A stretch of DNA of 64,000 nt from Deferribacteraceae bacterium V6Fe1 (GTDB lineage Bacteria; Chrysiogenota; Deferribacteres; Deferribacterales; Deferrivibrionaceae). Made by a program: the position numbers and the translations under genes. Below, in pieces: positions 1 to 64,000 of the stretch. The stretch covers positions 1,686,001 through 1,750,000 of the forward strand of contig CP063375.1 in NCBI GenBank assembly GCA_022813675.1, written 5' to 3'. Below the pieces are notes generated by a model. The model saw only the letters and a list, made by a program, of their open reading frames with translations, had not been told where the DNA came from and made no database searches. How positions within the stretch are numbered: position 1 is the stretch's first letter; the number at the start of each line of letters is the position of its first letter.

Positions 1-813
1 CAGTTAGGTATTACTGTTGAAGCGCATCACCATGAAGTGGCTACCGGTGGCCAGTGTGAGATAGATGTCAAGTATGCTCCAATGGTTGAGCAAGCTGACA
101 ATATGCAGCTTTATAAGTATGTCGTAAAAAATGTTGCAAGAATGCATGGTAAAACTGTAACTTTTATGCCAAAGCCGATGTTTGGTGACAATGGTAGTGG
201 TATGCACTGCCATCAATCCCTTTGGAAGGATGGAAAGCCTCTTTTTGCCGGTGATGAATATGCAGGGCTTAGTGAGTTAGGCTTATATTACATCGGTGGA
301 ATTATCAAGCATGCCAAAGCAATTGCTGCTTTCACCAACCCAACTACAAATTCTTATAAGAGGCTTGTTCCGGGGTATGAAGCACCTGTAAATCTTGCTT
401 ATTCATCAAGAAACAGAAGTGCTGCATTAAGAATTCCTATGTATAGCAATTCACCTAAAGCAAAAAGGGTTGAGGTTAGATTCCCTGACCCATCATGCAA
501 CCCATATCTTGCTTTTACTGCAATGCTTATGGCAGGGCTTGATGGAATTGAAAATAAGATTGATCCGGGTGAACCTATGGATAAAAACCTCTACGATCTT
601 GATCCGATTGAACTTTTAAATGTACCTCAGATGCCGAAAAGCCTTGATGAAGCACTTGATGCTCTTGAAAAAGACCATGAATTTTTGCTTAAAGGTGATG
701 TATTTACTGAGGATGTTATCTCTACATGGATATCTTACAAGAGGGAAAATGAATGTGCTCCAGTAAACATGAGGGTACATCCTTACGAGTTTAAGCTTTA
801 CTATGACTGTTAA
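1..813 (+). CDS. glnA: Type I glutamine synthetase, C-terminal part (5' end outside window)
   Basis: ATP-dependent condensation of glutamate and ammonia to glutamine, the main ammonia assimilation step. The reading frame is open from base 1, so the apparent GTG at 37 is internal. About 270 residues are present of a family length near 440-470. Visible are the [10 protein letters not shown] segment near the fragment start, the [12 protein letters not shown] glutamate-binding segment, and the [10 protein letters not shown] and [10 protein letters not shown] substrate and nucleotide segments. A KNLYDL stretch matches the site where the tyrosine of GSI-beta enzymes is adenylylated, so covalent control is possible; no adenylyltransferase gene lies in the window. 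The stop codon falls inside the start of the next gene. Confidence 0.95.
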
Positions 814-1627
814 TGAGTCATTAGAAATAGTAATATTGGCTGATAATTATGTTGATAAACCCATGCTTGTTGCTGAGCATGGGTTTTCTTGCTTAATTGA
901 ATATAACGGGCTTAATATTTTATTTGATGCAGGGCAGGGCTTTAGCCTAAGAAATAATTTTAAAAAACTTTGTAATGATAAAAAAATAGACTTTGCTGTT
1001 TTAAGCCACGGACATTATGACCATTCTGACGGTTTTAAAGATTTTGATGTATCATCTTTAGATATTTATGCACATAAAAAAGTTTTTGCTGAACATTTGA
1101 GAAAAGGTGAGGATGATTTTGAATTTATAGGTGTTGATAAAACTGTTTTGAATAGTAAAAAATATAATTTTATCTTAAACGAAAATTTTTGCGAGATAAA
1201 GAAATATATCTTTTTGTCAGGGGCTATCGACAGGGTGAATGAGTTTGATGTTGATAAGAATCTTTATTTAAAAACGGAGAATGGTATTTCAAAAGATAAT
1301 TTCCCTGATGAGCAATATTTGGTAATAAAAACTTCAAAAGGGCTTGTAATTTTTACCGGCTGCTCTCATTCAGGCATTGAAAACATTATTTTGGATATTA
1401 AAAGAAAAATTAAGGAAACTCCAATCTATGCAGTAATTGGTGGATTTCATCTTTTTCGTTCATCCGACAATGAAATTATGAAAGTTGCAGACTTTCTTTT
1501 GGAATTAGAGGTAAAAATTATAATAACAGGACATTGTACAGGGATTAATGGGTTTCTTATTTTAAAAAATATTTTAAAAGACAAAGTATTGTTTTCAAAG
1601 GTTGGTCTTAAGTTAAAGATTATTTAG
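803..1627 (+). CDS. MBL-fold metallohydrolase, DHPMP-synthase-like (COG1237 type)
   Basis: Metallo-beta-lactamase fold protein of 274 residues. The metal-binding motif S-H-G-H-Y-D-H lies at residues 68-74 (His69, His71, Asp73, His74). Further ligands are suggested by TGCSHSG, by GGFHLF and by TGHCTG near the C-terminus. This layout matches the family annotated as 7,8-dihydropterin-6-methyl-4-(beta-D-ribofuranosyl)-aminobenzene-5'-phosphate synthase; the real substrate in bacteria is not established. It starts 11 nt inside glnA and has no clear Shine-Dalgarno, so translation is probably coupled to glnA. Its 3' end overlaps the convergent GGDEF gene by 8 nt. Confidence 0.8.
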
Positions 1628-3335
1628 TATCTAAAGTGATGCAGTTTTTTCCTGATTTCTTAGATTCATAAAGCATTTTATCTACACGTCTTAAAAGTGA
1701 ATCGTAAGTCTCATTTAATTTTTTGAATGCTACTCCGAAACTTGCTGTAATTTTACTGTTTTCAAGTGGTTTGTCCCATTTGGTGTTTTCTATTGCATTT
1801 CTAATCCTCTCAGCAAGTGACATAATTGTTTTTTCTGTTTCATTGATTGTCATTATTAAAAACTCTTCACCACCAAATCGTGTGACAACATCCCCCTCTC
1901 TGGTATATTTTCGCAATATGTCACCAATCTTTTTTAATACAATATCCCCTATATCGTGTCCGAATGTATCGTTAACATATTTAAAATCATCTATATCCAG
2001 CATAACAAACGATACACTATCTATCTTTTTCCTATCATGAAGGGCAAAAATACGTTTTATAGTTTCAGATAAGTAATGTCTGCTATGACATCCTGTCAGG
2101 TGGTCGAATGTTGACAGCTTATAATACCTATCTTTTTCTTTTTCCAAGTTTATTCTTATAAACTCTCTTTCAAGTGCAACCTCAAAAAGCTTAGCTGTTT
2201 TTATAAGAATACTTTTAACTTCATCAGTAAGTTCAGAAGTTTCTGTTAAATTTATCTTTATAAAACCTACCAATGACTCTGATGAGTCAAAAATAGAAAT
2301 GAAGAGTTGATCATTATTTATGAAGATTTCATCCGGTTTGTTAGATTTATTACTATTTCCTAACATTGCCAACAATTCATCAATATCCGTAATTTCATCC
2401 CATACTAATCTGTTGGCACTAAAGGAGAAATGTTTATCATTAAAGTATACATAATATGTAACTTCATTAACATTTAGGAGATAGTTTATTTCATAGGAAA
2501 TAAATTTCACAAGCTCTGAAAATGTCTTATATGTTGCCATTGATTGTAAGAGTCTTGATAGATAAATATTAAGTTTTCTTAGTTTTTCTATTTCGGAGTT
2601 TGTTTGTGTCAACAAAAACAACCCACAGTCTAAGTTTTTAAGGCTTGCAATAATCGGTTTAATCAGATTCTTTTTTATGATTGAGCCATGCTGAGGAGCA
2701 ATCATTTCGATATCATATTTCTCTATTTTAGTTAAGTTGTGAAAAAGTATTTCTTTTGCTGGCATATAATGCTCGTGAAATGCTGAGATTGAATCAAAAT
2801 ACTTCATATCTTCAGCAAATAGGCTCCACTCTTCAGTAAATCCACCAAATAGGTCACTGGAAAAAAGAGTTTTTGTCTTTTTATCATAAGTGCAAAATGC
2901 CCCCGGGAAGTGACAATACGGAGTAAAGATAAACTCCAATTCCCTACCATCTGCATTCAACTTCCAATTATTTTTTTCAACACATTCAAATGGTATGTTA
3001 AGTCCATAATGTTTCAAAAGGGCTATAGCCCTCCAATGAGAAATGATTACAGCATCATCTCTGTTTAATATTTCATTGATTGTATAAAGTGCCCCGGTAA
3101 TATCAGGGTCTTGATGATGACAGATAATATACTTGATATACGAAAATGGAATTATCTTTTCAATTTTATTAAGAGTTTCCTTAAAAGTAAGTTTTGAGCC
3201 GGGGTCAATTAATATTGAATTTTTGCCATTTTTAATGAGGTATACATGGCATTGAAAGGGGTCATCAGGCAGATTATGTCCCACCCAGTATATATCTTTT
3301 GCAATTTGTATCGGCTCATTTGAAGTAACTTTCAT
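1620..3335 (-). CDS. Diiron ODP-type MBL sensor domain fused to a diguanylate cyclase (GGDEF)
   Basis: A 571-residue two-part protein without membrane segments. Residues about 1-240 form a metallo-beta-lactamase domain like that of flavodiiron proteins: HHQDPD in place of the usual HxExDH, then CHFPGAF, SSDLFGG and APQHGS, which supply the remaining His and Asp ligands. The middle (about 250-390) looks like a GAF-like linker. The C-terminus is a GGDEF domain with GGEEF, which should be active, and an RxxD inhibitory site (REGD) five residues before it. Related ODP domains are oxygen or iron sensors, so oxygen-controlled c-di-GMP synthesis is the likely role (inference). No rubredoxin or flavodoxin domain is present, which argues against an oxygen reductase. 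Confidence 0.85.
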   Translation of the reverse strand: MKVTSNEPIQIAKDIYWVGHNLPDDPFQCHVYLIKNGKNSILIDPGSKLTFKETLNKIEKIIPFSYIKYIICHHQDPDITGALYTINEILNRDDAVIISHWRAIALLKHYGLNIPFECVEKNNWKLNADGRELEFIFTPYCHFPGAFCTYDKKTKTLFSSDLFGGFTEEWSLFAEDMKYFDSISAFHEHYMPAKEILFHNLTKIEKYDIEMIAPQHGSIIKKNLIKPIIASLKNLDCGLFLLTQTNSEIEKLRKLNIYLSRLLQSMATYKTFSELVKFISYEINYLLNVNEVTYYVYFNDKHFSFSANRLVWDEITDIDELLAMLGNSNKSNKPDEIFINNDQLFISIFDSSESLVGFIKINLTETSELTDEVKSILIKTAKLFEVALEREFIRINLEKEKDRYYKLSTFDHLTGCHSRHYLSETIKRIFALHDRKKIDSVSFVMLDIDDFKYVNDTFGHDIGDIVLKKIGDILRKYTREGDVVTRFGGEEFLIMTINETEKTIMSLAERIRNAIENTKWDKPLENSKITASFGVAFKKLNETYDSLLRRVDKMLYESKKSGKNCITLDTK

Positions 3336-3432
3336 ACTTAATATTATTATAAGATTAGCAATATTGCAAATGAAAGTTATGAATTATTATTTTAATAAGG
3401 TATGTTAGCAAATAATTAGAGCGTGTTTTAGA

Positions 3433-4404
3433 TTAATTAAAAAATGTGTTCAATATATCAAAAAATTCTTTGTCTGTTTTTGAGTCATAAACCTTTTTTC
3501 TAAAATCACTTGAATTGACAAATCCTTTTGAAAACCAGACGGCAAGCCTTCTCACAACATCAAGATAGTATTTTTCACCTCTGTATTCTTTTTCATATGC
3601 GGCTATTTCTAATATAAGGTCATAAAGCTCCTTTTTATTAGGAGAATATTCTTCAGGATAAGATTTGATAGTCTTAAATATCCAAGGTGCCTTCATCATC
3701 TTTCTTCCAATCATTATCCCGTCTACACCAGTTTTTTTCATCTTTTTATAGCTTTCATAATCCACAACATTACCATTGCCTATGATAATTATTTTTGAAA
3801 GCCGGACAATCTCTGCTATTTTATCATAGTGAATATCCCCTGAAAAAAGTTCCGCCTTTGTCCTACCGTGAATTGTGAGTGCATCGATCCCTTCATTGTG
3901 GCAAATATTTAAAATCTCTTTGTAGACAAAATTATCTTTTTCGTAACCAAGTCTTGTTTTTAAAGATATAGGTTTGTCGGTAGATTTTCTAAGAGAAGTA
4001 ATAATTGCTTGTAAATTTTTCAAATCTTTTAAGTGGTATGCACCTGAGCCTGATTTTATTACCTTTTTTACAGGGCAACCGGCGTTAATGTCATATCCAT
4101 CAGCATCAAATTTATCTTCAAGGATTTTTACAGACTCGGCAAAAGATTGAGGATTTTTGCCAAAAAGTTGAATTATTATGGGTTTGTCTAAGTCAGTGAT
4201 TTTAGCAAGTTTTAAAGACTTGTCTATATCCCTTGAAACCCCTTCCGTTGAAACCATTTCAGTGAAAATAAGTCCGTCAAAAAATTTTCTTACAATTTTT
4301 CTGAAAGGTATATTTGTAATACCGGCCATAGGGGCAGCCACAAGGTCATTTTTAGCAAGTATCTCTTTATAAAAGTTGCGGTTAGAAGAGTTTGATATTT
4401 TCAT
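3433..4404 (-). CDS. dus: tRNA-dihydrouridine synthase, DusB type
   Basis: FMN-dependent reduction of specific uridines in tRNA to dihydrouridine. The N-terminus carries the APMAG-x-T-N-x-PFR phosphate-binding segment. The catalytic cysteine lies in DINAGCPVKKV, and a TIHGRTKAELFSG segment and IGNGNV follow in TIM-barrel order. The family length (about 320) is matched. An ATG at 4404 is used here; an in-frame TTG at 4413 would add three residues. It is the last gene of the eleven-gene run and starts inside tsaD, so the pair is probably translated together. Confidence 0.9.
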   Translation of the reverse strand: MKISNSSNRNFYKEILAKNDLVAAPMAGITNIPFRKIVRKFFDGLIFTEMVSTEGVSRDIDKSLKLAKITDLDKPIIIQLFGKNPQSFAESVKILEDKFDADGYDINAGCPVKKVIKSGSGAYHLKDLKNLQAIITSLRKSTDKPISLKTRLGYEKDNFVYKEILNICHNEGIDALTIHGRTKAELFSGDIHYDKIAEIVRLSKIIIIGNGNVVDYESYKKMKKTGVDGIMIGRKMMKAPWIFKTIKSYPEEYSPNKKELYDLILEIAAYEKEYRGEKYYLDVVRRLAVWFSKGFVNSSDFRKKVYDSKTDKEFFDILNTFFN

Positions 4405-5368
4405 CTCTGTCAAATGCTTTTGATTTGAAACCCATAAAAATTCTTTTATTGAAAAATTTATAAGCAGTATATGCTACCATTACACCATTGTCAGTGCAAA
4501 GTCCTCTGGATGGAAAGAATACTTTAATGTTTTTTAGCTCATTTTGAAGTCTTTTCCTTAAATATCCGTTACAAGCAACGCCACCTGCAACTACAAGTTT
4601 TGAAAATTTTTGATTTTTATAGGCAAGCCTAACTTTATGTATAAGTGTATCTACTGCTGTTTTTTGAAATGAAGCTGAAATATCTTCTTTGGTATACTTT
4701 TCTAAGTTATAAGAATTTATGACAGAAGTTTTCAGTCCGCTAAAGCTAAAGTTTAGTTCATTTTTCATAGCTATCGGGTAACTTATTTTTGTTTCATCAC
4801 CAAGTGAGGCATTTTTTTCTATTTCTGGCCCGCCGGGATAGCCAAATCCAAGAGTTTTTGAAATTTTGTCAAATGTTTCACCAATTGCATCATCTATAGT
4901 TTTTGAGATAAGAGTAAAAGCATAAGATTTAGAAACATGAAATAGATGCGTGTGTCCTCCTGAAATTACAAGTGCCGCATATGGGGGAGTTAAATCTTCA
5001 TTTTCAATTTCACCTGACAGTATATGGGCGGTCAAGTGGTTTACCGGAATAAGCGGTTTTTTTAATGTATAGCTCAAACCTTTTGCGAATGATACGCCCA
5101 CAAAGAGCGCTCCAATAAGCCCCGGAGAGTTTGTTACGCCTATTAAGTCAATATCATTTACAGATATCTTTGCATCATTTATAACTTCTTCTACAATAGG
5201 TCTAATTTTCAAAGCATGATTTCTTGAAGCTACCTCAGGGACTACTCCTCCAAATTTTTTGTGAATATCTGCCTGAGAGAATATTTTCGCAGAAAGTATA
5301 TTTTTACCACTATCTATTATAGATGCGGATGTTTCATCACAGGAAGTTTCTATACCAAGCGTTATCAA
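4382..5368 (-). CDS. tsaD: tRNA N6-threonylcarbamoyladenosine transferase TsaD
   Basis: Transfers the threonylcarbamoyl group to A37 of ANN-decoding tRNAs (t6A). It has 328 residues and an ASKHA-type fold. The N-terminal LGIETSCDETSAS signature, the NHLTAHILSGE metal-binding histidines, ISGGHTHLF and the VAGGVACNGYLR segment are all present. The family always starts a few residues before the ETSCDE motif, which makes the TTG at 5368 the real start; it overlaps the TGA of the deacetylase gene by 4 nt. Its biosynthetic partner Sua5/TsaC is encoded at 34224-34820. TsaB and TsaE are not in the window. Confidence 0.95.
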   Translation of the reverse strand: MITLGIETSCDETSASIIDSGKNILSAKIFSQADIHKKFGGVVPEVASRNHALKIRPIVEEVINDAKISVNDIDLIGVTNSPGLIGALFVGVSFAKGLSYTLKKPLIPVNHLTAHILSGEIENEDLTPPYAALVISGGHTHLFHVSKSYAFTLISKTIDDAIGETFDKISKTLGFGYPGGPEIEKNASLGDETKISYPIAMKNELNFSFSGLKTSVINSYNLEKYTKEDISASFQKTAVDTLIHKVRLAYKNQKFSKLVVAGGVACNGYLRKRLQNELKNIKVFFPSRGLCTDNGVMVAYTAYKFFNKRIFMGFKSKAFDRDENIKLF

Positions 5369-6522
5369 TTTGCCAAAACCTCATTTACCGTTGAAAATTT
5401 TATTCCTTTCTTTTCAAGCTCAGGTAAATAGCTCATTAAAACTTTTACCGTTGTTGGGCGCAAGTGTCCAATCATAATAACTTTTTTTTCTTTTTCAAGA
5501 AGATTTATACCTTTATTAATTTTATCTTTTATATAGTCAGCATCATCTACATTATCTATAAAGACATTATTAATTCCGCAATAAGTCATATAGTCTTTAC
5601 AAACATCGTAAGCTACAGTGTTTTTTGCAGTATGACTGTCAACAAATGTGTCGGTATACTTTTTAAGATATTTTAATACCTGTTTCATCTTTTGTGTATT
5701 TTCTGTAAGGGCTGAGCCCATATGGTTATTTGCTCCGTCAACTTTACCAAGTCGTTCGATATCTTTTTTAATTATTATATTGATAAGTGATTCCGGCGTA
5801 TTTAAAAGTATTGCACCTTTTCCCGGGTCGGTTGATGGGTAAGACTTTGGCTGCATTGGCAAATGTAGAAAAAGCTCTTTTTTATATTTCTTTACCATTT
5901 CTGCGGTTTCTCTATCGTATTGAGTGAATGGAATTACGGAGAGAGTAATTTTATATGGAGTTTTAAGTATTTCCTCTGCCAAATCAAGACTGTTTCCTGC
6001 ATCATCAAGGATAATGGCTATTTTATGCTTATCATTCTTTATATTCTCAGAAGTTTCACTTTGAAGATTATTATTATTTGTATTTTTGTATGCAGTAAAT
6101 GGTATTATAAGTACTTTGAAAGCAGGAGAATTATTTTTATAAAAAAGTAAATCTGAATTGTCATTAAATCCGTTTTCATTGGCTAATGATATAACCGCCT
6201 GTCTTATACCGTAAATTTGATTTTCAGGGATAGTAAGCTCAAAAGTTATAACGTTATTTTCCACATACTTCTTAAAATGATCTTTATCCAGCTCATAGTC
6301 AAACAAAAGCAGTTTTATCCTGTTTTCAATAAGTGTAATATCCTTTTTTAGAGTGTTAGCCTTGGTAACTTCAGATTTTAGGTTACTGACTTTCAGGTTA
6401 ATAATTGAAAAGATAATAACAAGAAGTAGCAGAAAAAAAGTTCCGCCGACGATGAGCCCCGGCGGAATTTTGAAAGATTTTTTTCTTGTTCTCTTTGTGT
6501 TGCTTTTAGCTTTTCTGGGCAT
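5365..6522 (-). CDS. Divergent polysaccharide deacetylase (YibQ family)
   Basis: A 385-residue membrane-anchored protein: a lysine/arginine-rich cytoplasmic start, one membrane segment at about residues 20-45, a coiled linker, then a periplasmic NodB-like barrel from about residue 165. The barrel begins KIAIILDDAGNS and continues through TLSVIPF, LFLHLPMQP, NNHMGSALT and DSHTA. This is the YibQ/DUF610 divergent polysaccharide deacetylase pattern. The E. coli relative sits next to envC, as here one gene away from an envC-like gene, so a cell-wall or septum role is likely, although the substrate is unknown. It overlaps both ctpA and tsaD. Confidence 0.85.
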   Translation of the reverse strand: MPRKAKSNTKRTRKKSFKIPPGLIVGGTFFLLLLVIIFSIINLKVSNLKSEVTKANTLKKDITLIENRIKLLLFDYELDKDHFKKYVENNVITFELTIPENQIYGIRQAVISLANENGFNDNSDLLFYKNNSPAFKVLIIPFTAYKNTNNNNLQSETSENIKNDKHKIAIILDDAGNSLDLAEEILKTPYKITLSVIPFTQYDRETAEMVKKYKKELFLHLPMQPKSYPSTDPGKGAILLNTPESLINIIIKKDIERLGKVDGANNHMGSALTENTQKMKQVLKYLKKYTDTFVDSHTAKNTVAYDVCKDYMTYCGINNVFIDNVDDADYIKDKINKGINLLEKEKKVIMIGHLRPTTVKVLMSYLPELEKKGIKFSTVNEVLAN

Positions 6523-7804
6523 ATATAATAAGTCCTTTTAGTATATCTATAGCTGTTTTAAGTTGAATATCATCGTCTAAATTTTCAGCTGTGCTGTTAT
6601 CTAAATTACTTTCAGTTTTGTTATCAAGCTTTTGTTCTGCTTCACCGATTAGGTGATTTTCCAAATCGCTTTCTTTAAAAGAAAAGTGAGATTCAGTGTA
6701 AACAATCTTCCCTGTACCGATTTCAATATCAGGTTTTATCCCCACACCTTGGATAGATCTTCCATTTGGTGTATAATATCTTGCAGTAGTAAGCTTTATA
6801 GCTGAGCCATCGGCAAGGGGGATTATTGTTTGAACAGAAGCTTTACCAAAGCTTGTTTGTCCTATAATTATTGCCCTCTTATAATCCTGTAATGCACCGG
6901 CTACTATTTCAGACGCTGAAGCACTCCCTTCGTTAATTAAAACAACAAGAGGGGTTTTTGAGTCAAAATCATTAAAGGCAGAAGTTTTTAAATGGTTTTC
7001 TTTCCCGTCCCTGTCTTTAGTAAATACTACAGTTTTGCCTGAAGGTAAAAATAAGTTAGAAACATTTACCGCCTCAGTTAAAAGACCGCCGGGGTTATTT
7101 CTAAGGTCTAAAACTATCCCTTTATAATTTTCCTTGGAAAGTTTTTTTAGGGCATCTTTTATTTCATTTGATGCATCTTCCTTAAAACTTGTTAATCTAA
7201 CATACGCAATATTGTCTATCATTTTACTTTTAACGGCTTGTATTTTAATGATAGCCCGTGTGATAGTAACATCAAAAGGTTTTTCCACACCACTTCTTAG
7301 GATTGTGACAGTGACCTTTGTCCCTGGTTTTCCTCTTAATTTTTTCACCGCTTCGTCAAGGGTAATATTTGCAGTGGACTTACCATCTATTTTAATTATT
7401 TTATCCCCGGCTTTAATACCTGCTTTGTAGGCAGGTGTGTCCTCAATAGGGGAAATAACAGTCAGCACCTTATCTTTCATCCCAATTGTGATGCCTAGAC
7501 CGCCAAATTCACCTTTAGTTTCTACTTTAAACTCTTTGTATGTTTCCTTATCCAAGTAGCTTGAGTGAGGGTCAAGATTTTGTAACATCCCTTGAATAGC
7601 ACCACTAATAAGGTCTTTTAGCTCTACATCCTCTACATAATATTTATCAATTATGCTTAGTGCGTCAGAGAAGTTTTCAAGTTGCTGGAATCGGTTTTCA
7701 TTTTTTGCATAAACATTTGATATTTTAATTGTAAGGGCGCCCATTATGAAAGCAATAACTGCTATCAAACTTAAAAATACGGGTAAAAGTTTTTTTCTAA
7801 TCAT
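6506..7804 (-). CDS. ctpA: C-terminal processing protease, S41 family
   Basis: Periplasmic serine protease of 432 residues that cleaves substrates from their C-termini. An uncleaved or signal-anchor hydrophobic segment lies at residues 1-30. A PDZ domain (about 95-170, with the GGLGI carboxylate-binding loop) is followed by the S41 core. The catalytic serine is in NEGSASASEI and the lysine in FGKASVQ, which gives a complete Ser-Lys dyad; TARYYTPNGRSIQGVGI-type sequence follows. The tail is acidic and Asn-rich. Such proteases trim peptidoglycan hydrolases and lipoproteins. Its position directly behind ftsEX and the envC-like gene suggests that it controls the same wall-cutting machinery. Confidence 0.95.
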   Translation of the reverse strand: MIRKKLLPVFLSLIAVIAFIMGALTIKISNVYAKNENRFQQLENFSDALSIIDKYYVEDVELKDLISGAIQGMLQNLDPHSSYLDKETYKEFKVETKGEFGGLGITIGMKDKVLTVISPIEDTPAYKAGIKAGDKIIKIDGKSTANITLDEAVKKLRGKPGTKVTVTILRSGVEKPFDVTITRAIIKIQAVKSKMIDNIAYVRLTSFKEDASNEIKDALKKLSKENYKGIVLDLRNNPGGLLTEAVNVSNLFLPSGKTVVFTKDRDGKENHLKTSAFNDFDSKTPLVVLINEGSASASEIVAGALQDYKRAIIIGQTSFGKASVQTIIPLADGSAIKLTTARYYTPNGRSIQGVGIKPDIEIGTGKIVYTESHFSFKESDLENHLIGEAEQKLDNKTESNLDNSTAENLDDDIQLKTAIDILKGLIIYAQKS

Positions 7805-8963
7805 TCGTACCTCCGTTAGCGATTAACCACTTCTCAGGGTCAACTGCAGTATCCTGTTTTCTTATTTCAAAGTAAAGATAGGGAGAAATATCTTTCACGT
7901 CAACATCAATTAAACCTATCTTTTCATTAACTTTAACTTTCTGATCAATAGTAACAAAAATTTCATCCAATCCGGCATAAAGTGTATAGAAGAATTCGTC
8001 ATGTTTTACAATAACAATGTTGCCATACCCCCTTACCCAATCAACATACTTTACAACACCATCAAATACAGATTTCACATATCCTTCGTCTTCTATCTTG
8101 ATTTTTATCCCTTTTATAAAGACTTCACCATTAAAATCATTAATTTTTTTGGGTCCATAGTGCTCAATCACTTTACCGGTAGCAGGCCAGGGGAGCTTAC
8201 CTTTGGATTTGAAGAAACTGCTTTCAGAAAACTGTGTGCCCCCTTCTTTTTCAATTTGAGGTTTAATTTTTTCCAACTTACTTTGTAATTCATTGTGCTT
8301 TTCATTTAGGAGTTTAATGTATTCCTTTTTACTCTCTTCATCCTCTTGCAATATTTTCGATAGTTGACTAAGCTTTATTTTCTCATTTTTCAAATCATTT
8401 AATGTAGTTTCTTTTAATGCCAAAATTCTTTGTAGGGCATTATTTCTAAGCTCCAATTCAACTTTGAGTGAGTTTATTTGATTTTTTTTGCCATTTATTT
8501 CGGCAATTTTTTCTTTGATTTTTATGTTTATTTTCTCAACTATCTCCATATTTTTTATAAGGGTGTAAAAATCTTTGGAAAATAAAAGTATTTTTATTGA
8601 AGTAATATTTCTGTTATCTATAAGATAAATATTAAATTTTTCAATTTGTTTTGAAAGTATGTTGATATCATTGTCTAAAATCATTATTTTCTCTTCAATT
8701 TCGTTGATTTGTTGGTTAAGTTTTTTTAAACTGATAGAAGTGACCCTTACTGTTTCCTCTTGTGAGGCTATCTTTTTTTGTAATGCATCTATTTTTGATA
8801 TTAGGTTTTTTTTAGAGTTTTCAATATCTTTTAGATATTTATTTTGTTCTTTAATATCCTTTTGTAGTTGGTTTATATAATTTTCGTATGTGGCAAAATC
8901 GTCGATAACATTTGCATTTGCTACAGAGCAAAATAATAAAATAAAAAACAGGACTTTAGTCAT
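7797..8963 (-). CDS. envC: EnvC-like murein hydrolase activator (degenerate LytM domain)
   Basis: A 388-residue exported protein: signal peptide at residues 1-18, then a long coiled coil to about residue 235, then a LytM/M23 domain. The M23 metal ligands are missing: the usual HLHFEIR is YLYFEIR, and no HxxxD is seen in the first strand. This is the same decay that turns E. coli EnvC into an activator of amidases rather than an enzyme. Coiled coil plus degenerate LytM plus adjacency to ftsEX fits the FtsEX-EnvC system, in which ATP hydrolysis by FtsE is passed through FtsX to the coiled coil. No amidase gene is visible nearby. Confidence 0.88.
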   Translation of the reverse strand: MTKVLFFILLFCSVANANVIDDFATYENYINQLQKDIKEQNKYLKDIENSKKNLISKIDALQKKIASQEETVRVTSISLKKLNQQINEIEEKIMILDNDINILSKQIEKFNIYLIDNRNITSIKILLFSKDFYTLIKNMEIVEKINIKIKEKIAEINGKKNQINSLKVELELRNNALQRILALKETTLNDLKNEKIKLSQLSKILQEDEESKKEYIKLLNEKHNELQSKLEKIKPQIEKEGGTQFSESSFFKSKGKLPWPATGKVIEHYGPKKINDFNGEVFIKGIKIKIEDEGYVKSVFDGVVKYVDWVRGYGNIVIVKHDEFFYTLYAGLDEIFVTIDQKVKVNEKIGLIDVDVKDISPYLYFEIRKQDTAVDPEKWLIANGGTND

Positions 8964-9849
8964 CGATTTTACTTGCCTTCCTTAGGAACTTCACTGAAGT
9001 AAAGTACGAAGAAAATATACTAACAGAAAAGAAATATAACGCCATTAGTGAGTATATGTAAATATTTGGTATTCTGATAAAGTTTAGGCTTACCGCAGGC
9101 ATTATCGTGCTGTTGAGCGAATAAAAAACTGCCGTATTTAAGCCCAGTGAGAATATAAAGCTAACTAAAAATTCAACTACTGTAGCAAAAATAAACGGAA
9201 TTATGATGAATGCTTTTGTGGCGCCAACCAAGCTGTAAATTTTAATTTCATCTCTGAATTTGTAAAGATTTAGGCTTATTACATTCATTGAAATAAACGC
9301 AACGGATATGGAAAGAAGAATCGTTACAAAAAGTATAAATATTTGCAAAGAGTATTTTAGAGACGCAAACTTTAATACCCATTGCTCTCCAAACGAAGCG
9401 ACATCTACAATATCAAATTTGTTTATTTCACTTTTGATTTGGTTTATAAAAATTATATCCTTAAACTTATCTTTTAATTTGATTTCAATAAAAGAAGGGA
9501 AGTAATCTTTTGAAATATTTTCAATATATTTAAGGTCATATGTATTGTTTTTAAGATAGTTATAAGCATCTTCTTTGGAGTAAAAAGTCACGCTTTCAAC
9601 TGAATTAAGTACTTTGATATTTTTTATAAATTCATTAATAGATTCATTATCATCTGTTTTTAGGTAAACTCTTACGTTTTGCACGGATGAAAGATTATTG
9701 AAAAACATATTTGTGGAGTATCCTATTGTGAATAAGAATTGGTATATGAAAAATATGGTAGTTAATGTCAAAAGTGAGATTAGAGATGTTTTGAAGTTGG
9801 ATTTGTAAAATACAAGCCCTTTATTTATCAGATATAAAAACTTTTTCAT
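8956..9849 (-). CDS. ftsX: Cell division ABC transporter permease FtsX
   Basis: A 297-residue membrane protein with the FtsX topology. One membrane segment lies near residues 20-45, a periplasmic domain spans about 50-165 (with VRVYLKTDD and SVTFYSKEDAYNYL), and three further segments run at about 170-290. It pairs with FtsE and conveys ATP-driven movement to the periplasmic EnvC-like partner encoded next. It overlaps ftsE by 29 nt and the envC-like gene by 8 nt. Family length is normal. Confidence 0.93.
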   Translation of the reverse strand: MKKFLYLINKGLVFYKSNFKTSLISLLTLTTIFFIYQFLFTIGYSTNMFFNNLSSVQNVRVYLKTDDNESINEFIKNIKVLNSVESVTFYSKEDAYNYLKNNTYDLKYIENISKDYFPSFIEIKLKDKFKDIIFINQIKSEINKFDIVDVASFGEQWVLKFASLKYSLQIFILFVTILLSISVAFISMNVISLNLYKFRDEIKIYSLVGATKAFIIIPFIFATVVEFLVSFIFSLGLNTAVFYSLNSTIMPAVSLNFIRIPNIYIYSLMALYFFSVSIFSSYFTSVKFLRKASKIDD

Positions 9850-10513
9850 CGGTTTTACTGTCAGCCTCTATTTTTCCGTTTTTTAGATAAATTGTTCTAC
9901 CGCCAAACCTTTCAATAAGGTTCTTGTCATGGGTTGCCACAAGCACAGTGCTCCCTTGATTAGCAATATCTTTTAAGAGTTTAATTATGTCTTCAGCCCT
10001 TTCAGGGTCTAAGTTGCCTGTAGGCTCATCCGCCAGTATAATAGACGGTTCGTTTATTAGTGCTCTTGCAATTGCCACTCTTTGTTTTTCCCCGCCTGAA
10101 AGCTTCTTTACTATAGTATCCCTTCTACTGAAAAGTCCGAGCCTTCTGAGAAGAGAAAAAATCCTTTCTTCTATCTGTTTGGAGTCCATATAAAATATTT
10201 CAAGGGTCATAAAAATATTTTCAAAGACAGTCTTATCTTCCAATAATTTAAAATCCTGAAAAATCACTCCGATGTTTCTTCTTAGGTAGGGTATGCTTCT
10301 TTCGGTAATGTTTGTAATATCTTTGTTTGATATTAGCACCACACCCCTTGTAGGGAAAAGGTCAGCATAAATCAGCTTCAAAAGGGTAGATTTCCCTGCA
10401 CCGCTTGCACCGGTAATGTATACAAACTCACCTTTGTCTATTTTAAGAGAAACATTGTCTAAAGCTTTTTTCTCCCCGAAAAATGCAACAGAAACATTAA
10501 AGAATTTTATCAT
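9821..10513 (-). CDS. ftsE: Cell division ATP-binding protein FtsE
   Basis: ABC ATPase of 230 residues. Walker A is GASGAGKST, the ABC signature is LSGGEKQRVAIARAL, and Walker B with its neighbouring residues reads ILADEPTGNLD; the switch histidine is in VATHD. A MIKFFNVSVAF start and short length are typical of FtsE. It energises FtsX at the division site. The gene overlaps a small upstream gene by 17 nt, so it has no promoter gap of its own and is probably expressed from the common upstream start. Confidence 0.94.
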   Translation of the reverse strand: MIKFFNVSVAFFGEKKALDNVSLKIDKGEFVYITGASGAGKSTLLKLIYADLFPTRGVVLISNKDITNITERSIPYLRRNIGVIFQDFKLLEDKTVFENIFMTLEIFYMDSKQIEERIFSLLRRLGLFSRRDTIVKKLSGGEKQRVAIARALINEPSIILADEPTGNLDPERAEDIIKLLKDIANQGSTVLVATHDKNLIERFGGRTIYLKNGKIEADSKTDEKVFISDK

Positions 10514-10721
10514 TTTTTAAGAAATTTCCTTTTAAAACGCCCTCTTCGACTTGTTTGTGTTGCTTGATTGTGGATTTAAAATCAATAAATGGAGATTTGA
10601 CAGAATTTACAATCCTTCCTCCGTCAAAAATCTGAGTAACCACTTTGTCAGTATATATTTCAGTCTGAATGTGGTATGTCTTCCCATTATACTTTATATT
10701 TGAGTTAAAACTTCTATTCAT
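10497..10721 (-). CDS. Small conserved-looking hypothetical protein
   Basis: A 74-residue soluble protein, not assigned to a named family. It begins with an FNSNIKYNGKTYHIQTE segment, which looks like a beta-hairpin, followed by strands around VVTQIFDGGRIV and a short lysine-rich helix. No cysteines, signal peptide or membrane segment. It overlaps the receiver-DHp gene by 8 nt and ftsE by 17 nt, so it is translated as part of the operon and is unlikely to be a spurious ORF. Its location between a signalling protein and FtsE suggests a regulatory or adaptor role, but nothing in the sequence proves this. Confidence 0.7.
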   Translation of the reverse strand: MNRSFNSNIKYNGKTYHIQTEIYTDKVVTQIFDGGRIVNSVKSPFIDFKSTIKQHKQVEEGVLKGNFLKNDKIL

Positions 10722-11355
10722 TGGTCAAATCCAAAATATTTTTACCGTTTAAATAACTTACCTTTTTAGCAGAGTCAATATTTTTAAAGGCGTTGTAATA
10801 TGACACCAAAATCTGATATGCCTTTTCCATCCTTAAGACAGAGGCATAGGTGACAGATTCTTCGGTATCCGAAAGCTGTTTTTTTAAAATATATATTTCA
10901 GCACCAAGAGCTGTCAAAGGTTGTCCGAAATAATGAGCTACAGTCCCTTTTATCTCTTCAATGTTAATGTTATCTTTTCTGCCGTTAAGCATTTCATGAT
11001 ACTGAAACACTTTGTAAATTCTTGATTTCATTTCTTTTAGCGGGGTTGGCTTTTTTAGAAAATCGTAAGCACCCAAATTGAAACATTCTTCTATAATTTC
11101 AGGATTTGTTTGGGCTGAATATACTATTTTTGGAACATCAATGTCTTTTAGCTCACGTAGTATTTGTATTCCATCTATATCCGGCAGATTTAAGTCAATA
11201 ATATACAAATCGGGCAAAAAACCGGATTTGAAAGTTTTAAAGAATTCTAATGAATTGGTACTAAATGAAATTTTGTATTCTTCTTCAAGGGCATTTTTTA
11301 TTGTGTATATGGTTAACTCGGAATCTTCAATAATATGAATGTGTTTTTTACTCAC
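10714..11355 (-). CDS. Response regulator receiver fused to a kinase-type H-box (DHp) without ATPase domain
   Basis: A 213-residue protein. Residues 1-120 are a receiver with acidic pocket Glu10/Asp11, phospho-acceptor Asp54 (IIDLNLPD), Ser80 and Lys102. Residues about 130-200 form two helices starting VAHYFGQPLTAL, in which His141 sits where histidine kinases carry their phospho-accepting His. The acidic residue that normally follows this His is Tyr here, and no HATPase domain follows. A homologue lies at 61791-62507. The likely role is His-Asp phosphotransfer or dimeric signalling (inference). GTG start; it overlaps the upstream DUF4388 gene by 4 nt. Confidence 0.8.
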   Translation of the reverse strand: MSKKHIHIIEDSELTIYTIKNALEEEYKISFSTNSLEFFKTFKSGFLPDLYIIDLNLPDIDGIQILRELKDIDVPKIVYSAQTNPEIIEECFNLGAYDFLKKPTPLKEMKSRIYKVFQYHEMLNGRKDNINIEEIKGTVAHYFGQPLTALGAEIYILKKQLSDTEESVTYASVLRMEKAYQILVSYYNAFKNIDSAKKVSYLNGKNILDLTNE

Positions 11356-12386
11356 TTGAAAATCCCCTTTTCGGCAGCGTATAATTTTAATTTTTTATAA
11401 TTATTTTCATTTTTGGAGTAGATTTGCGAAACACTTTTTAGTTCCAGATTATATTGCTCAATATTTTCTTTTTTATTTTTTATGTATGTTTCATTAAAAA
11501 CTATATCAGTTACTGCAAGTTTTTGGGATATAAGTGTAGTTATAAATATCAGGGCTGCAAAAATAACTATTCCAAAAATAATATTTAACACTGAAGAAAT
11601 ATTATTTTTGGTTTTTGCCGGCTCAGCCGTGGAATGTTCGATTAAATTATTTTCAAGAAGCAGATATATTATTTTTAAGACATAAACCTCATCAAGTGCA
11701 GACTTAGATATAATTTTTTGTATCGTGTTGTGACCGTCAATATTGTTAAAAACGATTTGTGCGTCCGTATTGAAAAGAATTCTTCCATTTTTTACGATAA
11801 TAGGGTTGTCTTTGTTTGTTATTTTGTTGTCAACAGTGTATTTGCTATCCTTATTTATCTTTTTATAAATAAGATTGAGACTGCTTATTTTTTTCTTAAA
11901 CACTTTGACTTCATCAATATTTTTTAAAGCATCAAGCAGAATTGAGTCTATACTTATCGGTGTAATGTCGCTATCATTGTATTCAACAACAGTCGGCACA
12001 AATTCATATCTTCCTTTTTCACTTGACAAAATTTTTTCAAAATTTGATTTAAGATGGTCGGTATGGATTTGCTTTAACTGCTCTTTGGTGAGAATGCCTT
12101 CTTCTACTAAAATTTGCCCAAGCCTTATCGGCATCTTCTTTTGCTTTTCGAGATATATTTGCAAGTCACCTTCAGTAATCGCACCCCTTGAAACTAAATA
12201 GTTGCCAATTTTGAAATCAAAATTATCTGTGCTTGCTTTAATATCTACTAATTTACCTTCTCTGATAAATATTTTTGCTGAAAAATCTTCCGTAGCAACC
12301 TCTAAAATACCGGTTTTAGACGATTGGCAAATAAGTTGTATAACATCAAGAAGACTAAATTCTTTTATATTCCCTTTAAATGCCAT
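11352..12386 (-). CDS. DUF4388 (PATAN-like) protein with MshEN-like region and a C-terminal membrane segment
   Basis: A 344-residue protein. Residues about 1-60 match DUF4388 (FKGNIKEFSLLDVIQLICQ, then GILEV and FIREGKLVDI), a domain common in two-component and gliding regulators. Residues about 65-140 resemble a GspE/MshE N-terminal module (LVSRGAITEGDL and LGQILVEEGILTKEQL), sometimes a nucleotide or c-di-GMP binding fold. One membrane segment lies at about residues 268-290, followed by a short helical tail. It is encoded directly before a receiver-DHp protein with a 4-nt overlap, so the two may act together. The exact function is unknown. Confidence 0.72.
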   Translation of the reverse strand: MAFKGNIKEFSLLDVIQLICQSSKTGILEVATEDFSAKIFIREGKLVDIKASTDNFDFKIGNYLVSRGAITEGDLQIYLEKQKKMPIRLGQILVEEGILTKEQLKQIHTDHLKSNFEKILSSEKGRYEFVPTVVEYNDSDITPISIDSILLDALKNIDEVKVFKKKISSLNLIYKKINKDSKYTVDNKITNKDNPIIVKNGRILFNTDAQIVFNNIDGHNTIQKIISKSALDEVYVLKIIYLLLENNLIEHSTAEPAKTKNNISSVLNIIFGIVIFAALIFITTLISQKLAVTDIVFNETYIKNKKENIEQYNLELKSVSQIYSKNENNYKKLKLYAAEKGIFK

Positions 12387-14022
12387 TGTTATCCCTTTTT
12401 ATTAGCATATTAGCAATATACACAAGTAAAAATAAACAAATATATAAATAATAAAGGTAAGTTATTGTAAATTGAAACCCTATATTTGAAGGTGCAATAA
12501 ATGGTGCCGTTTGAAAAATAAGTATAAAAATAAGTATAGAGTGTAAAACAGCCAAAATTAGCCCTGCAACCGGCTGGTTGATAAACAGTCTGTCAGCCCC
12601 AGGAGCTATTAACATAAAGATTAGATTTCTAAATTTTGTTATTCGTTTATATTTTTCTATCTGAAACTGCTGCATTACGAGAGTAGAAGCGTCAGCTTTT
12701 GCAATTTTATGCGAAAAAATACGACATTTTTCACAAATATTACCATGCAAATAGCCGTCATCACATTTTATACAAAAAGATTCACCGCATTGAATGCATT
12801 TGAAGTGTCTGAAGTTGTAAAAGAATCTGTTGGCTACGATTCCAATAACAAGTAAAATGAAAAATATGAGAATACTAATATAGTTTAGTGCAAGGGTGTC
12901 CTTTTTCCCACTTTCTTCAATGTTGTATGGTAAGAATACATATGTATTAAGGTTAAGTTGGAGATTTTGCAATAAGTTATGATATTCGGGGTAGAATGTA
13001 TAAAGGTTTTTTATAATATCTTCATATTTTTCAAAATTAAATTTTTTAGAGTAAAAAGAAGCAACATTAATCATAATTATAGGATCTTCGGTAAGGTTAA
13101 ATTTTTGTGCCAAAGCGTTAAAGCCGTCTACCTGCTCCGTAATTAACAAGTATATCGCATAGTTGGCTGCTTCAAATTTATTTTTAGGGGTAAAGCGTAT
13201 AAAATTACTTTTTTCGGATAGCTCGGGATATTTGATTGTGGCTACTATGTTCATTAAAGGCGTGTCTCTTTGTTCGAGAGATTTCTTAATATAGTCCATT
13301 GATACCGGTTTATTGATAATTTCTAAATATTCGTTTTTTTGCATTTCATTTCTGTTGTAATCAATGCTGTTTAGAATGGAAAATACAGACAAAAAGAGTA
13401 TTACCGCAATTTTAGCGGTAACGTTTTCCGGGATAAGAAGTAATACTGCAGACCCGGCTATTATAACAAATAAATAGTTGTTAAATGTTATTGAAATGGC
13501 TAATGTCAAAAGTAAGAAGATAGTCAATTTGGCAAAGCCTATTGCTTTCATATTAAGCTTGTGACTGTGGAAAAATATGAAGTAATTCTTAACTAGTAGG
13601 TACAAAAATACAAGCAGAATGAAAATTGATGATGTGTATTTTAAAAATGTGTAAACTGCAAATTTATTAAAGAAAATATGACTGTTTATGATTTTTAAAA
13701 TTATACTGTCTGAAAGTATTATTCCAATTTTATCTTTATTTTTCGGGCTGAATTTTTGGGCAATAAGTATTGTTTTTTCATTTATTTCCGTAGGGTGGTT
13801 TAACAGTGCCTCCACAATGGCATAAGCTATGGTTTCATCTTCAAGCCCTTTGTATTTAATAAACTCTTGATAAAGTTTATCTAAATTTTTCTCATTTGGT
13901 GATTGGACGACTTTTTCTATTTCAGTTAGCAGACTTTTAGGGTAAAAGTCACTTTCATAGGCATTGGTATAAGTATAAAAAAATAATGAGATTAAGGCAA
14001 TAATTAAAACTCGTACTTTCAT
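12376..14022 (-). CDS. Multi-pass membrane protein with a CxxC zinc-ribbon-like segment, function unknown
   Basis: A 548-residue protein that I do not recognise. It has a signal peptide (about residues 1-20), an exported helical N-terminal domain, a cluster of membrane segments at about 125-230, a soluble helical part, another membrane segment near 385-405, then a cysteine cluster (CIQCGESFCIKCDDG and CEKCRIF) likely to bind zinc, and two or three final membrane segments. It is the first gene of the eleven-gene minus run, so its upstream region probably carries the operon promoter. It overlaps the next gene by 11 nt. Confidence 0.65.
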   Translation of the reverse strand: MKVRVLIIALISLFFYTYTNAYESDFYPKSLLTEIEKVVQSPNEKNLDKLYQEFIKYKGLEDETIAYAIVEALLNHPTEINEKTILIAQKFSPKNKDKIGIILSDSIILKIINSHIFFNKFAVYTFLKYTSSIFILLVFLYLLVKNYFIFFHSHKLNMKAIGFAKLTIFLLLTLAISITFNNYLFVIIAGSAVLLLIPENVTAKIAVILFLSVFSILNSIDYNRNEMQKNEYLEIINKPVSMDYIKKSLEQRDTPLMNIVATIKYPELSEKSNFIRFTPKNKFEAANYAIYLLITEQVDGFNALAQKFNLTEDPIIMINVASFYSKKFNFEKYEDIIKNLYTFYPEYHNLLQNLQLNLNTYVFLPYNIEESGKKDTLALNYISILIFFILLVIGIVANRFFYNFRHFKCIQCGESFCIKCDDGYLHGNICEKCRIFSHKIAKADASTLVMQQFQIEKYKRITKFRNLIFMLIAPGADRLFINQPVAGLILAVLHSILIFILIFQTAPFIAPSNIGFQFTITYLYYLYICLFLLVYIANMLIKRDNNGI

Positions 14023-14116
14023 GGTAATATTTTACACTATAAAAGTTATTTTGCAACTAAAGTTTAAAAGTTTTTTTGAAAAGTGCTATAACATTCAAAA
14101 ATTATTTATTTCACTC

Positions 14117-14145
14117 TTTACATAAACTGACATATCATTTATAGA
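14117..14145 (+). promoter_or_regulatory. Candidate sigma-70 promoter of argS
   Basis: TTTACA at 14117-14122 is separated by exactly 17 bases from TATAGA at 14140-14145. Transcription would begin near 14152, just before the TGGAGG ribosome binding site and the ATG at 14170. It lies in the 147-base divergent gap between the eleven-gene minus run and argS. No convincing promoter was found for the minus direction in the same gap. Confidence 0.55.
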
Positions 14146-14169
14146 GTTTACAAACTTTATGGAGGCATT

Positions 14170-15816
14170 ATGGAATCGATTATTAGGAAGAAAATAGATG
14201 AAGTATTGAAGGAAATTGTTAATGATGTTGCCATAATTGGTGACTTATCTTATGAAGTAGATGTCCCGAAAGATTACAAAAATGGTGATTTTACTACAAA
14301 TGTGGCGATGAAGCTTGCCTCTTTATTAAAAAAACCACCACGACAAATAGCTGAAAGTATTAAGGGGCATTTAGTCGATTCGATTTTTGAAAAAGTTGAA
14401 GTGGCAGGTCCTGGTTTTATCAACTTTTTCGTATCAAAGAGTTATTTTCATGACTTTTTAATTTCAGTTTTAGAAGATAAAGGTGCGCTGACATCTGATA
14501 TGGGTGCAGGTAAAAAGGTGCAGGTTGAGTTTGTCAGTGCCAATCCTACCGGTCCATTACATATTGGGCACGGCAGGGGTGCAGCATACGGGGATAGTCT
14601 TGCAAGGGTGTTTGAAGCTTGCGGTTTTGATGTTCAGCGAGAGTATTATATAAATGATGCCGGAAACCAAATGAATAATTTGGCTTTGAGTATTTATAGC
14701 AGATATCTTGAGCTTCACGGGGTAAATGATGAATTTCCCAAGGATGGGTATAAAGGGGAATATATTATTGATATAGCAAAAGATATTAAAAATGAGTATC
14801 AGGACAGTCTTCTTAAAATGCCAAAAGAGGAAGCTGTAAATATATGTTTTAAAATAGGCGTTGAAGAGATTACAAATACTATAAAAAAAGACTTGGAAGA
14901 TTTCGGTGTGACGTTTGATAAATGGTTTAGTGAAAAGTCCCTATATCTTTCTGGAGAAGTAGAGAAAACTTTACAGGAGTTGGAAGAAAGAGGGGAAACT
15001 TATGAGCAAGATGGAGCTCTTTGGTTTAACTCTACAAAGTACGGTGATGATAAAGATAGGGTTTTAAGAAGAAGCAACGGAGAGCTTACGTATTTTGCTT
15101 CTGATATTGCGTATCATAGGAATAAAATAAAAAGGGGGTTTGACAACCTTATTAATGTTTGGGGTGCTGACCATCACGGCTATGTGAAAAGATTAAAGTC
15201 CTCCATAAGTGCATTAGGATATAATGAGGAAATGCTTGAGATAAAGCTTGTGCAGATGGTTAGCCTTATTGAAGGCGGAGAAAAAATATCAATGTCTACT
15301 CGTGCCGGTACTTTTGTGGAGTTGAGTTGGTTGACCGAAAAGGTTGGGAGTGATGCGGCAAGATATTTTTATATTATGAGAGATATTAATTCTCAGTTTG
15401 AATTTGATATAGACCTTGCAAAAAGTAAGACTTCGGATAACCCCGTATATTATATTCAGTATGCTCATGCAAGAGTTTGTTCGATTCTTAGAAATGCCGA
15501 AGAGAAAAATATAAGGTATGAAGTCGGCAAATTTTTAAATAAGCTTGATTCTGAACAGGATATTGCCTTAATTAAGAAGTTGTATGAGTTTAAGTCGGTT
15601 TTAGAGACTGCGTGCAGGACAAGAGAGCCTCATAGAATACCTTATTATCTTCAAGATTTAGCTGCTTTATTCCATAACTATTATAAAAATAATCAGGTAT
15701 TAATTGAGGACGATGTTGAAACAACTTCTGCAAGAGTTACTTTGTCCCTTGGTGTAAAAGAGGTGATAAAGTTTGCTTTGAGCCTTATCGGTGTTGGTGC
15801 TCCCGATAAAATGTAG
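14170..15816 (+). CDS. argS: Arginyl-tRNA synthetase
   Basis: Class I aminoacyl-tRNA synthetase that charges tRNA-Arg. Its 548 residues match the family. The N-terminal additional domain is followed by the Rossmann fold with the HIGH signature in NPTGPLHIGHGRG, and by the tRNA-binding helical domain at the C-terminus (YIQYAHARVCSILRN onwards). As in many ArgRS, the KMSKS lysine motif is reduced: the region reads EKISMSTRAG. The ATG at 14170 has TGGAGG at the right distance. It is the first gene of a plus-strand run of eight genes. Confidence 0.96.
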   Translation: MESIIRKKIDEVLKEIVNDVAIIGDLSYEVDVPKDYKNGDFTTNVAMKLASLLKKPPRQIAESIKGHLVDSIFEKVEVAGPGFINFFVSKSYFHDFLISVLEDKGALTSDMGAGKKVQVEFVSANPTGPLHIGHGRGAAYGDSLARVFEACGFDVQREYYINDAGNQMNNLALSIYSRYLELHGVNDEFPKDGYKGEYIIDIAKDIKNEYQDSLLKMPKEEAVNICFKIGVEEITNTIKKDLEDFGVTFDKWFSEKSLYLSGEVEKTLQELEERGETYEQDGALWFNSTKYGDDKDRVLRRSNGELTYFASDIAYHRNKIKRGFDNLINVWGADHHGYVKRLKSSISALGYNEEMLEIKLVQMVSLIEGGEKISMSTRAGTFVELSWLTEKVGSDAARYFYIMRDINSQFEFDIDLAKSKTSDNPVYYIQYAHARVCSILRNAEEKNIRYEVGKFLNKLDSEQDIALIKKLYEFKSVLETACRTREPHRIPYYLQDLAALFHNYYKNNQVLIEDDVETTSARVTLSLGVKEVIKFALSLIGVGAPDKM

Positions 15817-15840
15817 AGAAAATCTAATACGGATGGGGTT

Positions 15841-16602
15841 ATGAGAGATATAGATAAAATAAAAGAGAAAAAAGAAAAGGACGAAGTCAAGTCGATTTTA
15901 GGTTTTGTATTGTTATTTTTAATTGTTTTCGGAATTATCACATTTGCTATAATAAAGCTTACTACTCAGTATTTTACCTTAAAGAAAGAGCTTGAAGAGA
16001 GTAAAAATGTTCAACTGTCAACTACTCCCGTTGAAGATGGCAAAAAATTGGAATACAAACTTGATGGCGATAAAATTAAAGTTTCAGAATTGAAAGAGGT
16101 AGCTGAAAAAGCGGCTGAAAATTCGTTAAAAGAGAATTTGCCCGATGAAAGTGAGCAGCAAATTGGGAACACTAAAGAGCCTGAAAAAGTAAATAAAGAA
16201 GAGTTCAAAAAAGAAACTCCGCCTGTTCAGCTTAAAAAGAATGAAGCTATCAACCAAAAATCGGATGCAGAAATAAAGCCAGAGAAAAAACTTGAAAGTA
16301 AGCCTGTTGCCGAAAAAAACAAAGATGAAGAAAAATCTAAGAGTGTTGTAAATAACACCATCAAAAATGGAGCTTATGCAATACAACTTATGGCTTTTAA
16401 AGATGAATCTGATGCCAAAAGTGCTGTTCAAAAGTATAAAAACGACATAAAAGATATCTATTACATAAAAGCTGACCTTGGGACTAAAGGTGTGTGGTAC
16501 AGGGTAAGATGTTGCAGCTCTTCAACATTGGATGAGGTTAAAAGTAAATTGCAAGATATTAACGAGAAGTATAAAATAAAAGGATTTATCGTTAAAAATT
16601 AA
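15841..16602 (+). CDS. SPOR-domain protein with single membrane anchor
   Basis: A 253-residue bitopic protein: a short cytoplasmic start, one membrane segment at about residues 20-45, a long Lys/Glu/Pro-rich periplasmic linker, and a SPOR domain at about 177-253 beginning GAYAIQLMAFKDESDA and ending KGFIVKN. SPOR domains bind peptidoglycan strands stripped of peptides at the division septum, so this is likely a septal wall protein like FtsN or DedD in layout. A GGGG ribosome site precedes the ATG. The stop codon overlaps the ATG of the next gene. Confidence 0.88.
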   Translation: MRDIDKIKEKKEKDEVKSILGFVLLFLIVFGIITFAIIKLTTQYFTLKKELEESKNVQLSTTPVEDGKKLEYKLDGDKIKVSELKEVAEKAAENSLKENLPDESEQQIGNTKEPEKVNKEEFKKETPPVQLKKNEAINQKSDAEIKPEKKLESKPVAEKNKDEEKSKSVVNNTIKNGAYAIQLMAFKDESDAKSAVQKYKNDIKDIYYIKADLGTKGVWYRVRCCSSSTLDEVKSKLQDINEKYKIKGFIVKN

Positions 16603-17705
16603 TGTTAAAACAATTAGTTGCAGTTTGTTTATTTTTATGTTCACTTAGTGCTAACGCAATAACTCTTGTGGACTCCTCATATTATAAAGTGAATGGCGTT
16701 CAAATATTCAATTTTGAAAAAGAGTATAAGTATAATCTTGATAATTATTTCAAGTCTCTAAAAAGTTCAAACGTGAATACTATTTTTGTTCGTGTTTTTC
16801 AAAATGCAACGGACAGGATACATTTTGACGAGTCTAATAAATGTACTTCCGGTGTATATTTTAAGTCGGAAATTGCTTGTACCGTATTTGATTTGTTGGA
16901 TTTAATTATTCCGTATGCCAGAAAGCACGATATTAAAGTTTTTGCGTGGATGGCTACAAGAAGCCTGAGTTTTTTGAAAGATACTCACAAACTTGAGCTG
17001 GAATTCAGAGATGGTAATATTCAAAACGGATACGGCATAAATATTTTTGATAAAAATGCTCGAAACTCCTTAATTGAGCTTTTCAAAGAATTGGCAATGT
17101 ATGATATTGATGGTATATTAATTCAAGACGATTTTATATTAAGGATGAATGAAGGCCTGTCTGATTTAAGTAAATCAAGGTATTACGTTGACTATGGCAA
17201 GTTGCCTGATAATAAAGATGATGATTGGTATAAATGGAAATTGCTAAATTTATCTGGTTTTTTAGACGAGCTTCGATACGAAACTAAAAAGATAAACCCA
17301 AAGATAAGGTTTGCTGTTAATATCTATTACGAAACACCTGTGTATCCTGAAAAAGGGCTTAAGTGGTATGCTCAATCGTTGGAGCAATATAAAAAGCTTG
17401 GTTTTTCATATTTTGCTGTAATGGCATATCACGAACAAATAATGGATGAATTAAAAATTAATTTTCAAAATACTCTGAGTTATTTAAATACGATGTTAAA
17501 TAAAATGTCAAAACTCCTATATCCTGAAAATATTTTAGTAAAGGTACAGGTGAGAGAATTTAACAATGAAAAGACAAAAATACCAAAATATAAAATCGAT
17601 AAAGTATGTGAGTTGATTAAAAATTATAATGCAGGTATTGTTTTGGTGCCTTTTGAAAATTTGTCGGATTTAAACAACAACTGTTTTTCGGAGGGAAAAA
17701 TATGA
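16602..17705 (+). CDS. Exported glycoside hydrolase-like protein, PgaB C-terminal domain type
   Basis: A 367-residue protein with a clear signal peptide (residues 1-19, ending SANA). The rest resembles the TIM-barrel glycosidase half of PgaB/DUF187-like proteins: LKSSNVNTIFVRVFQ, then KVFAWMATR, then DGILIQDDF with adjacent aspartates likely in the active site, then KIRFAVNIYYE and FSYFAVMAYHE. It is predicted to act on an exported amino-sugar polysaccharide. The N-deacetylase half of PgaB is absent. It overlaps the heme gene by 4 nt. Confidence 0.7.
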   Translation: MLKQLVAVCLFLCSLSANAITLVDSSYYKVNGVQIFNFEKEYKYNLDNYFKSLKSSNVNTIFVRVFQNATDRIHFDESNKCTSGVYFKSEIACTVFDLLDLIIPYARKHDIKVFAWMATRSLSFLKDTHKLELEFRDGNIQNGYGINIFDKNARNSLIELFKELAMYDIDGILIQDDFILRMNEGLSDLSKSRYYVDYGKLPDNKDDDWYKWKLLNLSGFLDELRYETKKINPKIRFAVNIYYETPVYPEKGLKWYAQSLEQYKKLGFSYFAVMAYHEQIMDELKINFQNTLSYLNTMLNKMSKLLYPENILVKVQVREFNNEKTKIPKYKIDKVCELIKNYNAGIVLVPFENLSDLNNNCFSEGKI

Positions 17706-19066
17706 AAATAGCCATAATAGGCGGTGGTATTTCCGGAGTTTCTGCAGCTTTTTGGTTATCCAAGAGTCTAAGTGAATGTAATAAAGATTTTAAAATTATA
17801 CTTTATGAAAAAAACAGCAAACTTGGTGGCTCCATTGATACTGTGACAAATGGAGATTTTACTGTGGAAGCAGGTCCAAACGGCTTTCTTGATTCTAAAC
17901 CATACACCCTTAAATTGGTAGAAGATGCCGGAGTTAAAAACAAACTCTACAAAAGTAACGATTTGGCAAGAAAGAGATTTATAATGAGATATGGAAGACT
18001 GATACGGCTTCCTGAAAAACCGCCGCAATTTTTTAAAACCGATTTACTGACACTTAAAGGTAAATTAAGGGTAGTGGCTGAATATTTTATCCCTCAAAGA
18101 ATACTTGAGGATGAAACAGTTGCCGATTTTGCAAGGAGAAGACTTGGTGAGGAGGCATGCGATTACCTGATAAGCCCTATGGTTTCCGGTATTTTTGCAG
18201 GTGACCCGGAGAAGATGAGTTTGCGGGCATGTTTCCCCGTCATATATGATTTGGAAGTAAATTATGGTGGTCTTTTTAAAGGTATGTTGAAAAAAAGAGG
18301 GAAAAAGAGCGGCCCGGCTGGCCCTGGCGGGGTTTTGACTTCATATTCAGGAGGACTGATTAATTTAATCAATGATGTTATAGATAAGTGCATAAATGTG
18401 GAGGTGAGACTAAATTCTCCTGTTGATAATATTATAAAAAACAATGAAAAGTTTGAAATTGTTTCTGAAGATGAGAAGGAGAATTTTGACTATATAATAA
18501 TGACTTGCCCAAGCTATGAGGCTTCTAAAATGACAAAATCTTTAAATGAAAACCTATCAAAAGAGTTTTCAAATATCCCTTATGCACCAGCCTTTGTGGT
18601 TGGCTTAGGATTTGAGGAAAAAGATGTTGAAGATAAATTGGATGGTTTTGGATATCTTATCCCTGCAAAAGAGAATAGAAAAATATTGGGAGCACTTTTT
18701 ACTTCATCGATTTTTCCTGAGAGGGTTAAAAATGGCAAAAAGCTTGTCAGAGTTATAATGGGTGGGGATAGAAACAGATGGATTCTTGATAAATCGGATG
18801 AAGAACTTTTAGATATCGCTTTCAATGAGATAAAAGATACTTTGAAGATTAAGAATAAACCTGAGAGCAGAATATTCTTTAGATGGGAAAAAGCAATCCC
18901 ACAATACTACATAGGGCATCTAAAAGCAGTTAAAAATATCGAAGATATTGCAGATAGTATTGGTAATTTTTATGTTGGAGGGAATATACTTTATGGTGTG
19001 GGTATAAATGATTGCACCAAAAGAAGCTATGATATTGTTGAAAAATTTATGCAAAATATAAAATAA
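17702..19066 (+). CDS. hemG: Protoporphyrinogen/coproporphyrinogen oxidase, HemY/HemG FAD type
   Basis: FAD-dependent oxidation of a porphyrinogen in heme synthesis. The protein has 454 residues with an N-terminal dinucleotide fold (IAIIGGGISGVSAA, then GGSIDT), the FAD-family segment VEAGPNGFLDSKP, and a C-terminal FAD segment NFYVGGNILYGVGINDC. The sequence alone does not decide between protoporphyrinogen oxidase and the coproporphyrinogen oxidase CgoX. A GGAGGG ribosome site precedes the ATG. An AhbD-like radical SAM enzyme of the alternative siroheme route is encoded at 32233, so the heme route used is an open question. Confidence 0.88.
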   Translation: MKIAIIGGGISGVSAAFWLSKSLSECNKDFKIILYEKNSKLGGSIDTVTNGDFTVEAGPNGFLDSKPYTLKLVEDAGVKNKLYKSNDLARKRFIMRYGRLIRLPEKPPQFFKTDLLTLKGKLRVVAEYFIPQRILEDETVADFARRRLGEEACDYLISPMVSGIFAGDPEKMSLRACFPVIYDLEVNYGGLFKGMLKKRGKKSGPAGPGGVLTSYSGGLINLINDVIDKCINVEVRLNSPVDNIIKNNEKFEIVSEDEKENFDYIIMTCPSYEASKMTKSLNENLSKEFSNIPYAPAFVVGLGFEEKDVEDKLDGFGYLIPAKENRKILGALFTSSIFPERVKNGKKLVRVIMGGDRNRWILDKSDEELLDIAFNEIKDTLKIKNKPESRIFFRWEKAIPQYYIGHLKAVKNIEDIADSIGNFYVGGNILYGVGINDCTKRSYDIVEKFMQNIK

Positions 19067-19083
19067 TCATTTGGGAGGGTCTT

Positions 19084-20736
19084 GTGCAATCTATAGCATG
19101 GACAACAGTTCTTTCCGGGTTGTTTGGAGGGCTTGGCCTTTTTTTAATCGGCATGAAGATGATGTCGGAGGGTTTGCAAAAAAGGGCAGGTAACGGTTTA
19201 AGAAGAATCCTTGAAAAACTTACCACAAACAAATATTTGGGTGTGTTTGTGGGGCTTGTTGTTACTTCCATAATTCAAAGTAGTTCCGCTACGACGGTTA
19301 TGGTAGTCGGCTTTGTAAATGCTGGACTAATGAATTTGACTCAAGCTTTAAGCGTGGTGTTAGGGGCAAATATCGGCACAACTATTACCGGACAATTGAT
19401 AGCTTTTAAAATGGGTAGCCTTGCATTGCCTGCGATAGCTTTGGGAGCATGTTTTAAGATGTTTTCAAGAAACAAAAAGAGGCAATACTTTGGCGAGATT
19501 TTACTTGGTTTTGGTTTGCTTTTTTTAGGTATGGAAACAATGAAACACGCCTTTGGACCTTTGAGAAAGAGTCCTGAATTTACTCAGGCATTTGTTTATT
19601 TTTCTAAAAATCCTTTGGCAGCAATTTTTGCTGGGACAGTTTTGACAATGATTGTTCAGAGTAGCTCGGCAACAATGGGTATTACTCTTGCTTTAGCTAC
19701 AACTGGTATTATTGATTATCAGGCTGCCGTAGCCTTTGTATTGGGAGAAAATATTGGTACTACAATAACTGCCAATTTGGCTGCAATAGGTGCCAATGCC
19801 GCTGCAAAAAGGGCAGCTTTGGGGCATCTCTTGTTTAATGTCTTTGGTGTAGCCTATATGTATATTTTCATAAAATATTTTGCACATTTTGTTGATATTA
19901 TTACTCCCGGCGATCCGTATTTTATCGATGCTCAAGGAAATATTCCTTATTTGGCAAGGCATATTGCTAACTTCCACACAATGTTTAACATTATAAATAC
20001 AATTGTATTTTTACCTCTTCTTGGATACTTGGCTCTTATCTGTGAAAAGCTTATTAAAGATTCTTCCGAGAAAAAGAAGACAACGAAATATATCGATGAC
20101 AGACTTATTGATACACCTGCACTTGCTGTGGCTCAGGCTAAAAAAGAGGTCGAAAGGATGTCTGATATCGCTATTTCTATGTTAGAGGATGCAAAAAAAG
20201 CTTTTTTTACGAGAGATGTGAAGCTCATAGAGAGCATTTACGAGAGGGAAAATATTGTAGATGAACTTGAAAAAGATATTTCTGTTTTTGTCGTCAAACT
20301 ATTCCAAAAATCTTTGAGTGATGAAAGTTCAAAAACCATAGATGGTATACTTCATGTGCTTCATGATATTGAAAAGATTGCAGATCACTCTGAAAATATT
20401 GCCAAATTTACGGAAAAGATTATTGAAAAAGGTATTTATTTTTCCGAACAGGCCAACAATGAGATGGAAGAAATATTTGATGTGGTTATAAGATTTGCCA
20501 AGAATATTTTGAATGCTTACAACAAGGAAGCATTTGAAAATATTGTAAACACTGAGGATGAAAATATAATAGACAGACTTAGGAAAGAGTTTAAAAATAA
20601 TCATATGAAAAGGCTTAATGAAGGGGTATGTACCGTTGACGCTGGTATTGTATATGTGGATATCTTAAATAATCTTGAAAAAGCTGGGGATCATACTTTT
20701 AATATTGCGCAGCTAATAAACGGTGTTTCCAAATGA
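19084..20736 (+). CDS. Na+/phosphate cotransporter family protein with PhoU-like tail
   Basis: A 550-residue inner-membrane protein of the Na/Pi-cotransporter II family. Two inverted repeats are visible: QSSSATT with GANIGTTITG in the first half, and QSSSATMG with GENIGTTITAN in the second. About eight to ten membrane segments lie in residues 1-325. Residues about 340-550 are a helical PhoU-like domain. It probably exports or imports phosphate with sodium. GTG start at 19084 behind GGGAGGG. The stop overlaps the ATG of the Ppx/GppA gene (ATGA), so phosphate transport and polyphosphate turnover look coupled. Confidence 0.9.
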   Translation: MQSIAWTTVLSGLFGGLGLFLIGMKMMSEGLQKRAGNGLRRILEKLTTNKYLGVFVGLVVTSIIQSSSATTVMVVGFVNAGLMNLTQALSVVLGANIGTTITGQLIAFKMGSLALPAIALGACFKMFSRNKKRQYFGEILLGFGLLFLGMETMKHAFGPLRKSPEFTQAFVYFSKNPLAAIFAGTVLTMIVQSSSATMGITLALATTGIIDYQAAVAFVLGENIGTTITANLAAIGANAAAKRAALGHLLFNVFGVAYMYIFIKYFAHFVDIITPGDPYFIDAQGNIPYLARHIANFHTMFNIINTIVFLPLLGYLALICEKLIKDSSEKKKTTKYIDDRLIDTPALAVAQAKKEVERMSDIAISMLEDAKKAFFTRDVKLIESIYERENIVDELEKDISVFVVKLFQKSLSDESSKTIDGILHVLHDIEKIADHSENIAKFTEKIIEKGIYFSEQANNEMEEIFDVVIRFAKNILNAYNKEAFENIVNTEDENIIDRLRKEFKNNHMKRLNEGVCTVDAGIVYVDILNNLEKAGDHTFNIAQLINGVSK

Positions 20737-21638
20737 TTTGTGGCGCTGTTGATATTGGTAGTAACACTTTGAGATTAATTGTTGCCGAAGTGAGTAAAGG
20801 CAAGATTGATAATATAATTTATGAGCAAAGACATATAATAAGATTGGCTGAAGGTATAAAGCAATTTGGCAGAATATCTGAAGCCGCTGAAAAAAGGTTA
20901 ACAGATGCTCTTTTTCATATAAAAGATTCACTTAACCAATTTGGAGGTGTCAAAGTAAAGTTCGTAGGGACGAGTGCACTGCGAGAGGCTTCAAACGGAG
21001 AGGATATAATAAACAGAATATATAAAAATATGGGGATAAAAATAGAGATTATTGCTCCTGAAAAAGAGGCCGAGCTAATGTTTAAAGGTGTTTCTGCAAC
21101 TTTAGATTTGAAGAATAAAAAGGCACTTTTGTTTGATATTGGTGGCGGCTCTACCGAATATATCGCAGCGGATAACGGCAAAATCGTTGATTGTAAAAGC
21201 TTTGATATGGGTGTGGTCAAACTTGCCGATAAATATAATTTCGGTGGAATTGTTACTGATGGTCTGCTTAAACAGCTTTTTGATGAGATTGAAGCAATTA
21301 TTTCAAAAGTGACATATTTGGCTTTTGATGTGTTGGTGGGGACTGCCGGCACTGCCACAACATTGGCCGCTATAGATATGAAACTTGCAAACTATAATTA
21401 TAGAAAAGTAAATGGTTATAAGATACAATATGAGAGAGTAAAAGAGATTTTTGACAATTTATGTTCGCTGACAATTGGCGAAAGGGAAAATATTGTAGGT
21501 CTTGAAAAGGGTAGGGGCGACTTGATTATTCCTGGTACTGCTATTGTGATTAAGACTATGGAGCATTTCAAATTAAATGAAATAATCATAAGCGACTTTG
21601 GATTAAGGGAGGGTTTAGTTGTTTCTGACTGCGGGTGA
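20733..21638 (+). CDS. Ppx/GppA family exopolyphosphatase or pppGpp phosphatase
   Basis: A 301-residue protein with the actin-like ASKHA fold only: GAVDIGSNTLRLIVAEV at the start, the EKEAELMFKGV catalytic-glutamate region, and FDIGGGSTEYI. It hydrolyses polyphosphate or pppGpp in this family. The HD-like C-terminal domain of long Ppx proteins is absent, so it is the short type. It is translationally coupled to the upstream Na/Pi transporter. Its end overlaps the DUF445 gene by 20 nt. Confidence 0.9.
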   Translation: MICGAVDIGSNTLRLIVAEVSKGKIDNIIYEQRHIIRLAEGIKQFGRISEAAEKRLTDALFHIKDSLNQFGGVKVKFVGTSALREASNGEDIINRIYKNMGIKIEIIAPEKEAELMFKGVSATLDLKNKKALLFDIGGGSTEYIAADNGKIVDCKSFDMGVVKLADKYNFGGIVTDGLLKQLFDEIEAIISKVTYLAFDVLVGTAGTATTLAAIDMKLANYNYRKVNGYKIQYERVKEIFDNLCSLTIGERENIVGLEKGRGDLIIPGTAIVIKTMEHFKLNEIIISDFGLREGLVVSDCG

Positions 21639-23118
21639 AATAGCTACACCATTTGTGACAGGTTTTGTCGGTTACTTCACAAATTATCTTGCTATTAAAA
21701 TGTTATTTAGACCACATAAAAGAGAATGGTACAGTTTTGGTTGGCAAGGTGTTATTCCGAGAAACAGGTCAAAGCTTGCAAAAGAGGTTGGAAATCTTGT
21801 CGGTAATAATCTGCTAACTGAAAAGGATATTCTTAATTCTTTGAAAAAAGAGGAATTCCAAATATATCTACAAAGTTCTATCAGGAAAGAATTAAGAGAC
21901 ATACTTTCAAAAGATTTTGGAGAGCTAAGTCTTGTATTGGAAAAAATAGGTATCAACAGCAAAGATGCAGCTTCATTTTTATATAATAAACTTATTCTTA
22001 ATGAAGAGCTTTTTGAATCACTTATAAATGTTTTATTACAAAGTATCAGTGAGTTAAGAATATCAGACTTTTTTGATTTGGAAGAGAGTCTAAAAAAGAT
22101 AGCAGAAAATGTTTTTAAAGATACAAAATGGAAAAGCAGGCTTATAAAAGAGGTTTCCGCTTACCTTAATAACATTATTCTATCAGGTGTTTCACTTCGT
22201 CAGGCGATGCCTGAAAGTTTTTATACTTCGATATTGTCAATATCAGAAAATATGACACTAAAAGTTTTGGAATATATTAAAAAAATATCGGAAGATGAAG
22301 AGGTTAAAGAAAAAATTGTTCAAAAGCTTATTGAGATTAAGAATAACTCATTTAAAGGCGGGGTATTTGACCAGCTAAAACTTGGTATGCTTAACCTTTT
22401 CTTGAATGAAGATGTTATACGGGATTTGGTAAAATCGAAATTTCCCGAAATAGTGCAAAATATTTCTGGAAGTGATGAAATAAAAGATAAAATTTCAGGT
22501 AGTATTAAAGAGAAGATTGTCGATATTTTAAATAAACCAATTTATAAGCTTATAGAAAAGTTCAAGGTAGAGGATTTTTATTCGTTGAAAACTTTTTTTG
22601 AAGGTAAATTGCTTGACTTTATGAATTCTCGATTTTTAGTGGAGAAAATCAAATACATTATCTCAGCTAATGCTCAGGAGCTTAACAATCTGAGATTAAA
22701 TGATATATTTAAGATAATTGGCGGTGATTCTTTGGGGTTAAACCACCGAATGCAGCTTTTTGACAAATTAAAGCAGGACAAAGTAAAAGAGGTTGCAATA
22801 TCCAATATTGCTTTAATGATTGGAAAAATAAAAATTACAAATATTTATGACAAGATTTCTCAAAAGAGTTTCAGGCAGTCTGTCGATTTTCTAACCGGAG
22901 AGATAAATGAACTTTTAAATAGGAATGTCGCTCCTATATTGCAGGCACTTGATGTAAAAAATATTGTTGAGGACAAAATAAACTCTTTGAATCTGTATGA
23001 AGTGGAAGATATGCTTTTTTCTTTTATGAGTGAACAATTTAAGTGGATAAATATCTTAGGTTTTGTATTGGGTTTTATTTTTGGTGTGATACAGATTATG
23101 ATTTTTAAAATTATATAA
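21619..23118 (+). CDS. DUF445 membrane protein
   Basis: A 499-residue protein of the DUF445 (YjiN/YheB-like) family, with no known biochemical role. The N-terminus GEIATPFVTGFVGYFTNYLAIKMLFRP is the family signature and contains one membrane segment; RNRSKLAKEVGNLVG follows. A long helical middle is rich in repeats of about 60-70 residues (two 'V/LLKEVKD'-like helices per unit). One hydrophobic segment lies at the extreme C-terminus, giving both ends in the membrane. The start is TTG at 21619, placed by the family N-terminus and a GGGAGGG site at about 21608. Confidence 0.85.
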   Translation: MFLTAGEIATPFVTGFVGYFTNYLAIKMLFRPHKREWYSFGWQGVIPRNRSKLAKEVGNLVGNNLLTEKDILNSLKKEEFQIYLQSSIRKELRDILSKDFGELSLVLEKIGINSKDAASFLYNKLILNEELFESLINVLLQSISELRISDFFDLEESLKKIAENVFKDTKWKSRLIKEVSAYLNNIILSGVSLRQAMPESFYTSILSISENMTLKVLEYIKKISEDEEVKEKIVQKLIEIKNNSFKGGVFDQLKLGMLNLFLNEDVIRDLVKSKFPEIVQNISGSDEIKDKISGSIKEKIVDILNKPIYKLIEKFKVEDFYSLKTFFEGKLLDFMNSRFLVEKIKYIISANAQELNNLRLNDIFKIIGGDSLGLNHRMQLFDKLKQDKVKEVAISNIALMIGKIKITNIYDKISQKSFRQSVDFLTGEINELLNRNVAPILQALDVKNIVEDKINSLNLYEVEDMLFSFMSEQFKWINILGFVLGFIFGVIQIMIFKII

Positions 23119-23128
23119 GGGGTGTTTT

Positions 23129-23785
23129 ATGAAGAGATTTGCAGTTTTGTTGTGTTTGATTTTTGTAATTGTTTCCTGTTCGAAAGGGGTTAAACTTGAC
23201 ACGAAAGGGGGTAAACTAAACAGGGATGAGGCGTTAAAATTAATGGAGTCGAGTATAGGTTCGATTATTATTGATGATAACTTAAAGTATGAAAAGCTGA
23301 TTGCAAGTGACGAAGGGAATGCACTTGCCTTTTTATTTAAAAAGCAGGGGACTGATAAAAAGTTTTTGAGATTTTGGGAAATTTACGGTGACGAGCTTAC
23401 TATTTATATGAAAGAAAAAGATAAAAATTATACTATTAAAGTTTCAAGCAACTCAGTAGATAATAATTGTTATGGCTATGTATTTGATGAGCCGAGGGTT
23501 TCTGACAACGGTGTGAAAGTTGTCTGGGATGATTATTCAAAATTTGGTTGCTCCCATAATCTTGAGTTAACATTTAAAGACAAAGAATCTGCGACAAAAT
23601 TTGCTGAGGCAATTGTAGCTCTGAAAAATAAACCTCTTAAAGTTAGTATAACTCCTCAACTTATTAACAATACAACAGTTAAAGAGAGTAATGATTTACA
23701 GTCCAATAAATGTACTGTTGATAAGATTTTAAAAATGCAGGAAATAGGCCTCAGTAAAGAGGAAATTAAGAAAGTTTGCGAGTAA
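23129..23785 (+). CDS. Putative lipoprotein, function unknown
   Basis: A 218-residue protein with a lipoprotein signal: MKRFAVLLCLIFVIVSC, with the lipobox cysteine at residue 17. The mature part is soluble and lysine-rich, with a beta-rich region at about 60-170 and a short helical C-terminal segment (CTVDKILKMQEIGLSKEEIKKVCE) that resembles a small helix-turn-helix repeat found at the ends of some lipoproteins. I do not recognise the family. An AAGGGG ribosome site precedes the ATG. It ends the plus-strand run and converges with the channel gene 5 nt away. Confidence 0.65.
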   Translation: MKRFAVLLCLIFVIVSCSKGVKLDTKGGKLNRDEALKLMESSIGSIIIDDNLKYEKLIASDEGNALAFLFKKQGTDKKFLRFWEIYGDELTIYMKEKDKNYTIKVSSNSVDNNCYGYVFDEPRVSDNGVKVVWDDYSKFGCSHNLELTFKDKESATKFAEAIVALKNKPLKVSITPQLINNTTVKESNDLQSNKCTVDKILKMQEIGLSKEEIKKVCE

Positions 23786-23790
23786 CTGGT

Positions 23791-24585
23791 TTATAATTTG
23801 TAGCCGCAGTATTTACAAAATTTTGCATCTGCATCGTGCCCATCCTGTCCGCAGGCTGGGCACGCTTCCGTTGAAACAGGTTTGTTAAATTTTGTCATTT
23901 CGGATGTAACTATCCCCGTAGGGACGGCAATCACTCCGTAACCAACTATCATCAGTAGTGATGCTATAAACTGCCCAAGCGGTGTAGAAGGGGATATATC
24001 CCCATAACCGACTGTTGTTAAAGTGACAATAGCCCAATATATACTTCTCGGTATGCTGGTAAAGCCGTTTTCCACTCCCTCTATGACATACATTGCAGAG
24101 CCCACAATTATGACGATATTAACTACTGCAAACAGAAAGACAACAATCTTGAACCTGCTAGCTTTAAGTGCTTTAACTATTACTGAGCCATGGTTTACAT
24201 AGTGTGTTAACTTGAGAATCCTGAACACTCTCAAAAGCCTTAATGCCCTTACAACCAATAAAAAGTGTGTACCTGCAAGAAATATTTCGAGATATGTTGG
24301 CAAGATTGCCAATAAGTCTACTATGCCATAAAAGCTTCTAATATATCTAAAAGGTTTTTCGATAGTATAAATTCTTAAGACATATTCAATTGTGAATAAT
24401 ATTGTGAAAAACCATTCCGTTACATAAAATATGCTTCCAAATCTTGCGTGAATAGTTTCAACACTTTGCAAGATAACGACCAATATGCTTATACATATTG
24501 ATATTAGAAGTATTACATCAAATAGCTTGCCTGCCCTTGTTTCAGCTTCAAAGATAATTTCGTATAATTTTTTTCTGAGGGTCAT
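23791..24585 (-). CDS. Voltage-gated-type potassium channel with C-terminal zinc ribbon
   Basis: A 264-residue six-segment channel subunit. The selectivity filter [12 protein letters not shown] sits before the last membrane segment, and S4 carries a regular arginine series ([13 protein letters not shown]), so voltage sensing is plausible. The C-terminus has [20 protein letters not shown], a four-cysteine zinc ribbon after a short linker. The ribbon is an unusual cytoplasmic addition that could sense metal or redox state or help tetramer assembly (inference). The ATG overlaps the TAA of the sigma factor gene by one base, so the two are probably cotranscribed. Confidence 0.88.
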
Positions 24586-25508
24586 TAGTTGAGGTAGTCG
24601 TAAAGTTTTCTTTTCATTGCTTTCTTTTTAAGCTTACTTAAGGCTCGAGCTTCAATCTGTCTAACCCTTTCCCTGCTTATCTTCATCATTTCGCCAATCT
24701 CTTCAAGTGTTTTTGGTGTTTCACCTTCAAGTCCGAATCTGAGTTTGATGATTTCAGCGTCCCTTTCCGGCAGCTCTTCAACTATCTCCTCAAGTGAATT
24801 TCTAAGGTTAGTATGAATTATTTCATCTTCAACAGACTTTGAGCCTGAGTCGAGTAGGTCGATAAATGTCTTATCCTCACCATCTTTCAGAGGGGTCTCA
24901 AGTGACAAGTAATTTCTTGACACTCTCAGAATATTTTCTACATCTGCAACTTCCATATCAAGAAAAGAAGCGATTTCCTCTGCAGTTGGGTCTCTGTCCA
25001 ATTCTTTTGTAAGTTTTTCGGTAGCTTCATTTATTTTATATAAAATACTTGCCTGTTTTATAGGAAGCTTTACGGTACCTGACTGCTCGGCAAGTGCTTG
25101 AATAATAGATTGTCTTATCCACCAGACGGCATAAGAGATAAATTTAACCCCTTTTTCAGGGTCAAATCTTCTTGCTGCCTCAATAAGCCCAAGATTCCCT
25201 TGATTGATAATATCACTCATTGAAAGGCCTGAGTTTTTATAGCGATTGGCAATGGAAACAACAAACTTCAAATTCCCCAAAACAAGTTTTTTTATCGCTT
25301 CCTCATCCCCTTCCTTTATCTTCTTCCCGATTTCATATTCTTCTTCTCTCGTAAAGTGATTATATTCGGAAATTTTATTGAGATAACTTTTGAGAGAGTC
25401 GTCAGATACGGGAGGGAGGGGGATATCCTCCGTCAGGAAGTCTATCCCCTCATTATCATCAATCTCAGTGTTTTCAATCTCTTCTACTTTATTTTTACTT
25501 TCTGCCAT
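24585..25508 (-). CDS. Sigma-70 family RNA polymerase sigma factor (group 2, RpoD/RpoS-like)
   Basis: A 307-residue sigma factor. Region 1.2 ([21 protein letters not shown]), region 2 ([55 protein letters not shown]), region 3 and region 4 ([16 protein letters not shown], then [29 protein letters not shown]) are all present. There is no large region 1.1 or non-conserved insert, so it is not the full-size housekeeping sigma but a group 2 type, RpoS-like in layout. The acidic N-terminal 35 residues may be regulatory. A promoter candidate lies just upstream. Confidence 0.9.
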
Positions 25509-25530
25509 TTATCCTGCCTTTTGTTCATAG

Positions 25531-25559
25531 ATTAAAAGCTCTATATTTTGTTCAGACAA
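25531..25559 (-). promoter_or_regulatory. Candidate promoter of the sigma factor gene
   Basis: On the minus strand TTGTCT (25559-25554) is followed after 17 bases by TTTAAT (25536-25531). The start would fall near 25524, with the ribosome site AGGCAGGA before the ATG at 25508. It lies in the 62-base gap downstream of clpB. Confidence 0.45.
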
Positions 25560-25570
25560 TTATATCATAT

Positions 25571-28180
25571 TTATCCCAATTTCACATTAAAATTTAATTC
25601 TCCATCAACAAATGTAGCAATTACTTTAGAATTTTTTATAATTTTACCTTTCAAAATTGCTTCGGCTACTTTGTTTTCGATAATTTTTTGGATTGCTCTT
25701 TTCATAGGTCTTGCACCAAATTTCGGGTCAAAACCTACTTTAATAATTTCATTTATTACACTTTCTTCAAACTCAATCTCAATGAAATTTTCTTTTAACC
25801 TATTTTTAAACTCTTCAAGTAATATCTTTGCAATCTCTCTTAAATGGTTTTCTCCAAGCGGATGAAATACTACAATATCATCAACTCTGTTTAAAAATTC
25901 TGGTTTAAAGAAATTGGACAGATGTTTAAATACTTCCGAAGCTATTTCATCATATCTGTTTTCAAAATCTTTGTGACGCTCAAAGAAGTCCTGTATAGAG
26001 TCGCTTCCGATGTTTGATGTCATTATAATTACAGTATTTTTGAAGTTTACTGTTCTCCCTTTGGCGTCAGTCAATCTACCGTCATCCAAAATCTGCAAAA
26101 GCAGATTGAACACATCGGGATGAGCTTTTTCAATTTCATCCATCAATATTACGCTATAAGGTTTTCTTCTTACTTTTTCTGTAAGTTGACCACCTTCTTC
26201 ATAACCTACATATCCGGGAGGTGCTCCTATAAGTTTCGCAACGGAGTGTTTTTCCATATATTCACTCATGTCAAGCCTTATGAGAGCATCTTCCGTATCA
26301 AACAGAAACTCTGCCAGAGCTTTTGCAAGTTCAGTTTTACCTACACCTGTAGGTCCTAAAAATATAAATGAGCCTATCGGTCTTTTGGGGTTGTTAAGGC
26401 CGGCACGGCTTCTTCTTACGGCATCACTTATTACCTGGACAGCCTTTTCCTGTCCGATTACTCTTTTATGGAGAAAATCTTCCATTCTGATAAGTTTATC
26501 TGCTTCCTCTTCCAGAAGTTTAGTTACAGGGATACCTGTCCACTTTGAGATTATTTCAGCTATATCCTCTTCTTCCACCTCTTCTTTAAGCATTTTTGAA
26601 TCTTTCTGAATCTCTTTTAGCTTTTCATTAAGTGCTTCAAGCTTTTTGTTTTCTTCTACAAGTTTTCCATATTTAATTTGTGAAGCAAGCTCAAAATTTC
26701 CATTCCTTTCGGCAGTGACCATTTCATTTTTTAATTGCTCAATATTGGCCTTTACCTCTCTAATATTTTGTATAATTGCTTTTTCATTTTGCCAATGAGC
26801 CTTTAATTGGTTTATTTTTTCACTTAAGTTTGCAAGTTCTTGCTCTATTTTATCTTTTCTGATTTTACTCGCTTCATCTTTCTCTTTCAACAGAGCTTGT
26901 CTTTCGATTTCGAGTTGTCTGTATTTTCTTTCAAGCTCATCAAGCTCTGAAGGTAAACTATCGATTTCCATTCTTAATTTTGCAGTAGCCTCATCTATAA
27001 GGTCGATTGCTTTATCCGGCATAAATCTGTCAGAAATGTATTTATGTGCAAGATATGCTGCTGCCACGAGGGCTGAGTCCTTTATTTTTACGCCGTGATG
27101 TACTTCATATTTTTCCTTAAGCCCTCTTAAAATTGAAATTGTATCTTCTACCGATGGTTCATCAACCATAACAGGTTGAAACCTTCTCTCTAAGGCCGCA
27201 TCTTTTTCGATATGTTTTTTGTATTCATCAAGAGTGGTAGCACCGATACAGTGCAGTTCGCCTCTTGCAAGAGCCGGTTTTAAAAGATTTGCCGCGTCCA
27301 TCGCTCCTTCGGCAGCTCCGGCACCAACAAGGGTGTGGATTTCATCGATAAAAAGGATTATTTCACCCTCTCTCTCCTTAATCTCTTTTAATATTGCTTT
27401 TAATCTGTCTTCAAATTCGCCTCTGTATTTTGTGCCGGCGATAAGGGCTCCCAAATCAAGTGTCAAAACGGTTTTGTCTTTTAAGGTTTCAGGGACATCT
27501 TTGCTTACGATTCTCTGTGCAAGACCTTCAACAATGGCTGTTTTACCGACACCGGGTTCACCTATCAGCACCGGATTATTTTTTGTCCTTCTTGAGAGAA
27601 CATGGATAACCCTTCTTATCTCTTCATCCCTACCGATTACAGGGTCAAGTTTACCTTGCTCTGCATATTCAGTAAGATTGATAGTATATTTTTTAAGTGC
27701 TTCGGTTTTTGATTCAGGGTCTTCGCTATCAACTTTTGTTGAGCCCCTAATCTCTTTGATAGCTTTTTTAACAGTGTTTGTGTCTATTCCATATTTTGTA
27801 AATATTTGTCTTAGGGAATAACCTGCATTTTCAACAATACCGAGTAAAAGGTGCTCTGTGGATACGTAGCTATCTCCAAACTCCTTTAATATTTTAAATG
27901 CATAGTCCAATACCTTTTTAGTATCACCGGAAATGTATATCTGACTTACATCACTTACTTTAGGTAACTTTTTGAGATTTTCTTGAATATCTTCAAAAAG
28001 ATTTGGTATGTTAACACCAATTTTTTGTAAAATAGGTTTAACAATCCCCTCCTCTTGCTTTAAAAGTGTTGCAAGAAGGTGCTCTGGCTCTATCTGTTGA
28101 TGGCTAAGCTGCTCTGCAAGTGCTTGTGCACTTTGAACGGCCTCACCTGATTTTATTGTCAATTTATTCCAATTTATCAT
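25571..28180 (-). CDS. clpB: ATP-dependent disaggregase ClpB
   Basis: Hsp100 chaperone of 869 residues that dissolves protein aggregates with DnaK/DnaJ. Order of parts: Clp N-domain (about 1-145), AAA1 with Walker [10 protein letters not shown] near 205 and FIDEIHTL, a coiled-coil M-domain at about 400-530 that distinguishes ClpB from ClpA/ClpC, and AAA2 with GPTGVGKTE near 605 and [12 protein letters not shown], ending in the small domain. Length is standard. An AGGAGG site precedes the ATG. It is the last gene of the hsp20-dnaJ-hspR operon. Confidence 0.97.
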
Positions 28181-28181
28181 G

Positions 28182-28553
28182 TTAGTCCTCCTTTTGAACT
28201 TTTATCTTAATGATTTCCTTTTTGGGAGAAGGTACAAGAGCCCCATCCCTTTTACTTTTTTCACAATTTTCCTTTATATAGTTTAAGAGCATGTCAATTT
28301 GATTTTGCAACGATTCTATCTGCTCTTTCATATTCAAAATTATTTCAACACCTGCGAGATTTACCCCCATATCTCTTGTAAGGGTAAGTATAAATTTCAG
28401 TTTTTCTATATCTTCATCGGAGTACAGTCTCGTATTTCCTTCGCTTCTTGAAGGTTTCAAAAGCTCTAACCTTTCATATTGTCGCAAGGTCTGAGGGTGG
28501 ATTTCAAACATTTCAGATACAATACTTATCATGTAAAGCGGTTTCTTCTTCAT
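28182..28553 (-). CDS. hspR: MerR-family heat-shock repressor HspR
   Basis: A 123-residue DNA-binding protein: YMISIVSEMFEIHPQTLRQYERLELLKPSR is the HspR-type winged helix, followed by GNTRLYSDEDIEKLKFIL and the VNLAGVEIIL segment, then a coiled-coil dimerisation helix and a charged tail. HspR represses chaperone operons by binding HAIR sites, often with DnaK as co-repressor. Lying between dnaJ and clpB it is expected to control its own operon; a HAIR-like site is present at 30188-30208. A GAGGTG ribosome site precedes the ATG. Confidence 0.9.
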   Translation of the reverse strand: MKKKPLYMISIVSEMFEIHPQTLRQYERLELLKPSRSEGNTRLYSDEDIEKLKFILTLTRDMGVNLAGVEIILNMKEQIESLQNQIDMLLNYIKENCEKSKRDGALVPSPKKEIIKIKVQKED

Positions 28554-28567
28554 ATATCACCTCAGAG

Positions 28568-29683
28568 TTATAGTTGACCTTTTGATAAAATATTTTTTCT
28601 GTCTGCGACATTGTATCGGTTTTTCATACTTTTTAGGGACTGTCTGTCCTGTTCGATAGCAATTTGCGGAATTTTAACTGTTATATTTACATAAAGGTCT
28701 CCCTTAATATCACTATTTATTTTGGGCACACCTTTTCCGCGAATTCTCAGTTGCTGGTTTGGCTGAGTCCCGGAAGGGATATTTATATTAACCGCTCCAT
28801 AAGGTGTAGGAACTGTAATTTTCTCTCCAAGTGCCGCTTCAAACATATCGACTTCAACATCTATGTAAAGGTTATTCCCCTGTCTCTTATAGAAATTATG
28901 TGGTGTTACGTTTGTAACAATATAAAGGTCTCCAGATTTGCCGCCGTTTAGCCCTTCATTCCCTTTGTTTGCAATCCTGATTTTGGAGTTATTGTCTACC
29001 CCAGCAGGTATTTTAATTTTGAGTTTTTCGGTAACGCTTTTAAAGCCTGAGCCGTGACATTCCGAGCACACTGAAGTAAATGCCTCACCACTGCCTCCAC
29101 AAGATTTACATGTGGACATCATACTTATAAAGCCTGACTTTTGCCCTGATACCCCTGTCCCTTGGCAACTTGGGCAGATAGTTTTGTTACCACCTTTTCC
29201 AAAGCATTTTTTACATACGACTTTTCTGTTTACGCTAATTTCATATGTATTTCCAAATATAACATCTCTAAACGGAATGTTGATAGTGTAGTAGATGTCT
29301 TCACCTTTTAAGGTGGCTGAGGAGGAAGTCCGCTTCCCCCTTCTGCCGCCACCAAAAATTTCATCAAATATATCTCCGAAAATATCAAATCCGTGTGACT
29401 TGAAGTTTCTAAGGTCTTCAAAATTCATGTTTGAAAAGTCATAACCTTGACCGCCAGAGGTAAAAGCATCATGGCCGAGAGTATCGTATTGCTTCCTTTT
29501 CTCCGGATCTGACAAAACAGCATATGCTTCAGATACAATCTTAAACTTCTCTTCAGCTTCCTTATTGTTAGGGTTTATGTCAGGATGATATTTTCTTGCA
29601 AGTTTTCTGTAAGCTTTTTTTATTTCATCCTGCGAAGCATTTTTATCAACACCGAGTATTTCGTAATAGTTCTGTTTTGTCAT
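28568..29683 (-). CDS. dnaJ: Chaperone DnaJ (type I Hsp40)
   Basis: Co-chaperone of 371 residues that loads substrates onto DnaK and stimulates its ATPase. The J-domain (residues 1-70) has RKYHPDINP with the essential HPD. A Gly/Phe-rich segment follows ([12 protein letters not shown]). Four CxxCxGxG zinc motifs are present ([32 protein letters not shown]), and then the substrate-binding barrels. All type I parts are intact. dnaK and grpE are not in the window, so this is a dnaJ copy outside any dnaK cluster. Confidence 0.95.
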
Positions 29684-29706
29684 AGATCACCACTTCCTTT
29701 TCAATA

Positions 29707-30147
29707 TTAGTCCTCTTTTTCGACCTTTATAACTTTTGGTTTAATTTCATCTTTTTTGCCAATTTCGATTTTTAATATACCTTCTTTTAAGCTTGCTTTG
29801 ACTTTATTTTGGTCTACGGTGTTTGGTAAGGAGAATGATCTAGCAAATTTACCAAAATTTCTTTCAAGCCTGTAAAAGTTTTCGTTGTTTTTTTCATAAG
29901 GGAGTTTTTTCTCGCCCCTTACAGTTAATACTCCGTCTGTAATTTGAAGATCGATGTCACTTTCAGATACACCTGGTATCTCCATTATGATAGTTATGCC
30001 GTCCTCTTTTTCAAAAATATCAACCGGTGGATACCAGTCTCCGTATTGAGATTTTCTGTCCTGCTGAACGGTTTCATCGAAAATTTTGTTAATACGCTCC
30101 TGAAGAGACATAATGTCCTTGAAAGGGTCCCATCTTACTATTGCCAT
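29707..30147 (-). CDS. hsp20: Small heat-shock protein, Hsp20/alpha-crystallin family
   Basis: ATP-independent holdase of 146 residues. The N-terminal arm (RWDPFKDIMSLQERINKIFDE) is followed by the alpha-crystallin domain (about 45-135) with PPVDIFEKEDG, EIPGVSESDIDLQITDGVLTVRGEKK and the signature A-S-L-K-E-G-I-L-K-I. A short tail ends with the I-x-V anchor (PKVIKVEKED). It is the first gene of the heat-shock operon, behind an AGGAGG site and the HspR-type promoter. Confidence 0.94.
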   Translation of the reverse strand: MAIVRWDPFKDIMSLQERINKIFDETVQQDRKSQYGDWYPPVDIFEKEDGITIIMEIPGVSESDIDLQITDGVLTVRGEKKLPYEKNNENFYRLERNFGKFARSFSLPNTVDQNKVKASLKEGILKIEIGKKDEIKPKVIKVEKED

Positions 30148-30178
30148 ATTATACCTCCTGTGATTTTATTTTAACTGT

Positions 30179-30207
30179 ATAATAATATTTGAGTCTATTC
30201 TTGTCAA
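30179..30207 (-). promoter_or_regulatory. Sigma-70 promoter of the hsp20-dnaJ-hspR-clpB operon
   Basis: On the minus strand a perfect TTGACA (30207-30202) is followed after 17 bases by TATTAT (30184-30179), one mismatch from the -10 consensus. Transcription would begin about 30172, giving a leader of about 25 nt before the ATG at 30147 with AGGAGG. The -35 box lies inside the right arm of the HAIR-like repeat, so a bound repressor would block polymerase. Confidence 0.65.
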
Positions 30208-30208
30208 G
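30188..30208. promoter_or_regulatory. HAIR-like inverted repeat, probable HspR operator
   Basis: TTTGAGT, seven bases, then TGTCAAG. The HAIR consensus known for HspR is CTTGAGT-N7-ACTCAAG. Eleven of the fourteen arm bases agree and the spacing is exact. The site overlaps the -35 box and spacer of the hsp20 promoter. The role is inferred from the hspR gene two genes downstream. Confidence 0.55.
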
Positions 30209-30304
30209 TTTTTTTATTTGTTCAATATAAGATTATATTTTTGAACGTTTTAACAATTTAAAAATCCTTTATTTGTAAATGAATTTAGGATAAAATATAA
30301 CCTT

Positions 30305-31174
30305 ATGGAAAATAGAAGAATTATTATTTTTGTTATTGTATCAGCGATAATACATTTTTTGGTTTTCAAATACACGGTTTTTGAAAAACCTGAAAAGCCA
30401 AAGGAAAAACTAACTTATGTTGATATAATTGATAAAAAACCCGAAGTAAAACCTGAAAAACCAGCAGAGAAACCAAATATCCTCAGTGATAGAGATATGC
30501 ACCTAAATAAAAAAACTGAAAATTTAAACGAAAAGCCTCCCGTAGAGGAGAAAAAAATTATAAGACCTTTGATAGTTCAAAAGGAAAAACCTGTTATTAT
30601 GGATAAAAAGCCCGAAGAAAAGAAACTGACAGAAAAAAAGGTTTTACAAGAGGATAATGTAAAGGAAAAAATTGTTGAGCCAAATAAAAGTAATATTGAA
30701 ATTATTGAAGAGAAACAAAAAAGTGTTGAACAAAATGAGCCTAATATCCTTGATAATAAAACCCTTGCCAAAAATATTCTAAACCCTTCCGAAATTATAA
30801 ATGATATCGCAAATTACAGCTTGGGCTCCTCAAAAGAGGGGGAAGACACCGTAAATTTTAATTCAATGAAGTTCAAATATGCCTCATATTTTTACAAGTT
30901 TAAAAAAAACCTTTATAATGTTTGGACTTATCCTTCTCAATCTATACTAAAAGGTGAAGAGGGAACGGTGCGTATAAAATTTTCCATTTTAAAAGACGGG
31001 ACTATTACAAATATTCAGGTAGTAAGCAGCAGTGGTTATCCCGACCTGGATAAGGCTGCCGTAAATGCACTTAATACAATGGGGAAAGTGCCACTGAGCG
31101 ACTCATTTTCTTTGAAGGTTTTGAATGTGGACGGATATTTTAATTATCAACTTGGATTTAGAGGGATTTATTAA
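30305..31174 (+). CDS. tonB: TonB family protein
   Basis: A 289-residue energy-transducing protein. One N-terminal membrane segment (residues about 6-27, IIIFVIVSAIIHFLVFK) is followed by a long Lys/Glu/Pro-rich periplasmic linker and a C-terminal TonB domain (about 205-289) with YNVWTYPSQS, EGTVRIKFSILKDGTITNIQVVSSSGYPDLDKAA. It would pass proton-motive energy to outer membrane receptors. No exbB, exbD or receptor gene is adjacent. The ribosome site is weak. It overlaps the archease gene by one base. Confidence 0.85.
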   Translation: MENRRIIIFVIVSAIIHFLVFKYTVFEKPEKPKEKLTYVDIIDKKPEVKPEKPAEKPNILSDRDMHLNKKTENLNEKPPVEEKKIIRPLIVQKEKPVIMDKKPEEKKLTEKKVLQEDNVKEKIVEPNKSNIEIIEEKQKSVEQNEPNILDNKTLAKNILNPSEIINDIANYSLGSSKEGEDTVNFNSMKFKYASYFYKFKKNLYNVWTYPSQSILKGEEGTVRIKFSILKDGTITNIQVVSSSGYPDLDKAAVNALNTMGKVPLSDSFSLKVLNVDGYFNYQLGFRGIY

Positions 31175-31578
31175 TGATCGGATTCAATATTATTGAAACG
31201 ACTGCGGATATAGGTATTGAGGCAAGTGGAACAGATGAAATGGAATTAGTTGAAAATTCTTTGAAAGGGCTTTATTTTATCTGCTTTGATAAGCTTCCGA
31301 ATATATTGGAATCAGTTGAAAAAGTTAAGCAGGCTTTTGAGTCCCTGGATGAATTGGTTTTTAGTTTGCTGGAGGAGAGTATATTTGCTCTTTTTACTAA
31401 AAAGCTTTTGATACAAGTAATTTCCATTTCAAAGATTAATAATTTGTATGAAGTAATTTATGAAAAAGTTAAAACTGATGAGGAGATACAAACGGAAATT
31501 AAGGCAGTTACCAAACATTGCTACAAAGTTGAACGTGTTGACAGTATTTACAAGGTAATGGTTATTTTTGATATATGA
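31174..31578 (+). CDS. Archease family protein
   Basis: A 134-residue protein with the archease layout: ETTADIGIEASGTDEMELVENSLKGL at the start, a LLEESIF segment, and IKAVTKHCYKVER...VIFDI at the end, with the metal-binding Asp of TADIGI and of the last residues. Archeases activate the RNA ligase RtcB; no rtcB gene is visible here. The GEL-type loop is less conserved than in archaeal forms. It lies within an overlapping operon with a tRNA-thiolation-like enzyme, which supports an RNA-related role. Confidence 0.78.
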   Translation: MIGFNIIETTADIGIEASGTDEMELVENSLKGLYFICFDKLPNILESVEKVKQAFESLDELVFSLLEESIFALFTKKLLIQVISISKINNLYEVIYEKVKTDEEIQTEIKAVTKHCYKVERVDSIYKVMVIFDI

Positions 31579-32240
31579 AACCATATAAGGCGATTGTAGG
31601 TGCATTGTTAAAATTTGAGAAAATCCACAATTTCTTAAGCAGTGACTGTATAGTCGCATTTTCGGGCGGACTTGACAGCAGAGTCTTGTTTGATGTGATT
31701 ACAAAATTCAAAAGGGATAATAATATATATTCAAGGACAATTGCTTGTCATATTCCAGTTTATGCAGAAGGGGTAAGTGGTCTGAATTTAGATGAAGTTT
31801 ATGAAGGTAATATTTCCGAAGATGTCAATTTTCCTATTTCTTGCAGTTTCTGCAGCAGAATAAGAAAAAGGGCACTTTTGGAGTTTGCAAAGGAAAAGGG
31901 GATATATAATATATTGCTTGGTCACAATAAAAATGATTTTGTCGAAAATTTTTTATACAATCAAATTTATCATAAAAGGCTTGAAAGTATGCCGTTAAAG
32001 AGAGTCTATTTTGAAAAGTATAATTTTCTAAGACCTTTTGCTTTTTGCAGCAGAAAAAATATAGAAATATATGCAAAAGAGAATAATTTGGTTGATATAG
32101 AAAATAAATGTAGTGCCAGCAGTAGGTTGAGAAAAGAGTTTAGAGAAATTATTGACAAAATAAATAAAGATTATAATCTCTACAATAATGTTATGGATTT
32201 GATAGAAAAAAATAAATTTTATGGAGAGGTAAATGAATAA
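31575..32240 (+). CDS. PP-loop ATPase, TtcA/TilS-like tRNA-modifying enzyme
   Basis: A 221-residue protein of the PP-loop superfamily. The ATP-binding loop is [11 protein letters not shown], and a [10 protein letters not shown] CxxC pair is followed by [13 protein letters not shown] and a later single cysteine (NKCSAS). CxxC plus a third cysteine after the PP-loop is the pattern of 2-thiocytidine synthetase TtcA, where the cysteines hold an iron-sulfur cluster. It is shorter than TtcA (about 270-310), and TilS lacks this CxxC, so I favour a TtcA-like sulfur transferase of unknown site. It overlaps archease by 4 nt and the radical SAM gene by 8 nt. Confidence 0.72.
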
Positions 32241-33300
32241 AGATTGGACATTAAAATGGATGGCTTGGGAGATTACGGCTAAGTGTAACTTAAATTGTGT
32301 GCATTGTCGCTCTTCCTCGGATATTCACTCAGCCGAAGGTAAGTTTACATTAGATAAATGCAAGGCACTATTAGACGATATTGCCACATTTGCTTCACCT
32401 GTTATAGTGCTATCCGGCGGTGAGCCTTTAATGAGAAAAGATGTTTTTGATATAGCTAAATATGGTACGGATAAAGGTTTTAGAATGTGTATGGCTACAA
32501 ACGGTGTATTGGTAGATGATGAAGTTTGTAAAAAAATCAAAAGCAGCGGGATAAAAATAGTCTCTTTGAGCCTTGATGGGTCTACCCCTGAAATACATGA
32601 CGATTTTAGAGGTCAAAAGGGTGCATTTGAAGGGGTAATGAGAGCAGCTGACTATTTTAATAAGCACGGTATTAAATTTATCATAAATTCTTCTTTCACC
32701 AAGAGAAATCAGGAAGATATACCAAATGTATACAAATTAGCCAAAAAGCTTGGAGCTACAGCTTGGTATATGTTTTTGATTGTACCAACAGGCCGTGGCG
32801 AGGATATAATGAAAGAACTCGTCAGTAAAGAAGATTACGAAGAGATTTTAAATTGGCATTATGAGATGGAAAAGGGTGAAGAGGAGATTCTTGTTAGACC
32901 TACATGTGCACCTCAGTATTATAGAATATGGCATGAAAGAAGCAAAGAGGATGGCACAGATAAGACAAGACGAAGTTTAACATTTTCAACCGGTGGCGGC
33001 AAAGGCTGTATCGCTGCTCAGTCAATTTGTTTTGTAAACTCTGAGGGGGATGTTTTACCTTGCTCTTATTTCCCTATGGCAGCCGGAAATATTTTTAAAC
33101 AAAGTCTCAAAGATATATGGGAAAACTCAAAACTTTTCAAAGATTTGAGAAGCTTTAAAGATTATGAAGGAAAATGCGGTGTTTGCAAGCATCTTGGGGT
33201 TTGCGGTGGCTGCAGGGCGAGAGCGTATGCCGTTACAGGCTCGTATATGGCTGAAGAGCCGTTTTGCGACTATGTGCCTTCAAATTATAAGTGTTGTTAG
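32233..33300 (+). CDS. ahbD: Radical SAM/SPASM enzyme, AhbD/NirJ type
   Basis: A 355-residue radical SAM protein. The cluster cysteines are Cys18, Cys22 and Cys25 (CNLNCVHC), followed by [12 protein letters not shown] and a SPASM C-terminus with [19 protein letters not shown] and [18 protein letters not shown]. The [17 protein letters not shown] start and the [10 protein letters not shown] end match AhbD, the enzyme that converts iron-coproporphyrin III to heme in the siroheme route. NirJ of heme d1 synthesis is close. AhbA/B/C are not in the window, so assignment rests on sequence alone. RBS GGAGAGG. Confidence 0.7.
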
Positions 33301-34214
33301 ATAAGGTTAAAGCTTATCACTGCAAAATAGCTTGAAATCCCGACAATAATCCATAGGACTATGCCAAAGAGTATTGGCTTTAGTCCTACTTTTTTTAGCG
33401 TGTCTTTCGTTATCCCTGTGCCTATCAAAAATAGTGTAATGACAAGTAGTTGCTTTGAAGAGATATATAATAAATCCCAAAATGTTTTTAAAGAATGAAA
33501 ATATGAGTTTACAAAAGCAGCCAAAATAAAAAATAGGATAAAGTATGGAAGGTTTACTTTTCCACCTTTTCTGTTTTTAAGACTAAAAAATATAACGAAA
33601 GGCGCTATCCATAAAGCCCTGCTTAACTTTACCGTTGTGCCTACCATCAATGCTTCATTTCCATAGACAGATGTTGCTCCGACTACACTGCTTGTGTCGT
33701 GAATCGCAAGAGCTGCCCAGGCTCCGAAGGCATGCTGACTCATCCCTAAAATATGACCGATTGGCGGAAATAATATAAGTCCGAGAGCATTTAGGCTAAA
33801 AACAACTCCAAGGGAGATTGCTATCTCTTTTTCATTGGCATCAATTACGGGGCTTAATGCGGCAATGGCACTCCCTCCGCATATAGCTGTACCAAAACTT
33901 ATTAATTTATTGGAGTTAGGTTCTATTTTCATATACTTACCGATTATGAATCCCACGGATATTACAAAAATAATCCCCACAAATGTGAATAAAATGGAAT
34001 TTTTTCCTACCTCGATTACTTTGTAAAGTGGGACTCCAAATCCAAGTCCTACTACGGCAAGTTTTAAAAGCTGTTTACTCGCTTTGGCAGATTCTTTGGG
34101 GTAGGGATTTTGGAAAATCAAGCCTAATAATATACCCATTAAAAGTGCATGGTGAGATTTAACAAACGGAGTGGCTGATGCAATAAGCATTACAAAGAAC
34201 AGTATCTTTTTCAT
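33297..34214 (-). CDS. YeiH family putative sulfate exporter (UPF0324)
   Basis: A 305-residue membrane protein with about ten segments. [11 protein letters not shown], the [20 protein letters not shown] segment and [20 protein letters not shown] are signatures of the UPF0324/PSE family. The family is named as a putative sulfate exporter, but the substrate is not established. It converges with the AhbD-like gene, the two ends overlapping by 4 nt, and starts 9 nt after sua5. It is the last gene of the lspA-purHDE-sua5 direction. Confidence 0.85.
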
Positions 34215-34223
34215 ATTAATCTA

Positions 34224-34820
34224 CTACAAATTATCCAAACTAATATTGTAAGGGTTTCTTATAATATTGAAAGGTGTTGTTGTCAAATCAATAATTGTTG
34301 AAGGCTTGTCATTGTTATCATTTTTGACAAGAACATATTTTACCTTATCCGCAAAAGTATTGATAATATATTTTATAGACGGTTTGTAAGGTTGCCTCGA
34401 AAGGTTGGCACTTGTAGCGGTAACAGGTTTGTTAAAATGTGCAATCATTTCATAAATTGGTAAATCTCTTACCATTCTGACAGCAATTTTTGACTCCAAA
34501 ACGCAATATTTATAGTTAAGTTTAGTCTTAAGTAAAAATGTAAATCTTCCAGGCCAATATTTTTCTAATATGGATTTTTGTAAATCGGTAATAGATACTT
34601 TTAACATTTCAAGTTGCGAAAAATCTGAAATCAAAATTGGGAAAGGCTTGGTGGTATCTCTCTCTTTTAGCTCAAAAATTTTATTATTTGCCTTTTCATC
34701 ATCAAAAAATGCACCTATGCCGTAAATTGTATCCGTAGGAAAAATAACAGGCTCATTTTTTAGATGAGCCTGAAAAAAGACATTGATAAAGTTATTTTTG
34801 TTAGAGTTGAGAATAAGCAA
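34224..34820 (-). CDS. Threonylcarbamoyl-AMP synthase, Sua5/YciO/YrdC family
   Basis: Makes threonylcarbamoyl-AMP from threonine, bicarbonate and ATP for t6A. A 198-residue protein with PVIFPTDTIYGIGAFF at residues about 25-40, ELKERDTTKPFPILI, the KYWPGRFTFLLK segment and PVTATSANLSRQPY. It is the short form without the extra Sua5 domain. TTG start 3 nt downstream of purE; no ATG earlier in the frame. The coding sequence near the start contains a perfect hairpin followed by a T-rich run on the minus strand (34748-34772), see the terminator entry. Confidence 0.88.
   Translation of the reverse strand: MLILNSNKNNFINVFFQAHLKNEPVIFPTDTIYGIGAFFDDEKANNKIFELKERDTTKPFPILISDFSQLEMLKVSITDLQKSILEKYWPGRFTFLLKTKLNYKYCVLESKIAVRMVRDLPIYEMIAHFNKPVTATSANLSRQPYKPSIKYIINTFADKVKYVLVKNDNNDKPSTIIDLTTTPFNIIRNPYNISLDNL
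34736..34772 (-). terminator. Terminator-like hairpin inside the sua5 coding region
   Basis: Arms CAGGCTCAT (34748-34756) and ATGAGCCTG (34764-34772) pair perfectly over 9 bp with a 7-base loop. On the minus strand the second arm is followed by TTATTTTT. This is the form of an intrinsic terminator or attenuator 48-73 bases into sua5, and just after purE. The bases also encode the FFQAHLKNEP segment, so chance is not excluded. Confidence 0.4.
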
Positions 34821-34823
34821 TTG

Positions 34824-35333
34824 TTATTTTTTCCTCTCTTTTAATATTTCCTGCACTGCCTCGTTATCCTTATAAACCTTGTCTTTTATCGACTGTCTGT
34901 ATTTTTTTAATCTTTCATTTATGTGCTGATATTTGACAGCCAGTATCTGGCAGGCAAAAATACCTGCATTTCTAGCCCCCGCATTACCAATTGCCATAGT
35001 AGCTACAGGTATTCCACCGGGCATTTGCACCATTGATAAAAGTGCATCAAATCCTGCAAGGGATGTGGCAGCAACAGGGACGGCAATAATAGGAAGATTT
35101 GATTCGCTTGCAACTACGCCAGCCAAATGTGCAGCAGCACCTGCAATTGCAATAATTGCTTCGATTCCGTTTGCCTCTGCATTTCTTGCCCATTCGGATG
35201 TCCTTTCAGGCGTCCTGTGGGCACTTGAAACTATTACTTCGTATTCAACTTCAAATTCCTCTAATACAGCAATTACATTTTCTGCTATTTGTAAATCGGA
35301 TTTACTCCCCATTATTATTCCGACTTTTGCCAT
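34824..35333 (-). CDS. purE: 5-(carboxyamino)imidazole ribonucleotide mutase PurE, class I
   Basis: Rearranges N5-CAIR to CAIR in purine synthesis. The 169 residues include IMGSKSDLQI, the VSSAHRTPER segment with the catalytic histidine, and AGAAAHLAGVVAS. This is the bacterial class I form, which normally needs PurK to provide N5-CAIR; purK is not seen in the window. The ATG overlaps the purD stop by one base, and an AAGGAGG site lies within the end of purD, so the genes are coupled. Confidence 0.96.
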   Translation of the reverse strand: MAKVGIIMGSKSDLQIAENVIAVLEEFEVEYEVIVSSAHRTPERTSEWARNAEANGIEAIIAIAGAAAHLAGVVASESNLPIIAVPVAATSLAGFDALLSMVQMPGGIPVATMAIGNAGARNAGIFACQILAVKYQHINERLKKYRQSIKDKVYKDNEAVQEILKERKK

Positions 35334-36613
35334 TATAACCTCCTTAATGCCTTTTGAGCTATATCTTTTCTAAAGTGCATATCTTTAAAATTAATTTTTT
35401 CGACTGCCGAATATACAAGCTTTATGGTATCTTTCAAATTTTCCCCTCTTGCTGTTACAGCCAGCACTCTGCCGCCATTGGTTAATACTTTTCCATTTTC
35501 CAATTTAGTGCCTGCATGAAATACTTTTACATTATCAATCTCTTCTGCAGAATCTATCCCTGTAATTTCATAACCCTTTGCATAATCTTTAGGATACCCC
35601 CCTGAAGCTATCACAACACAAACAGTAGGGTCATTATACCAACTTATTTCTGCATCTTTTAAATTTTGACTTATGCAAGCATCAAAAATCTCAAGAAGGT
35701 CTGATTCCAATCTCATTAAAATTGGTTGAGTCTCTGGGTCGCCAAATCTGCAGTTAAACTCCAAAACCTTTACGTCCTCACCATCAATCATTAAACCTGC
35801 ATAAATAATACCTTTATAAACTATTCCTCGATTTTTAAGCTCAGTTACCAAAGGGTATGCAATTTTGTTTAGGGCAAAATTATAAAGCTTTTCGGTCATA
35901 ACTGGGGCAGGGGAGTAAGCACCCATTCCTCCAGTATTTGGTCCTTTGTCATTATCATAAACAGGTTTGTGGTCTTGACTTGAAACCATAGGTATGACAG
36001 TTAATCCATCCGTAAAAGCTAAAAAGGAAGCCTCTTCACCTTTTAAAAACTCTTCTATTACCACTTTGTTGCCCGCTTCTCCAAATATATTATCTACAAA
36101 TATTTCTTTGAGAGCATTAATTGCTTCCTCAACAGTGGTTGCAACGGTAACACCTTTACCGGCTGCAAGACCGTCAGCTTTGACAACTATCGGAGCCCCT
36201 TTTTCCAAAACATATTTTTTAGCACTTTCAAAATCGGAAAACTCACTGTAAAAAGCGGTAGGGATATTTGCCGATACCATAATCTCTTTGCAAAAAGCTT
36301 TGCTTGCTTCGATTCGTGCGGCATCTTTTTTGGGCCCGAATATTTTAAGGCCTTCTGACTCAAATCTATCTACAATCCCTAACGCAAGGGGGTCTTCTGG
36401 GCCAACTACGGTCATGTAGATATCATTTTCTTTAGCAAACTTTATCAGTTTATCAAAGTCGGTAACTTTTATATCCACATTTTGGCATTTGTTTTCTTTT
36501 GCCGTTCCACCGTTACCGGGGGCGCAGAAGATTGTTTTTATATTTTCATTCTGCGAGAGTTTCCATGCTATTGCATGCTCCCTTCCGCCTGAGCCTATGA
36601 GTAAAATATTCAT
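35333..36613 (-). CDS. purD: Phosphoribosylamine-glycine ligase PurD
   Basis: ATP-grasp enzyme joining phosphoribosylamine and glycine to GAR, the second purine step. It has 426 residues. MNILLIGSGGREHAIAWKLSQ is the N-terminal signature; VVKADGLAAGKGVTVA is the ATP-grasp loop; and NCRFGDPETQPILMRL is the metal and nucleotide segment. Length and all motifs are standard. It lies 13 nt downstream of purH. Confidence 0.97.
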   Translation of the reverse strand: MNILLIGSGGREHAIAWKLSQNENIKTIFCAPGNGGTAKENKCQNVDIKVTDFDKLIKFAKENDIYMTVVGPEDPLALGIVDRFESEGLKIFGPKKDAARIEASKAFCKEIMVSANIPTAFYSEFSDFESAKKYVLEKGAPIVVKADGLAAGKGVTVATTVEEAINALKEIFVDNIFGEAGNKVVIEEFLKGEEASFLAFTDGLTVIPMVSSQDHKPVYDNDKGPNTGGMGAYSPAPVMTEKLYNFALNKIAYPLVTELKNRGIVYKGIIYAGLMIDGEDVKVLEFNCRFGDPETQPILMRLESDLLEIFDACISQNLKDAEISWYNDPTVCVVIASGGYPKDYAKGYEITGIDSAEEIDNVKVFHAGTKLENGKVLTNGGRVLAVTARGENLKDTIKLVYSAVEKINFKDMHFRKDIAQKALRRL

Positions 36614-36626
36614 TTTTTACCTCTTT

Positions 36627-38180
36627 TTAATGTTTAAAATGTCTTATTCCGGTAAATACCATCGCTATATTGTGTTCATTGCAAGCTTCGATGACCTCTT
36701 CATCCCTTATTGAGCCACCCGGCTGAATAATTGCAGTTATACCTCTGCCTGCAGCTTCATCAACACTGTCTCTGAACGGGAAAAATGCGTCACTTGCCAT
36801 TACACACCCCTGAAGTGGGCTTCTTGCCTTATCTGCGGCAATTTTAGATGAGTCTACACGGCTCATTTGCCCTGCTCCTACTCCGATTGTTCTGTCACTT
36901 TTGGCGTAAACAATTGCATTGGATTTGACATGTTTTGCAACCTTCCATGCAAATTCCAAAGCCTTATATTCATCTTCAGTAGGCTTTCTTTTGGTTGGAA
37001 CTTCCAAATTTCTAATAGTGTCAAATGTGTGCAAATCACGGTCGGCTAAAAGCATTCCACCTGTTACTTTTTTAATGTCAAGCTCATCATCTCGTTCAAA
37101 ATTATCCAGATTTTCTATTTCTATGAGTCTTAAATTTTTCTTAGAAGATAAAATTTCAACGGCTTCTTTTGAAAATTTTGGTGCAACTATTACTTCCAAA
37201 AATATCTTTGCTAATTCTTCTGCTAATTTTTTACCAATCTCTTTATTAGTACCTACTATTCCACCAAAAGCACTGACTGGGTCACACTCAAGGGCTTTTA
37301 AATAAGCGTCAAAATTGTTTTCTCCCACTGCTGTTCCGCAAGGATTTGTGTGCTTTATTATTGTTACAACAGGCTCTTTAAATTCTTTAACTATTTCTAC
37401 GGCTGCATTTATGTCAATTATGTTGTTAAAAGACAATTCCTTCCCCTGTAACTGTTTTCCTGTGGAGACACTTGGCTCTTTTATATTTGGCTGAGTGTAA
37501 AAAGCGGCTTCTTGATGTGGGTTTTCACCATACCTCATCCCCTGTTTTTTTCTTGCTGCAATGGCTATTTCTTCGGGGAATTTTATGTTTAGTATCTTAT
37601 TAAAGTAGCTTGATATGATACTGTCATATACTGCAGTATGGGTAAAAGCCTTTCTTGCCAAGTCTATTCTTGTATCGTATGTTATTCCACCTTTTTCTTC
37701 CAGCTCTTTTTCAACCCTTTCAAAATCGCTATTATCAACGATTACAGTTACAAATTTAAAATTTTTGGCAGCACTTCTGATCATTGTAGGGCCGCCTATG
37801 TCTATATTTTCTATTGCTACCTCAAGCTCCACATTTTTATCCGAAATGGTTTTTTCAAAAGGGTATAGATTTACAATTACCATATCTATGTCTTGTAAGT
37901 TTAAGTCACGCATTGTCTTCTGATGATTTTCATTATCCCTGATATTTAAGATACCCGCATGCACTTTAGGGTTTAATGTTTTTACCCTTCCATCCAAAAT
38001 CTCAGGAAATCCAGTAAATTCAGATATTTCAACGATATCAATTCCGCTTTCCTTTAAAAGTTTGGCTGTGCCCCCTGTAGAAACTATTTCTACGCCATGG
38101 TCACTGAGTTTTTTTGCAAACTCTGTAATTCCTGTCTTGTCAGACAAACTTATTAGTGCTCTTTTAGGCTTGGTTAACAT
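36627..38180 (-). CDS. purH: Bifunctional AICAR transformylase/IMP cyclohydrolase PurH
   Basis: Catalyses the last two steps to IMP. The 517 residues consist of the N-terminal IMP cyclohydrolase (KRALISLSDKTGI, STGGTAKLL, GRVKTLNPKVHAGIL) and the C-terminal formyl transferase (RYGENPHQEAAFY, TIIKHTNPCGTAVG, GGIVGTNKEI, SDAFFPFRDSVD). The Lys-His pair in IIKHTNPCG is the transformylase site. It overlaps the lspA end by 17 nt, so lspA, purH, purD and purE probably share a transcript. Confidence 0.97.
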   Translation of the reverse strand: MLTKPKRALISLSDKTGITEFAKKLSDHGVEIVSTGGTAKLLKESGIDIVEISEFTGFPEILDGRVKTLNPKVHAGILNIRDNENHQKTMRDLNLQDIDMVIVNLYPFEKTISDKNVELEVAIENIDIGGPTMIRSAAKNFKFVTVIVDNSDFERVEKELEEKGGITYDTRIDLARKAFTHTAVYDSIISSYFNKILNIKFPEEIAIAARKKQGMRYGENPHQEAAFYTQPNIKEPSVSTGKQLQGKELSFNNIIDINAAVEIVKEFKEPVVTIIKHTNPCGTAVGENNFDAYLKALECDPVSAFGGIVGTNKEIGKKLAEELAKIFLEVIVAPKFSKEAVEILSSKKNLRLIEIENLDNFERDDELDIKKVTGGMLLADRDLHTFDTIRNLEVPTKRKPTEDEYKALEFAWKVAKHVKSNAIVYAKSDRTIGVGAGQMSRVDSSKIAADKARSPLQGCVMASDAFFPFRDSVDEAAGRGITAIIQPGGSIRDEEVIEACNEHNIAMVFTGIRHFKH

Positions 38181-38649
38181 CTGTATCCCCCTTTTTCTTA
38201 AAAAGTATATCTATAAATAGAAAAAATATTCCAACGGTTATACAAGAATCGGCTACATTAAAAGCAGGCCAATGATAATCCTTTATGTAAAAATCGAGAA
38301 AATCTACAACGCTACCGAGATAAATCCTGTCTATGAAATTCCCAATTGCACCCGATAAAATAAGTGTGTAGGCAAATGCTCTTAGTCTATGGTCAATCTC
38401 CTTATACATAAGGTAAATGACTATAAATATTGCTAATGCCGTTATTATAACAAAGAATATTTGTCTGTAAGAGTCATCTAATTTTGCTAAAAAGCCAAAA
38501 GCTGCTCCGGGGTTTAAAACAAAAGTAAGATTGAAAAATCCCGGGATTATCTCTTTGGTTTCATATAAATCAAAAATATGTTTGATATAAAATTTTGATA
38601 TTTGGTCGATTAAAACTAAGACGAAAATTACAGGAAGATATTTTTTCAT
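38164..38649 (-). CDS. lspA: Lipoprotein signal peptidase LspA (signal peptidase II)
   Basis: Inner-membrane aspartic protease that cuts prolipoproteins before the lipidated cysteine. About 161 residues and four membrane segments. The two catalytic aspartates are in GNFIDRIYLG and SVVDFLDF, and the FNVADSCITVG segment follows. I use the ATG at 38649 because AGAGGTGG lies five bases upstream; a GTG six bases earlier would add two residues. It starts a minus-strand unit with purH, purD and purE, separated from ileS by a terminator. Confidence 0.93.
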   Translation of the reverse strand: MKKYLPVIFVLVLIDQISKFYIKHIFDLYETKEIIPGFFNLTFVLNPGAAFGFLAKLDDSYRQIFFVIITALAIFIVIYLMYKEIDHRLRAFAYTLILSGAIGNFIDRIYLGSVVDFLDFYIKDYHWPAFNVADSCITVGIFFLFIDILFKKKGDTDVNQA

Positions 38650-38671
38650 AACCACCTCTTTACAATATTAT

Positions 38672-38696
38672 AAAAAAAGGGGCACAAAGCCCCTTT
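38672..38696 (-). terminator. Intrinsic terminator after ileS
   Basis: AAAGGGGC and GCCCCTTT pair over 8 bp with a 5-base loop. On the minus strand the hairpin is followed by a run of seven T. It lies between the ileS stop and lspA, both on the minus strand, so it divides ileS from the lspA-pur unit; read-through is possible. Confidence 0.8.
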
Positions 38697-38705
38697 GTTT
38701 GTTAT

Positions 38706-41507
38706 TTAAGAAATTGCCTGATAGCACCTTTCGCAGATTGTTTTGTGGTCTTCAAACTTACCCACGGTATCGGATTTGACCCAACATCTTTCACATTTTT
38801 CATGATTTGATGTTTCTACAAGTATTTTTATCTTTCTATCTTCCGGCATATACCCATCTTCTACTTCATCAAAATTTTTCAGCACGACTTCAGATACAAT
38901 AAATATTTTTTCAATCCCTTCATCAGCGGACAAAATATCCAAAATATCTTTATCTGCTCCTATAGTTACTTTAGCATCAAGAGGATGTCCTATCACCTTT
39001 TCAGCCCTTTTAAGCTCAAGAGCTTTATTGACATCTTTTTTTATTTCATAGATTTGATTCCATTTTTTGTAAACAGACTCATCAAAAACAGATTCATCCA
39101 CTTCTGCAAAATGTTCCATAAATACATATTCCGGTTTACCTTTATAGTTAGGTAAATATTCCCATACTTCATCGGCAGTGAATGATAAAATAGGCGACAT
39201 CAGGATACAAAGCTCTTTGAGAATTATGAAATTTACAGTTTGAGCTGACCGTCTGAATCTTGAATCTTTCTTGTAGCAGTAAAGCCTGTCTTTGATAATA
39301 TCATGGTAAAATGCCGACAAGTCGTTTACACAAAAATTATTTAACGTATGGAAAAACACATGAAATTGATAGTTGTCAAAAGCGTTATAGATTCTTTTTT
39401 TGACGTTTTGCCATTTCATTAACATATATTTATCGATATCAAGTAAATTGGCAAAATCTACCATATCCGTATCAGGATTAAAATCTGAAATATTGCCCAA
39501 GATGTATTTGCAAGAGTTTCTGATTTTTCTGTATGCTTCAACAAGTCTGGTAATAATATTCTGGGAGATTCTGACATCTTCGGTATAATCTTCTGCTGCT
39601 ACCCACAGTCTTAATATTTCGGCACCGTATTTTTTGATAATTTCTTCGGGTGTGACCACATTCCCGAGAGATTTGGACATTTTTTTACCACTGCCATCAA
39701 CTACAAAACCATGTGTCAATACTTCTGAATAAGGTGCTCTTCCTCTCGTGCCGACACTTTCCAAAATAGTACTGTGAAACCAACCTCTATGCTGGTCGCT
39801 CCCCTCAAGATACATATTTGCAGGCCATCCAAGCTCTTCTCGTGTCTCACAAACTGCAACGTGGCTTACACCGGAATCAAACCAAACATCTAAAATATCG
39901 GTTTCTTTTCTGATTTTATCAGAATTACAATGAGGACATTTAAAATCTTTTCCAAGAAAATATTCATTATCAAAGTCAAACCAGGCGTCAGCGCCATTTT
40001 CAAGGAAAGCATTATATACCTTTTCCATTATCTCATCATTGATAATAACTTCACCGCATTCCTGGCATAGAAATACTGCAATTGGCACACCCCAAGTCCT
40101 TTGTCTTGAAATGCACCAGTCTGGTCTGTTTTCTATCATCGCAGTAATTCTGTTTTCACCCCAAGCAGGAATCCATTTTATATTTTTTATCTCTTTTAAG
40201 GTATTCTCTCTAAGGTCATTTTTTTCCATAGAGATAAACCATTGGGGTGTAGCTCTGAAAACCACCGGATTTTTACATCTCCAACAATGCGGGTAAGAGT
40301 GGTCAACTTTTCCGGAATTTAAAAGTGTTCCATTTTCATCCATGTGGGCAATTATTTTATCGTTTGCTTTGACAATATGTTCACCGGCAAAAATCTCTGT
40401 ATCCTTTTTAAATAGCCCATTGTCGTCAACGGGGTTTAATATTTCAAGTCCGTATTTTAAGCCGACTTCGTAGTCCTCCTGACCGTGCCCGGGAGCTGTA
40501 TGGACAATACCTGTACCTTGCTCAAGAGTTACGTGGTCGCCAAGAATCATTAAAGAATCGCGGTCGTAGAAGGGGTGTTTTGCTTTTTCATTTTCAAAAT
40601 CCGAGCCGCTAACCCTTTTTATCTCTTTATGTGAAGTTATACTGAATGTCTCCAGTAATTTTTCTAAAAGCTCTGTAGCCACAACAATATGTTCGCCGAC
40701 GGAAAGGTTTTTGTTTTTTGTTTCAACTATTTCGACTAACGAATATTGATAGTTAGGATTGAATGCAAGACCAAGGTTAGCAGGCAATGTCCAAGGGGTA
40801 GTAGTCCATATTACAACACTGGTATTCTCAGGTAAATTTAATTTTTGAGCAGTTTCTTTTCTTACGGGAAACTTTACATAAATTGAGTTAGACGTGTGGT
40901 TATCGTATTCCACTTCTGCTTCTGCAAGGGCTGTTACACAACTTGTACACCAGTAAACAGGTTTTAATCCTTTATATACCCCTTTATTTTTGAAAAATTT
41001 ATATAGCTCTTTAAGGGTTACGGCTTCATATACATAATCCATCGTAATATATGGATTTTCCCATTCACCCAAAACACCAAGCCTTTTAAATTCTTCCCTT
41101 TGTATATCTATAAACTTTTCAGCATATTTTCTGCACTCTTTTCTTATTTGCGATTTTTCCATTTCATATTTTTTCTTGCCGAGAAGTTTATCTACTTGAT
41201 GCTCAATGGGAAGGCCGTGACAATCCCAACCCGGGACGTAAGGGGAATAGTACCCTTCTAAGGTCTTAACTTTGATTATAAAATCTTTTAAAATTTTATT
41301 TAGGGCATGTCCGATATGGATATGACCATTTGCATAAGGTGGACCGTCGTGTAAAATATATTTTTTGTTTTTATTCCTTGTGGAAATTATTTTATGATAT
41401 AAATTAGATTTTTCCCATTTTTTTATTCTTTCAGGCTCACTGTTACTTAAATTGGCCTTCATCGGAAAATTAGTGTTAGGTAAATTTAAAGTATCTTTGT
41501 ATTCCAT
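38706..41507 (-). CDS. ileS: Isoleucyl-tRNA synthetase
   Basis: Charges tRNA-Ile and edits misactivated valine. It has 933 residues. The HIGH signature is in PYANGHIHIGHALNKI, the KMSKS loop in GSGKKMSKSLGN, and the class I editing domain (WTTTPWTLPANLGL) is present. The C-terminus carries CERCW and CERC, the zinc-binding domain of bacterial IleRS type 1. An AAGAGG site precedes the ATG. Its own promoter candidate lies upstream; no T-box leader was recognised. Confidence 0.97.
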   Translation of the reverse strand: MEYKDTLNLPNTNFPMKANLSNSEPERIKKWEKSNLYHKIISTRNKNKKYILHDGPPYANGHIHIGHALNKILKDFIIKVKTLEGYYSPYVPGWDCHGLPIEHQVDKLLGKKKYEMEKSQIRKECRKYAEKFIDIQREEFKRLGVLGEWENPYITMDYVYEAVTLKELYKFFKNKGVYKGLKPVYWCTSCVTALAEAEVEYDNHTSNSIYVKFPVRKETAQKLNLPENTSVVIWTTTPWTLPANLGLAFNPNYQYSLVEIVETKNKNLSVGEHIVVATELLEKLLETFSITSHKEIKRVSGSDFENEKAKHPFYDRDSLMILGDHVTLEQGTGIVHTAPGHGQEDYEVGLKYGLEILNPVDDNGLFKKDTEIFAGEHIVKANDKIIAHMDENGTLLNSGKVDHSYPHCWRCKNPVVFRATPQWFISMEKNDLRENTLKEIKNIKWIPAWGENRITAMIENRPDWCISRQRTWGVPIAVFLCQECGEVIINDEIMEKVYNAFLENGADAWFDFDNEYFLGKDFKCPHCNSDKIRKETDILDVWFDSGVSHVAVCETREELGWPANMYLEGSDQHRGWFHSTILESVGTRGRAPYSEVLTHGFVVDGSGKKMSKSLGNVVTPEEIIKKYGAEILRLWVAAEDYTEDVRISQNIITRLVEAYRKIRNSCKYILGNISDFNPDTDMVDFANLLDIDKYMLMKWQNVKKRIYNAFDNYQFHVFFHTLNNFCVNDLSAFYHDIIKDRLYCYKKDSRFRRSAQTVNFIILKELCILMSPILSFTADEVWEYLPNYKGKPEYVFMEHFAEVDESVFDESVYKKWNQIYEIKKDVNKALELKRAEKVIGHPLDAKVTIGADKDILDILSADEGIEKIFIVSEVVLKNFDEVEDGYMPEDRKIKILVETSNHEKCERCWVKSDTVGKFEDHKTICERCYQAIS

Positions 41508-41541
41508 TGTGACCTCTTAATGTATTTTATTTTGAGGGTGA

Positions 41542-41570
41542 TTTTTAGCACTAAAACCCTAATTTATCAA
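41542..41570 (-). promoter_or_regulatory. Candidate promoter of ileS
   Basis: On the minus strand TTGATA (41570-41565) and TAAAAA (41547-41542) are separated by 17 bases. The start would be near 41535, about 30 nt before the ATG at 41507. The leader is too short for a T-box. Confidence 0.4.
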
Positions 41571-41601
41571 GAGAAATAAGTCTAATATTTACTAAATTGC
41601 G

Positions 41602-42045
41602 TTAGATAGTCTTTGATTTTGAAAAATATTTGTTGAGCATAAGTATAATGATAAATGCCAAGACTATTCTAATGCCTATTATTACAATGCCGTTTGCCCC
41701 CACTGCCACAAAAAGGAGCGTATCTTCAAAAACAGCATGGCACACGCTTAAAAATATTGATGTGAGTATTATTTCCTTTTGGCTCATATTGCCTGACATG
41801 GCGTTTTTGATTAATATCCCTGCACCGTAAGCTATCCCCAAAACAAGACCCACGACCATAGTTATTGATGCATTAGATTTTATTCCGATAAAGCCAAACG
41901 GTCTGTTTAAGATATCTTGTGACAGTTTGTAAAGTTTTGAATTTTCATAAAACTCATAAACTATCATTAGCGAGACAATTATCCCTGTTAATTTTATGCA
42001 AAGAAAAAGTGCATTTTTTAAAGGCTCGTAGATTTCTATATCCAT
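41602..42045 (-). CDS. Gate/nucleoside-recognition domain membrane protein (first half-type)
   Basis: A 147-residue membrane protein with four hydrophobic segments. PFGFIGIKSNASITMVVGLVLGIAYGAG matches the Gate (nucleoside recognition) domain found in nucleoside transporters and in spore maturation proteins SpmA/SpmB. Its partner of the same kind is encoded directly upstream, overlapping by 10 nt, so the two probably form a heterodimer. The transported substrate is unknown; the cell wall features of this organism argue against sporulation. Confidence 0.68.
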   Translation of the reverse strand: MDIEIYEPLKNALFLCIKLTGIIVSLMIVYEFYENSKLYKLSQDILNRPFGFIGIKSNASITMVVGLVLGIAYGAGILIKNAMSGNMSQKEIILTSIFLSVCHAVFEDTLLFVAVGANGIVIIGIRIVLAFIIILMLNKYFSKSKTI

Positions 42046-42458
42046 AAAATATTAACCATAAAAGCTGCAAGAAATGCAGTTAATAATCTTGTTAATAATA
42101 CCGGAACTGCTCTGACCCCTGTTCTTGTTAGGATAACGGTTTCAATGATAAGGTTGTGAGCTATCCCTAAAAATAGACCGATAATTGTTATTTGCTTGAC
42201 TGTCAAGTCAAGAGGCTGCATAGCTGCGATTGCAGCATACAGATTGAGCGACATTCCTGAAATCATAGCAATCGAAGCCTCACCCGGAAGACCTATAAGC
42301 TTCATTATGGGTGAGAAAAATGAGCCGATAGCCCCAAGTATGTTTGTTTGCTTTAAAATATCTACTAATAGATAGAAGGGGAATGTAAAAATCACTATTT
42401 TTTTGCTGATTTTAATTCCGTTCTTGAAACCGTTCAAGATATGTTCTAATATTTTCAT
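42036..42458 (-). CDS. Gate/nucleoside-recognition domain membrane protein (partner)
   Basis: A 140-residue membrane protein with hydrophobic segments at about 18-38, 55-78, 90-110 and 118-138. FFSPIMKLIGLPGEASIAMISGMSLNLYAAI is the Gate-domain signature. It pairs with the overlapping downstream gene. The pair is divergent from rlmB. Function unknown. Confidence 0.68.
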   Translation of the reverse strand: MKILEHILNGFKNGIKISKKIVIFTFPFYLLVDILKQTNILGAIGSFFSPIMKLIGLPGEASIAMISGMSLNLYAAIAAMQPLDLTVKQITIIGLFLGIAHNLIIETVILTRTGVRAVPVLLTRLLTAFLAAFMVNILWI

Positions 42459-42505
42459 GTCGGGTAGTTATAATAAAAAATTATTATTTGTAAAGTTATT
42501 TGTAG

Positions 42506-43207
42506 GTGAATATGTTAATTTATGGAAAAAATGCACTGCTTGAAGCTTTGAAGGCCAATACAAAAATAAAAGAGATTTTTTTGAGGGACGGCGTAACGAT
42601 TCTTAATAATGTAAATCTTGATAAAATCAAGGTTACAATTTTGAAAAAAAATGAGTTTGAGGTGAAGTTTCCTGAAAAAAACCAAGGGATAGTTGCCGAT
42701 ATAGATTATAAAACTTACGATTTTTATGATGTTGTTGAAGAGTTGGAAAACGAAAAAAACGTTGTAGTATTAGATCATATTCAAGATCCTCATAATTATG
42801 GAGCAATTATAAGAGCGGGACATTGTTTCGGAGTAAAATTTTTCATCGTTGCCAAAGATAATCAATCTAAGATTACTCCCACTGTTTTTAAGACAAGTGC
42901 CGGCAGCTTGATTTATGCCAAGGTTGTTGAGGTGGTAAATATCGCTAAGACTTTAGATGAATTAAAAAAAGTGGGCTTTTATGTTTATGCGGCTGATGTG
43001 CACACTGAAAGATATATTTCTTCTGTTAATCATGAAGGGAAAAAGGCTATTATAATTGGTTCGGAAGGTAAGGGGATTAGGCCTAACGTTTTGAAAAGGG
43101 CTGATGTTATTTTTAAAATCCCCATGGTTTCAAACATAGATTCTTTAAATGCATCCCAAAGTGCGGCTATAGCCTTATACGAACTCTGCGGTAAATGGCA
43201 TGGATAA
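42506..43207 (+). CDS. rlmB: 23S rRNA 2'-O-methyltransferase, TrmH/RlmB family
   Basis: SpoU-class methyltransferase of 233 residues, probably methylating G2251 in 23S rRNA. An N-terminal substrate-binding domain starts at YGKNALLEALK. The knotted SpoU domain has VVLDHIQDPHNYGAIIRAGHCFGV (motif 1), IIIGSEGKGIRPNVLKRAD (motif 2) and IPMVSNIDSLNASQSAAIALYE (motif 3). TrmH-type relatives with other targets are possible. A small ORF overlaps its end. Confidence 0.9.
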   Translation: MNMLIYGKNALLEALKANTKIKEIFLRDGVTILNNVNLDKIKVTILKKNEFEVKFPEKNQGIVADIDYKTYDFYDVVEELENEKNVVVLDHIQDPHNYGAIIRAGHCFGVKFFIVAKDNQSKITPTVFKTSAGSLIYAKVVEVVNIAKTLDELKKVGFYVYAADVHTERYISSVNHEGKKAIIIGSEGKGIRPNVLKRADVIFKIPMVSNIDSLNASQSAAIALYELCGKWHG

Positions 43208-43367
43208 AAGATTATCTGAAAATGCAAGCTTTATTGCAAAAAAATATAAATATAAAGAGATGATTTTGAAAAGAAAGCTCAAGGTGAATGTTTCTGTGGC
43301 AAAAAAGCTGATTGGCCCTGACTGTGCATATCATTTATATAGCGATTTGAAAAATAAATCTGAGTAA
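43200..43367 (+). CDS. Small basic hypothetical protein (55 residues)
   Basis: An ATG overlaps the end of rlmB by 8 nt and opens a 55-codon frame that ends at TAA 43365-43367. The product is lysine-rich (about one quarter Lys/Arg) and probably mostly helical, with no recognised motif. The overlap with rlmB and lack of any other frame in the gap suggest that it is translated by coupling. It is too short to be named. Confidence 0.45.
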   Translation: MDKRLSENASFIAKKYKYKEMILKRKLKVNVSVAKKLIGPDCAYHLYSDLKNKSE

Positions 43368-43426
43368 ACATATCGTTAAATCAAAGTCTTTTGTTACGCA
43401 ATTTGCGGATAGATATTTTTCTTTAA

Positions 43427-43441
43427 GATTAACTGTTAATC
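43427..43441. promoter_or_regulatory. 15-bp palindrome upstream of the gntR promoter
   Basis: GATTAAC and GTTAATC flank a single T: a perfect 7-bp inverted repeat, 38 bases before the -35 box of the gntR pair. Such spacing suits an activator or second regulator site. No protein can be assigned. Confidence 0.35.
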
Positions 43442-43478
43442 GTTATTTAACTAATTACTTATAAAGAGAAAAAATTTG

Positions 43479-43507
43479 TTGACGATAGATTTATAATGTT
43501 GTATATT
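43479..43507 (+). promoter_or_regulatory. Sigma-70 promoter of the gntR pair
   Basis: TTGACG (43479-43484), 17 bases, TATATT (43502-43507). The start would fall at about 43514, inside the large inverted repeat that follows. A leader of about 45 nt precedes the GTG at 43559. Confidence 0.65.
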
Positions 43508-43508
43508 T

Positions 43509-43535
43509 GGATACTGTATACAGAATACAGTATCC
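43509..43535. promoter_or_regulatory. 27-bp perfect inverted repeat, probable GntR operator
   Basis: GGATACTGTAT and ATACAGTATCC pair perfectly over 11 bp around a 5-base centre. It starts right after the -10 box and covers the transcription start, where a bound dimer would block initiation. The core CTGTATACAG resembles the short T-GTATAC-A type sites of FadR-subfamily regulators. Autoregulation by the adjacent gntR genes is inferred. Confidence 0.6.
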
Positions 43536-43558
43536 AATAATTTAATAAGGGTTTGAGT

Positions 43559-44239
43559 GTGACTCAGAATATTTATTTTTATGAATCTAAACCTCTCAGA
43601 GAGGTGATTGCCGACAGAATCAGATCAGATATTATTAAAGGCGTTTATGCCGACGGTGAGAGGCTTGTTGAACCTAAACTTGCTGAGACACTGGGTATAA
43701 GTAGGACACCGATAAGAGAAGCCCTTAGGCAACTTGAGAGTGAAGGGTTTATTGAAATTGTCCCAAGAAGAGGGGCTGTAGTTAAGACCATTACTATTAA
43801 AGATTTGGACGATTTGTACGCAATAAAGGCAAATCTTGAGGGTTTGGCGGCTAATCAAGCAACTTTAAACATTGCGCGTGAAGAAATTGAAAAATTAAAA
43901 CTTATCAATGAAAAATTTTTTAGTTTGTCAAAGAGCAGCAAGAATATTGTTGAAGAGTATTTGTCATATAATATTGATTTCCATAATATTTTCATCATAG
44001 CTTCTAAGAATAATAAGTTAATAGAAATTTTAGAAGGACTTTCAAAAAATTTTCAAAGGTTTAAAGGGATATTGGTTGCCAAAGCCGATAGATCAAAAGA
44101 TGCATATGTGGAACATCAGAAAGTTATTGAGGCATTTGAGAAAAAAGATCCAGTGTTGGCTGAAAATACTGTAAGGGAGCACATTAAAAGCAGTTGGAAG
44201 TATCTTCGTAAATTTATTAATAAAGAGGACAACTTATGA
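43559..44239 (+). CDS. GntR family transcriptional regulator, FadR/FCD type (first)
   Basis: About 226 residues. The N-terminal winged helix reads SDIIKGVYADGERLVEPKLAETLGISRTPIREALRQLESEGFIEIVPRRGAVV; the C-terminal helical FCD ligand domain has metal-type residues (Asp near SYNIDFHNIF, His in EHQKVIEAF and VREHIKSSW). Family ligands are often organic acids. GTG at 43559 is preferred because AAGGG lies 7 bases upstream; a TTG six bases earlier would have no room for a ribosome site. The next gene overlaps by 4 nt and encodes a paralogue. Confidence 0.88.
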   Translation: MTQNIYFYESKPLREVIADRIRSDIIKGVYADGERLVEPKLAETLGISRTPIREALRQLESEGFIEIVPRRGAVVKTITIKDLDDLYAIKANLEGLAANQATLNIAREEIEKLKLINEKFFSLSKSSKNIVEEYLSYNIDFHNIFIIASKNNKLIEILEGLSKNFQRFKGILVAKADRSKDAYVEHQKVIEAFEKKDPVLAENTVREHIKSSWKYLRKFINKEDNL

Positions 44240-44901
44240 AGGATATATCTATTGATAATGCCACGTTAAGTGAAAAGATAGCCGAGACGATTAGGGGATA
44301 CATATTGGGAGGCACATTGAAGCCCGGTGACAGGCTTACGGAGCCTAAGCTTTCGGAAATGCTGGGAATAAGCAGGACACCAATAAGAGAGGCGCTCAGA
44401 TTGCTTGAGATGGAAGGGTTTGTGGAAATTTTTCCGAGAAGAGGTGCAGTCGTTTCCGTGATAACAGATAAGGATGTTGATGAGATATTTGTTTTGAAAA
44501 TGAAGTTGGAATCATTGGCGGCAAGGTTGGCCGTTAAAAATTTGACCAACGAAGATATAAAAAAACTTAAAGATATTAATGAAAAAATGGAAAAATATTC
44601 GCTGACAAAAAATGTGGCGAATTTGATAAAATTGAATTCGGAATTTCATAACTTATTTATAACTAAGTGTAACAATTCAAGGCTTGAGAAGTTTCTTGAA
44701 AGTCTGCTTAGACAGTTCAAAAGAGCAACAGCATACTCATTTACCGAAACAGGAAGGATTTCAAAGGTCATTGATGAGCATAAAGAGATAATTGAAGCAT
44801 TTGAGGAGAGGGATGCTGATAGAGTGGAAAAGCTTGTTGAAAGGCATATAAAAAGCGGTTGGACTTTTATATTAAATAAAGTTTCCGGCAAAGCTGTTTA
44901 A
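44236..44901 (+). CDS. GntR family transcriptional regulator, FadR/FCD type (second)
   Basis: A 221-residue paralogue of the gene just upstream. The winged helix (GGTLKPGDRLTEPKLSEMLGISRTPIREALRLLEMEGFVEIFPRRGAVVS) is nearly the same as in the first copy, and the FCD domain has LNSEFHNLFI, IDEHKEIIEAF and VERHIKSGW. Tandem duplication followed by divergence of the ligand domain is likely. The recognition helix IGISRTPIREALR is shared, so both may bind the same operator, perhaps as a heterodimer. It precedes purS by 118 nt. Confidence 0.88.
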   Translation: MKDISIDNATLSEKIAETIRGYILGGTLKPGDRLTEPKLSEMLGISRTPIREALRLLEMEGFVEIFPRRGAVVSVITDKDVDEIFVLKMKLESLAARLAVKNLTNEDIKKLKDINEKMEKYSLTKNVANLIKLNSEFHNLFITKCNNSRLEKFLESLLRQFKRATAYSFTETGRISKVIDEHKEIIEAFEERDADRVEKLVERHIKSGWTFILNKVSGKAV

Positions 44902-44940
44902 GATAATTACAGTCACTTTTTAATCGGTAAGCTACTTGCT

Positions 44941-44980
44941 GAGGTGATGTACCGGAGTAAAAAAGCGGTGACACATCCTC
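44941..44980 (+). promoter_or_regulatory. Hairpin in the purS leader
   Basis: GAGG-TG-ATGT-ACCG (44941-44954), an 11-base loop, then CGGT-GAC-ACAT-CCTC (44966-44980) forms a 12-bp stem with two small bulges. There is no T-run, so it is not an intrinsic terminator. It ends 39 bases before the purS ATG. It is not a riboswitch class I recognise. A hairpin operator or RNA control element are both possible. Confidence 0.3.
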
Positions 44981-45019
44981 AAAATTATGCTAAATTCATA
45001 AAAAAATCGAGGTAAAATC

Positions 45020-45256
45020 ATGAAAGTTAGAGTTTATGTCAAACTAAAAGATACTGTTTTAGACCCACAGGGTGAAGCTATTTTGCAATCGGCCAAAAGA
45101 AATGGTTACGATTTTATCGAGGATGTAAGGGTTGGTAAAATATTTGAGCTTGAAGTTTCAGAGGCGGAAAATCATGAAGCGAAAGTAAAGCAGCTTTGTG
45201 ATAAGCTTTTGGCCAATCCTATTATTGAAGAATATTCAATTAAAATGGGTGAGTAG
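45020..45256 (+). CDS. purS: Phosphoribosylformylglycinamidine synthase subunit PurS
   Basis: Small structural subunit (78 residues) of the three-part FGAM synthase, needed to join PurL with PurQ. Residues [36 protein letters not shown] and NPIIEEYSI match the family. GAGG before the ATG. The next gene starts 2 nt after the stop. It opens the purSQLF operon behind the two gntR genes. Confidence 0.95.
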
Positions 45257-45258
45257 TT

Positions 45259-45957
45259 ATGAAAGCAGGAGTTGTTGTATTCCCCGGCTCAAATTGTGAT
45301 CATGACTGTTACCATGTTTTAAAGCATGTTTTGGAGATAGATACTGTATTTTTGTGGCATAAGGATAAAGACTTAAAAGATGTTGATTTCATCGTTTTAC
45401 CCGGTGGTTTTTCTTACGGAGACTATCTCAGGTGTGGCGCAATTGCAAGTCAGTCTGAAATTATTGAGTCTGTAGTTGACTTTGCGGAAAAAGGTGGACT
45501 TGTGCTTGGTATTTGCAACGGTTTTCAAATTTTGACGGAAACCGGCCTTCTGCCAGGGGCACTGTTAAGAAACAGAGATTTGAAATTTATTTGTAAAGAT
45601 GTGAACCTTGTCGTGAGCAACGTAAATACCCCATTTACAAAATTTTACAGCTCAGGGGAAGTTATTAAAATACCTATTGCCCATATGGATGGCAATTATT
45701 TTATAGATGAGTCCGGGTTAGCAGATTTGATAGAAAACGAGCAGATAGTCTTCAGATACTGCAATGATACGGGGGAGACTCTTGATGAGGCCAATCCAAA
45801 CGGCTCAATTGACAATATTGCGGGAGTTATCAATAAAAATGGTAATGTGCTTGGTATGATGCCTCACCCTGAAAGGTGCGCAGAGGAAATTCTTGGTAAT
45901 ACTGACGGTATCCATATATTTAATTCGGTTAAGAAGTTTTTGAAAGGTGGAATATGA
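45259..45957 (+). CDS. purQ: FGAM synthase glutaminase subunit PurQ
   Basis: Class I glutamine amidotransferase of 232 residues that feeds ammonia to PurL. The nucleophile cysteine lies in GICNGFQIL; the His-Glu pair in [22 protein letters not shown] at the start and [15 protein letters not shown] are PurQ signatures. The stop overlaps the ATG of purL (ATGA). Confidence 0.97.
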
Positions 45958-48185
45958 GTGTTTACGAATCCTTTAAATATCCTGAAGTCGATGTTACGGT
46001 TGCAAGGGAAATGGGCTTAAAGCCTGAGGAATACGAGCTTGCAAAAAAGATAATAGGAAGAAATCCAAACTATATAGAGATAGGTATAATATCTTCAATG
46101 TGGAGTGAGCACTGCAGTTATAAAAGCAGCAAGCTTCACTTGAAAAAGCTTCCCACTGAAGCGGATTGGGTTGTGCAAGGTCCGGGGGAAAATGCAGGTA
46201 TTATTGAAATAGACGGAGATATTTGTGCATGTTTTAAAGTTGAGAGTCATAATCATCCGTCTTATATAGAGCCTTATCAAGGGGCTGCAACCGGAGTCGG
46301 TGGAATTTTAAGAGATGTCTTTACTATGGGAGCAAGGCCTGTTGCTGCTATGAATTCCTTGCGATTTGGCACACTTGATAACGATGAAACAATTAAAATC
46401 ATGGATGGAGTTGTAGCAGGAATTGCCGGATATGGAAACTGTTTTGGTGTGCCAACAGTTGGTGGAGAAGTCTTTTTTGATGAGTGTTATCAAAAAAATC
46501 CTCTTGTAAATGCATTTGCTCTTGGAATTGTCAAAAAGGATAAGATTTTTTTGGCAAAAGCCGAAGGTGTTGGTAATCCTATTATTTATGTCGGTGCAAA
46601 AACCGGCAGGGATGGCATTCATGGGGCAACAATGGCAAGCGAAGAATTTTCTGCCGATTCTGAAAGCAAGAGGCCTAATGTTCAGATTGGCGACCCATTT
46701 AAAGAAAAACTTTTGCTTGAAGCCTGCTTGGAGCTTATGAAAAATGAATATCTCATAGGCATTCAAGATATGGGAGCGGCAGGGCTGACAAGCTCCTCTT
46801 TTGAAATGGCATCAAAATCAGGTGCAGGTGTAAAGCTTTATCTTGATAAAGTCCCGGTCAGGGAAAAGAATATGACCCCTTATGAGATTATGCTCTCAGA
46901 GTCACAAGAGAGGATGCTTTTGGTGGCTAAAAAAGGGTATGAAAACAAAGTAGTGGAAATATTTAAAAAGTGGGATTTGGATGTTGCAACAATTGGTGAA
47001 GTGACTGATGATGGCTTTGTAAGATTATATTGGAATGGTGAAGAGGTTGCGGTTTTGCCGGCTGACCCGTTGTCAAATAATGCGCCGGTTTACGACAGGC
47101 CTTACAAGAAGCCTGATTATATTGATGAATTGAGAGATTTCAGTATTGGCAATTTAAAAGAGCCGACCGATTTGAACACATGTCTTTTTAATCTTTTAAA
47201 CAGTCCGAATATTGCTTCAAAAAGATGGGTTTACGAGCAATATGATTACATGGTCAGGACAAATACCGTGGTAAATCCCGGCTCTGATTCCGCCGTACTT
47301 AGAATTAAAGAGTCCCAAAAAGGTATAGCACTCTCAAGTGACTGTAATCCGAGATATTGTTATGTCAATCCAAAAAAAGGTGGCAGTCTTGCTGTGGCAG
47401 AGGCTGCAAGAAATGTTGCAATGAGCGGTGCCAGACCTCTTGCCATTACTAACTGTCTGAATTTTGGCAATCCTGAAAAGCCTGAAATTATGTGGCAATT
47501 TGTTGAAGTCCTTGAAGGGATGAAAGAAGCATGCCTTGCTCTGTCTACACCAGTTGTAAGCGGAAATGTCAGCTTCTACAATGAAACCGAAGGGAAGGGG
47601 GTATATCCCACACCTACAATCGTAATGGTTGGAGCAATTGATGATGTGACTAAGGCAATCAAGTCATCTTTTAGAAGCTTTGGAAGTTATATTGTTATAA
47701 TTGGAAAGGATAAATACGAGATAGGTGCAAGTGAATATTTGAAAGTTTGCCACTCCACTGTTGCAGGGGACGTGCCGGAAGTAGATTTAGATGCGGAAAA
47801 AAAGCTCATTGACTTTATGGTAAAAGCTGTTGATGAAAGGCTTATTAATTCTGCTCATGACATTTCGGAGGGTGGACTTGCCGTTGCACTTTCGGAAATG
47901 ACTTTGGAAAACGAGATAGGCTGCGAAGTCAGTTTTGATGAGAATATTCGCAATGACCTCTTGCTCTTTTCTGAAACACAGGCAAGAGGGATAATAGAGG
48001 TTAATTCCATAAATATTGAAAAAGTAGAAGAATTGTTAAGTAAGTTTGGCTTATATTATAAAATTGTAGGAAAAACGGTGGGCAATTCCATTATCATTAA
48101 AAATAAAGGGGAAAAGCTCATTGACGTAAATGTATTGGCCGCAAAATACATTTATGAAAATGCAATTAAAGGTAAGATGTTATGA
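45954..48185 (+). CDS. purL: FGAM synthase subunit II PurL
   Basis: ATP-dependent amidation of FGAR. The 743 residues correspond to the small PurL type that works with PurS and PurQ, not the fused 1290-residue form. Motifs: [13 protein letters not shown] with the catalytic His, [32 protein letters not shown], and in the second half [12 protein letters not shown]. It lies head-to-tail with purF (ATGA overlap). Confidence 0.97.
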
Positions 48186-49570
48186 TTTTTGACAAATTTA
48201 GAGAAGAGTGCGGCGTTGCCGGCGTTTACGGGGATGACGAGGCTGCAAACTTAGTATATTTGTGCCTTTATGCTTTACAACACAGAGGGCAGGAGGGAGC
48301 AGGGATAGCTGCTCTTGATGGCAATCAAATTCATGCTGAAAAAGGGCTTGGGCTTGTAAGTGATATATTTACACAGGAACGACTTAGTCGCCTTAATGGT
48401 AGTGTTGCAATCGGTCACAATAGATATTCGACATCCGGTGCAAATCTGCTGAAAAATACTCAACCGATAGTTGCTGAAATAAACAAAGGGCAGGTTGCCC
48501 TTGCTCATAACGGAAATATCGTAAATGCACACAAAATTAGAGAAAGACTTGTCCAAAACGGTGCCATTTTTACTTCGACTTCCGATAGTGAGATAATCAT
48601 TCACCTTATTGCAAAAAGTGAAAAAGATAACCTTGAAGATGCCATTATTGATTCTTTGTCGGAACTAAAAGGGGCATATTCCATCATCTTTATGACGGAA
48701 AATCATATGATTGGGATAAGAGATCCCCTTGGGATAAGGCCTCTTATTTTGGGCAAAAAAAGGACAGGTTACGTTTTGGTCAGTGAGACATGTGCGCTTG
48801 ATTTGATTGAAGCTGAGTTTATAAGGGAAATTGAGCCTGGAGAAATGATAATTATTGGTGAAGAAGGGATAAAAAGCGTGAAACCGTTTGATAAGGCGGT
48901 ACCAAAACCGTGTATATTTGAGTTTATATATTTTGCAAGGCCTGATTCACTCATCTTTAACAATTATGTTTACGATATAAGGAAAAAGATGGGTGCAAAG
49001 CTTGCTGAAGAAAATCCTGTTGATGCTGATATAGTCATCCCTGTTCCAGATTCCGGGATTGTCGCTACCCTTGGGTATTCTGAAAAAAGTGGAATCCCTT
49101 TTGAACTCGGATTGATAAGAAATCACTATGTTGGTAGAACATTTATCGAACCATCACAGTCAATTAGGCACTTTGGAGTAAAAATTAAGTTAAATCCGGT
49201 AAAATCGGTTATAAATGGAAAACGTATTGTGGTTGTGGATGATTCTATTGTAAGGGGAACAACAAGCAGAAAAATAGTAAAAATGCTGAGGGAAGCTGGC
49301 GCAAAAGAGGTACATTTCAGAGTGTCGTCACCACCCACAATGTTTCCATGCTTTTATGGTATCGATACCCCTACAAGAAAAGAGCTTATCGCTTCAACGC
49401 ATGATTTGGAAGAGATTAGGAAGTATATCACTGCTGACAGTCTTGGTTATTTGAGCTTGCAAGGGATGTGTCAATGTGTAGGTGAGATGAACTATTGTGA
49501 TGCATGCTTCAGCGGTGACTATCCAACGATGTATATTGACGAAGATGAGTTTAATCCTAAGGTAAATTAA
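48182..49570 (+). CDS. purF: Amidophosphoribosyltransferase PurF
   Basis: First committed step of purine synthesis: PRPP plus glutamine to phosphoribosylamine. The 462 residues begin with a short propeptide ending before the nucleophile in [10 protein letters not shown]; the PRPP loop is [14 protein letters not shown]. Cysteines in [19 protein letters not shown] near the C-terminus, with an internal Cys, are typical of the [4Fe-4S] Bacillus-type enzyme, in which the cluster makes it oxygen-sensitive. The UGA-containing gene follows after 14 nt. Confidence 0.97.
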
Positions 49571-49584
49571 TAAAGAGGTGGATA

Positions 49585-49935
49585 ATGGAAAAAAGTAAAA
49601 TTAGGCTTTTTGGCACAAGTATGGATTTTGTGTCCGGCTGAAGCCCATCATATTTTCCTGCAGGTTGCGGGACAACAACTGACCCATATTTTGAGCTTTC
49701 AAAAGATTTGGATGCATTGTTAACAAAAAAGCTTGGTGCAGAAAGCTTTGAATTGCAGTATGTGGATATATCTTCACCTGAGGTGCTTGATTATATCGAC
49801 GATGTGAATACTATTGTGGAAAACAGACTGCCGTTGCCGTATGTTTCTCTAAATGACAAACCGTTATGTTGGGGTTTGGAAGACCCTGAAAAGATATGTG
49901 ATAAGGTTCTCGAAAAGGTAGGGAGTGATGCATAA
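49585..49935 (+). CDS. Putative selenoprotein, thioredoxin-like fold, with in-frame UGA at codon 19
   Basis: An ATG with AGAGGTGG upstream opens a frame of 116 codons, interrupted only by TGA at 49639-49641. Read as selenocysteine, residues 1-41 give KIRLFGTS (first strand), then G-U19-S-P-S with Cys28 nearby. They join smoothly to a helix, the strand FELQYVDISS, a helix and LPLPYVSLND, which resembles the cis-proline strand of thioredoxins; YuzD-type proteins have a similar order. A UxxS redox motif is thus likely. A SECIS-like hairpin follows at 49653-49675. TGA ends many other genes in the window, so general recoding is excluded. Without UGA readthrough only the last 75 residues would be made, with no ribosome site. 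Confidence 0.75.
49653..49675 (+). promoter_or_regulatory. Candidate bacterial SECIS element
   Basis: CCTGCA (49657-49662) pairs with TGCGGG (49666-49671) around a GGT loop; T-A pairs extend the stem outwards with one mismatch. The loop begins 22 nt after the UGA, within the usual bacterial range of roughly 16-37 nt, and has the G and U expected by SelB. GC-AGGTT-GC is like the apex of the E. coli fdhF element. The same bases encode protein. Confidence 0.6.
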
Positions 49936-49958
49936 GCGGCCCAGGGGCCGCTTTTTTT
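49935..49958 (+). terminator. Intrinsic terminator of the purSQLF-selenoprotein operon
   Basis: AGCGGCCC and GGGCCGCT pair perfectly over 8 bp with a 2-base loop, followed by seven T. It lies directly after the selenoprotein stop codon, showing that the transcript runs through that gene. The convergent kinase gene ends 5 nt beyond. Confidence 0.9.
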
Positions 49959-49962
49959 GATT

Positions 49963-52203
49963 TTAATTAAAAATTTCAGCGATTTTATCTTTTAAAATTC
50001 TTAAATTAAATGGTTTAGGGATGAAAGTTGGATAACTTTCAAGCTTCTCATACTTATAAATTACATCCTGTGCATGTCCTGATACAATAATGGATTTTAT
50101 CAAAGGATTTTCTTTACTAATCTCTTCTATTAATTTGAGCCCATTTAGACCCGGCATTGCAAGGTCGGTAATAACGAGATTTATTTCATCTTTATTAAGT
50201 TTAAATAACTCGATAGCTTCAAATGGGTCATTGGATGCAAAAACTTTTGCACCTGCAAACTCAAGCATTCTTTTAGTGGCTTCGAGCACATGCTCTTCAT
50301 CATCTACTAATAAAACAGAAATCTTAGAAAAGTCAAAGTGTAAAGCATTGTTTAGGGCTTCAGATTTATCAGACTTGTCTGTATGGATAGGAAAATATAA
50401 TTTAAACGTTGTACCTTTGCCTAACTCAGTTTCAACATCAATAAAGCCACCGGTTTGCTTAACTATTCCGTAAACAGTTGCAAGCCCGAGCCCTGTGCCT
50501 TTTCCCGGCTGCTTAGTTGTAAAGAAGGGTTCAAAAATATTTTTTAAAATATCTTTTTCAATCCCTTTACCATTGTCCGAAAATGAAATTATGGCATATT
50601 GACAGGATTTTGTCGCTGAATCTGTTGGTTTTTCTAATATTAATGTGTTAGTTGAAATAATAATATTGCCTTCACCATCAATTGCATCTTTTGCGTTTGC
50701 ACAGAGATTAATTAATATTTGGTCTATTTGGGCAGGGTCAGCAAAAATATTCTCCAAGTTTTTATCCGGTAAAAATTCAATTTTGATATGTTCACCTGCA
50801 AGAGTTTTTAACATTTTAAGAGAAGATTCTATAACTTTATTCAGATTTATAACTTTAGGGTTTAGGTTTTGTTTCCTTGAGAAAGCAAGTAATTGAGATG
50901 TGAGATTTGCTCCTTTTTCTGTTACATTTATTATTTCTTGACAAATTTTTGTTATTTGAGGGTTTTTATCTACTAAAACAAGTTTTAAAAGTTCAGCATA
51001 ATTCATAATGACTGTGAGTATATTATTAAAATCGTGGGCTATGCCACTGCTAAGTCTTCCTATCGATTCCATTTTTTGGGAGTGAAAGAGCATATTTTCC
51101 ATCTCTTTTTTTTCTGTTATGTCAATTACTGATATTATTACTGCAGGTTTTTTGTTAAAACTGATTTTATTTCCTTTCAAAAACATAACCTTCTCTTTTC
51201 CTGATTTGGTAATAATTTTAAATTCAACTCCGGCAGTATGGATATCATGAAAAATACTTTTGTAAGCTAACCCCAAAATCATATCTTTGTAATCAGGGTG
51301 GACAAAATCTATAATGGACATTTTATAAAGCTCATCTTTGCTGTATTCTGAAATCTCTTCAGCCTTTTTGTTTGCATAGACCCACATGTTATTTTGAAAT
51401 ATTGCAATTGCAATAGGGGCTGATTCCGCAAGTTGTTTAAATTTTTCTTCACTCTCTTTCAAGCTTTCCCTGTATTTAACTTCAGGTGTTATATCTCTGA
51501 TGGTATGATATGCTCCTGAAAATTTTCCATTTTCGATAATAGGGTCAACAGTGACCAACAACACCTTGTCATGCGTATAAAGTTCCATTACTTCACGTTT
51601 ACAGGAATCTTTACTCTTTAAAAAAGGGCATTCCGAAATAGGTGTGTTTGAGTCGTGGACAAGTTCATAGCATTTCTTGCCGACTACCTCTTTTTCATTT
51701 ATGCCAAGTATTTTAGATGAGACAGTATTAGCAAGCCTTACAGTTTGGTTTTCGTCAAGAATCATTACAGAATCGTTTATACTGTTGAATGTGTTAAGCC
51801 ACATATCAACAGACTGTAATATTTGGGATTCAAGTTTTTTCTTATCGCTGACATCTCTAATTATGGCAATTGCACCATAACCACTTTCGGTTTTTACTGA
51901 GCTAAGAGAAAGTTCGACATAAATACAACAGTTGTCCTTTTTTCTGGCTATCAGTTCAATAGTTTTATCCACATAACTCCCATTTCCTGTTTTTTTAAAG
52001 TTATCAAATGCTGTATTATATTTAGTGAAATTTTCCTCATCGCATAATAAACTATGCACATTTTTGCCGATAGCTTCCTCTGCAGAATATCCAAACATCT
52101 TTTCTGCAGCTTTGTTCCATAGTGAGATATTGCCGTCGATATCTACGCAAATTATGGCATCCCTTGCAGAATTAAAGAGTAATTCGAGCATGGTTTCAAT
52201 CAT
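49963..52203 (-). CDS. PAS-domain hybrid histidine kinase with C-terminal receiver
   Basis: A 746-residue cytoplasmic sensor. Three PAS domains (about 5-110, 135-240 and 255-365) precede the HisKA helix [22 protein letters not shown] (phospho-His near 388), the ATPase domain with [22 protein letters not shown] and [13 protein letters not shown], and a receiver (about 630-746) with VDDEEHV and [13 protein letters not shown], phospho-Asp in the latter. No membrane segments. CxxxxC pairs in the second PAS (KKCYEL, ISECPFL, DSCKRE) could bind a cofactor. Output partner unknown. Confidence 0.9.
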
Positions 52204-52276
52204 GCTTTAGTATAGTATCTTATATGAAGAAATTCAAATTATTTTTTTAACTTTGCTAAACGAAAAGATGATTATT

Positions 52277-52305
52277 TTGTTGATTAATAAGCGATATTAT
52301 ATTAA
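52277..52305 (+). promoter_or_regulatory. Candidate promoter of the acyl-CoA synthetase gene
   Basis: TTGTTG (52277-52282), 17 bases, TATTAA (52300-52305). The start would be near 52312, before the GGGGG site and the ATG at 52335. The 131-base gap to the divergent kinase is AT-rich, so support is modest. Confidence 0.35.
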
Positions 52306-52334
52306 ATTATATATTAAATACAACGGGGGTTTAT

Positions 52335-54218
52335 ATGGCTTATACGAATATTTTTCAGGGGTTTCTTGATACTTGTGAGAAAAATAAAGATAAAATTGCT
52401 TTTTTGTATAGAGCTGGAAAAAATAAACTAGAAGTTACATATCAAAAACTGTTTGAAGATGTTTTAATACTGTCTAAGGCTTTTAAGAGTAAAGGGATAG
52501 TTAAAGGCTCTAAGGTGTTACTTCTTTCTGATAACAGATATGAGTGGGCAGTAAGTGATTTTGCGTTAATCAGTTTGGGTGCAATAAGTGTGCCCCGAGG
52601 TAGCGATACCCCCACAAAAGAGCTAAAATTTATCATAGAGCACTCCGAAGTAGATTTTGCTATTTTGGAAAATGAAAGCCTTTATAAAGAACATGAAGAG
52701 ATATTTAATGAGATTAGACTGAAAAATATATTTATCATTGAAGGTGATAATCTTCATAAATTTTTGAATAATATATATTCTTACAATGAAATTTTAAAGG
52801 AAAGGGAATATACGTCGGATGACTTAAATGAATTCTTGACAAGAAGAGATGTTACCGATTTGCAAGACCCTTTCACCCTTATTTATACTTCCGGGACTAC
52901 CGGTGTGCCTAAGGGGGTCATCATCACAAATAAAAATTTTATAGCAAATCTAAAGGTTATTCCTGACCTTGTGGGCTTAAGAGAAGATGACAGTTTTGTT
53001 TCTATTTTGCCTTCTTGGCATATATTTGAAAGATTGGTGGAGCATGTGGCAGTCGCTAAGGGGTGTGCCACACTTTACAGCTCGGTAAAAAACTTTGCGA
53101 GTGATTTGGAGGAGTTTAAACCGACGGTCGTTGCCACTGTGCCAAGGGTATGGGAATCTTTATATGCCAAAATAAATACCGCTTTGGCAAAACAGTCAAG
53201 TGCAAAACACAAGATTTTTAATCTGCTTGTAAAAGTATCTGCAAAATATAATAAAAATATGAGGATATTAACAAATAAACTCCCGAGGTTTAAAAAAGAT
53301 TTTTTCATTGTCAGTTTTTTTAAAAAGCTTACCGCTTTTATTAAGCTTATTTTTCTATATCTTCCAAATAAAATTGCGAGGAAGAAGTTCAAGGCTGTTC
53401 AAGAGAAATTTGGCGGAAGGCTGAGGCTTGCGGTAAGTGGAGGCGGTAGCTTACCAGCATATTTGGATGAGTGGATTGATGCCCTTGGAATTAGGATTGT
53501 AAATTCTTATGGTATGACTGAGTGTGCTCCTGGGATTGCAGGCAGGGGGCTTGATTGTGATGTGTTTGGGACACTTGGCAAGCCTTTGAAAAATACTCAA
53601 GTAAAAATTGTAGATGATGAGGGGAATGAAGTGCCCCCGGGTGTTCAAGGTGAGATTCTTGTTAAAGGGCCACAGGTTATGCCCGGTTATTATAAAAATG
53701 AAGAAGAAAACAAAAAATGTTTTACTGAAGATGGTTTTTTTAAGACCGGAGACTTGGGTATGCTTACCATCACTGGAGAGCTTATAATTACGGGGCGCTC
53801 AAAAGAGATAATAGTATTGTCAAGCGGTGAGAATATTGACCCTTCAAGGATAGAATCTGAAATATCTCAGCTCCCTTTTGTTAAGGATGCTGTGCTTGTA
53901 GGGCAAGACAAAAAAGGCCTTGCGGCATTGGTTGTGCCTGACTTTGATGCGTTGAAAGAGTATATGGAAAAAAAATATAATAAGGTGAGTGATACATTTA
54001 AAAATTTAAACGATAAAGAGATTGTAGATAAAGTTAAACAGGAATTTAATAGACTTCTTCACTCTAAGAAAGGGTTTAAGCCTTACGAAAAGATACATAA
54101 TATTTTCTTTTTGGATAAAGAGTTTACACTTGGAGAAGAATTGACAAACACTTTAAAGAAAAAGAGACATTATATAGAAAAGAAATATAGGGAAATTATA
54201 GACAAACTTTTCCATTAG
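52335..54218 (+). CDS. Long-chain fatty-acid-CoA ligase, AMP-forming
   Basis: Activates fatty acids to acyl-CoA. The 627 residues follow the ANL-family order: LIYTSGTTGVPKGVIITNKN (P-loop), NSYGMTECAPG (adenine segment), GDLGMLTITGELIITGR (hinge and Asp of ATP ribose binding), and the C-terminal lid with a lysine region. The IVNSYGMTECAPGIAGR and VVVPDFDAL segments resemble the FadD15/long-chain bacterial type. The insertion around residues 290-350 is the usual lysine-rich hydrophobic region of this type. No beta-oxidation genes are adjacent. Confidence 0.92.
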   Translation: MAYTNIFQGFLDTCEKNKDKIAFLYRAGKNKLEVTYQKLFEDVLILSKAFKSKGIVKGSKVLLLSDNRYEWAVSDFALISLGAISVPRGSDTPTKELKFIIEHSEVDFAILENESLYKEHEEIFNEIRLKNIFIIEGDNLHKFLNNIYSYNEILKEREYTSDDLNEFLTRRDVTDLQDPFTLIYTSGTTGVPKGVIITNKNFIANLKVIPDLVGLREDDSFVSILPSWHIFERLVEHVAVAKGCATLYSSVKNFASDLEEFKPTVVATVPRVWESLYAKINTALAKQSSAKHKIFNLLVKVSAKYNKNMRILTNKLPRFKKDFFIVSFFKKLTAFIKLIFLYLPNKIARKKFKAVQEKFGGRLRLAVSGGGSLPAYLDEWIDALGIRIVNSYGMTECAPGIAGRGLDCDVFGTLGKPLKNTQVKIVDDEGNEVPPGVQGEILVKGPQVMPGYYKNEEENKKCFTEDGFFKTGDLGMLTITGELIITGRSKEIIVLSSGENIDPSRIESEISQLPFVKDAVLVGQDKKGLAALVVPDFDALKEYMEKKYNKVSDTFKNLNDKEIVDKVKQEFNRLLHSKKGFKPYEKIHNIFFLDKEFTLGEELTNTLKKKRHYIEKKYREIIDKLFH

Positions 54219-54253
54219 GTTTAGAATATTTTTAATAAGGCTGATAATTTTTT

Positions 54254-54281
54254 TGAACTTTTATTTAATATAAGTATCATT
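54254..54281 (+). promoter_or_regulatory. Possible ECF (sigmaE-type) promoter of the sigma/anti-sigma/htrA operon
   Basis: TGAACTT (54254-54260), 16 bases, TCATT (54277-54281). The -35 part is close to the GGAACTT consensus of RpoE-type sigma factors and the -10 keeps only TC. Autoregulation of such loci is common; here it is an inference. Confidence 0.35.
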
Positions 54282-54306
54282 TTATCAGTTATGGTAGGAG
54301 GATACC

Positions 54307-54888
54307 TTGACCGACGCACAGATAATTGAAAAAATACTTTCAGGGAAGACAGAGCTTTTTGAGCTTTTGGTAATAAAATATCAGCAGCAGCTATTTTCGA
54401 CACTTATTAATATTACTAAAGATTACAATATGGCTGAAGAGTTTGTTCAGGATGCATTTGTAAAGGCTTTTGAAAAGCTTGATATGTTGAAAAACAGAGA
54501 CCAATTTTATGCTTGGATAAAGAGGATTGCCATAAATAATGCATTTATGCACTTTGAAAAACACCGTAGAATGGTTGATGTTGACCGTGATATAGATGAA
54601 AATAATGAATCCTTTTTTGACAGGATATCTGATTACTCTAATCCTGAAGAAGAGCTTCTTACTGATGAAATGAGAAAATATGTAAGAAAATTTGTGGATG
54701 CTCTTCCTGACAAGCTAAGGACAGTTATTATCTTAAGAGAAGTGGAAGATTATAGTTATGAAGAGATAGCTGAAATGCTGAATATTCCTATTGGGACGGT
54801 AAGGTCAAGACTATTTAATGCCAGACAGTTTATAAAACAAAGATTGATAAGACAGGGGTTGGCTGATGAAATGTCAAAAGTATCATAA
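54307..54888 (+). CDS. rpoE: ECF sigma factor, RpoE-like
   Basis: A 193-residue sigma factor with regions 2 (LVIKYQQQLFSTLINITKDYNMAEEFVQDAFVKAFEKLDML, then FYAWIKRIAINNAFMHFEK) and 4 (LPDKLRTVIILREVEDYSYEEIAEMLNIPIGTVRSRLFNARQ) only. TTG start at 54307, chosen by TAGGAGG six bases before. A zinc-type anti-sigma gene overlaps its end by 23 nt, and RseB-like and HtrA genes follow: the layout of the sigmaE envelope-stress systems of Proteobacteria (rpoE/algU-rseA-rseB-degP). Confidence 0.93.
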   Translation: MTDAQIIEKILSGKTELFELLVIKYQQQLFSTLINITKDYNMAEEFVQDAFVKAFEKLDMLKNRDQFYAWIKRIAINNAFMHFEKHRRMVDVDRDIDENNESFFDRISDYSNPEEELLTDEMRKYVRKFVDALPDKLRTVIILREVEDYSYEEIAEMLNIPIGTVRSRLFNARQFIKQRLIRQGLADEMSKVS

Positions 54889-55333
54889 ACTTATTTCTGA
54901 TTATGCAGATAACTGTTTGGATTCTTCTTATGTGGATGAAGTGCTCGAGCATATAGCGGAGTGTGGCGAATGCAAGAGATTTTATCTTAATGAGCTAAAG
55001 CTAAAAGACTATATAAAGTCATCTTTTTCCCCTACTAATGTCAGAGTTGATGTGACTGCTTCCGTGATGTCTAAAATTGGTGTTAAACATGTTCAGAAAA
55101 AGAGCAGATTTATGTATTATGTGGCAGGTTTCGCTGTGTTTGCATTTTTAGGTGGGACAGTTGCCTTTTTTCAAGGCAGTTATTCAAATAATAGTTTTGC
55201 TAACAATGATAAATCTGCTATTGAAAGTGGTGCAGAGGAAAAATTACAAGAATTCGTGCTTGAGCATCTCGACAGGACAAATATAAATAATTTTTCAACT
55301 ATGACAGTGTCAAGCGTAGTCTATGAAAAATGA
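54866..55333 (+). CDS. Anti-sigma factor with N-terminal zinc-binding domain
   Basis: A 155-residue membrane protein. The N-terminal zf-HC2 domain reads CQKYHKLISDYADNCLDSSYVDEVLEHIAECGECKRF with His-x3-Cys-x2-Cys. A single membrane segment lies at about residues 88-108 (FMYYVAGFAVFAFLGG), followed by a periplasmic tail of about 45 residues. It holds the ECF sigma factor inactive at the membrane until proteolysed. Sequence order and overlap with the sigma gene support this role. It has a ZAS-type zinc domain, unlike E. coli RseA. Confidence 0.9.
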   Translation: MKCQKYHKLISDYADNCLDSSYVDEVLEHIAECGECKRFYLNELKLKDYIKSSFSPTNVRVDVTASVMSKIGVKHVQKKSRFMYYVAGFAVFAFLGGTVAFFQGSYSNNSFANNDKSAIESGAEEKLQEFVLEHLDRTNINNFSTMTVSSVVYEK

Positions 55334-56058
55334 AATATATAATATTCATACTGTTTTTGCTCCCCAATCTTCTGTTTGCTGACAGAATATTTTTCAAGAT
55401 TGCTGTAGACGAATCCCACTACTCTTCATTTGAGTTTTCTGAAATTGAAAATGTTAATAAGAATCTTCACTTTATATTCAGTAAATATCAGGATTTGTAT
55501 TTTGATATCAATAAGACTAAAAAAGAATTTTATAATATAAAAAAGAAATCTAATATAAAATTTAACGGAAAATCTGTTATGGTATATGAACTTTTTCCGG
55601 TATTTAAAGATCGTTTTAGCCAGATACTGTGGGTTAATAAAAACAGCATTGTGAGAAAAGAGGTTTATGATCTTGACGGAAAGCTTATGTATGCCTACGG
55701 GCACACAGGTGATATGCCGGAAAACGAATTTGAAGCAAGTAATGAAAATGAAGAGTTCGTAAAAAAAGAATTTAAGAATTTTGGATACAGAGGTTTTGAT
55801 ATTAAGATGGTTAAAAGGTTGTCAAACGGGGCTTTACATATTTTGTATGATGACGGGATAAACAATTTTAGTATTTTTAAAACAACGCCGGCAATTATGA
55901 AAAAGGAGGTAAAAAGAATAATTTTGGGAAATTACGTTTACTCAACAAATTTGGACAACTCAACTTATACGGTTGTGGGGACGATACCTTATAGTGAGAT
56001 GAATGAGGTGATAAAGTTTATAAAAGATAAGAAAATAGATACAAAAGGAGGAAAGTAA
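55330..56058 (+). CDS. RseB/MucB-like exported regulator (tentative)
   Basis: A 242-residue protein with a signal peptide (residues 1-17, ending LFA). The rest is mainly beta strands: FNGKSVMVYELFPVFKDRFSQILWVNKNSIVRKEVYDLDGKLMYAYGHT, then a C-terminal part of about 100 residues. The middle resembles the LolA-like domain of RseB, which binds the anti-sigma factor and protects it from proteolysis. Similarity is weak and position (after the anti-sigma, overlapping by 4 nt, before htrA) is the main support. It could also be another LolA-like sensor. Confidence 0.6.
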   Translation: MKYIIFILFLLPNLLFADRIFFKIAVDESHYSSFEFSEIENVNKNLHFIFSKYQDLYFDINKTKKEFYNIKKKSNIKFNGKSVMVYELFPVFKDRFSQILWVNKNSIVRKEVYDLDGKLMYAYGHTGDMPENEFEASNENEEFVKKEFKNFGYRGFDIKMVKRLSNGALHILYDDGINNFSIFKTTPAIMKKEVKRIILGNYVYSTNLDNSTYTVVGTIPYSEMNEVIKFIKDKKIDTKGGK

Positions 56059-56059
56059 A

Positions 56060-57424
56060 ATGAAGAAGTTACTGACTATTTTTACAATGTTGTTTCTGGT
56101 GGCTGTGCAAAGTTATGCATTTACTCCCGACTCATTTTCGGATGTGGTAAAAAAGACAAAAAACAGTGTGGTTAATATTAGCACTACCAAGATAATTAAA
56201 AGGAAGCCTATCCCTGATTTTTTTAATGATGACCTTTTTAAAAGATTTTTTGGCGATCAGTTTGATAATTTTCACAATAACGCCCCGCAAGAATACAAAT
56301 CAAAATCTCTTGGCTCAGGTTTTGTGATTGATGCCAAAGAGGGATATATTGTTACTAATAATCATGTTATAGAAGGGGCAGATGAAATCCTCATCAAATT
56401 TACCGATAATAATGAAATACCCGCACAGGTGGTAGGGCGAGACCCACTCACAGACCTTGCTTTGCTGAAAATTGACCCTAAAAAAGAAGAGTTGTATGAG
56501 ATAGAGCTTGGTAATTCTGACAAAATTGAAGTCGGGGATTGGGTAGTAGCTATCGGTAACCCATTTGGGCTTTCCTGGACTGTAACCGCAGGTATTATTA
56601 GTGCCAAAGGGAGAGAATTGGGTGAAGGACCATATGATAATTTTATGCAGACAGATGCTTCCATCAATCCCGGGAATAGTGGCGGTCCTTTGGTAAATTT
56701 GGACGGAGAAGTTATCGGTATAAACACAGCCATAATTCCGTCAGGGCAGGGGCTTGGGTTTGCAATTCCTGTTAATATGTTAAAAGACCTTCTTCCAAAG
56801 CTTAAGAAAGGTGAGGTTAAGAGAGGTTGGCTTGGTGTTGTATTGCAGGAAATGGATGAAAAATTAGCAAAAACTTTTGGACTTGACAAGCCTGAAGGGG
56901 CATTGGTATCCGATGTGATAAAAGGTGACCCGGCTGATAAAGCAGGACTTAGAGCTGGTGATATAATTCTTGAAATTAACGGTAACAAGCTTGAAAATCA
57001 AAAAGAGCTTATAAATATTATTGGGTCAAAATCACCAGGTGATACCGTTGTATTGAAAGTATTGAGAGATGGCAAAAAGACAGATATCAAAGTTAAGCTC
57101 GGAGAAAGAAAAGGTACTGTAAAAGTTGGCAAATCAAAAATTAGAGAAGATGTACCGGTGTCTGTGGAAGATTTGACCGAAAACGAAATGAAGCAGCTTA
57201 ATATTAATTTTGGTGTAAAGGTTATAGATGTGGATGCTACCTCTAATGCTTATGAAGCAGGCCTCAGAAAAGGTGATATAATTGTATGGATTAATAGAAA
57301 AGAGGTAAAGAGCAGTGAGGATTTTTACAAGATTTACGATTCAATTAAAAAAGATGAAGTCGTAGGTCTTAAAGTAATTTCCAGAAACGGTAGCAGGTTT
57401 TTGGCTTTTAATAAGGATAAATAA
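56060..57424 (+). CDS. htrA: Periplasmic serine protease HtrA/DegP
   Basis: A 454-residue exported protease and chaperone: signal peptide at residues 1-20, trypsin-like domain (about 28-255) and two PDZ domains (about 262-350 and 370-450). The catalytic triad is complete: His in TNNHVIEGAD, Asp in DPLTDLALLKI, Ser in INPGNSGGPLVN. It degrades misfolded envelope proteins, and it closes the ECF sigma operon. The last 77 bases and its terminator are duplicated 2.2 kb downstream on the far side of the IS. Confidence 0.97.
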   Translation: MKKLLTIFTMLFLVAVQSYAFTPDSFSDVVKKTKNSVVNISTTKIIKRKPIPDFFNDDLFKRFFGDQFDNFHNNAPQEYKSKSLGSGFVIDAKEGYIVTNNHVIEGADEILIKFTDNNEIPAQVVGRDPLTDLALLKIDPKKEELYEIELGNSDKIEVGDWVVAIGNPFGLSWTVTAGIISAKGRELGEGPYDNFMQTDASINPGNSGGPLVNLDGEVIGINTAIIPSGQGLGFAIPVNMLKDLLPKLKKGEVKRGWLGVVLQEMDEKLAKTFGLDKPEGALVSDVIKGDPADKAGLRAGDIILEINGNKLENQKELINIIGSKSPGDTVVLKVLRDGKKTDIKVKLGERKGTVKVGKSKIREDVPVSVEDLTENEMKQLNINFGVKVIDVDATSNAYEAGLRKGDIIVWINRKEVKSSEDFYKIYDSIKKDEVVGLKVISRNGSRFLAFNKDK

Positions 57425-57433
57425 AAGTAGCTG

Positions 57434-57458
57434 AGGCCCCTTTTATGGGGCCTTTTTT
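57434..57458 (+). terminator. Intrinsic terminator after htrA (left copy)
   Basis: AGGCCCC and GGGGCCT form a 7-bp stem with a 6-base loop, followed by six T. It lies 10 bases after the htrA stop and inside the duplicated segment. Confidence 0.9.
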
Positions 57459-57639
57459 ATCTTTTCTTCAATAAGTTGATGTTTTTCCTCTTTTTTTATT
57501 TTTAAAAATGCTCCGAGGTGTTTGTCAATTTTGTTGATATGGTCAGTGTACCAATTTTTTAATTGGTTGTTGAGGTCGAGCGCAAGATTGTGATTGTTAG
57601 GATTTTCATTGACCTTATTTTTTAGTGCCCCGATATATT
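57443..57639 (-). pseudogene. C-terminal fragment of the hemerythrin gene (duplicated remnant)
   Basis: Same sequence as 59656-59852, the 3' part of the intact bacteriohemerythrin gene (about the last 65 codons). It has no start and was created by the IS target duplication. It is not expected to be translated. Confidence 0.85.
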
Positions 57640-59560
57640 CCTGACTTTGACACTTTCACTTGAAAATTTTCCAATAAAAGTGGCAAGAAGCCAGTAAATA
57701 CAGGGGTGTTAATTTCTGTGCTCCATATTTTGTAGTGGCAACTTATTGATAGATAATATGTTTTATATTGATGTTTTTATGCATTTTTTTCTTGACATAT
57801 TTACTACTTTTGTAGTATATATAGCCATGTACTTGAAAAAAACTCGCTCTAAACAATATACTTACCTGCAAGTTGTAGAATCATATAGAGACGACAATGG
57901 TGTCCCAAGACATAAAGTACTATTTAATTTAGGCAGATTAGATATCCTAAAAAAAGACCCATCTTTTGCCACTGTAATAGATAAAATAAGAGAAGAGATT
58001 TCTGAATCTACTAAACCTGAGTTTAAAGATATATCTGATGCTGATATAGTGAATTGGGGCTATAAGATATATGAGAAGCTCTGGAAGATGTTTGAGCTGG
58101 ATAAGACACTTGATGATATACAGAAAAACAGTAAAGCCAGGTTTGATTTACAATCGAGTTGTTTCCGTATGGTAATAGAGCACTTATTAGAGCCTAAGAG
58201 TAAGCTTGGAGTTTATGCAAATCAGAATAGGTATTACAATATTCCTGAAGTAGAGCTTCATCATTTTTATAGAAGCCTTGATATATTATCGGAATATAAG
58301 GAGCTTTTAGAGGATAAATTATTTTATAAAAATTTTAGCGTATTTAATTTAAAAGTAGATATAGTTTTTTATGATGTAACGACCTTTTATTTTGAGAGTG
58401 TCAGGTCAGATAGTTTAAGAGAATTTGGCTTTAGTAAAGATGGTAAGTTTAATGAGGTACAGATTGTATTTGGTTTACTTGTTGATATGGAAGGTCGTCC
58501 TATTGGTTATGAACTATTTCCTGGGAATACTTTTGAGGGTAAGACCCTTGAGAAGGCATTATTTAAATTAAATGAACGATTTAATTTAAATAAAGTTATA
58601 ATAGTTGCAGATAGGGGCTTAAACAGTAAGATTAATTTAAAGCTGATAAAAGATAATGGATTTGATTATATAGTTGCAAGCAGACTAAAGAGTTTGCCAT
58701 CAGATATTCAATCCGAGATATTTATGGATGAAGGTTACAATTTTATAAAATCGGATGAAGAGGATATTTTTAAATATAAGAGTATAGATTACAAGAATAA
58801 AGTTTCTTTGGGTAATGGTTCTGTAGCTGTTTTGGATGAGAAGTTAATAGTAACATATTCTTCTAAAAGGAGTAAGAAGGATAAAGCAGACAGGCAAAGA
58901 CTTATAGACAAGGCTAATCATTTGCTTGAAAATGAATCATTGATAAAATCCTCTTTTAAGAGAGGTGGCAAGAAGTTTTTAAAGGAAGAATCCTCAAACA
59001 AAGAAAAATGTTATAAACTTGATGAGGCTGCGATTGAGAAGGATGAGCGCTTTGATGGATATTATGGTATACAGACAAGTGAAACGAATTTATCTGAGAT
59101 AGATGTAATAGATGCATATCACAATTTGTGGAAGATAGAAGAATCTTTTAGAATAATGAAGAGTAAATTAGAGGTACGTCCGATATTTCATTGGACGGAG
59201 AAGCGTATTAAAGGGCACTTTGTAGTTTGCTTTTTAGCATTTTTACTTGAGAGGACATTGGAACATAAGCTTAGAACGGCTGATATAAAAGCATCATCGA
59301 GAGATGTAAGAAGTACAATTAACTCTATGAATTTTGCAAGATTTGAATCTAAGGGTCAGACTTATCTGCTTAAAACTAAATTTGGCAGTTTGGGCAGTCA
59401 TATATTAAGAGCACTTAGAATCCCACCGCCTAAGAATCTTTCCACCCCTGATGAGTTGAAATTTTAATCTAAAAATCACCTGTAGTGACAAAATGTACAA
59501 ACCTAAAATAATAAAATTATTATCTACAATTACTTATAAAATCAAAGTGTCAAAGACAGG
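57640..59560 (+). mobile_element. IS1634-family insertion sequence, 1921 bp
   Basis: The ends are imperfect inverted repeats that begin CCTG: 57640-57661 and the complement of 59539-59560 match at 19 of 22 positions. Between them is one transposase gene on the plus strand, with 187 bases before its ATG and 93 bases after the stop, and no passenger gene. It is flanked by identical 292-bp direct repeats. IS1634 and its relative IS1549 are known for long, variable target duplications, which agrees with the transposase type. The identity of the repeats suggests recent insertion. Confidence 0.92.
57827..59467 (+). CDS. DDE transposase of the IS1634 family
   Basis: About 546 residues from the ATG at 57827 (MYLKKTRSKQYTYLQVVESYRD, where the family begins); an in-frame TTG at 57746 would add 27 residues of poor match. 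The DDE residues lie in VFYDVTTFYFES, IIVADRGLNSKIN and LWKIEESFRIMKSKL, on the usual DDE_Tnp_1/IS4-like plan with a beta-strand insertion before the glutamate. FHWTEKRIKGHFVVCFLAFLLER follows. The reading frame is intact, so the element may be active. Confidence 0.93.
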   Translation: MYLKKTRSKQYTYLQVVESYRDDNGVPRHKVLFNLGRLDILKKDPSFATVIDKIREEISESTKPEFKDISDADIVNWGYKIYEKLWKMFELDKTLDDIQKNSKARFDLQSSCFRMVIEHLLEPKSKLGVYANQNRYYNIPEVELHHFYRSLDILSEYKELLEDKLFYKNFSVFNLKVDIVFYDVTTFYFESVRSDSLREFGFSKDGKFNEVQIVFGLLVDMEGRPIGYELFPGNTFEGKTLEKALFKLNERFNLNKVIIVADRGLNSKINLKLIKDNGFDYIVASRLKSLPSDIQSEIFMDEGYNFIKSDEEDIFKYKSIDYKNKVSLGNGSVAVLDEKLIVTYSSKRSKKDKADRQRLIDKANHLLENESLIKSSFKRGGKKFLKEESSNKEKCYKLDEAAIEKDERFDGYYGIQTSETNLSEIDVIDAYHNLWKIEESFRIMKSKLEVRPIFHWTEKRIKGHFVVCFLAFLLERTLEHKLRTADIKASSRDVRSTINSMNFARFESKGQTYLLKTKFGSLGSHILRALRIPPPKNLSTPDELKF

Positions 59561-59637
59561 AAAAAGATGAAGTCGTAGGTCTTAAAGTAATTTCCAGAAA
59601 CGGTAGCAGGTTTTTGGCTTTTAATAAGGATAAATAA
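59561..59637 (+). pseudogene. 3' fragment of htrA (duplicated remnant)
   Basis: The last 25 codons of htrA repeated to the right of the IS, including the TAA. Without a start codon or promoter of its own it is a by-product of the insertion. Confidence 0.85.
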
Positions 59638-59646
59638 AAGTAGCTG

Positions 59647-59671
59647 AGGCCCCTTTTATGGGGCCTTTTTT
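59647..59671 (+). terminator. Intrinsic terminator (right copy)
   Basis: Identical to 57434-57458. It now lies downstream of the transposase and overlaps the 3' end of the hemerythrin gene, whose transcription comes from the opposite strand. Confidence 0.85.
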
Positions 59672-60105
59672 ATCTTTTCTTCAATAAGTTGATGTTTTTC
59701 CTCTTTTTTTATTTTTAAAAATGCTCCGAGGTGTTTGTCAATTTTGTTGATATGGTCAGTGTACCAATTTTTTAATTGGTTGTTGAGGTCGAGCGCAAGA
59801 TTGTGATTGTTAGGATTTTCATTGACCTTATTTTTTAGTGCCCCGATATATTCTATTAATTTTTTATGCTCTTGTTTATGTGTCTCAGTGTTTGGGTATT
59901 GATATTGTTCCATATACTTTTCCTCTGTGGAAAAGTGCACCTTTGTATAAAGTTCAAGAAAATTAACTACACTTTGAATAGATTCAACCCCTTCTCCATC
60001 TAAAAGTGCATTTTGAAATTTGTTTATTATATTAATTAATGTTTTGTGTTGGTCATCAATGGCTTTAAAACCTACACTTAAATTATCGCTCCAAAGTATT
60101 TTCAT
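59656..60105 (-). CDS. Bacteriohemerythrin
   Basis: A 149-residue four-helix diiron protein that binds oxygen. The metal ligands are visible in order: His in DDQHKTLI, His and Glu in VHFSTEEKYM, two His in THKQEHKKL, and His and Asp in DHINKIDKH. Length is slightly above the typical 130-140, with a lysine-rich tail. An HDOD signalling gene lies 8 nt upstream, so it may take part in oxygen sensing rather than only in storage. The gene is intact even though its 3' part was the target of the IS. Confidence 0.93.
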   Translation of the reverse strand: MKILWSDNLSVGFKAIDDQHKTLINIINKFQNALLDGEGVESIQSVVNFLELYTKVHFSTEEKYMEQYQYPNTETHKQEHKKLIEYIGALKNKVNENPNNHNLALDLNNQLKNWYTDHINKIDKHLGAFLKIKKEEKHQLIEEKIKKAP

Positions 60106-60113
60106 GCTCCACC

Positions 60114-60950
60114 TCAGTTAAGTTGAAACATCTCTTTTTCTTGCCCATAAATTTCTTTAAAATTATTGATTAGCTCATCTTTTTCGGTTTGTGATATTTT
60201 AAGTGCAGCTTCGCAAAGCTTGATTTCATCTTCGTTTACTGTTTTGCTGATGGCGTCAGAATATTGCTTTGCCAAATTATTTGAGTATGCCAATATTGTG
60301 CTGTGGTCTTTATATTGTGATTCTTGATATTGGTGATGAAAGTAAACGGTATCTATAAATAGCATAGGCATCTTCCATGCCTTCATCGTATATCCCCCAA
60401 GTTCAGCATGGTCAAAGCCGATAAAGTTTCTCTCCACCTCATCAAGAGGAATATTGTTGTTAAAAGCAGTTTCCACAAACTCATCATATTCGGGGATAGA
60501 CATTTTGAAAATGATTTGGCCTATGTCGTGCATCATACCGAGAGTGAACATTTCAGAGGCAATATCAGGTTTTTTTACTAATGATATAAGTCTTGCAAAG
60601 ATTGATACAGCTATTGAATGCTCCCATATTTTTTGAGAAATAAAATCGGGGGTTTTGTTATAAACAGATTTTAATGAAAGTGATATTACCAAATTTTTAA
60701 GATTATTTATCCCGATGTAGGTAGTCGCCTGCCTTAAATCTGTTATTTCCGAAGCAGGGGAAAATGCCGCAGAATTTGCAAATTTTAATATTGCACTTGT
60801 GAGACTTATATCTTTTGATACAAGCATAATTATTTCAGACACATTATAATCAGGTTTTTCACATATTTGTATTATTTTAGAAGCTACTTGAGGTATGGGA
60901 GGAAGATTTTTGACTTTATACAATATCATTTTTTGTAACTGGTCATTCAT
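60114..60950 (-). CDS. HDOD-domain protein
   Basis: A 278-residue signalling protein. The HDOD domain spans about 10-210: NLPPIPQVASKIIQI, ISKDISLTSAILKFANSA, LRQATTYIGINNLKNLVISLSL, and the HD-like segment FTLGMMHDIGQIIFKM with a reduced metal site, then GFDHAELGGYTMKAWKMP. HDOD proteins are HD-GYP-like but usually inactive, acting in two-component and c-di-GMP networks. It shares an operon with hemerythrin (8 nt gap). No receiver domain is attached. Confidence 0.85.
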   Translation of the reverse strand: MNDQLQKMILYKVKNLPPIPQVASKIIQICEKPDYNVSEIIMLVSKDISLTSAILKFANSAAFSPASEITDLRQATTYIGINNLKNLVISLSLKSVYNKTPDFISQKIWEHSIAVSIFARLISLVKKPDIASEMFTLGMMHDIGQIIFKMSIPEYDEFVETAFNNNIPLDEVERNFIGFDHAELGGYTMKAWKMPMLFIDTVYFHHQYQESQYKDHSTILAYSNNLAKQYSDAISKTVNEDEIKLCEAALKISQTEKDELINNFKEIYGQEKEMFQLN

Positions 60951-61020
60951 ATTTACCCCTTTACTATATTTTATAAAATATTATATACCTATTTTTCAAA
61001 ATTATCCATACCATTAAAAA

Positions 61021-61108
61021 TTAAGGGCAGTGCGACAAATTTGACAGATTACATGCAATATTTATTTCTTTTCATTCTATCGGTTACTTGCTAAGAGCTG
61101 CCTATTAA
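61021..61108 (+). other. Possible structured region upstream of the hemolysin III gene
   Basis: In the 194-base divergent gap, TTAAGGGCAG (61021-61030) can pair with CTGCCT-A-TTAA (61098-61108) to close a loop of about 67 nt, in which no strong inner stem is evident. The bases 61079-61092 (ATCGGT then TACTTGCT) recur with a 4-base insertion at 44923-44940 upstream of purS. No known RNA family was recognised. Confidence 0.2.
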
Positions 61109-61144
61109 CCTTCATTATTAGTAACAATCTTTAATTTTCTTGAC

Positions 61145-61810
61145 ATGAAAACTAAATTTTATAATATGTTACGTATGCATAGAGAAGAGTTAATAAGCTC
61201 ACTTACACATCTTGTTTTTGGAGTTTTTACCGTATTTTTAACCGTTATTGCTATTCTCAAAGGGATAAGGATAGAAAGTACATATCATATTGTTTCTTAT
61301 TTGATTTTTGGTATTTCTATGATTTTACTTTATTTTTCAAGTGGTATTTATCATTTTTTACCTGATAGGACAGAAGTAAAGATTTTGTTTAAAAAATTAG
61401 ATCATATAATGATTTTCTTTCTTATTGCAGGCACTTATACCCCTTTTTGCCTGATAACTTTACATGGAGTATTAGGTTGGTCACTTTTTGGAATTGTATG
61501 GACTATTGCATTGGCAGGGCTTTTTTTTAAAATCTTTTGTTTAAATGCACCGAGGGTTTTATATACCGGGATTTATCTCATTATGGGTTGGATTATTGTG
61601 TTCGCCATTAAGCCTATCTTTAATGCCTTACCTTTTCCGGGATTTGTTTGGCTTGTAGCAGGCGGATTATTTTACACGGTAGGGGCAATCATTTATGCTT
61701 TGAAAAAGCCAAATCCTTATCCTGGGATATTTGGCTTTCATGAAATCTGGCACATATTTGTAATTTTAGGAACTACAGCTCATTATATCTCTATTTATTT
61801 TTATGTTTGA
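61145..61810 (+). CDS. Hemolysin III/AdipoR-like (PAQR) membrane protein
   Basis: A 221-residue integral membrane protein with seven hydrophobic segments. Family residues: EELISSLTHLVFG at the start, SSGIYHFLP with DHIMIFFLIAGTYTPFCL in the middle, and FGFHEIWHIFVILGTTAHY at the end, giving the conserved His and Asp set of the YqfA/HlyIII and adiponectin-receptor superfamily, which may be zinc-dependent lipid hydrolases. No Shine-Dalgarno is visible before this ATG, so a start at the next ATG (eight codons on) is possible. Confidence 0.88.
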   Translation: MKTKFYNMLRMHREELISSLTHLVFGVFTVFLTVIAILKGIRIESTYHIVSYLIFGISMILLYFSSGIYHFLPDRTEVKILFKKLDHIMIFFLIAGTYTPFCLITLHGVLGWSLFGIVWTIALAGLFFKIFCLNAPRVLYTGIYLIMGWIIVFAIKPIFNALPFPGFVWLVAGGLFYTVGAIIYALKKPNPYPGIFGFHEIWHIFVILGTTAHYISIYFYV

Positions 61811-62507
61811 AAGTGCTTTCATTATTTTCGATTTGGTCAAGGTCAAGAATATCAATGTTTTGAATATACTCGATTGTTGAATACCTTTTAAGTTTGGAAA
61901 TTTTATTGACAAGCTCTGTTAACCTTTCGGTTGCCTCATCTATAAATGTCAGGTATTTTTTTATAGAGTCATAAGCTTCGGGATATTTTGTAGCCATAAG
62001 CTCGGAAAGTATAGGGTTTATCATTGTAAGGGCGGTAAGAGGCTGATTAAAATGATGTGCCACTGAGCCTGCAAATTGCAACACTACCTTGTCTTTTTCA
62101 TATTGCATCATCTTTTCTCTATTTTCCCTTTCAGTTATCAACCGCTTTATCCTTGCCAAAAGCTCAGCTTCGTATTTTGATTTGATTACATAATCATCGA
62201 CACCGATTTCAAAGGCTTTATTAACAGTCTCCTCATCTGCACTGACGGTAAGAAAAATAATAGGCATATCTTTATCTATTTTGTCATCTTTTTTTATAAT
62301 ATTAAAGCATTCAAAACCGTCTTTGCCAGGCATGTTCACGTCAAGAAGGACAACATCGACACGATTATTTTGAAGATATTTATAAGCTTCATCAAAATTA
62401 GTAAATCCCACAAAGTCAAAAACTATTTGCTTTGTAATATTCTTTTTTAATGCCTCGATAACAGTAGGGTCATCATCTACTGCCAAAATTTTGTACTTAT
62501 ATCTCAT
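61791..62507 (-). CDS. Response regulator receiver fused to a kinase-type H-box (DHp) without ATPase domain (second copy)
   Basis: A 238-residue homologue of the protein at 10714-11355. The receiver (about 5-125) has Asp11-Asp13, phospho-acceptor Asp56 (LLDVNMPG), Thr87 and Lys109. Residues about 140-205 contain SVAHHFNQPLTALTMI, with His151 in the place of a FixL-type kinase phospho-His (AHExNQPLTA); the acidic neighbour is His here. No ATPase domain follows; the tail is a short acidic helix. cheR overlaps its start by 4 nt, so it belongs to a CheB-CheR signalling unit. The convergent hemolysin III gene overlaps by 20 nt. Confidence 0.82.
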   Translation of the reverse strand: MRYKYKILAVDDDPTVIEALKKNITKQIVFDFVGFTNFDEAYKYLQNNRVDVVLLDVNMPGKDGFECFNIIKKDDKIDKDMPIIFLTVSADEETVNKAFEIGVDDYVIKSKYEAELLARIKRLITERENREKMMQYEKDKVVLQFAGSVAHHFNQPLTALTMINPILSELMATKYPEAYDSIKKYLTFIDEATERLTELVNKISKLKRYSTIEYIQNIDILDLDQIENNESTFKHKNK

Positions 62508-63829
62508 TGAAGCCTCCTTTGAAGGGCAGAGAAAAAACTCACAGCAGATTTTTTTAGTATCTGCTCATCAAAAATGTCATAAAAACATGACTCTATTTTA
62601 GTGAATGAATTTATATTTGTAAATATTTTTCTTGCATTTATTAAATCATTTAAATTAAAAAGTGTAGCTGCTTGAAAATAATTATATATTAAGTCATCTT
62701 TTAAGTATGAAGCCTTACGGAAATAATCAAGTGCTTGGGTATAATCTTTATTTATATAATTTTTAAGCCCTAAGATAAAAAACTTTTCATCGTTGCTTAG
62801 CTCATTCAGATCGGATTCAGATATTTCATTTATTTTATTTTCCGCTATTAGAAGCTTAATTTTTGACAGTTTTAATTCCTTGTTGGATTGTGATTCTTTT
62901 TGGATATCTTTTTCTATATTTTTTAAAAGGTTTTTTGCACTTTCATATTTTTTTTGCATTAAAAGTGAATGGAAAGTTTTTTGGAGGTCGAAGGAAAATT
63001 TTTTATTTGCTATATTTGGAGATACCGTATTGTTTCTTTGAGGGTTTAAGTTTCCTGCTTTGCAAAAGTAAGTAACATCCATATCGGAATGTATCTGAAA
63101 ACCAAAACGTTGTAGCAGGGCAAATTCCCCAGGTGCTACAAATAGGTACCCTTTATCATTCAAATAATGGTTTATCAGATTGTTCAATGTTTTTTTGATA
63201 TTTTCATCATTAAAGTATATCAACACATTTCTGCAAAGTATTATGTGATAGTTGTTACTGCCTTTTAATTCCAATATATTGGCTTTTTGAAATTTTATCT
63301 TTTTATATTTATCTTTAATGTAAAAGATATCACTTTTTTTTATAAAATATTTATTTAGCAGATTACTGTTCAATTTTCTTGTCTGCCATTTGGTGTATGC
63401 TCCTTCACTTGCAATTTTAATTGACTGAGAATCTATATCCATCCCTGTGATATTTATTTTGTCTGACATATCTTTGAAATACTCATTTATAAGAATCATT
63501 AGCGAATAAGCTTCACAGCCGTAAGAACAGCCTGCAGAGAGAATATTGATAGTTTTGTTTTCCGATAATAGCTTAGGTATTATATTTTTGATTATAAATT
63601 CGTTTTGCTCTTGATGTCTGAAGAAAAAAGTTTCATTGACCGTAAGATTTTCATAAATTTTTTCCAATAGGGACAAATTTGATAATGCTGCATTGCAGAT
63701 GTTTTCTATCCCTGTTTTCTCTGTATCATAATTTTCCAAGATTGTTACCAAATGATTGTGGAAGTATTCAGTAATGTAAAAGCCATATTTTTCATTGATA
63801 GACTTTTTAAGTTTTTCAATACAGCTCAT
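62504..63829 (-). CDS. CheR-type protein-glutamate methyltransferase with C-terminal TPR-like region
   Basis: A 441-residue protein. The N-terminal helical domain with NETFFFRHQEQ is followed by a SAM-binding domain (ILSAGCSYGCEAYSLMILI, ITGMDIDSQSIKIASEGAYT, IILCRNVLIYF), as in CheR. The C-terminal 160 residues are helical repeats (AKNLLKNIEKD, ALDYFRKASYLKDDLIYNYFQAATLFNLNDLINARKIF), the TPR tail of many CheR proteins. It is expected to methylate glutamates of chemoreceptors or of an unusual partner. The end of a CheB-like gene overlaps its start (ATGA). Confidence 0.9.
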   Translation of the reverse strand: MSCIEKLKKSINEKYGFYITEYFHNHLVTILENYDTEKTGIENICNAALSNLSLLEKIYENLTVNETFFFRHQEQNEFIIKNIIPKLLSENKTINILSAGCSYGCEAYSLMILINEYFKDMSDKINITGMDIDSQSIKIASEGAYTKWQTRKLNSNLLNKYFIKKSDIFYIKDKYKKIKFQKANILELKGSNNYHIILCRNVLIYFNDENIKKTLNNLINHYLNDKGYLFVAPGEFALLQRFGFQIHSDMDVTYFCKAGNLNPQRNNTVSPNIANKKFSFDLQKTFHSLLMQKKYESAKNLLKNIEKDIQKESQSNKELKLSKIKLLIAENKINEISESDLNELSNDEKFFILGLKNYINKDYTQALDYFRKASYLKDDLIYNYFQAATLFNLNDLINARKIFTNINSFTKIESCFYDIFDEQILKKSAVSFFSALQRRLQ

Positions 63830-64000
63830 ATGATATATTCCAAAATACTATTCAGATAAAAAAAATCATCACACCCAACCGTTTCATCAACCTTTTTAAT
63901 CATTGTAGAAATAAAGGCTTCATCTGGGTGCTGACAGTAAATTTTACCGCCATAAAGTTTTACGTATTTCGCTCCTTCGACAGCGTCATGTGCCATCCCC
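63826..64000 (-). CDS. CheB-type protein-glutamate methylesterase, C-terminal end only
   Basis: The frame is open to the right edge of the window; 57 residues are visible. GMAHDAVEGAKYVKLYGGKIYCQHPDEAFISTMIKK fits the end of the CheB catalytic domain (GM-x-x-D-x3-G, the aspartate of the Ser-His-Asp triad, then GG-x-I-x-x-Q-x-P-x-x-A). The stop TGA overlaps the ATG of cheR. The N-terminus, and whether a receiver is attached, lie outside the window. Confidence 0.72.
   Translation of the reverse strand, partial: GMAHDAVEGAKYVKLYGGKIYCQHPDEAFISTMIKKVDETVGCDDFFYLNSILEYII

Follow-up and report, generated by a model that had tools for sequence, protein, structure and literature searches.

A probable selenoprotein of the thioredoxin fold encoded directly behind purF, from an apparently unlisted family spread over selenium-using Deferribacterales

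In proteins of the thioredoxin fold the active-site cysteine pair sits in the loop that joins strand 1 to helix 1. The known selenoproteins of this fold, for example Trx UxxC, Grx UxxC, VPGUxxT (NF041383) and the thioredoxin-like Sec.1/Sec.2 (PF13192), carry selenocysteine (Sec) in that loop, in motifs such as UxxC or CxxU, and are encoded with a UGA and a bacterial SECIS. A thioredoxin-like fold is found in the majority of known selenoproteins, to which diverse redox roles are ascribed (PMC13188914). A further thioredoxin-fold group of similar length, DUF1462/YuzD (PF07315), is represented by SA0798 of S. aureus (PDB 1xg8). We found no paper in the open literature on the function of YuzD, DUF1462 or SA0798, and we know of no earlier Sec-containing relative of these uncharacterised proteins. 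Here we describe a gene in the window (the whole stretch of DNA analysed, 64,000 nucleotides) which appears to encode a selenoprotein that shares the fold, the Sec in the active-site loop and the UGA with a bacterial-type hairpin, but which has the motif SGUxPS...GCG (U, eight residues, C) in place of UxxC or CxxU. The features of the locus are as follows.

48182..49570, + strand: purF, amidophosphoribosyltransferase, with a short propeptide before Cys10 and a [4Fe-4S]-type Cys motif (from the sequence)
49574..49581, + strand: ribosome-binding site AGAGGTGG (read directly from the sequence)
49585..49935, + strand: UGA-containing gene for a predicted 116-residue thioredoxin-fold selenoprotein (homology, alignment, fold model, selection)
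49639..49641, + strand: predicted Sec codon UGA, residue 19 (TGA in 20/20 orthologues and the paralogue)
49656..49672, + strand: SECIS-type hairpin with a 7-bp stem, UCCUGCA/UGCGGGA, and loop GGU (covariation; synonymous-codon simulation)
49666..49668, + strand: codon of Cys28, the probable resolving thiol, forming the first 3 bases of the 3' arm of the hairpin (Cys in 19/19 distinct orthologues)
49837..49839, + strand: codon of Pro85, probable cis-Pro of the thioredoxin fold (invariant in the orthologue alignment and YuzD; directly before model strand 86-89)
49934..49953, + strand: intrinsic terminator of the pur operon, overlapping the selenoprotein stop codon (hairpin and T run)

The frame begins 14 nt after the purF stop and translates as MEKSKIRLFGTSMDFVSGUSPSYFPAGCG...VGSDA*. 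An earlier reading made from the sequence alone (the sequence-only reading) had described a single in-frame TGA at codon 19 in the context G-U-S-P-S, a good ribosome site before the frame and a frame that reaches the operon terminator. All of this agrees with our analysis: the TGA is the only one in the frame, and the TAA stop (49933-49935) overlaps the stem of the terminator-like hairpin, which is followed by a T run. TGA is also, as had been pointed out, an ordinary stop nearby, where it ends purQ, purL, the first gntR and the ORF at 54866.

When 51 genomes of the phylum were searched with the protein, 21 loci turned up in 19 of them, every one with a TGA inside, and a profile search of the same genomes returned the same set. 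Twenty of the loci, from 19 genomes, five families and seven genera, are orthologues with 52-97% identity to the window protein, while the remaining one is a distant paralogue (26%). Each orthologue has one TGA, always in the same place, which disposes of the concern that the TGA might be a sequencing error. In the alignment, where each of the 19 other orthologues is present or identical to a sequence that is, Ser17, Gly18, Sec19 and Pro21 are invariant even when the paralogue is included, Cys28 is kept in every orthologue, and residues 1-41 are conserved throughout. The dN/dS is ~0.15 upstream of the UGA and ~0.18 downstream, indicating purifying selection on both sides. The TGA could in principle be an ordinary stop, in which case the locus would be a decaying pseudogene or the real gene would be a shorter downstream ORF, and a TTG-started ORF of 75 aa does lie at 49708-49935. 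This reading is hard to reconcile with purifying selection on both sides of a UGA found in 20/20 orthologues, or with the conservation of residues 1-41, the opposite of the start at a later methionine that had been named as a refuting outcome. Five orthologues have no in-frame ATG, GTG or TTG between codons 20 and 51, and a separate downstream gene is therefore ruled out. On the combined evidence of residues 1-41, dN/dS and missing starts we rejected both the downstream start and the pseudogene, and the chance that the TGA is a plain stop is, in our judgement, negligible.

Decoding of the UGA as Sec would need the corresponding machinery, for which the sequence-only reading had suggested a search, and the 2.36 Mb single contig that contains the window also has selA, selB (above the cut-off), a tRNA-Sec (60.7 bits against a cut-off of 47) and selD. 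The host selD (G000:C1:681143-682054) has an in-frame TGA of its own in the context KAAGUAAKIG, and shortly 3' of it a 7-bp stem closes a GGA loop. The likeness to the new gene lies in the in-frame UGA and in a 7-bp hairpin behind it whose 3-nt loop starts with G; the difference is that selD encodes a selenophosphate-synthesis enzyme that has long been known as a selenoprotein. Across the phylum SelA was found in 21 genomes (one match being doubtful), and the gene is present in 19 of these 21 and in 0/30 SelA-negative genomes. One of the two SelA-positive genomes that lack it, G015, is an assembly 88% complete in which purF is missing too; the other, G050, has SelA and purF and seems to be a true absence. 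The doubtful SelA match belongs to G013, a genome 87% complete in which the gene is present. Genus g6 has neither selA nor the gene, though its family has both, and nothing similar to the selenoprotein gene was found 3' of its purF; nor did the SelA-less relatives show a remnant or a version with Cys at this position. The evidence for recoding thus consists of a conserved frame, a conserved UGA, the hairpin, the Sec machinery and the co-occurrence of gene and machinery.

The sequence-only reading had placed a hairpin of bacterial SECIS type 22 nt after the UGA. The hairpin is there, with its stem at 49656-49662 / 49666-49672, and the distance of its GGU loop, 21 nt, fits, while the stem itself starts at 14 nt. 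Taken singly, the window hairpin is no more stable than its shuffles (z = -0.06), and since the energy of one sequence is not informative the case for it rests on comparison. Across 18 aligned sequences 93.7% of the cells of the 7-bp stem are paired, and compensatory changes are seen in 12 cells, against 3.5 in shuffles; none of 500 shuffles attains the observed pairing percentage or covariation score, and sliding the stem position lowers pairing to 39-56%. The first stem pair is C-G in some sequences and U-A in others, a switch made at the synonymous third base of Phe24. Codon 26 reads NCA in every case, whether it encodes Ala, Ser or Thr, and the Gly29 codon is GGG in 18/19. When synonymous codons were redrawn according to the codon usage of each purL-purF and the protein was left unchanged, 84.4 +/- 3.9 pairs were kept, compared with 125/133 observed (0/2000 simulations), and for seven representatives of different groups the figures are 31.5 expected and 46/49 observed (0/5000). 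Synonymous codon choice thus appears to be constrained in a way that preserves the hairpin. No selenocysteine family of Rfam matches the hairpin; the G in a small apical loop and the pairs kept by compensatory or synonymous changes are those of a bacterial SECIS. Given this synonymous constraint, the TGA in 20/20 orthologues and the dN/dS of ~0.15 and ~0.18, chance is excluded.

It could also be proposed that the UGA is read through as a residue other than Sec, be it Trp, Cys or the product of a near-cognate suppressor. The same frame would result, and nothing specific points this way; TGA stops several adjacent genes, the SECIS-type hairpin is conserved and accompanied by the full Sec machinery, and the gene is absent from SelA-less relatives. 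We regard such read-through as very improbable, and Sec insertion at UGA19 as virtually certain. The local recoding that had been put forward as probable is supported by the UGA in 20/20 orthologues, the presence of the Sec machinery and the conserved hairpin. With any action on PurF left out of the figure, we estimate a probability of about 0.95 that the gene encodes a Sec-containing redox protein.

A thioredoxin-like order of secondary structure and a resemblance to YuzD had likewise been suggested from the sequence, and both hold up. An AlphaFold2 model built on the alignment has the order b-a-b-a-b-b-a with a mean pLDDT of 78, falling below 50 around the Sec at residues 15-30, where the model is weak. 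Among PDB structures its fold comes closest to 1xg8 (E = 2.2e-4, TM about 0.55-0.59), which is also the top PDB chain in a profile search (E = 0.001), and hhalign against SA0798, whose residues 2-103 as compared here are identical letter for letter to chain 1xg8_A, gives E = 1.5e-5. PF07315 matches the window protein with E = 3e-4. In the joint alignment, at 21% identity with YuzD, the second Cys of the SA0798 motif CASC falls on Sec19, and Pro85, which precedes the third strand, is conserved in the orthologues and in YuzD. The protein may then be simply a DUF1462/YuzD member with Cys changed to Sec and a function as in Bacillus and Staphylococcus. This would account for the PF07315 matches to 16/20 members (best E 1.2e-5), for 1xg8 as the top match by both profile and fold, and for the Cys on the Sec column. 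The window protein, however, scores 21.4 bits against a gathering score of 25, and the match begins only at residue 40; the C-terminal two thirds can be aligned. It further differs in that the place of the first CASC Cys is taken by Val16 (Glu in one group), in its longer active-site loop, GUSPSYFPxGCG, with a new invariant Cys28, and in its gene order with purF. We consider the simple Cys-to-Sec reading possible but somewhat doubtful and, because the score lies below the cut-off and the CxxC pair is incomplete, we do not claim membership in DUF1462.

The search for homologues with Cys aligned to codon 19 that had been proposed was only partly rewarded. Protein and profile searches of the 51 genomes revealed no Cys form at the Sec site in the phylum, and the sole counterpart found is the second active-site Cys of the distant YuzD. 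Beyond the phylum, a single-sequence scan of genome contigs found only a Deferribacteraceae MAG, and searches of plasmids and viral contigs found no homologues. The impression that this is not a named selenoprotein agrees with the comparisons made here. The window protein matches no family among the NCBIfam models, even at E = 10. The 119-family inventory of prokaryotic selenoproteins (PMC13188914, May 2026) holds no DUF1462, PF07315, YuzD or purF-linked entry, and there is no DUF1462, YuzD or purF-linked entry among the new families of deep-Sep (PMC12013277) or in the part covered of an 87-family list (PMC9312934). A search of the open literature found no paper joining 'selenoprotein' and 'DUF1462'. 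The protein thus appears to be a real selenoprotein whose family is missing from published lists, and the known set would gain one family; standard annotation would split the gene at the UGA. The Sec-containing relative also suggests that DUF1462/YuzD proteins have a redox function and that, throughout the group, the Cys aligned with Sec is probably the catalytic residue.

Sec19 would occupy the strand 1-helix 1 loop, facing the invariant Pro85, and probably forms a redox pair with Cys28. We suggest that SelB carrying Sec-tRNA-Sec binds the GGU-loop hairpin just 3' of UGA19, that the ribosome would then insert selenocysteine instead of stopping, and that Sec19 of the resulting 116-residue thioredoxin-fold protein would cycle through a selenenylsulfide with Cys28, making it a thiol/selenol oxidoreductase of an anaerobic cell. 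The paralogue, found in one genome only (G023:C2:132646-132975; L062:4026-4385, - strand), begins MEECTSGUMPLPVAPVGG... and has the form CxxxU: Cys28 is absent and a Cys lies four residues before the UGA instead. Just 3' of its UGA stands a separate hairpin whose stem is GC-rich, and we take the paralogue to be another selenoprotein of this fold, only distantly related. The partner thiol thus shifts its place, yet one is always present, which fits a selenenylsulfide cycle.

The gene lies directly 3' of purF at 20/20 orthologue loci in five families, and with so fixed a position a connection of selenium with purine synthesis can be tested. In the window PurF a propeptide of nine residues precedes Cys10, and the Cys motifs are CIFE, FPC and CDAC, whose cysteines are presumably the ligand set of a B. 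subtilis-type [4Fe-4S] cluster. The sequence-only reading had inferred a redox-linked role from cotranscription with a [4Fe-4S] PurF. The gene order bears out the association, but not the function, since Sec-less relatives keep the cluster motif of PurF and lack the gene; an effect on PurF would therefore not be essential in them. Judged by gene order alone, PurF, through its cysteines or its oxygen-sensitive [4Fe-4S] cluster, is the likeliest single client, although we think it unlikely to be the actual one. The fuller proposal, in which the Sec-Cys28 pair of an unlisted family controls the redox state of the [4Fe-4S] cluster or the catalytic cysteines of PurF, repairs them or protects them, is more speculative still; if it were right, the opening step of purine synthesis in anaerobes would be coupled to selenium supply. 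We lean slightly towards a true selenoprotein unrelated to PurF, that is, a thiol oxidoreductase of general use or a protein that handles peroxide or metals, carried as a passenger of the pur operon. The PurF Cys motif is kept in relatives without the gene, the G023 paralogue is away from purF, and a thioredoxin-like fold with varied redox roles is typical of selenoproteins (PMC13188914). Against this, 20/20 loci behind purF in five families would be a strong association for a general redox gene.

Some further observations concern PurF and its surroundings. PurF has an extra Cys close to its C-terminus (MCQC, MxEC, LxDC) in lineages where SelA is present or was probably once present, and also in G050; the place in the window is Cys430/Cys432 at 49469-49477 (compared loci L043-L061 and L085-L095). 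The extra Cys is absent in the SelA-less families looked at, f7 and f10, and could possibly be a thiol target. One genome, G025, has two different purQ-purL-purF-selenoprotein blocks (L051 on C7 and L056 on C16), reflecting either a true duplication or a mixed assembly. Elsewhere in the window, the ORF at 56060-57424 resembles an HtrA-type serine protease, and downstream of it lies a DDE transposase gene (PF01609) at 57746-59464.
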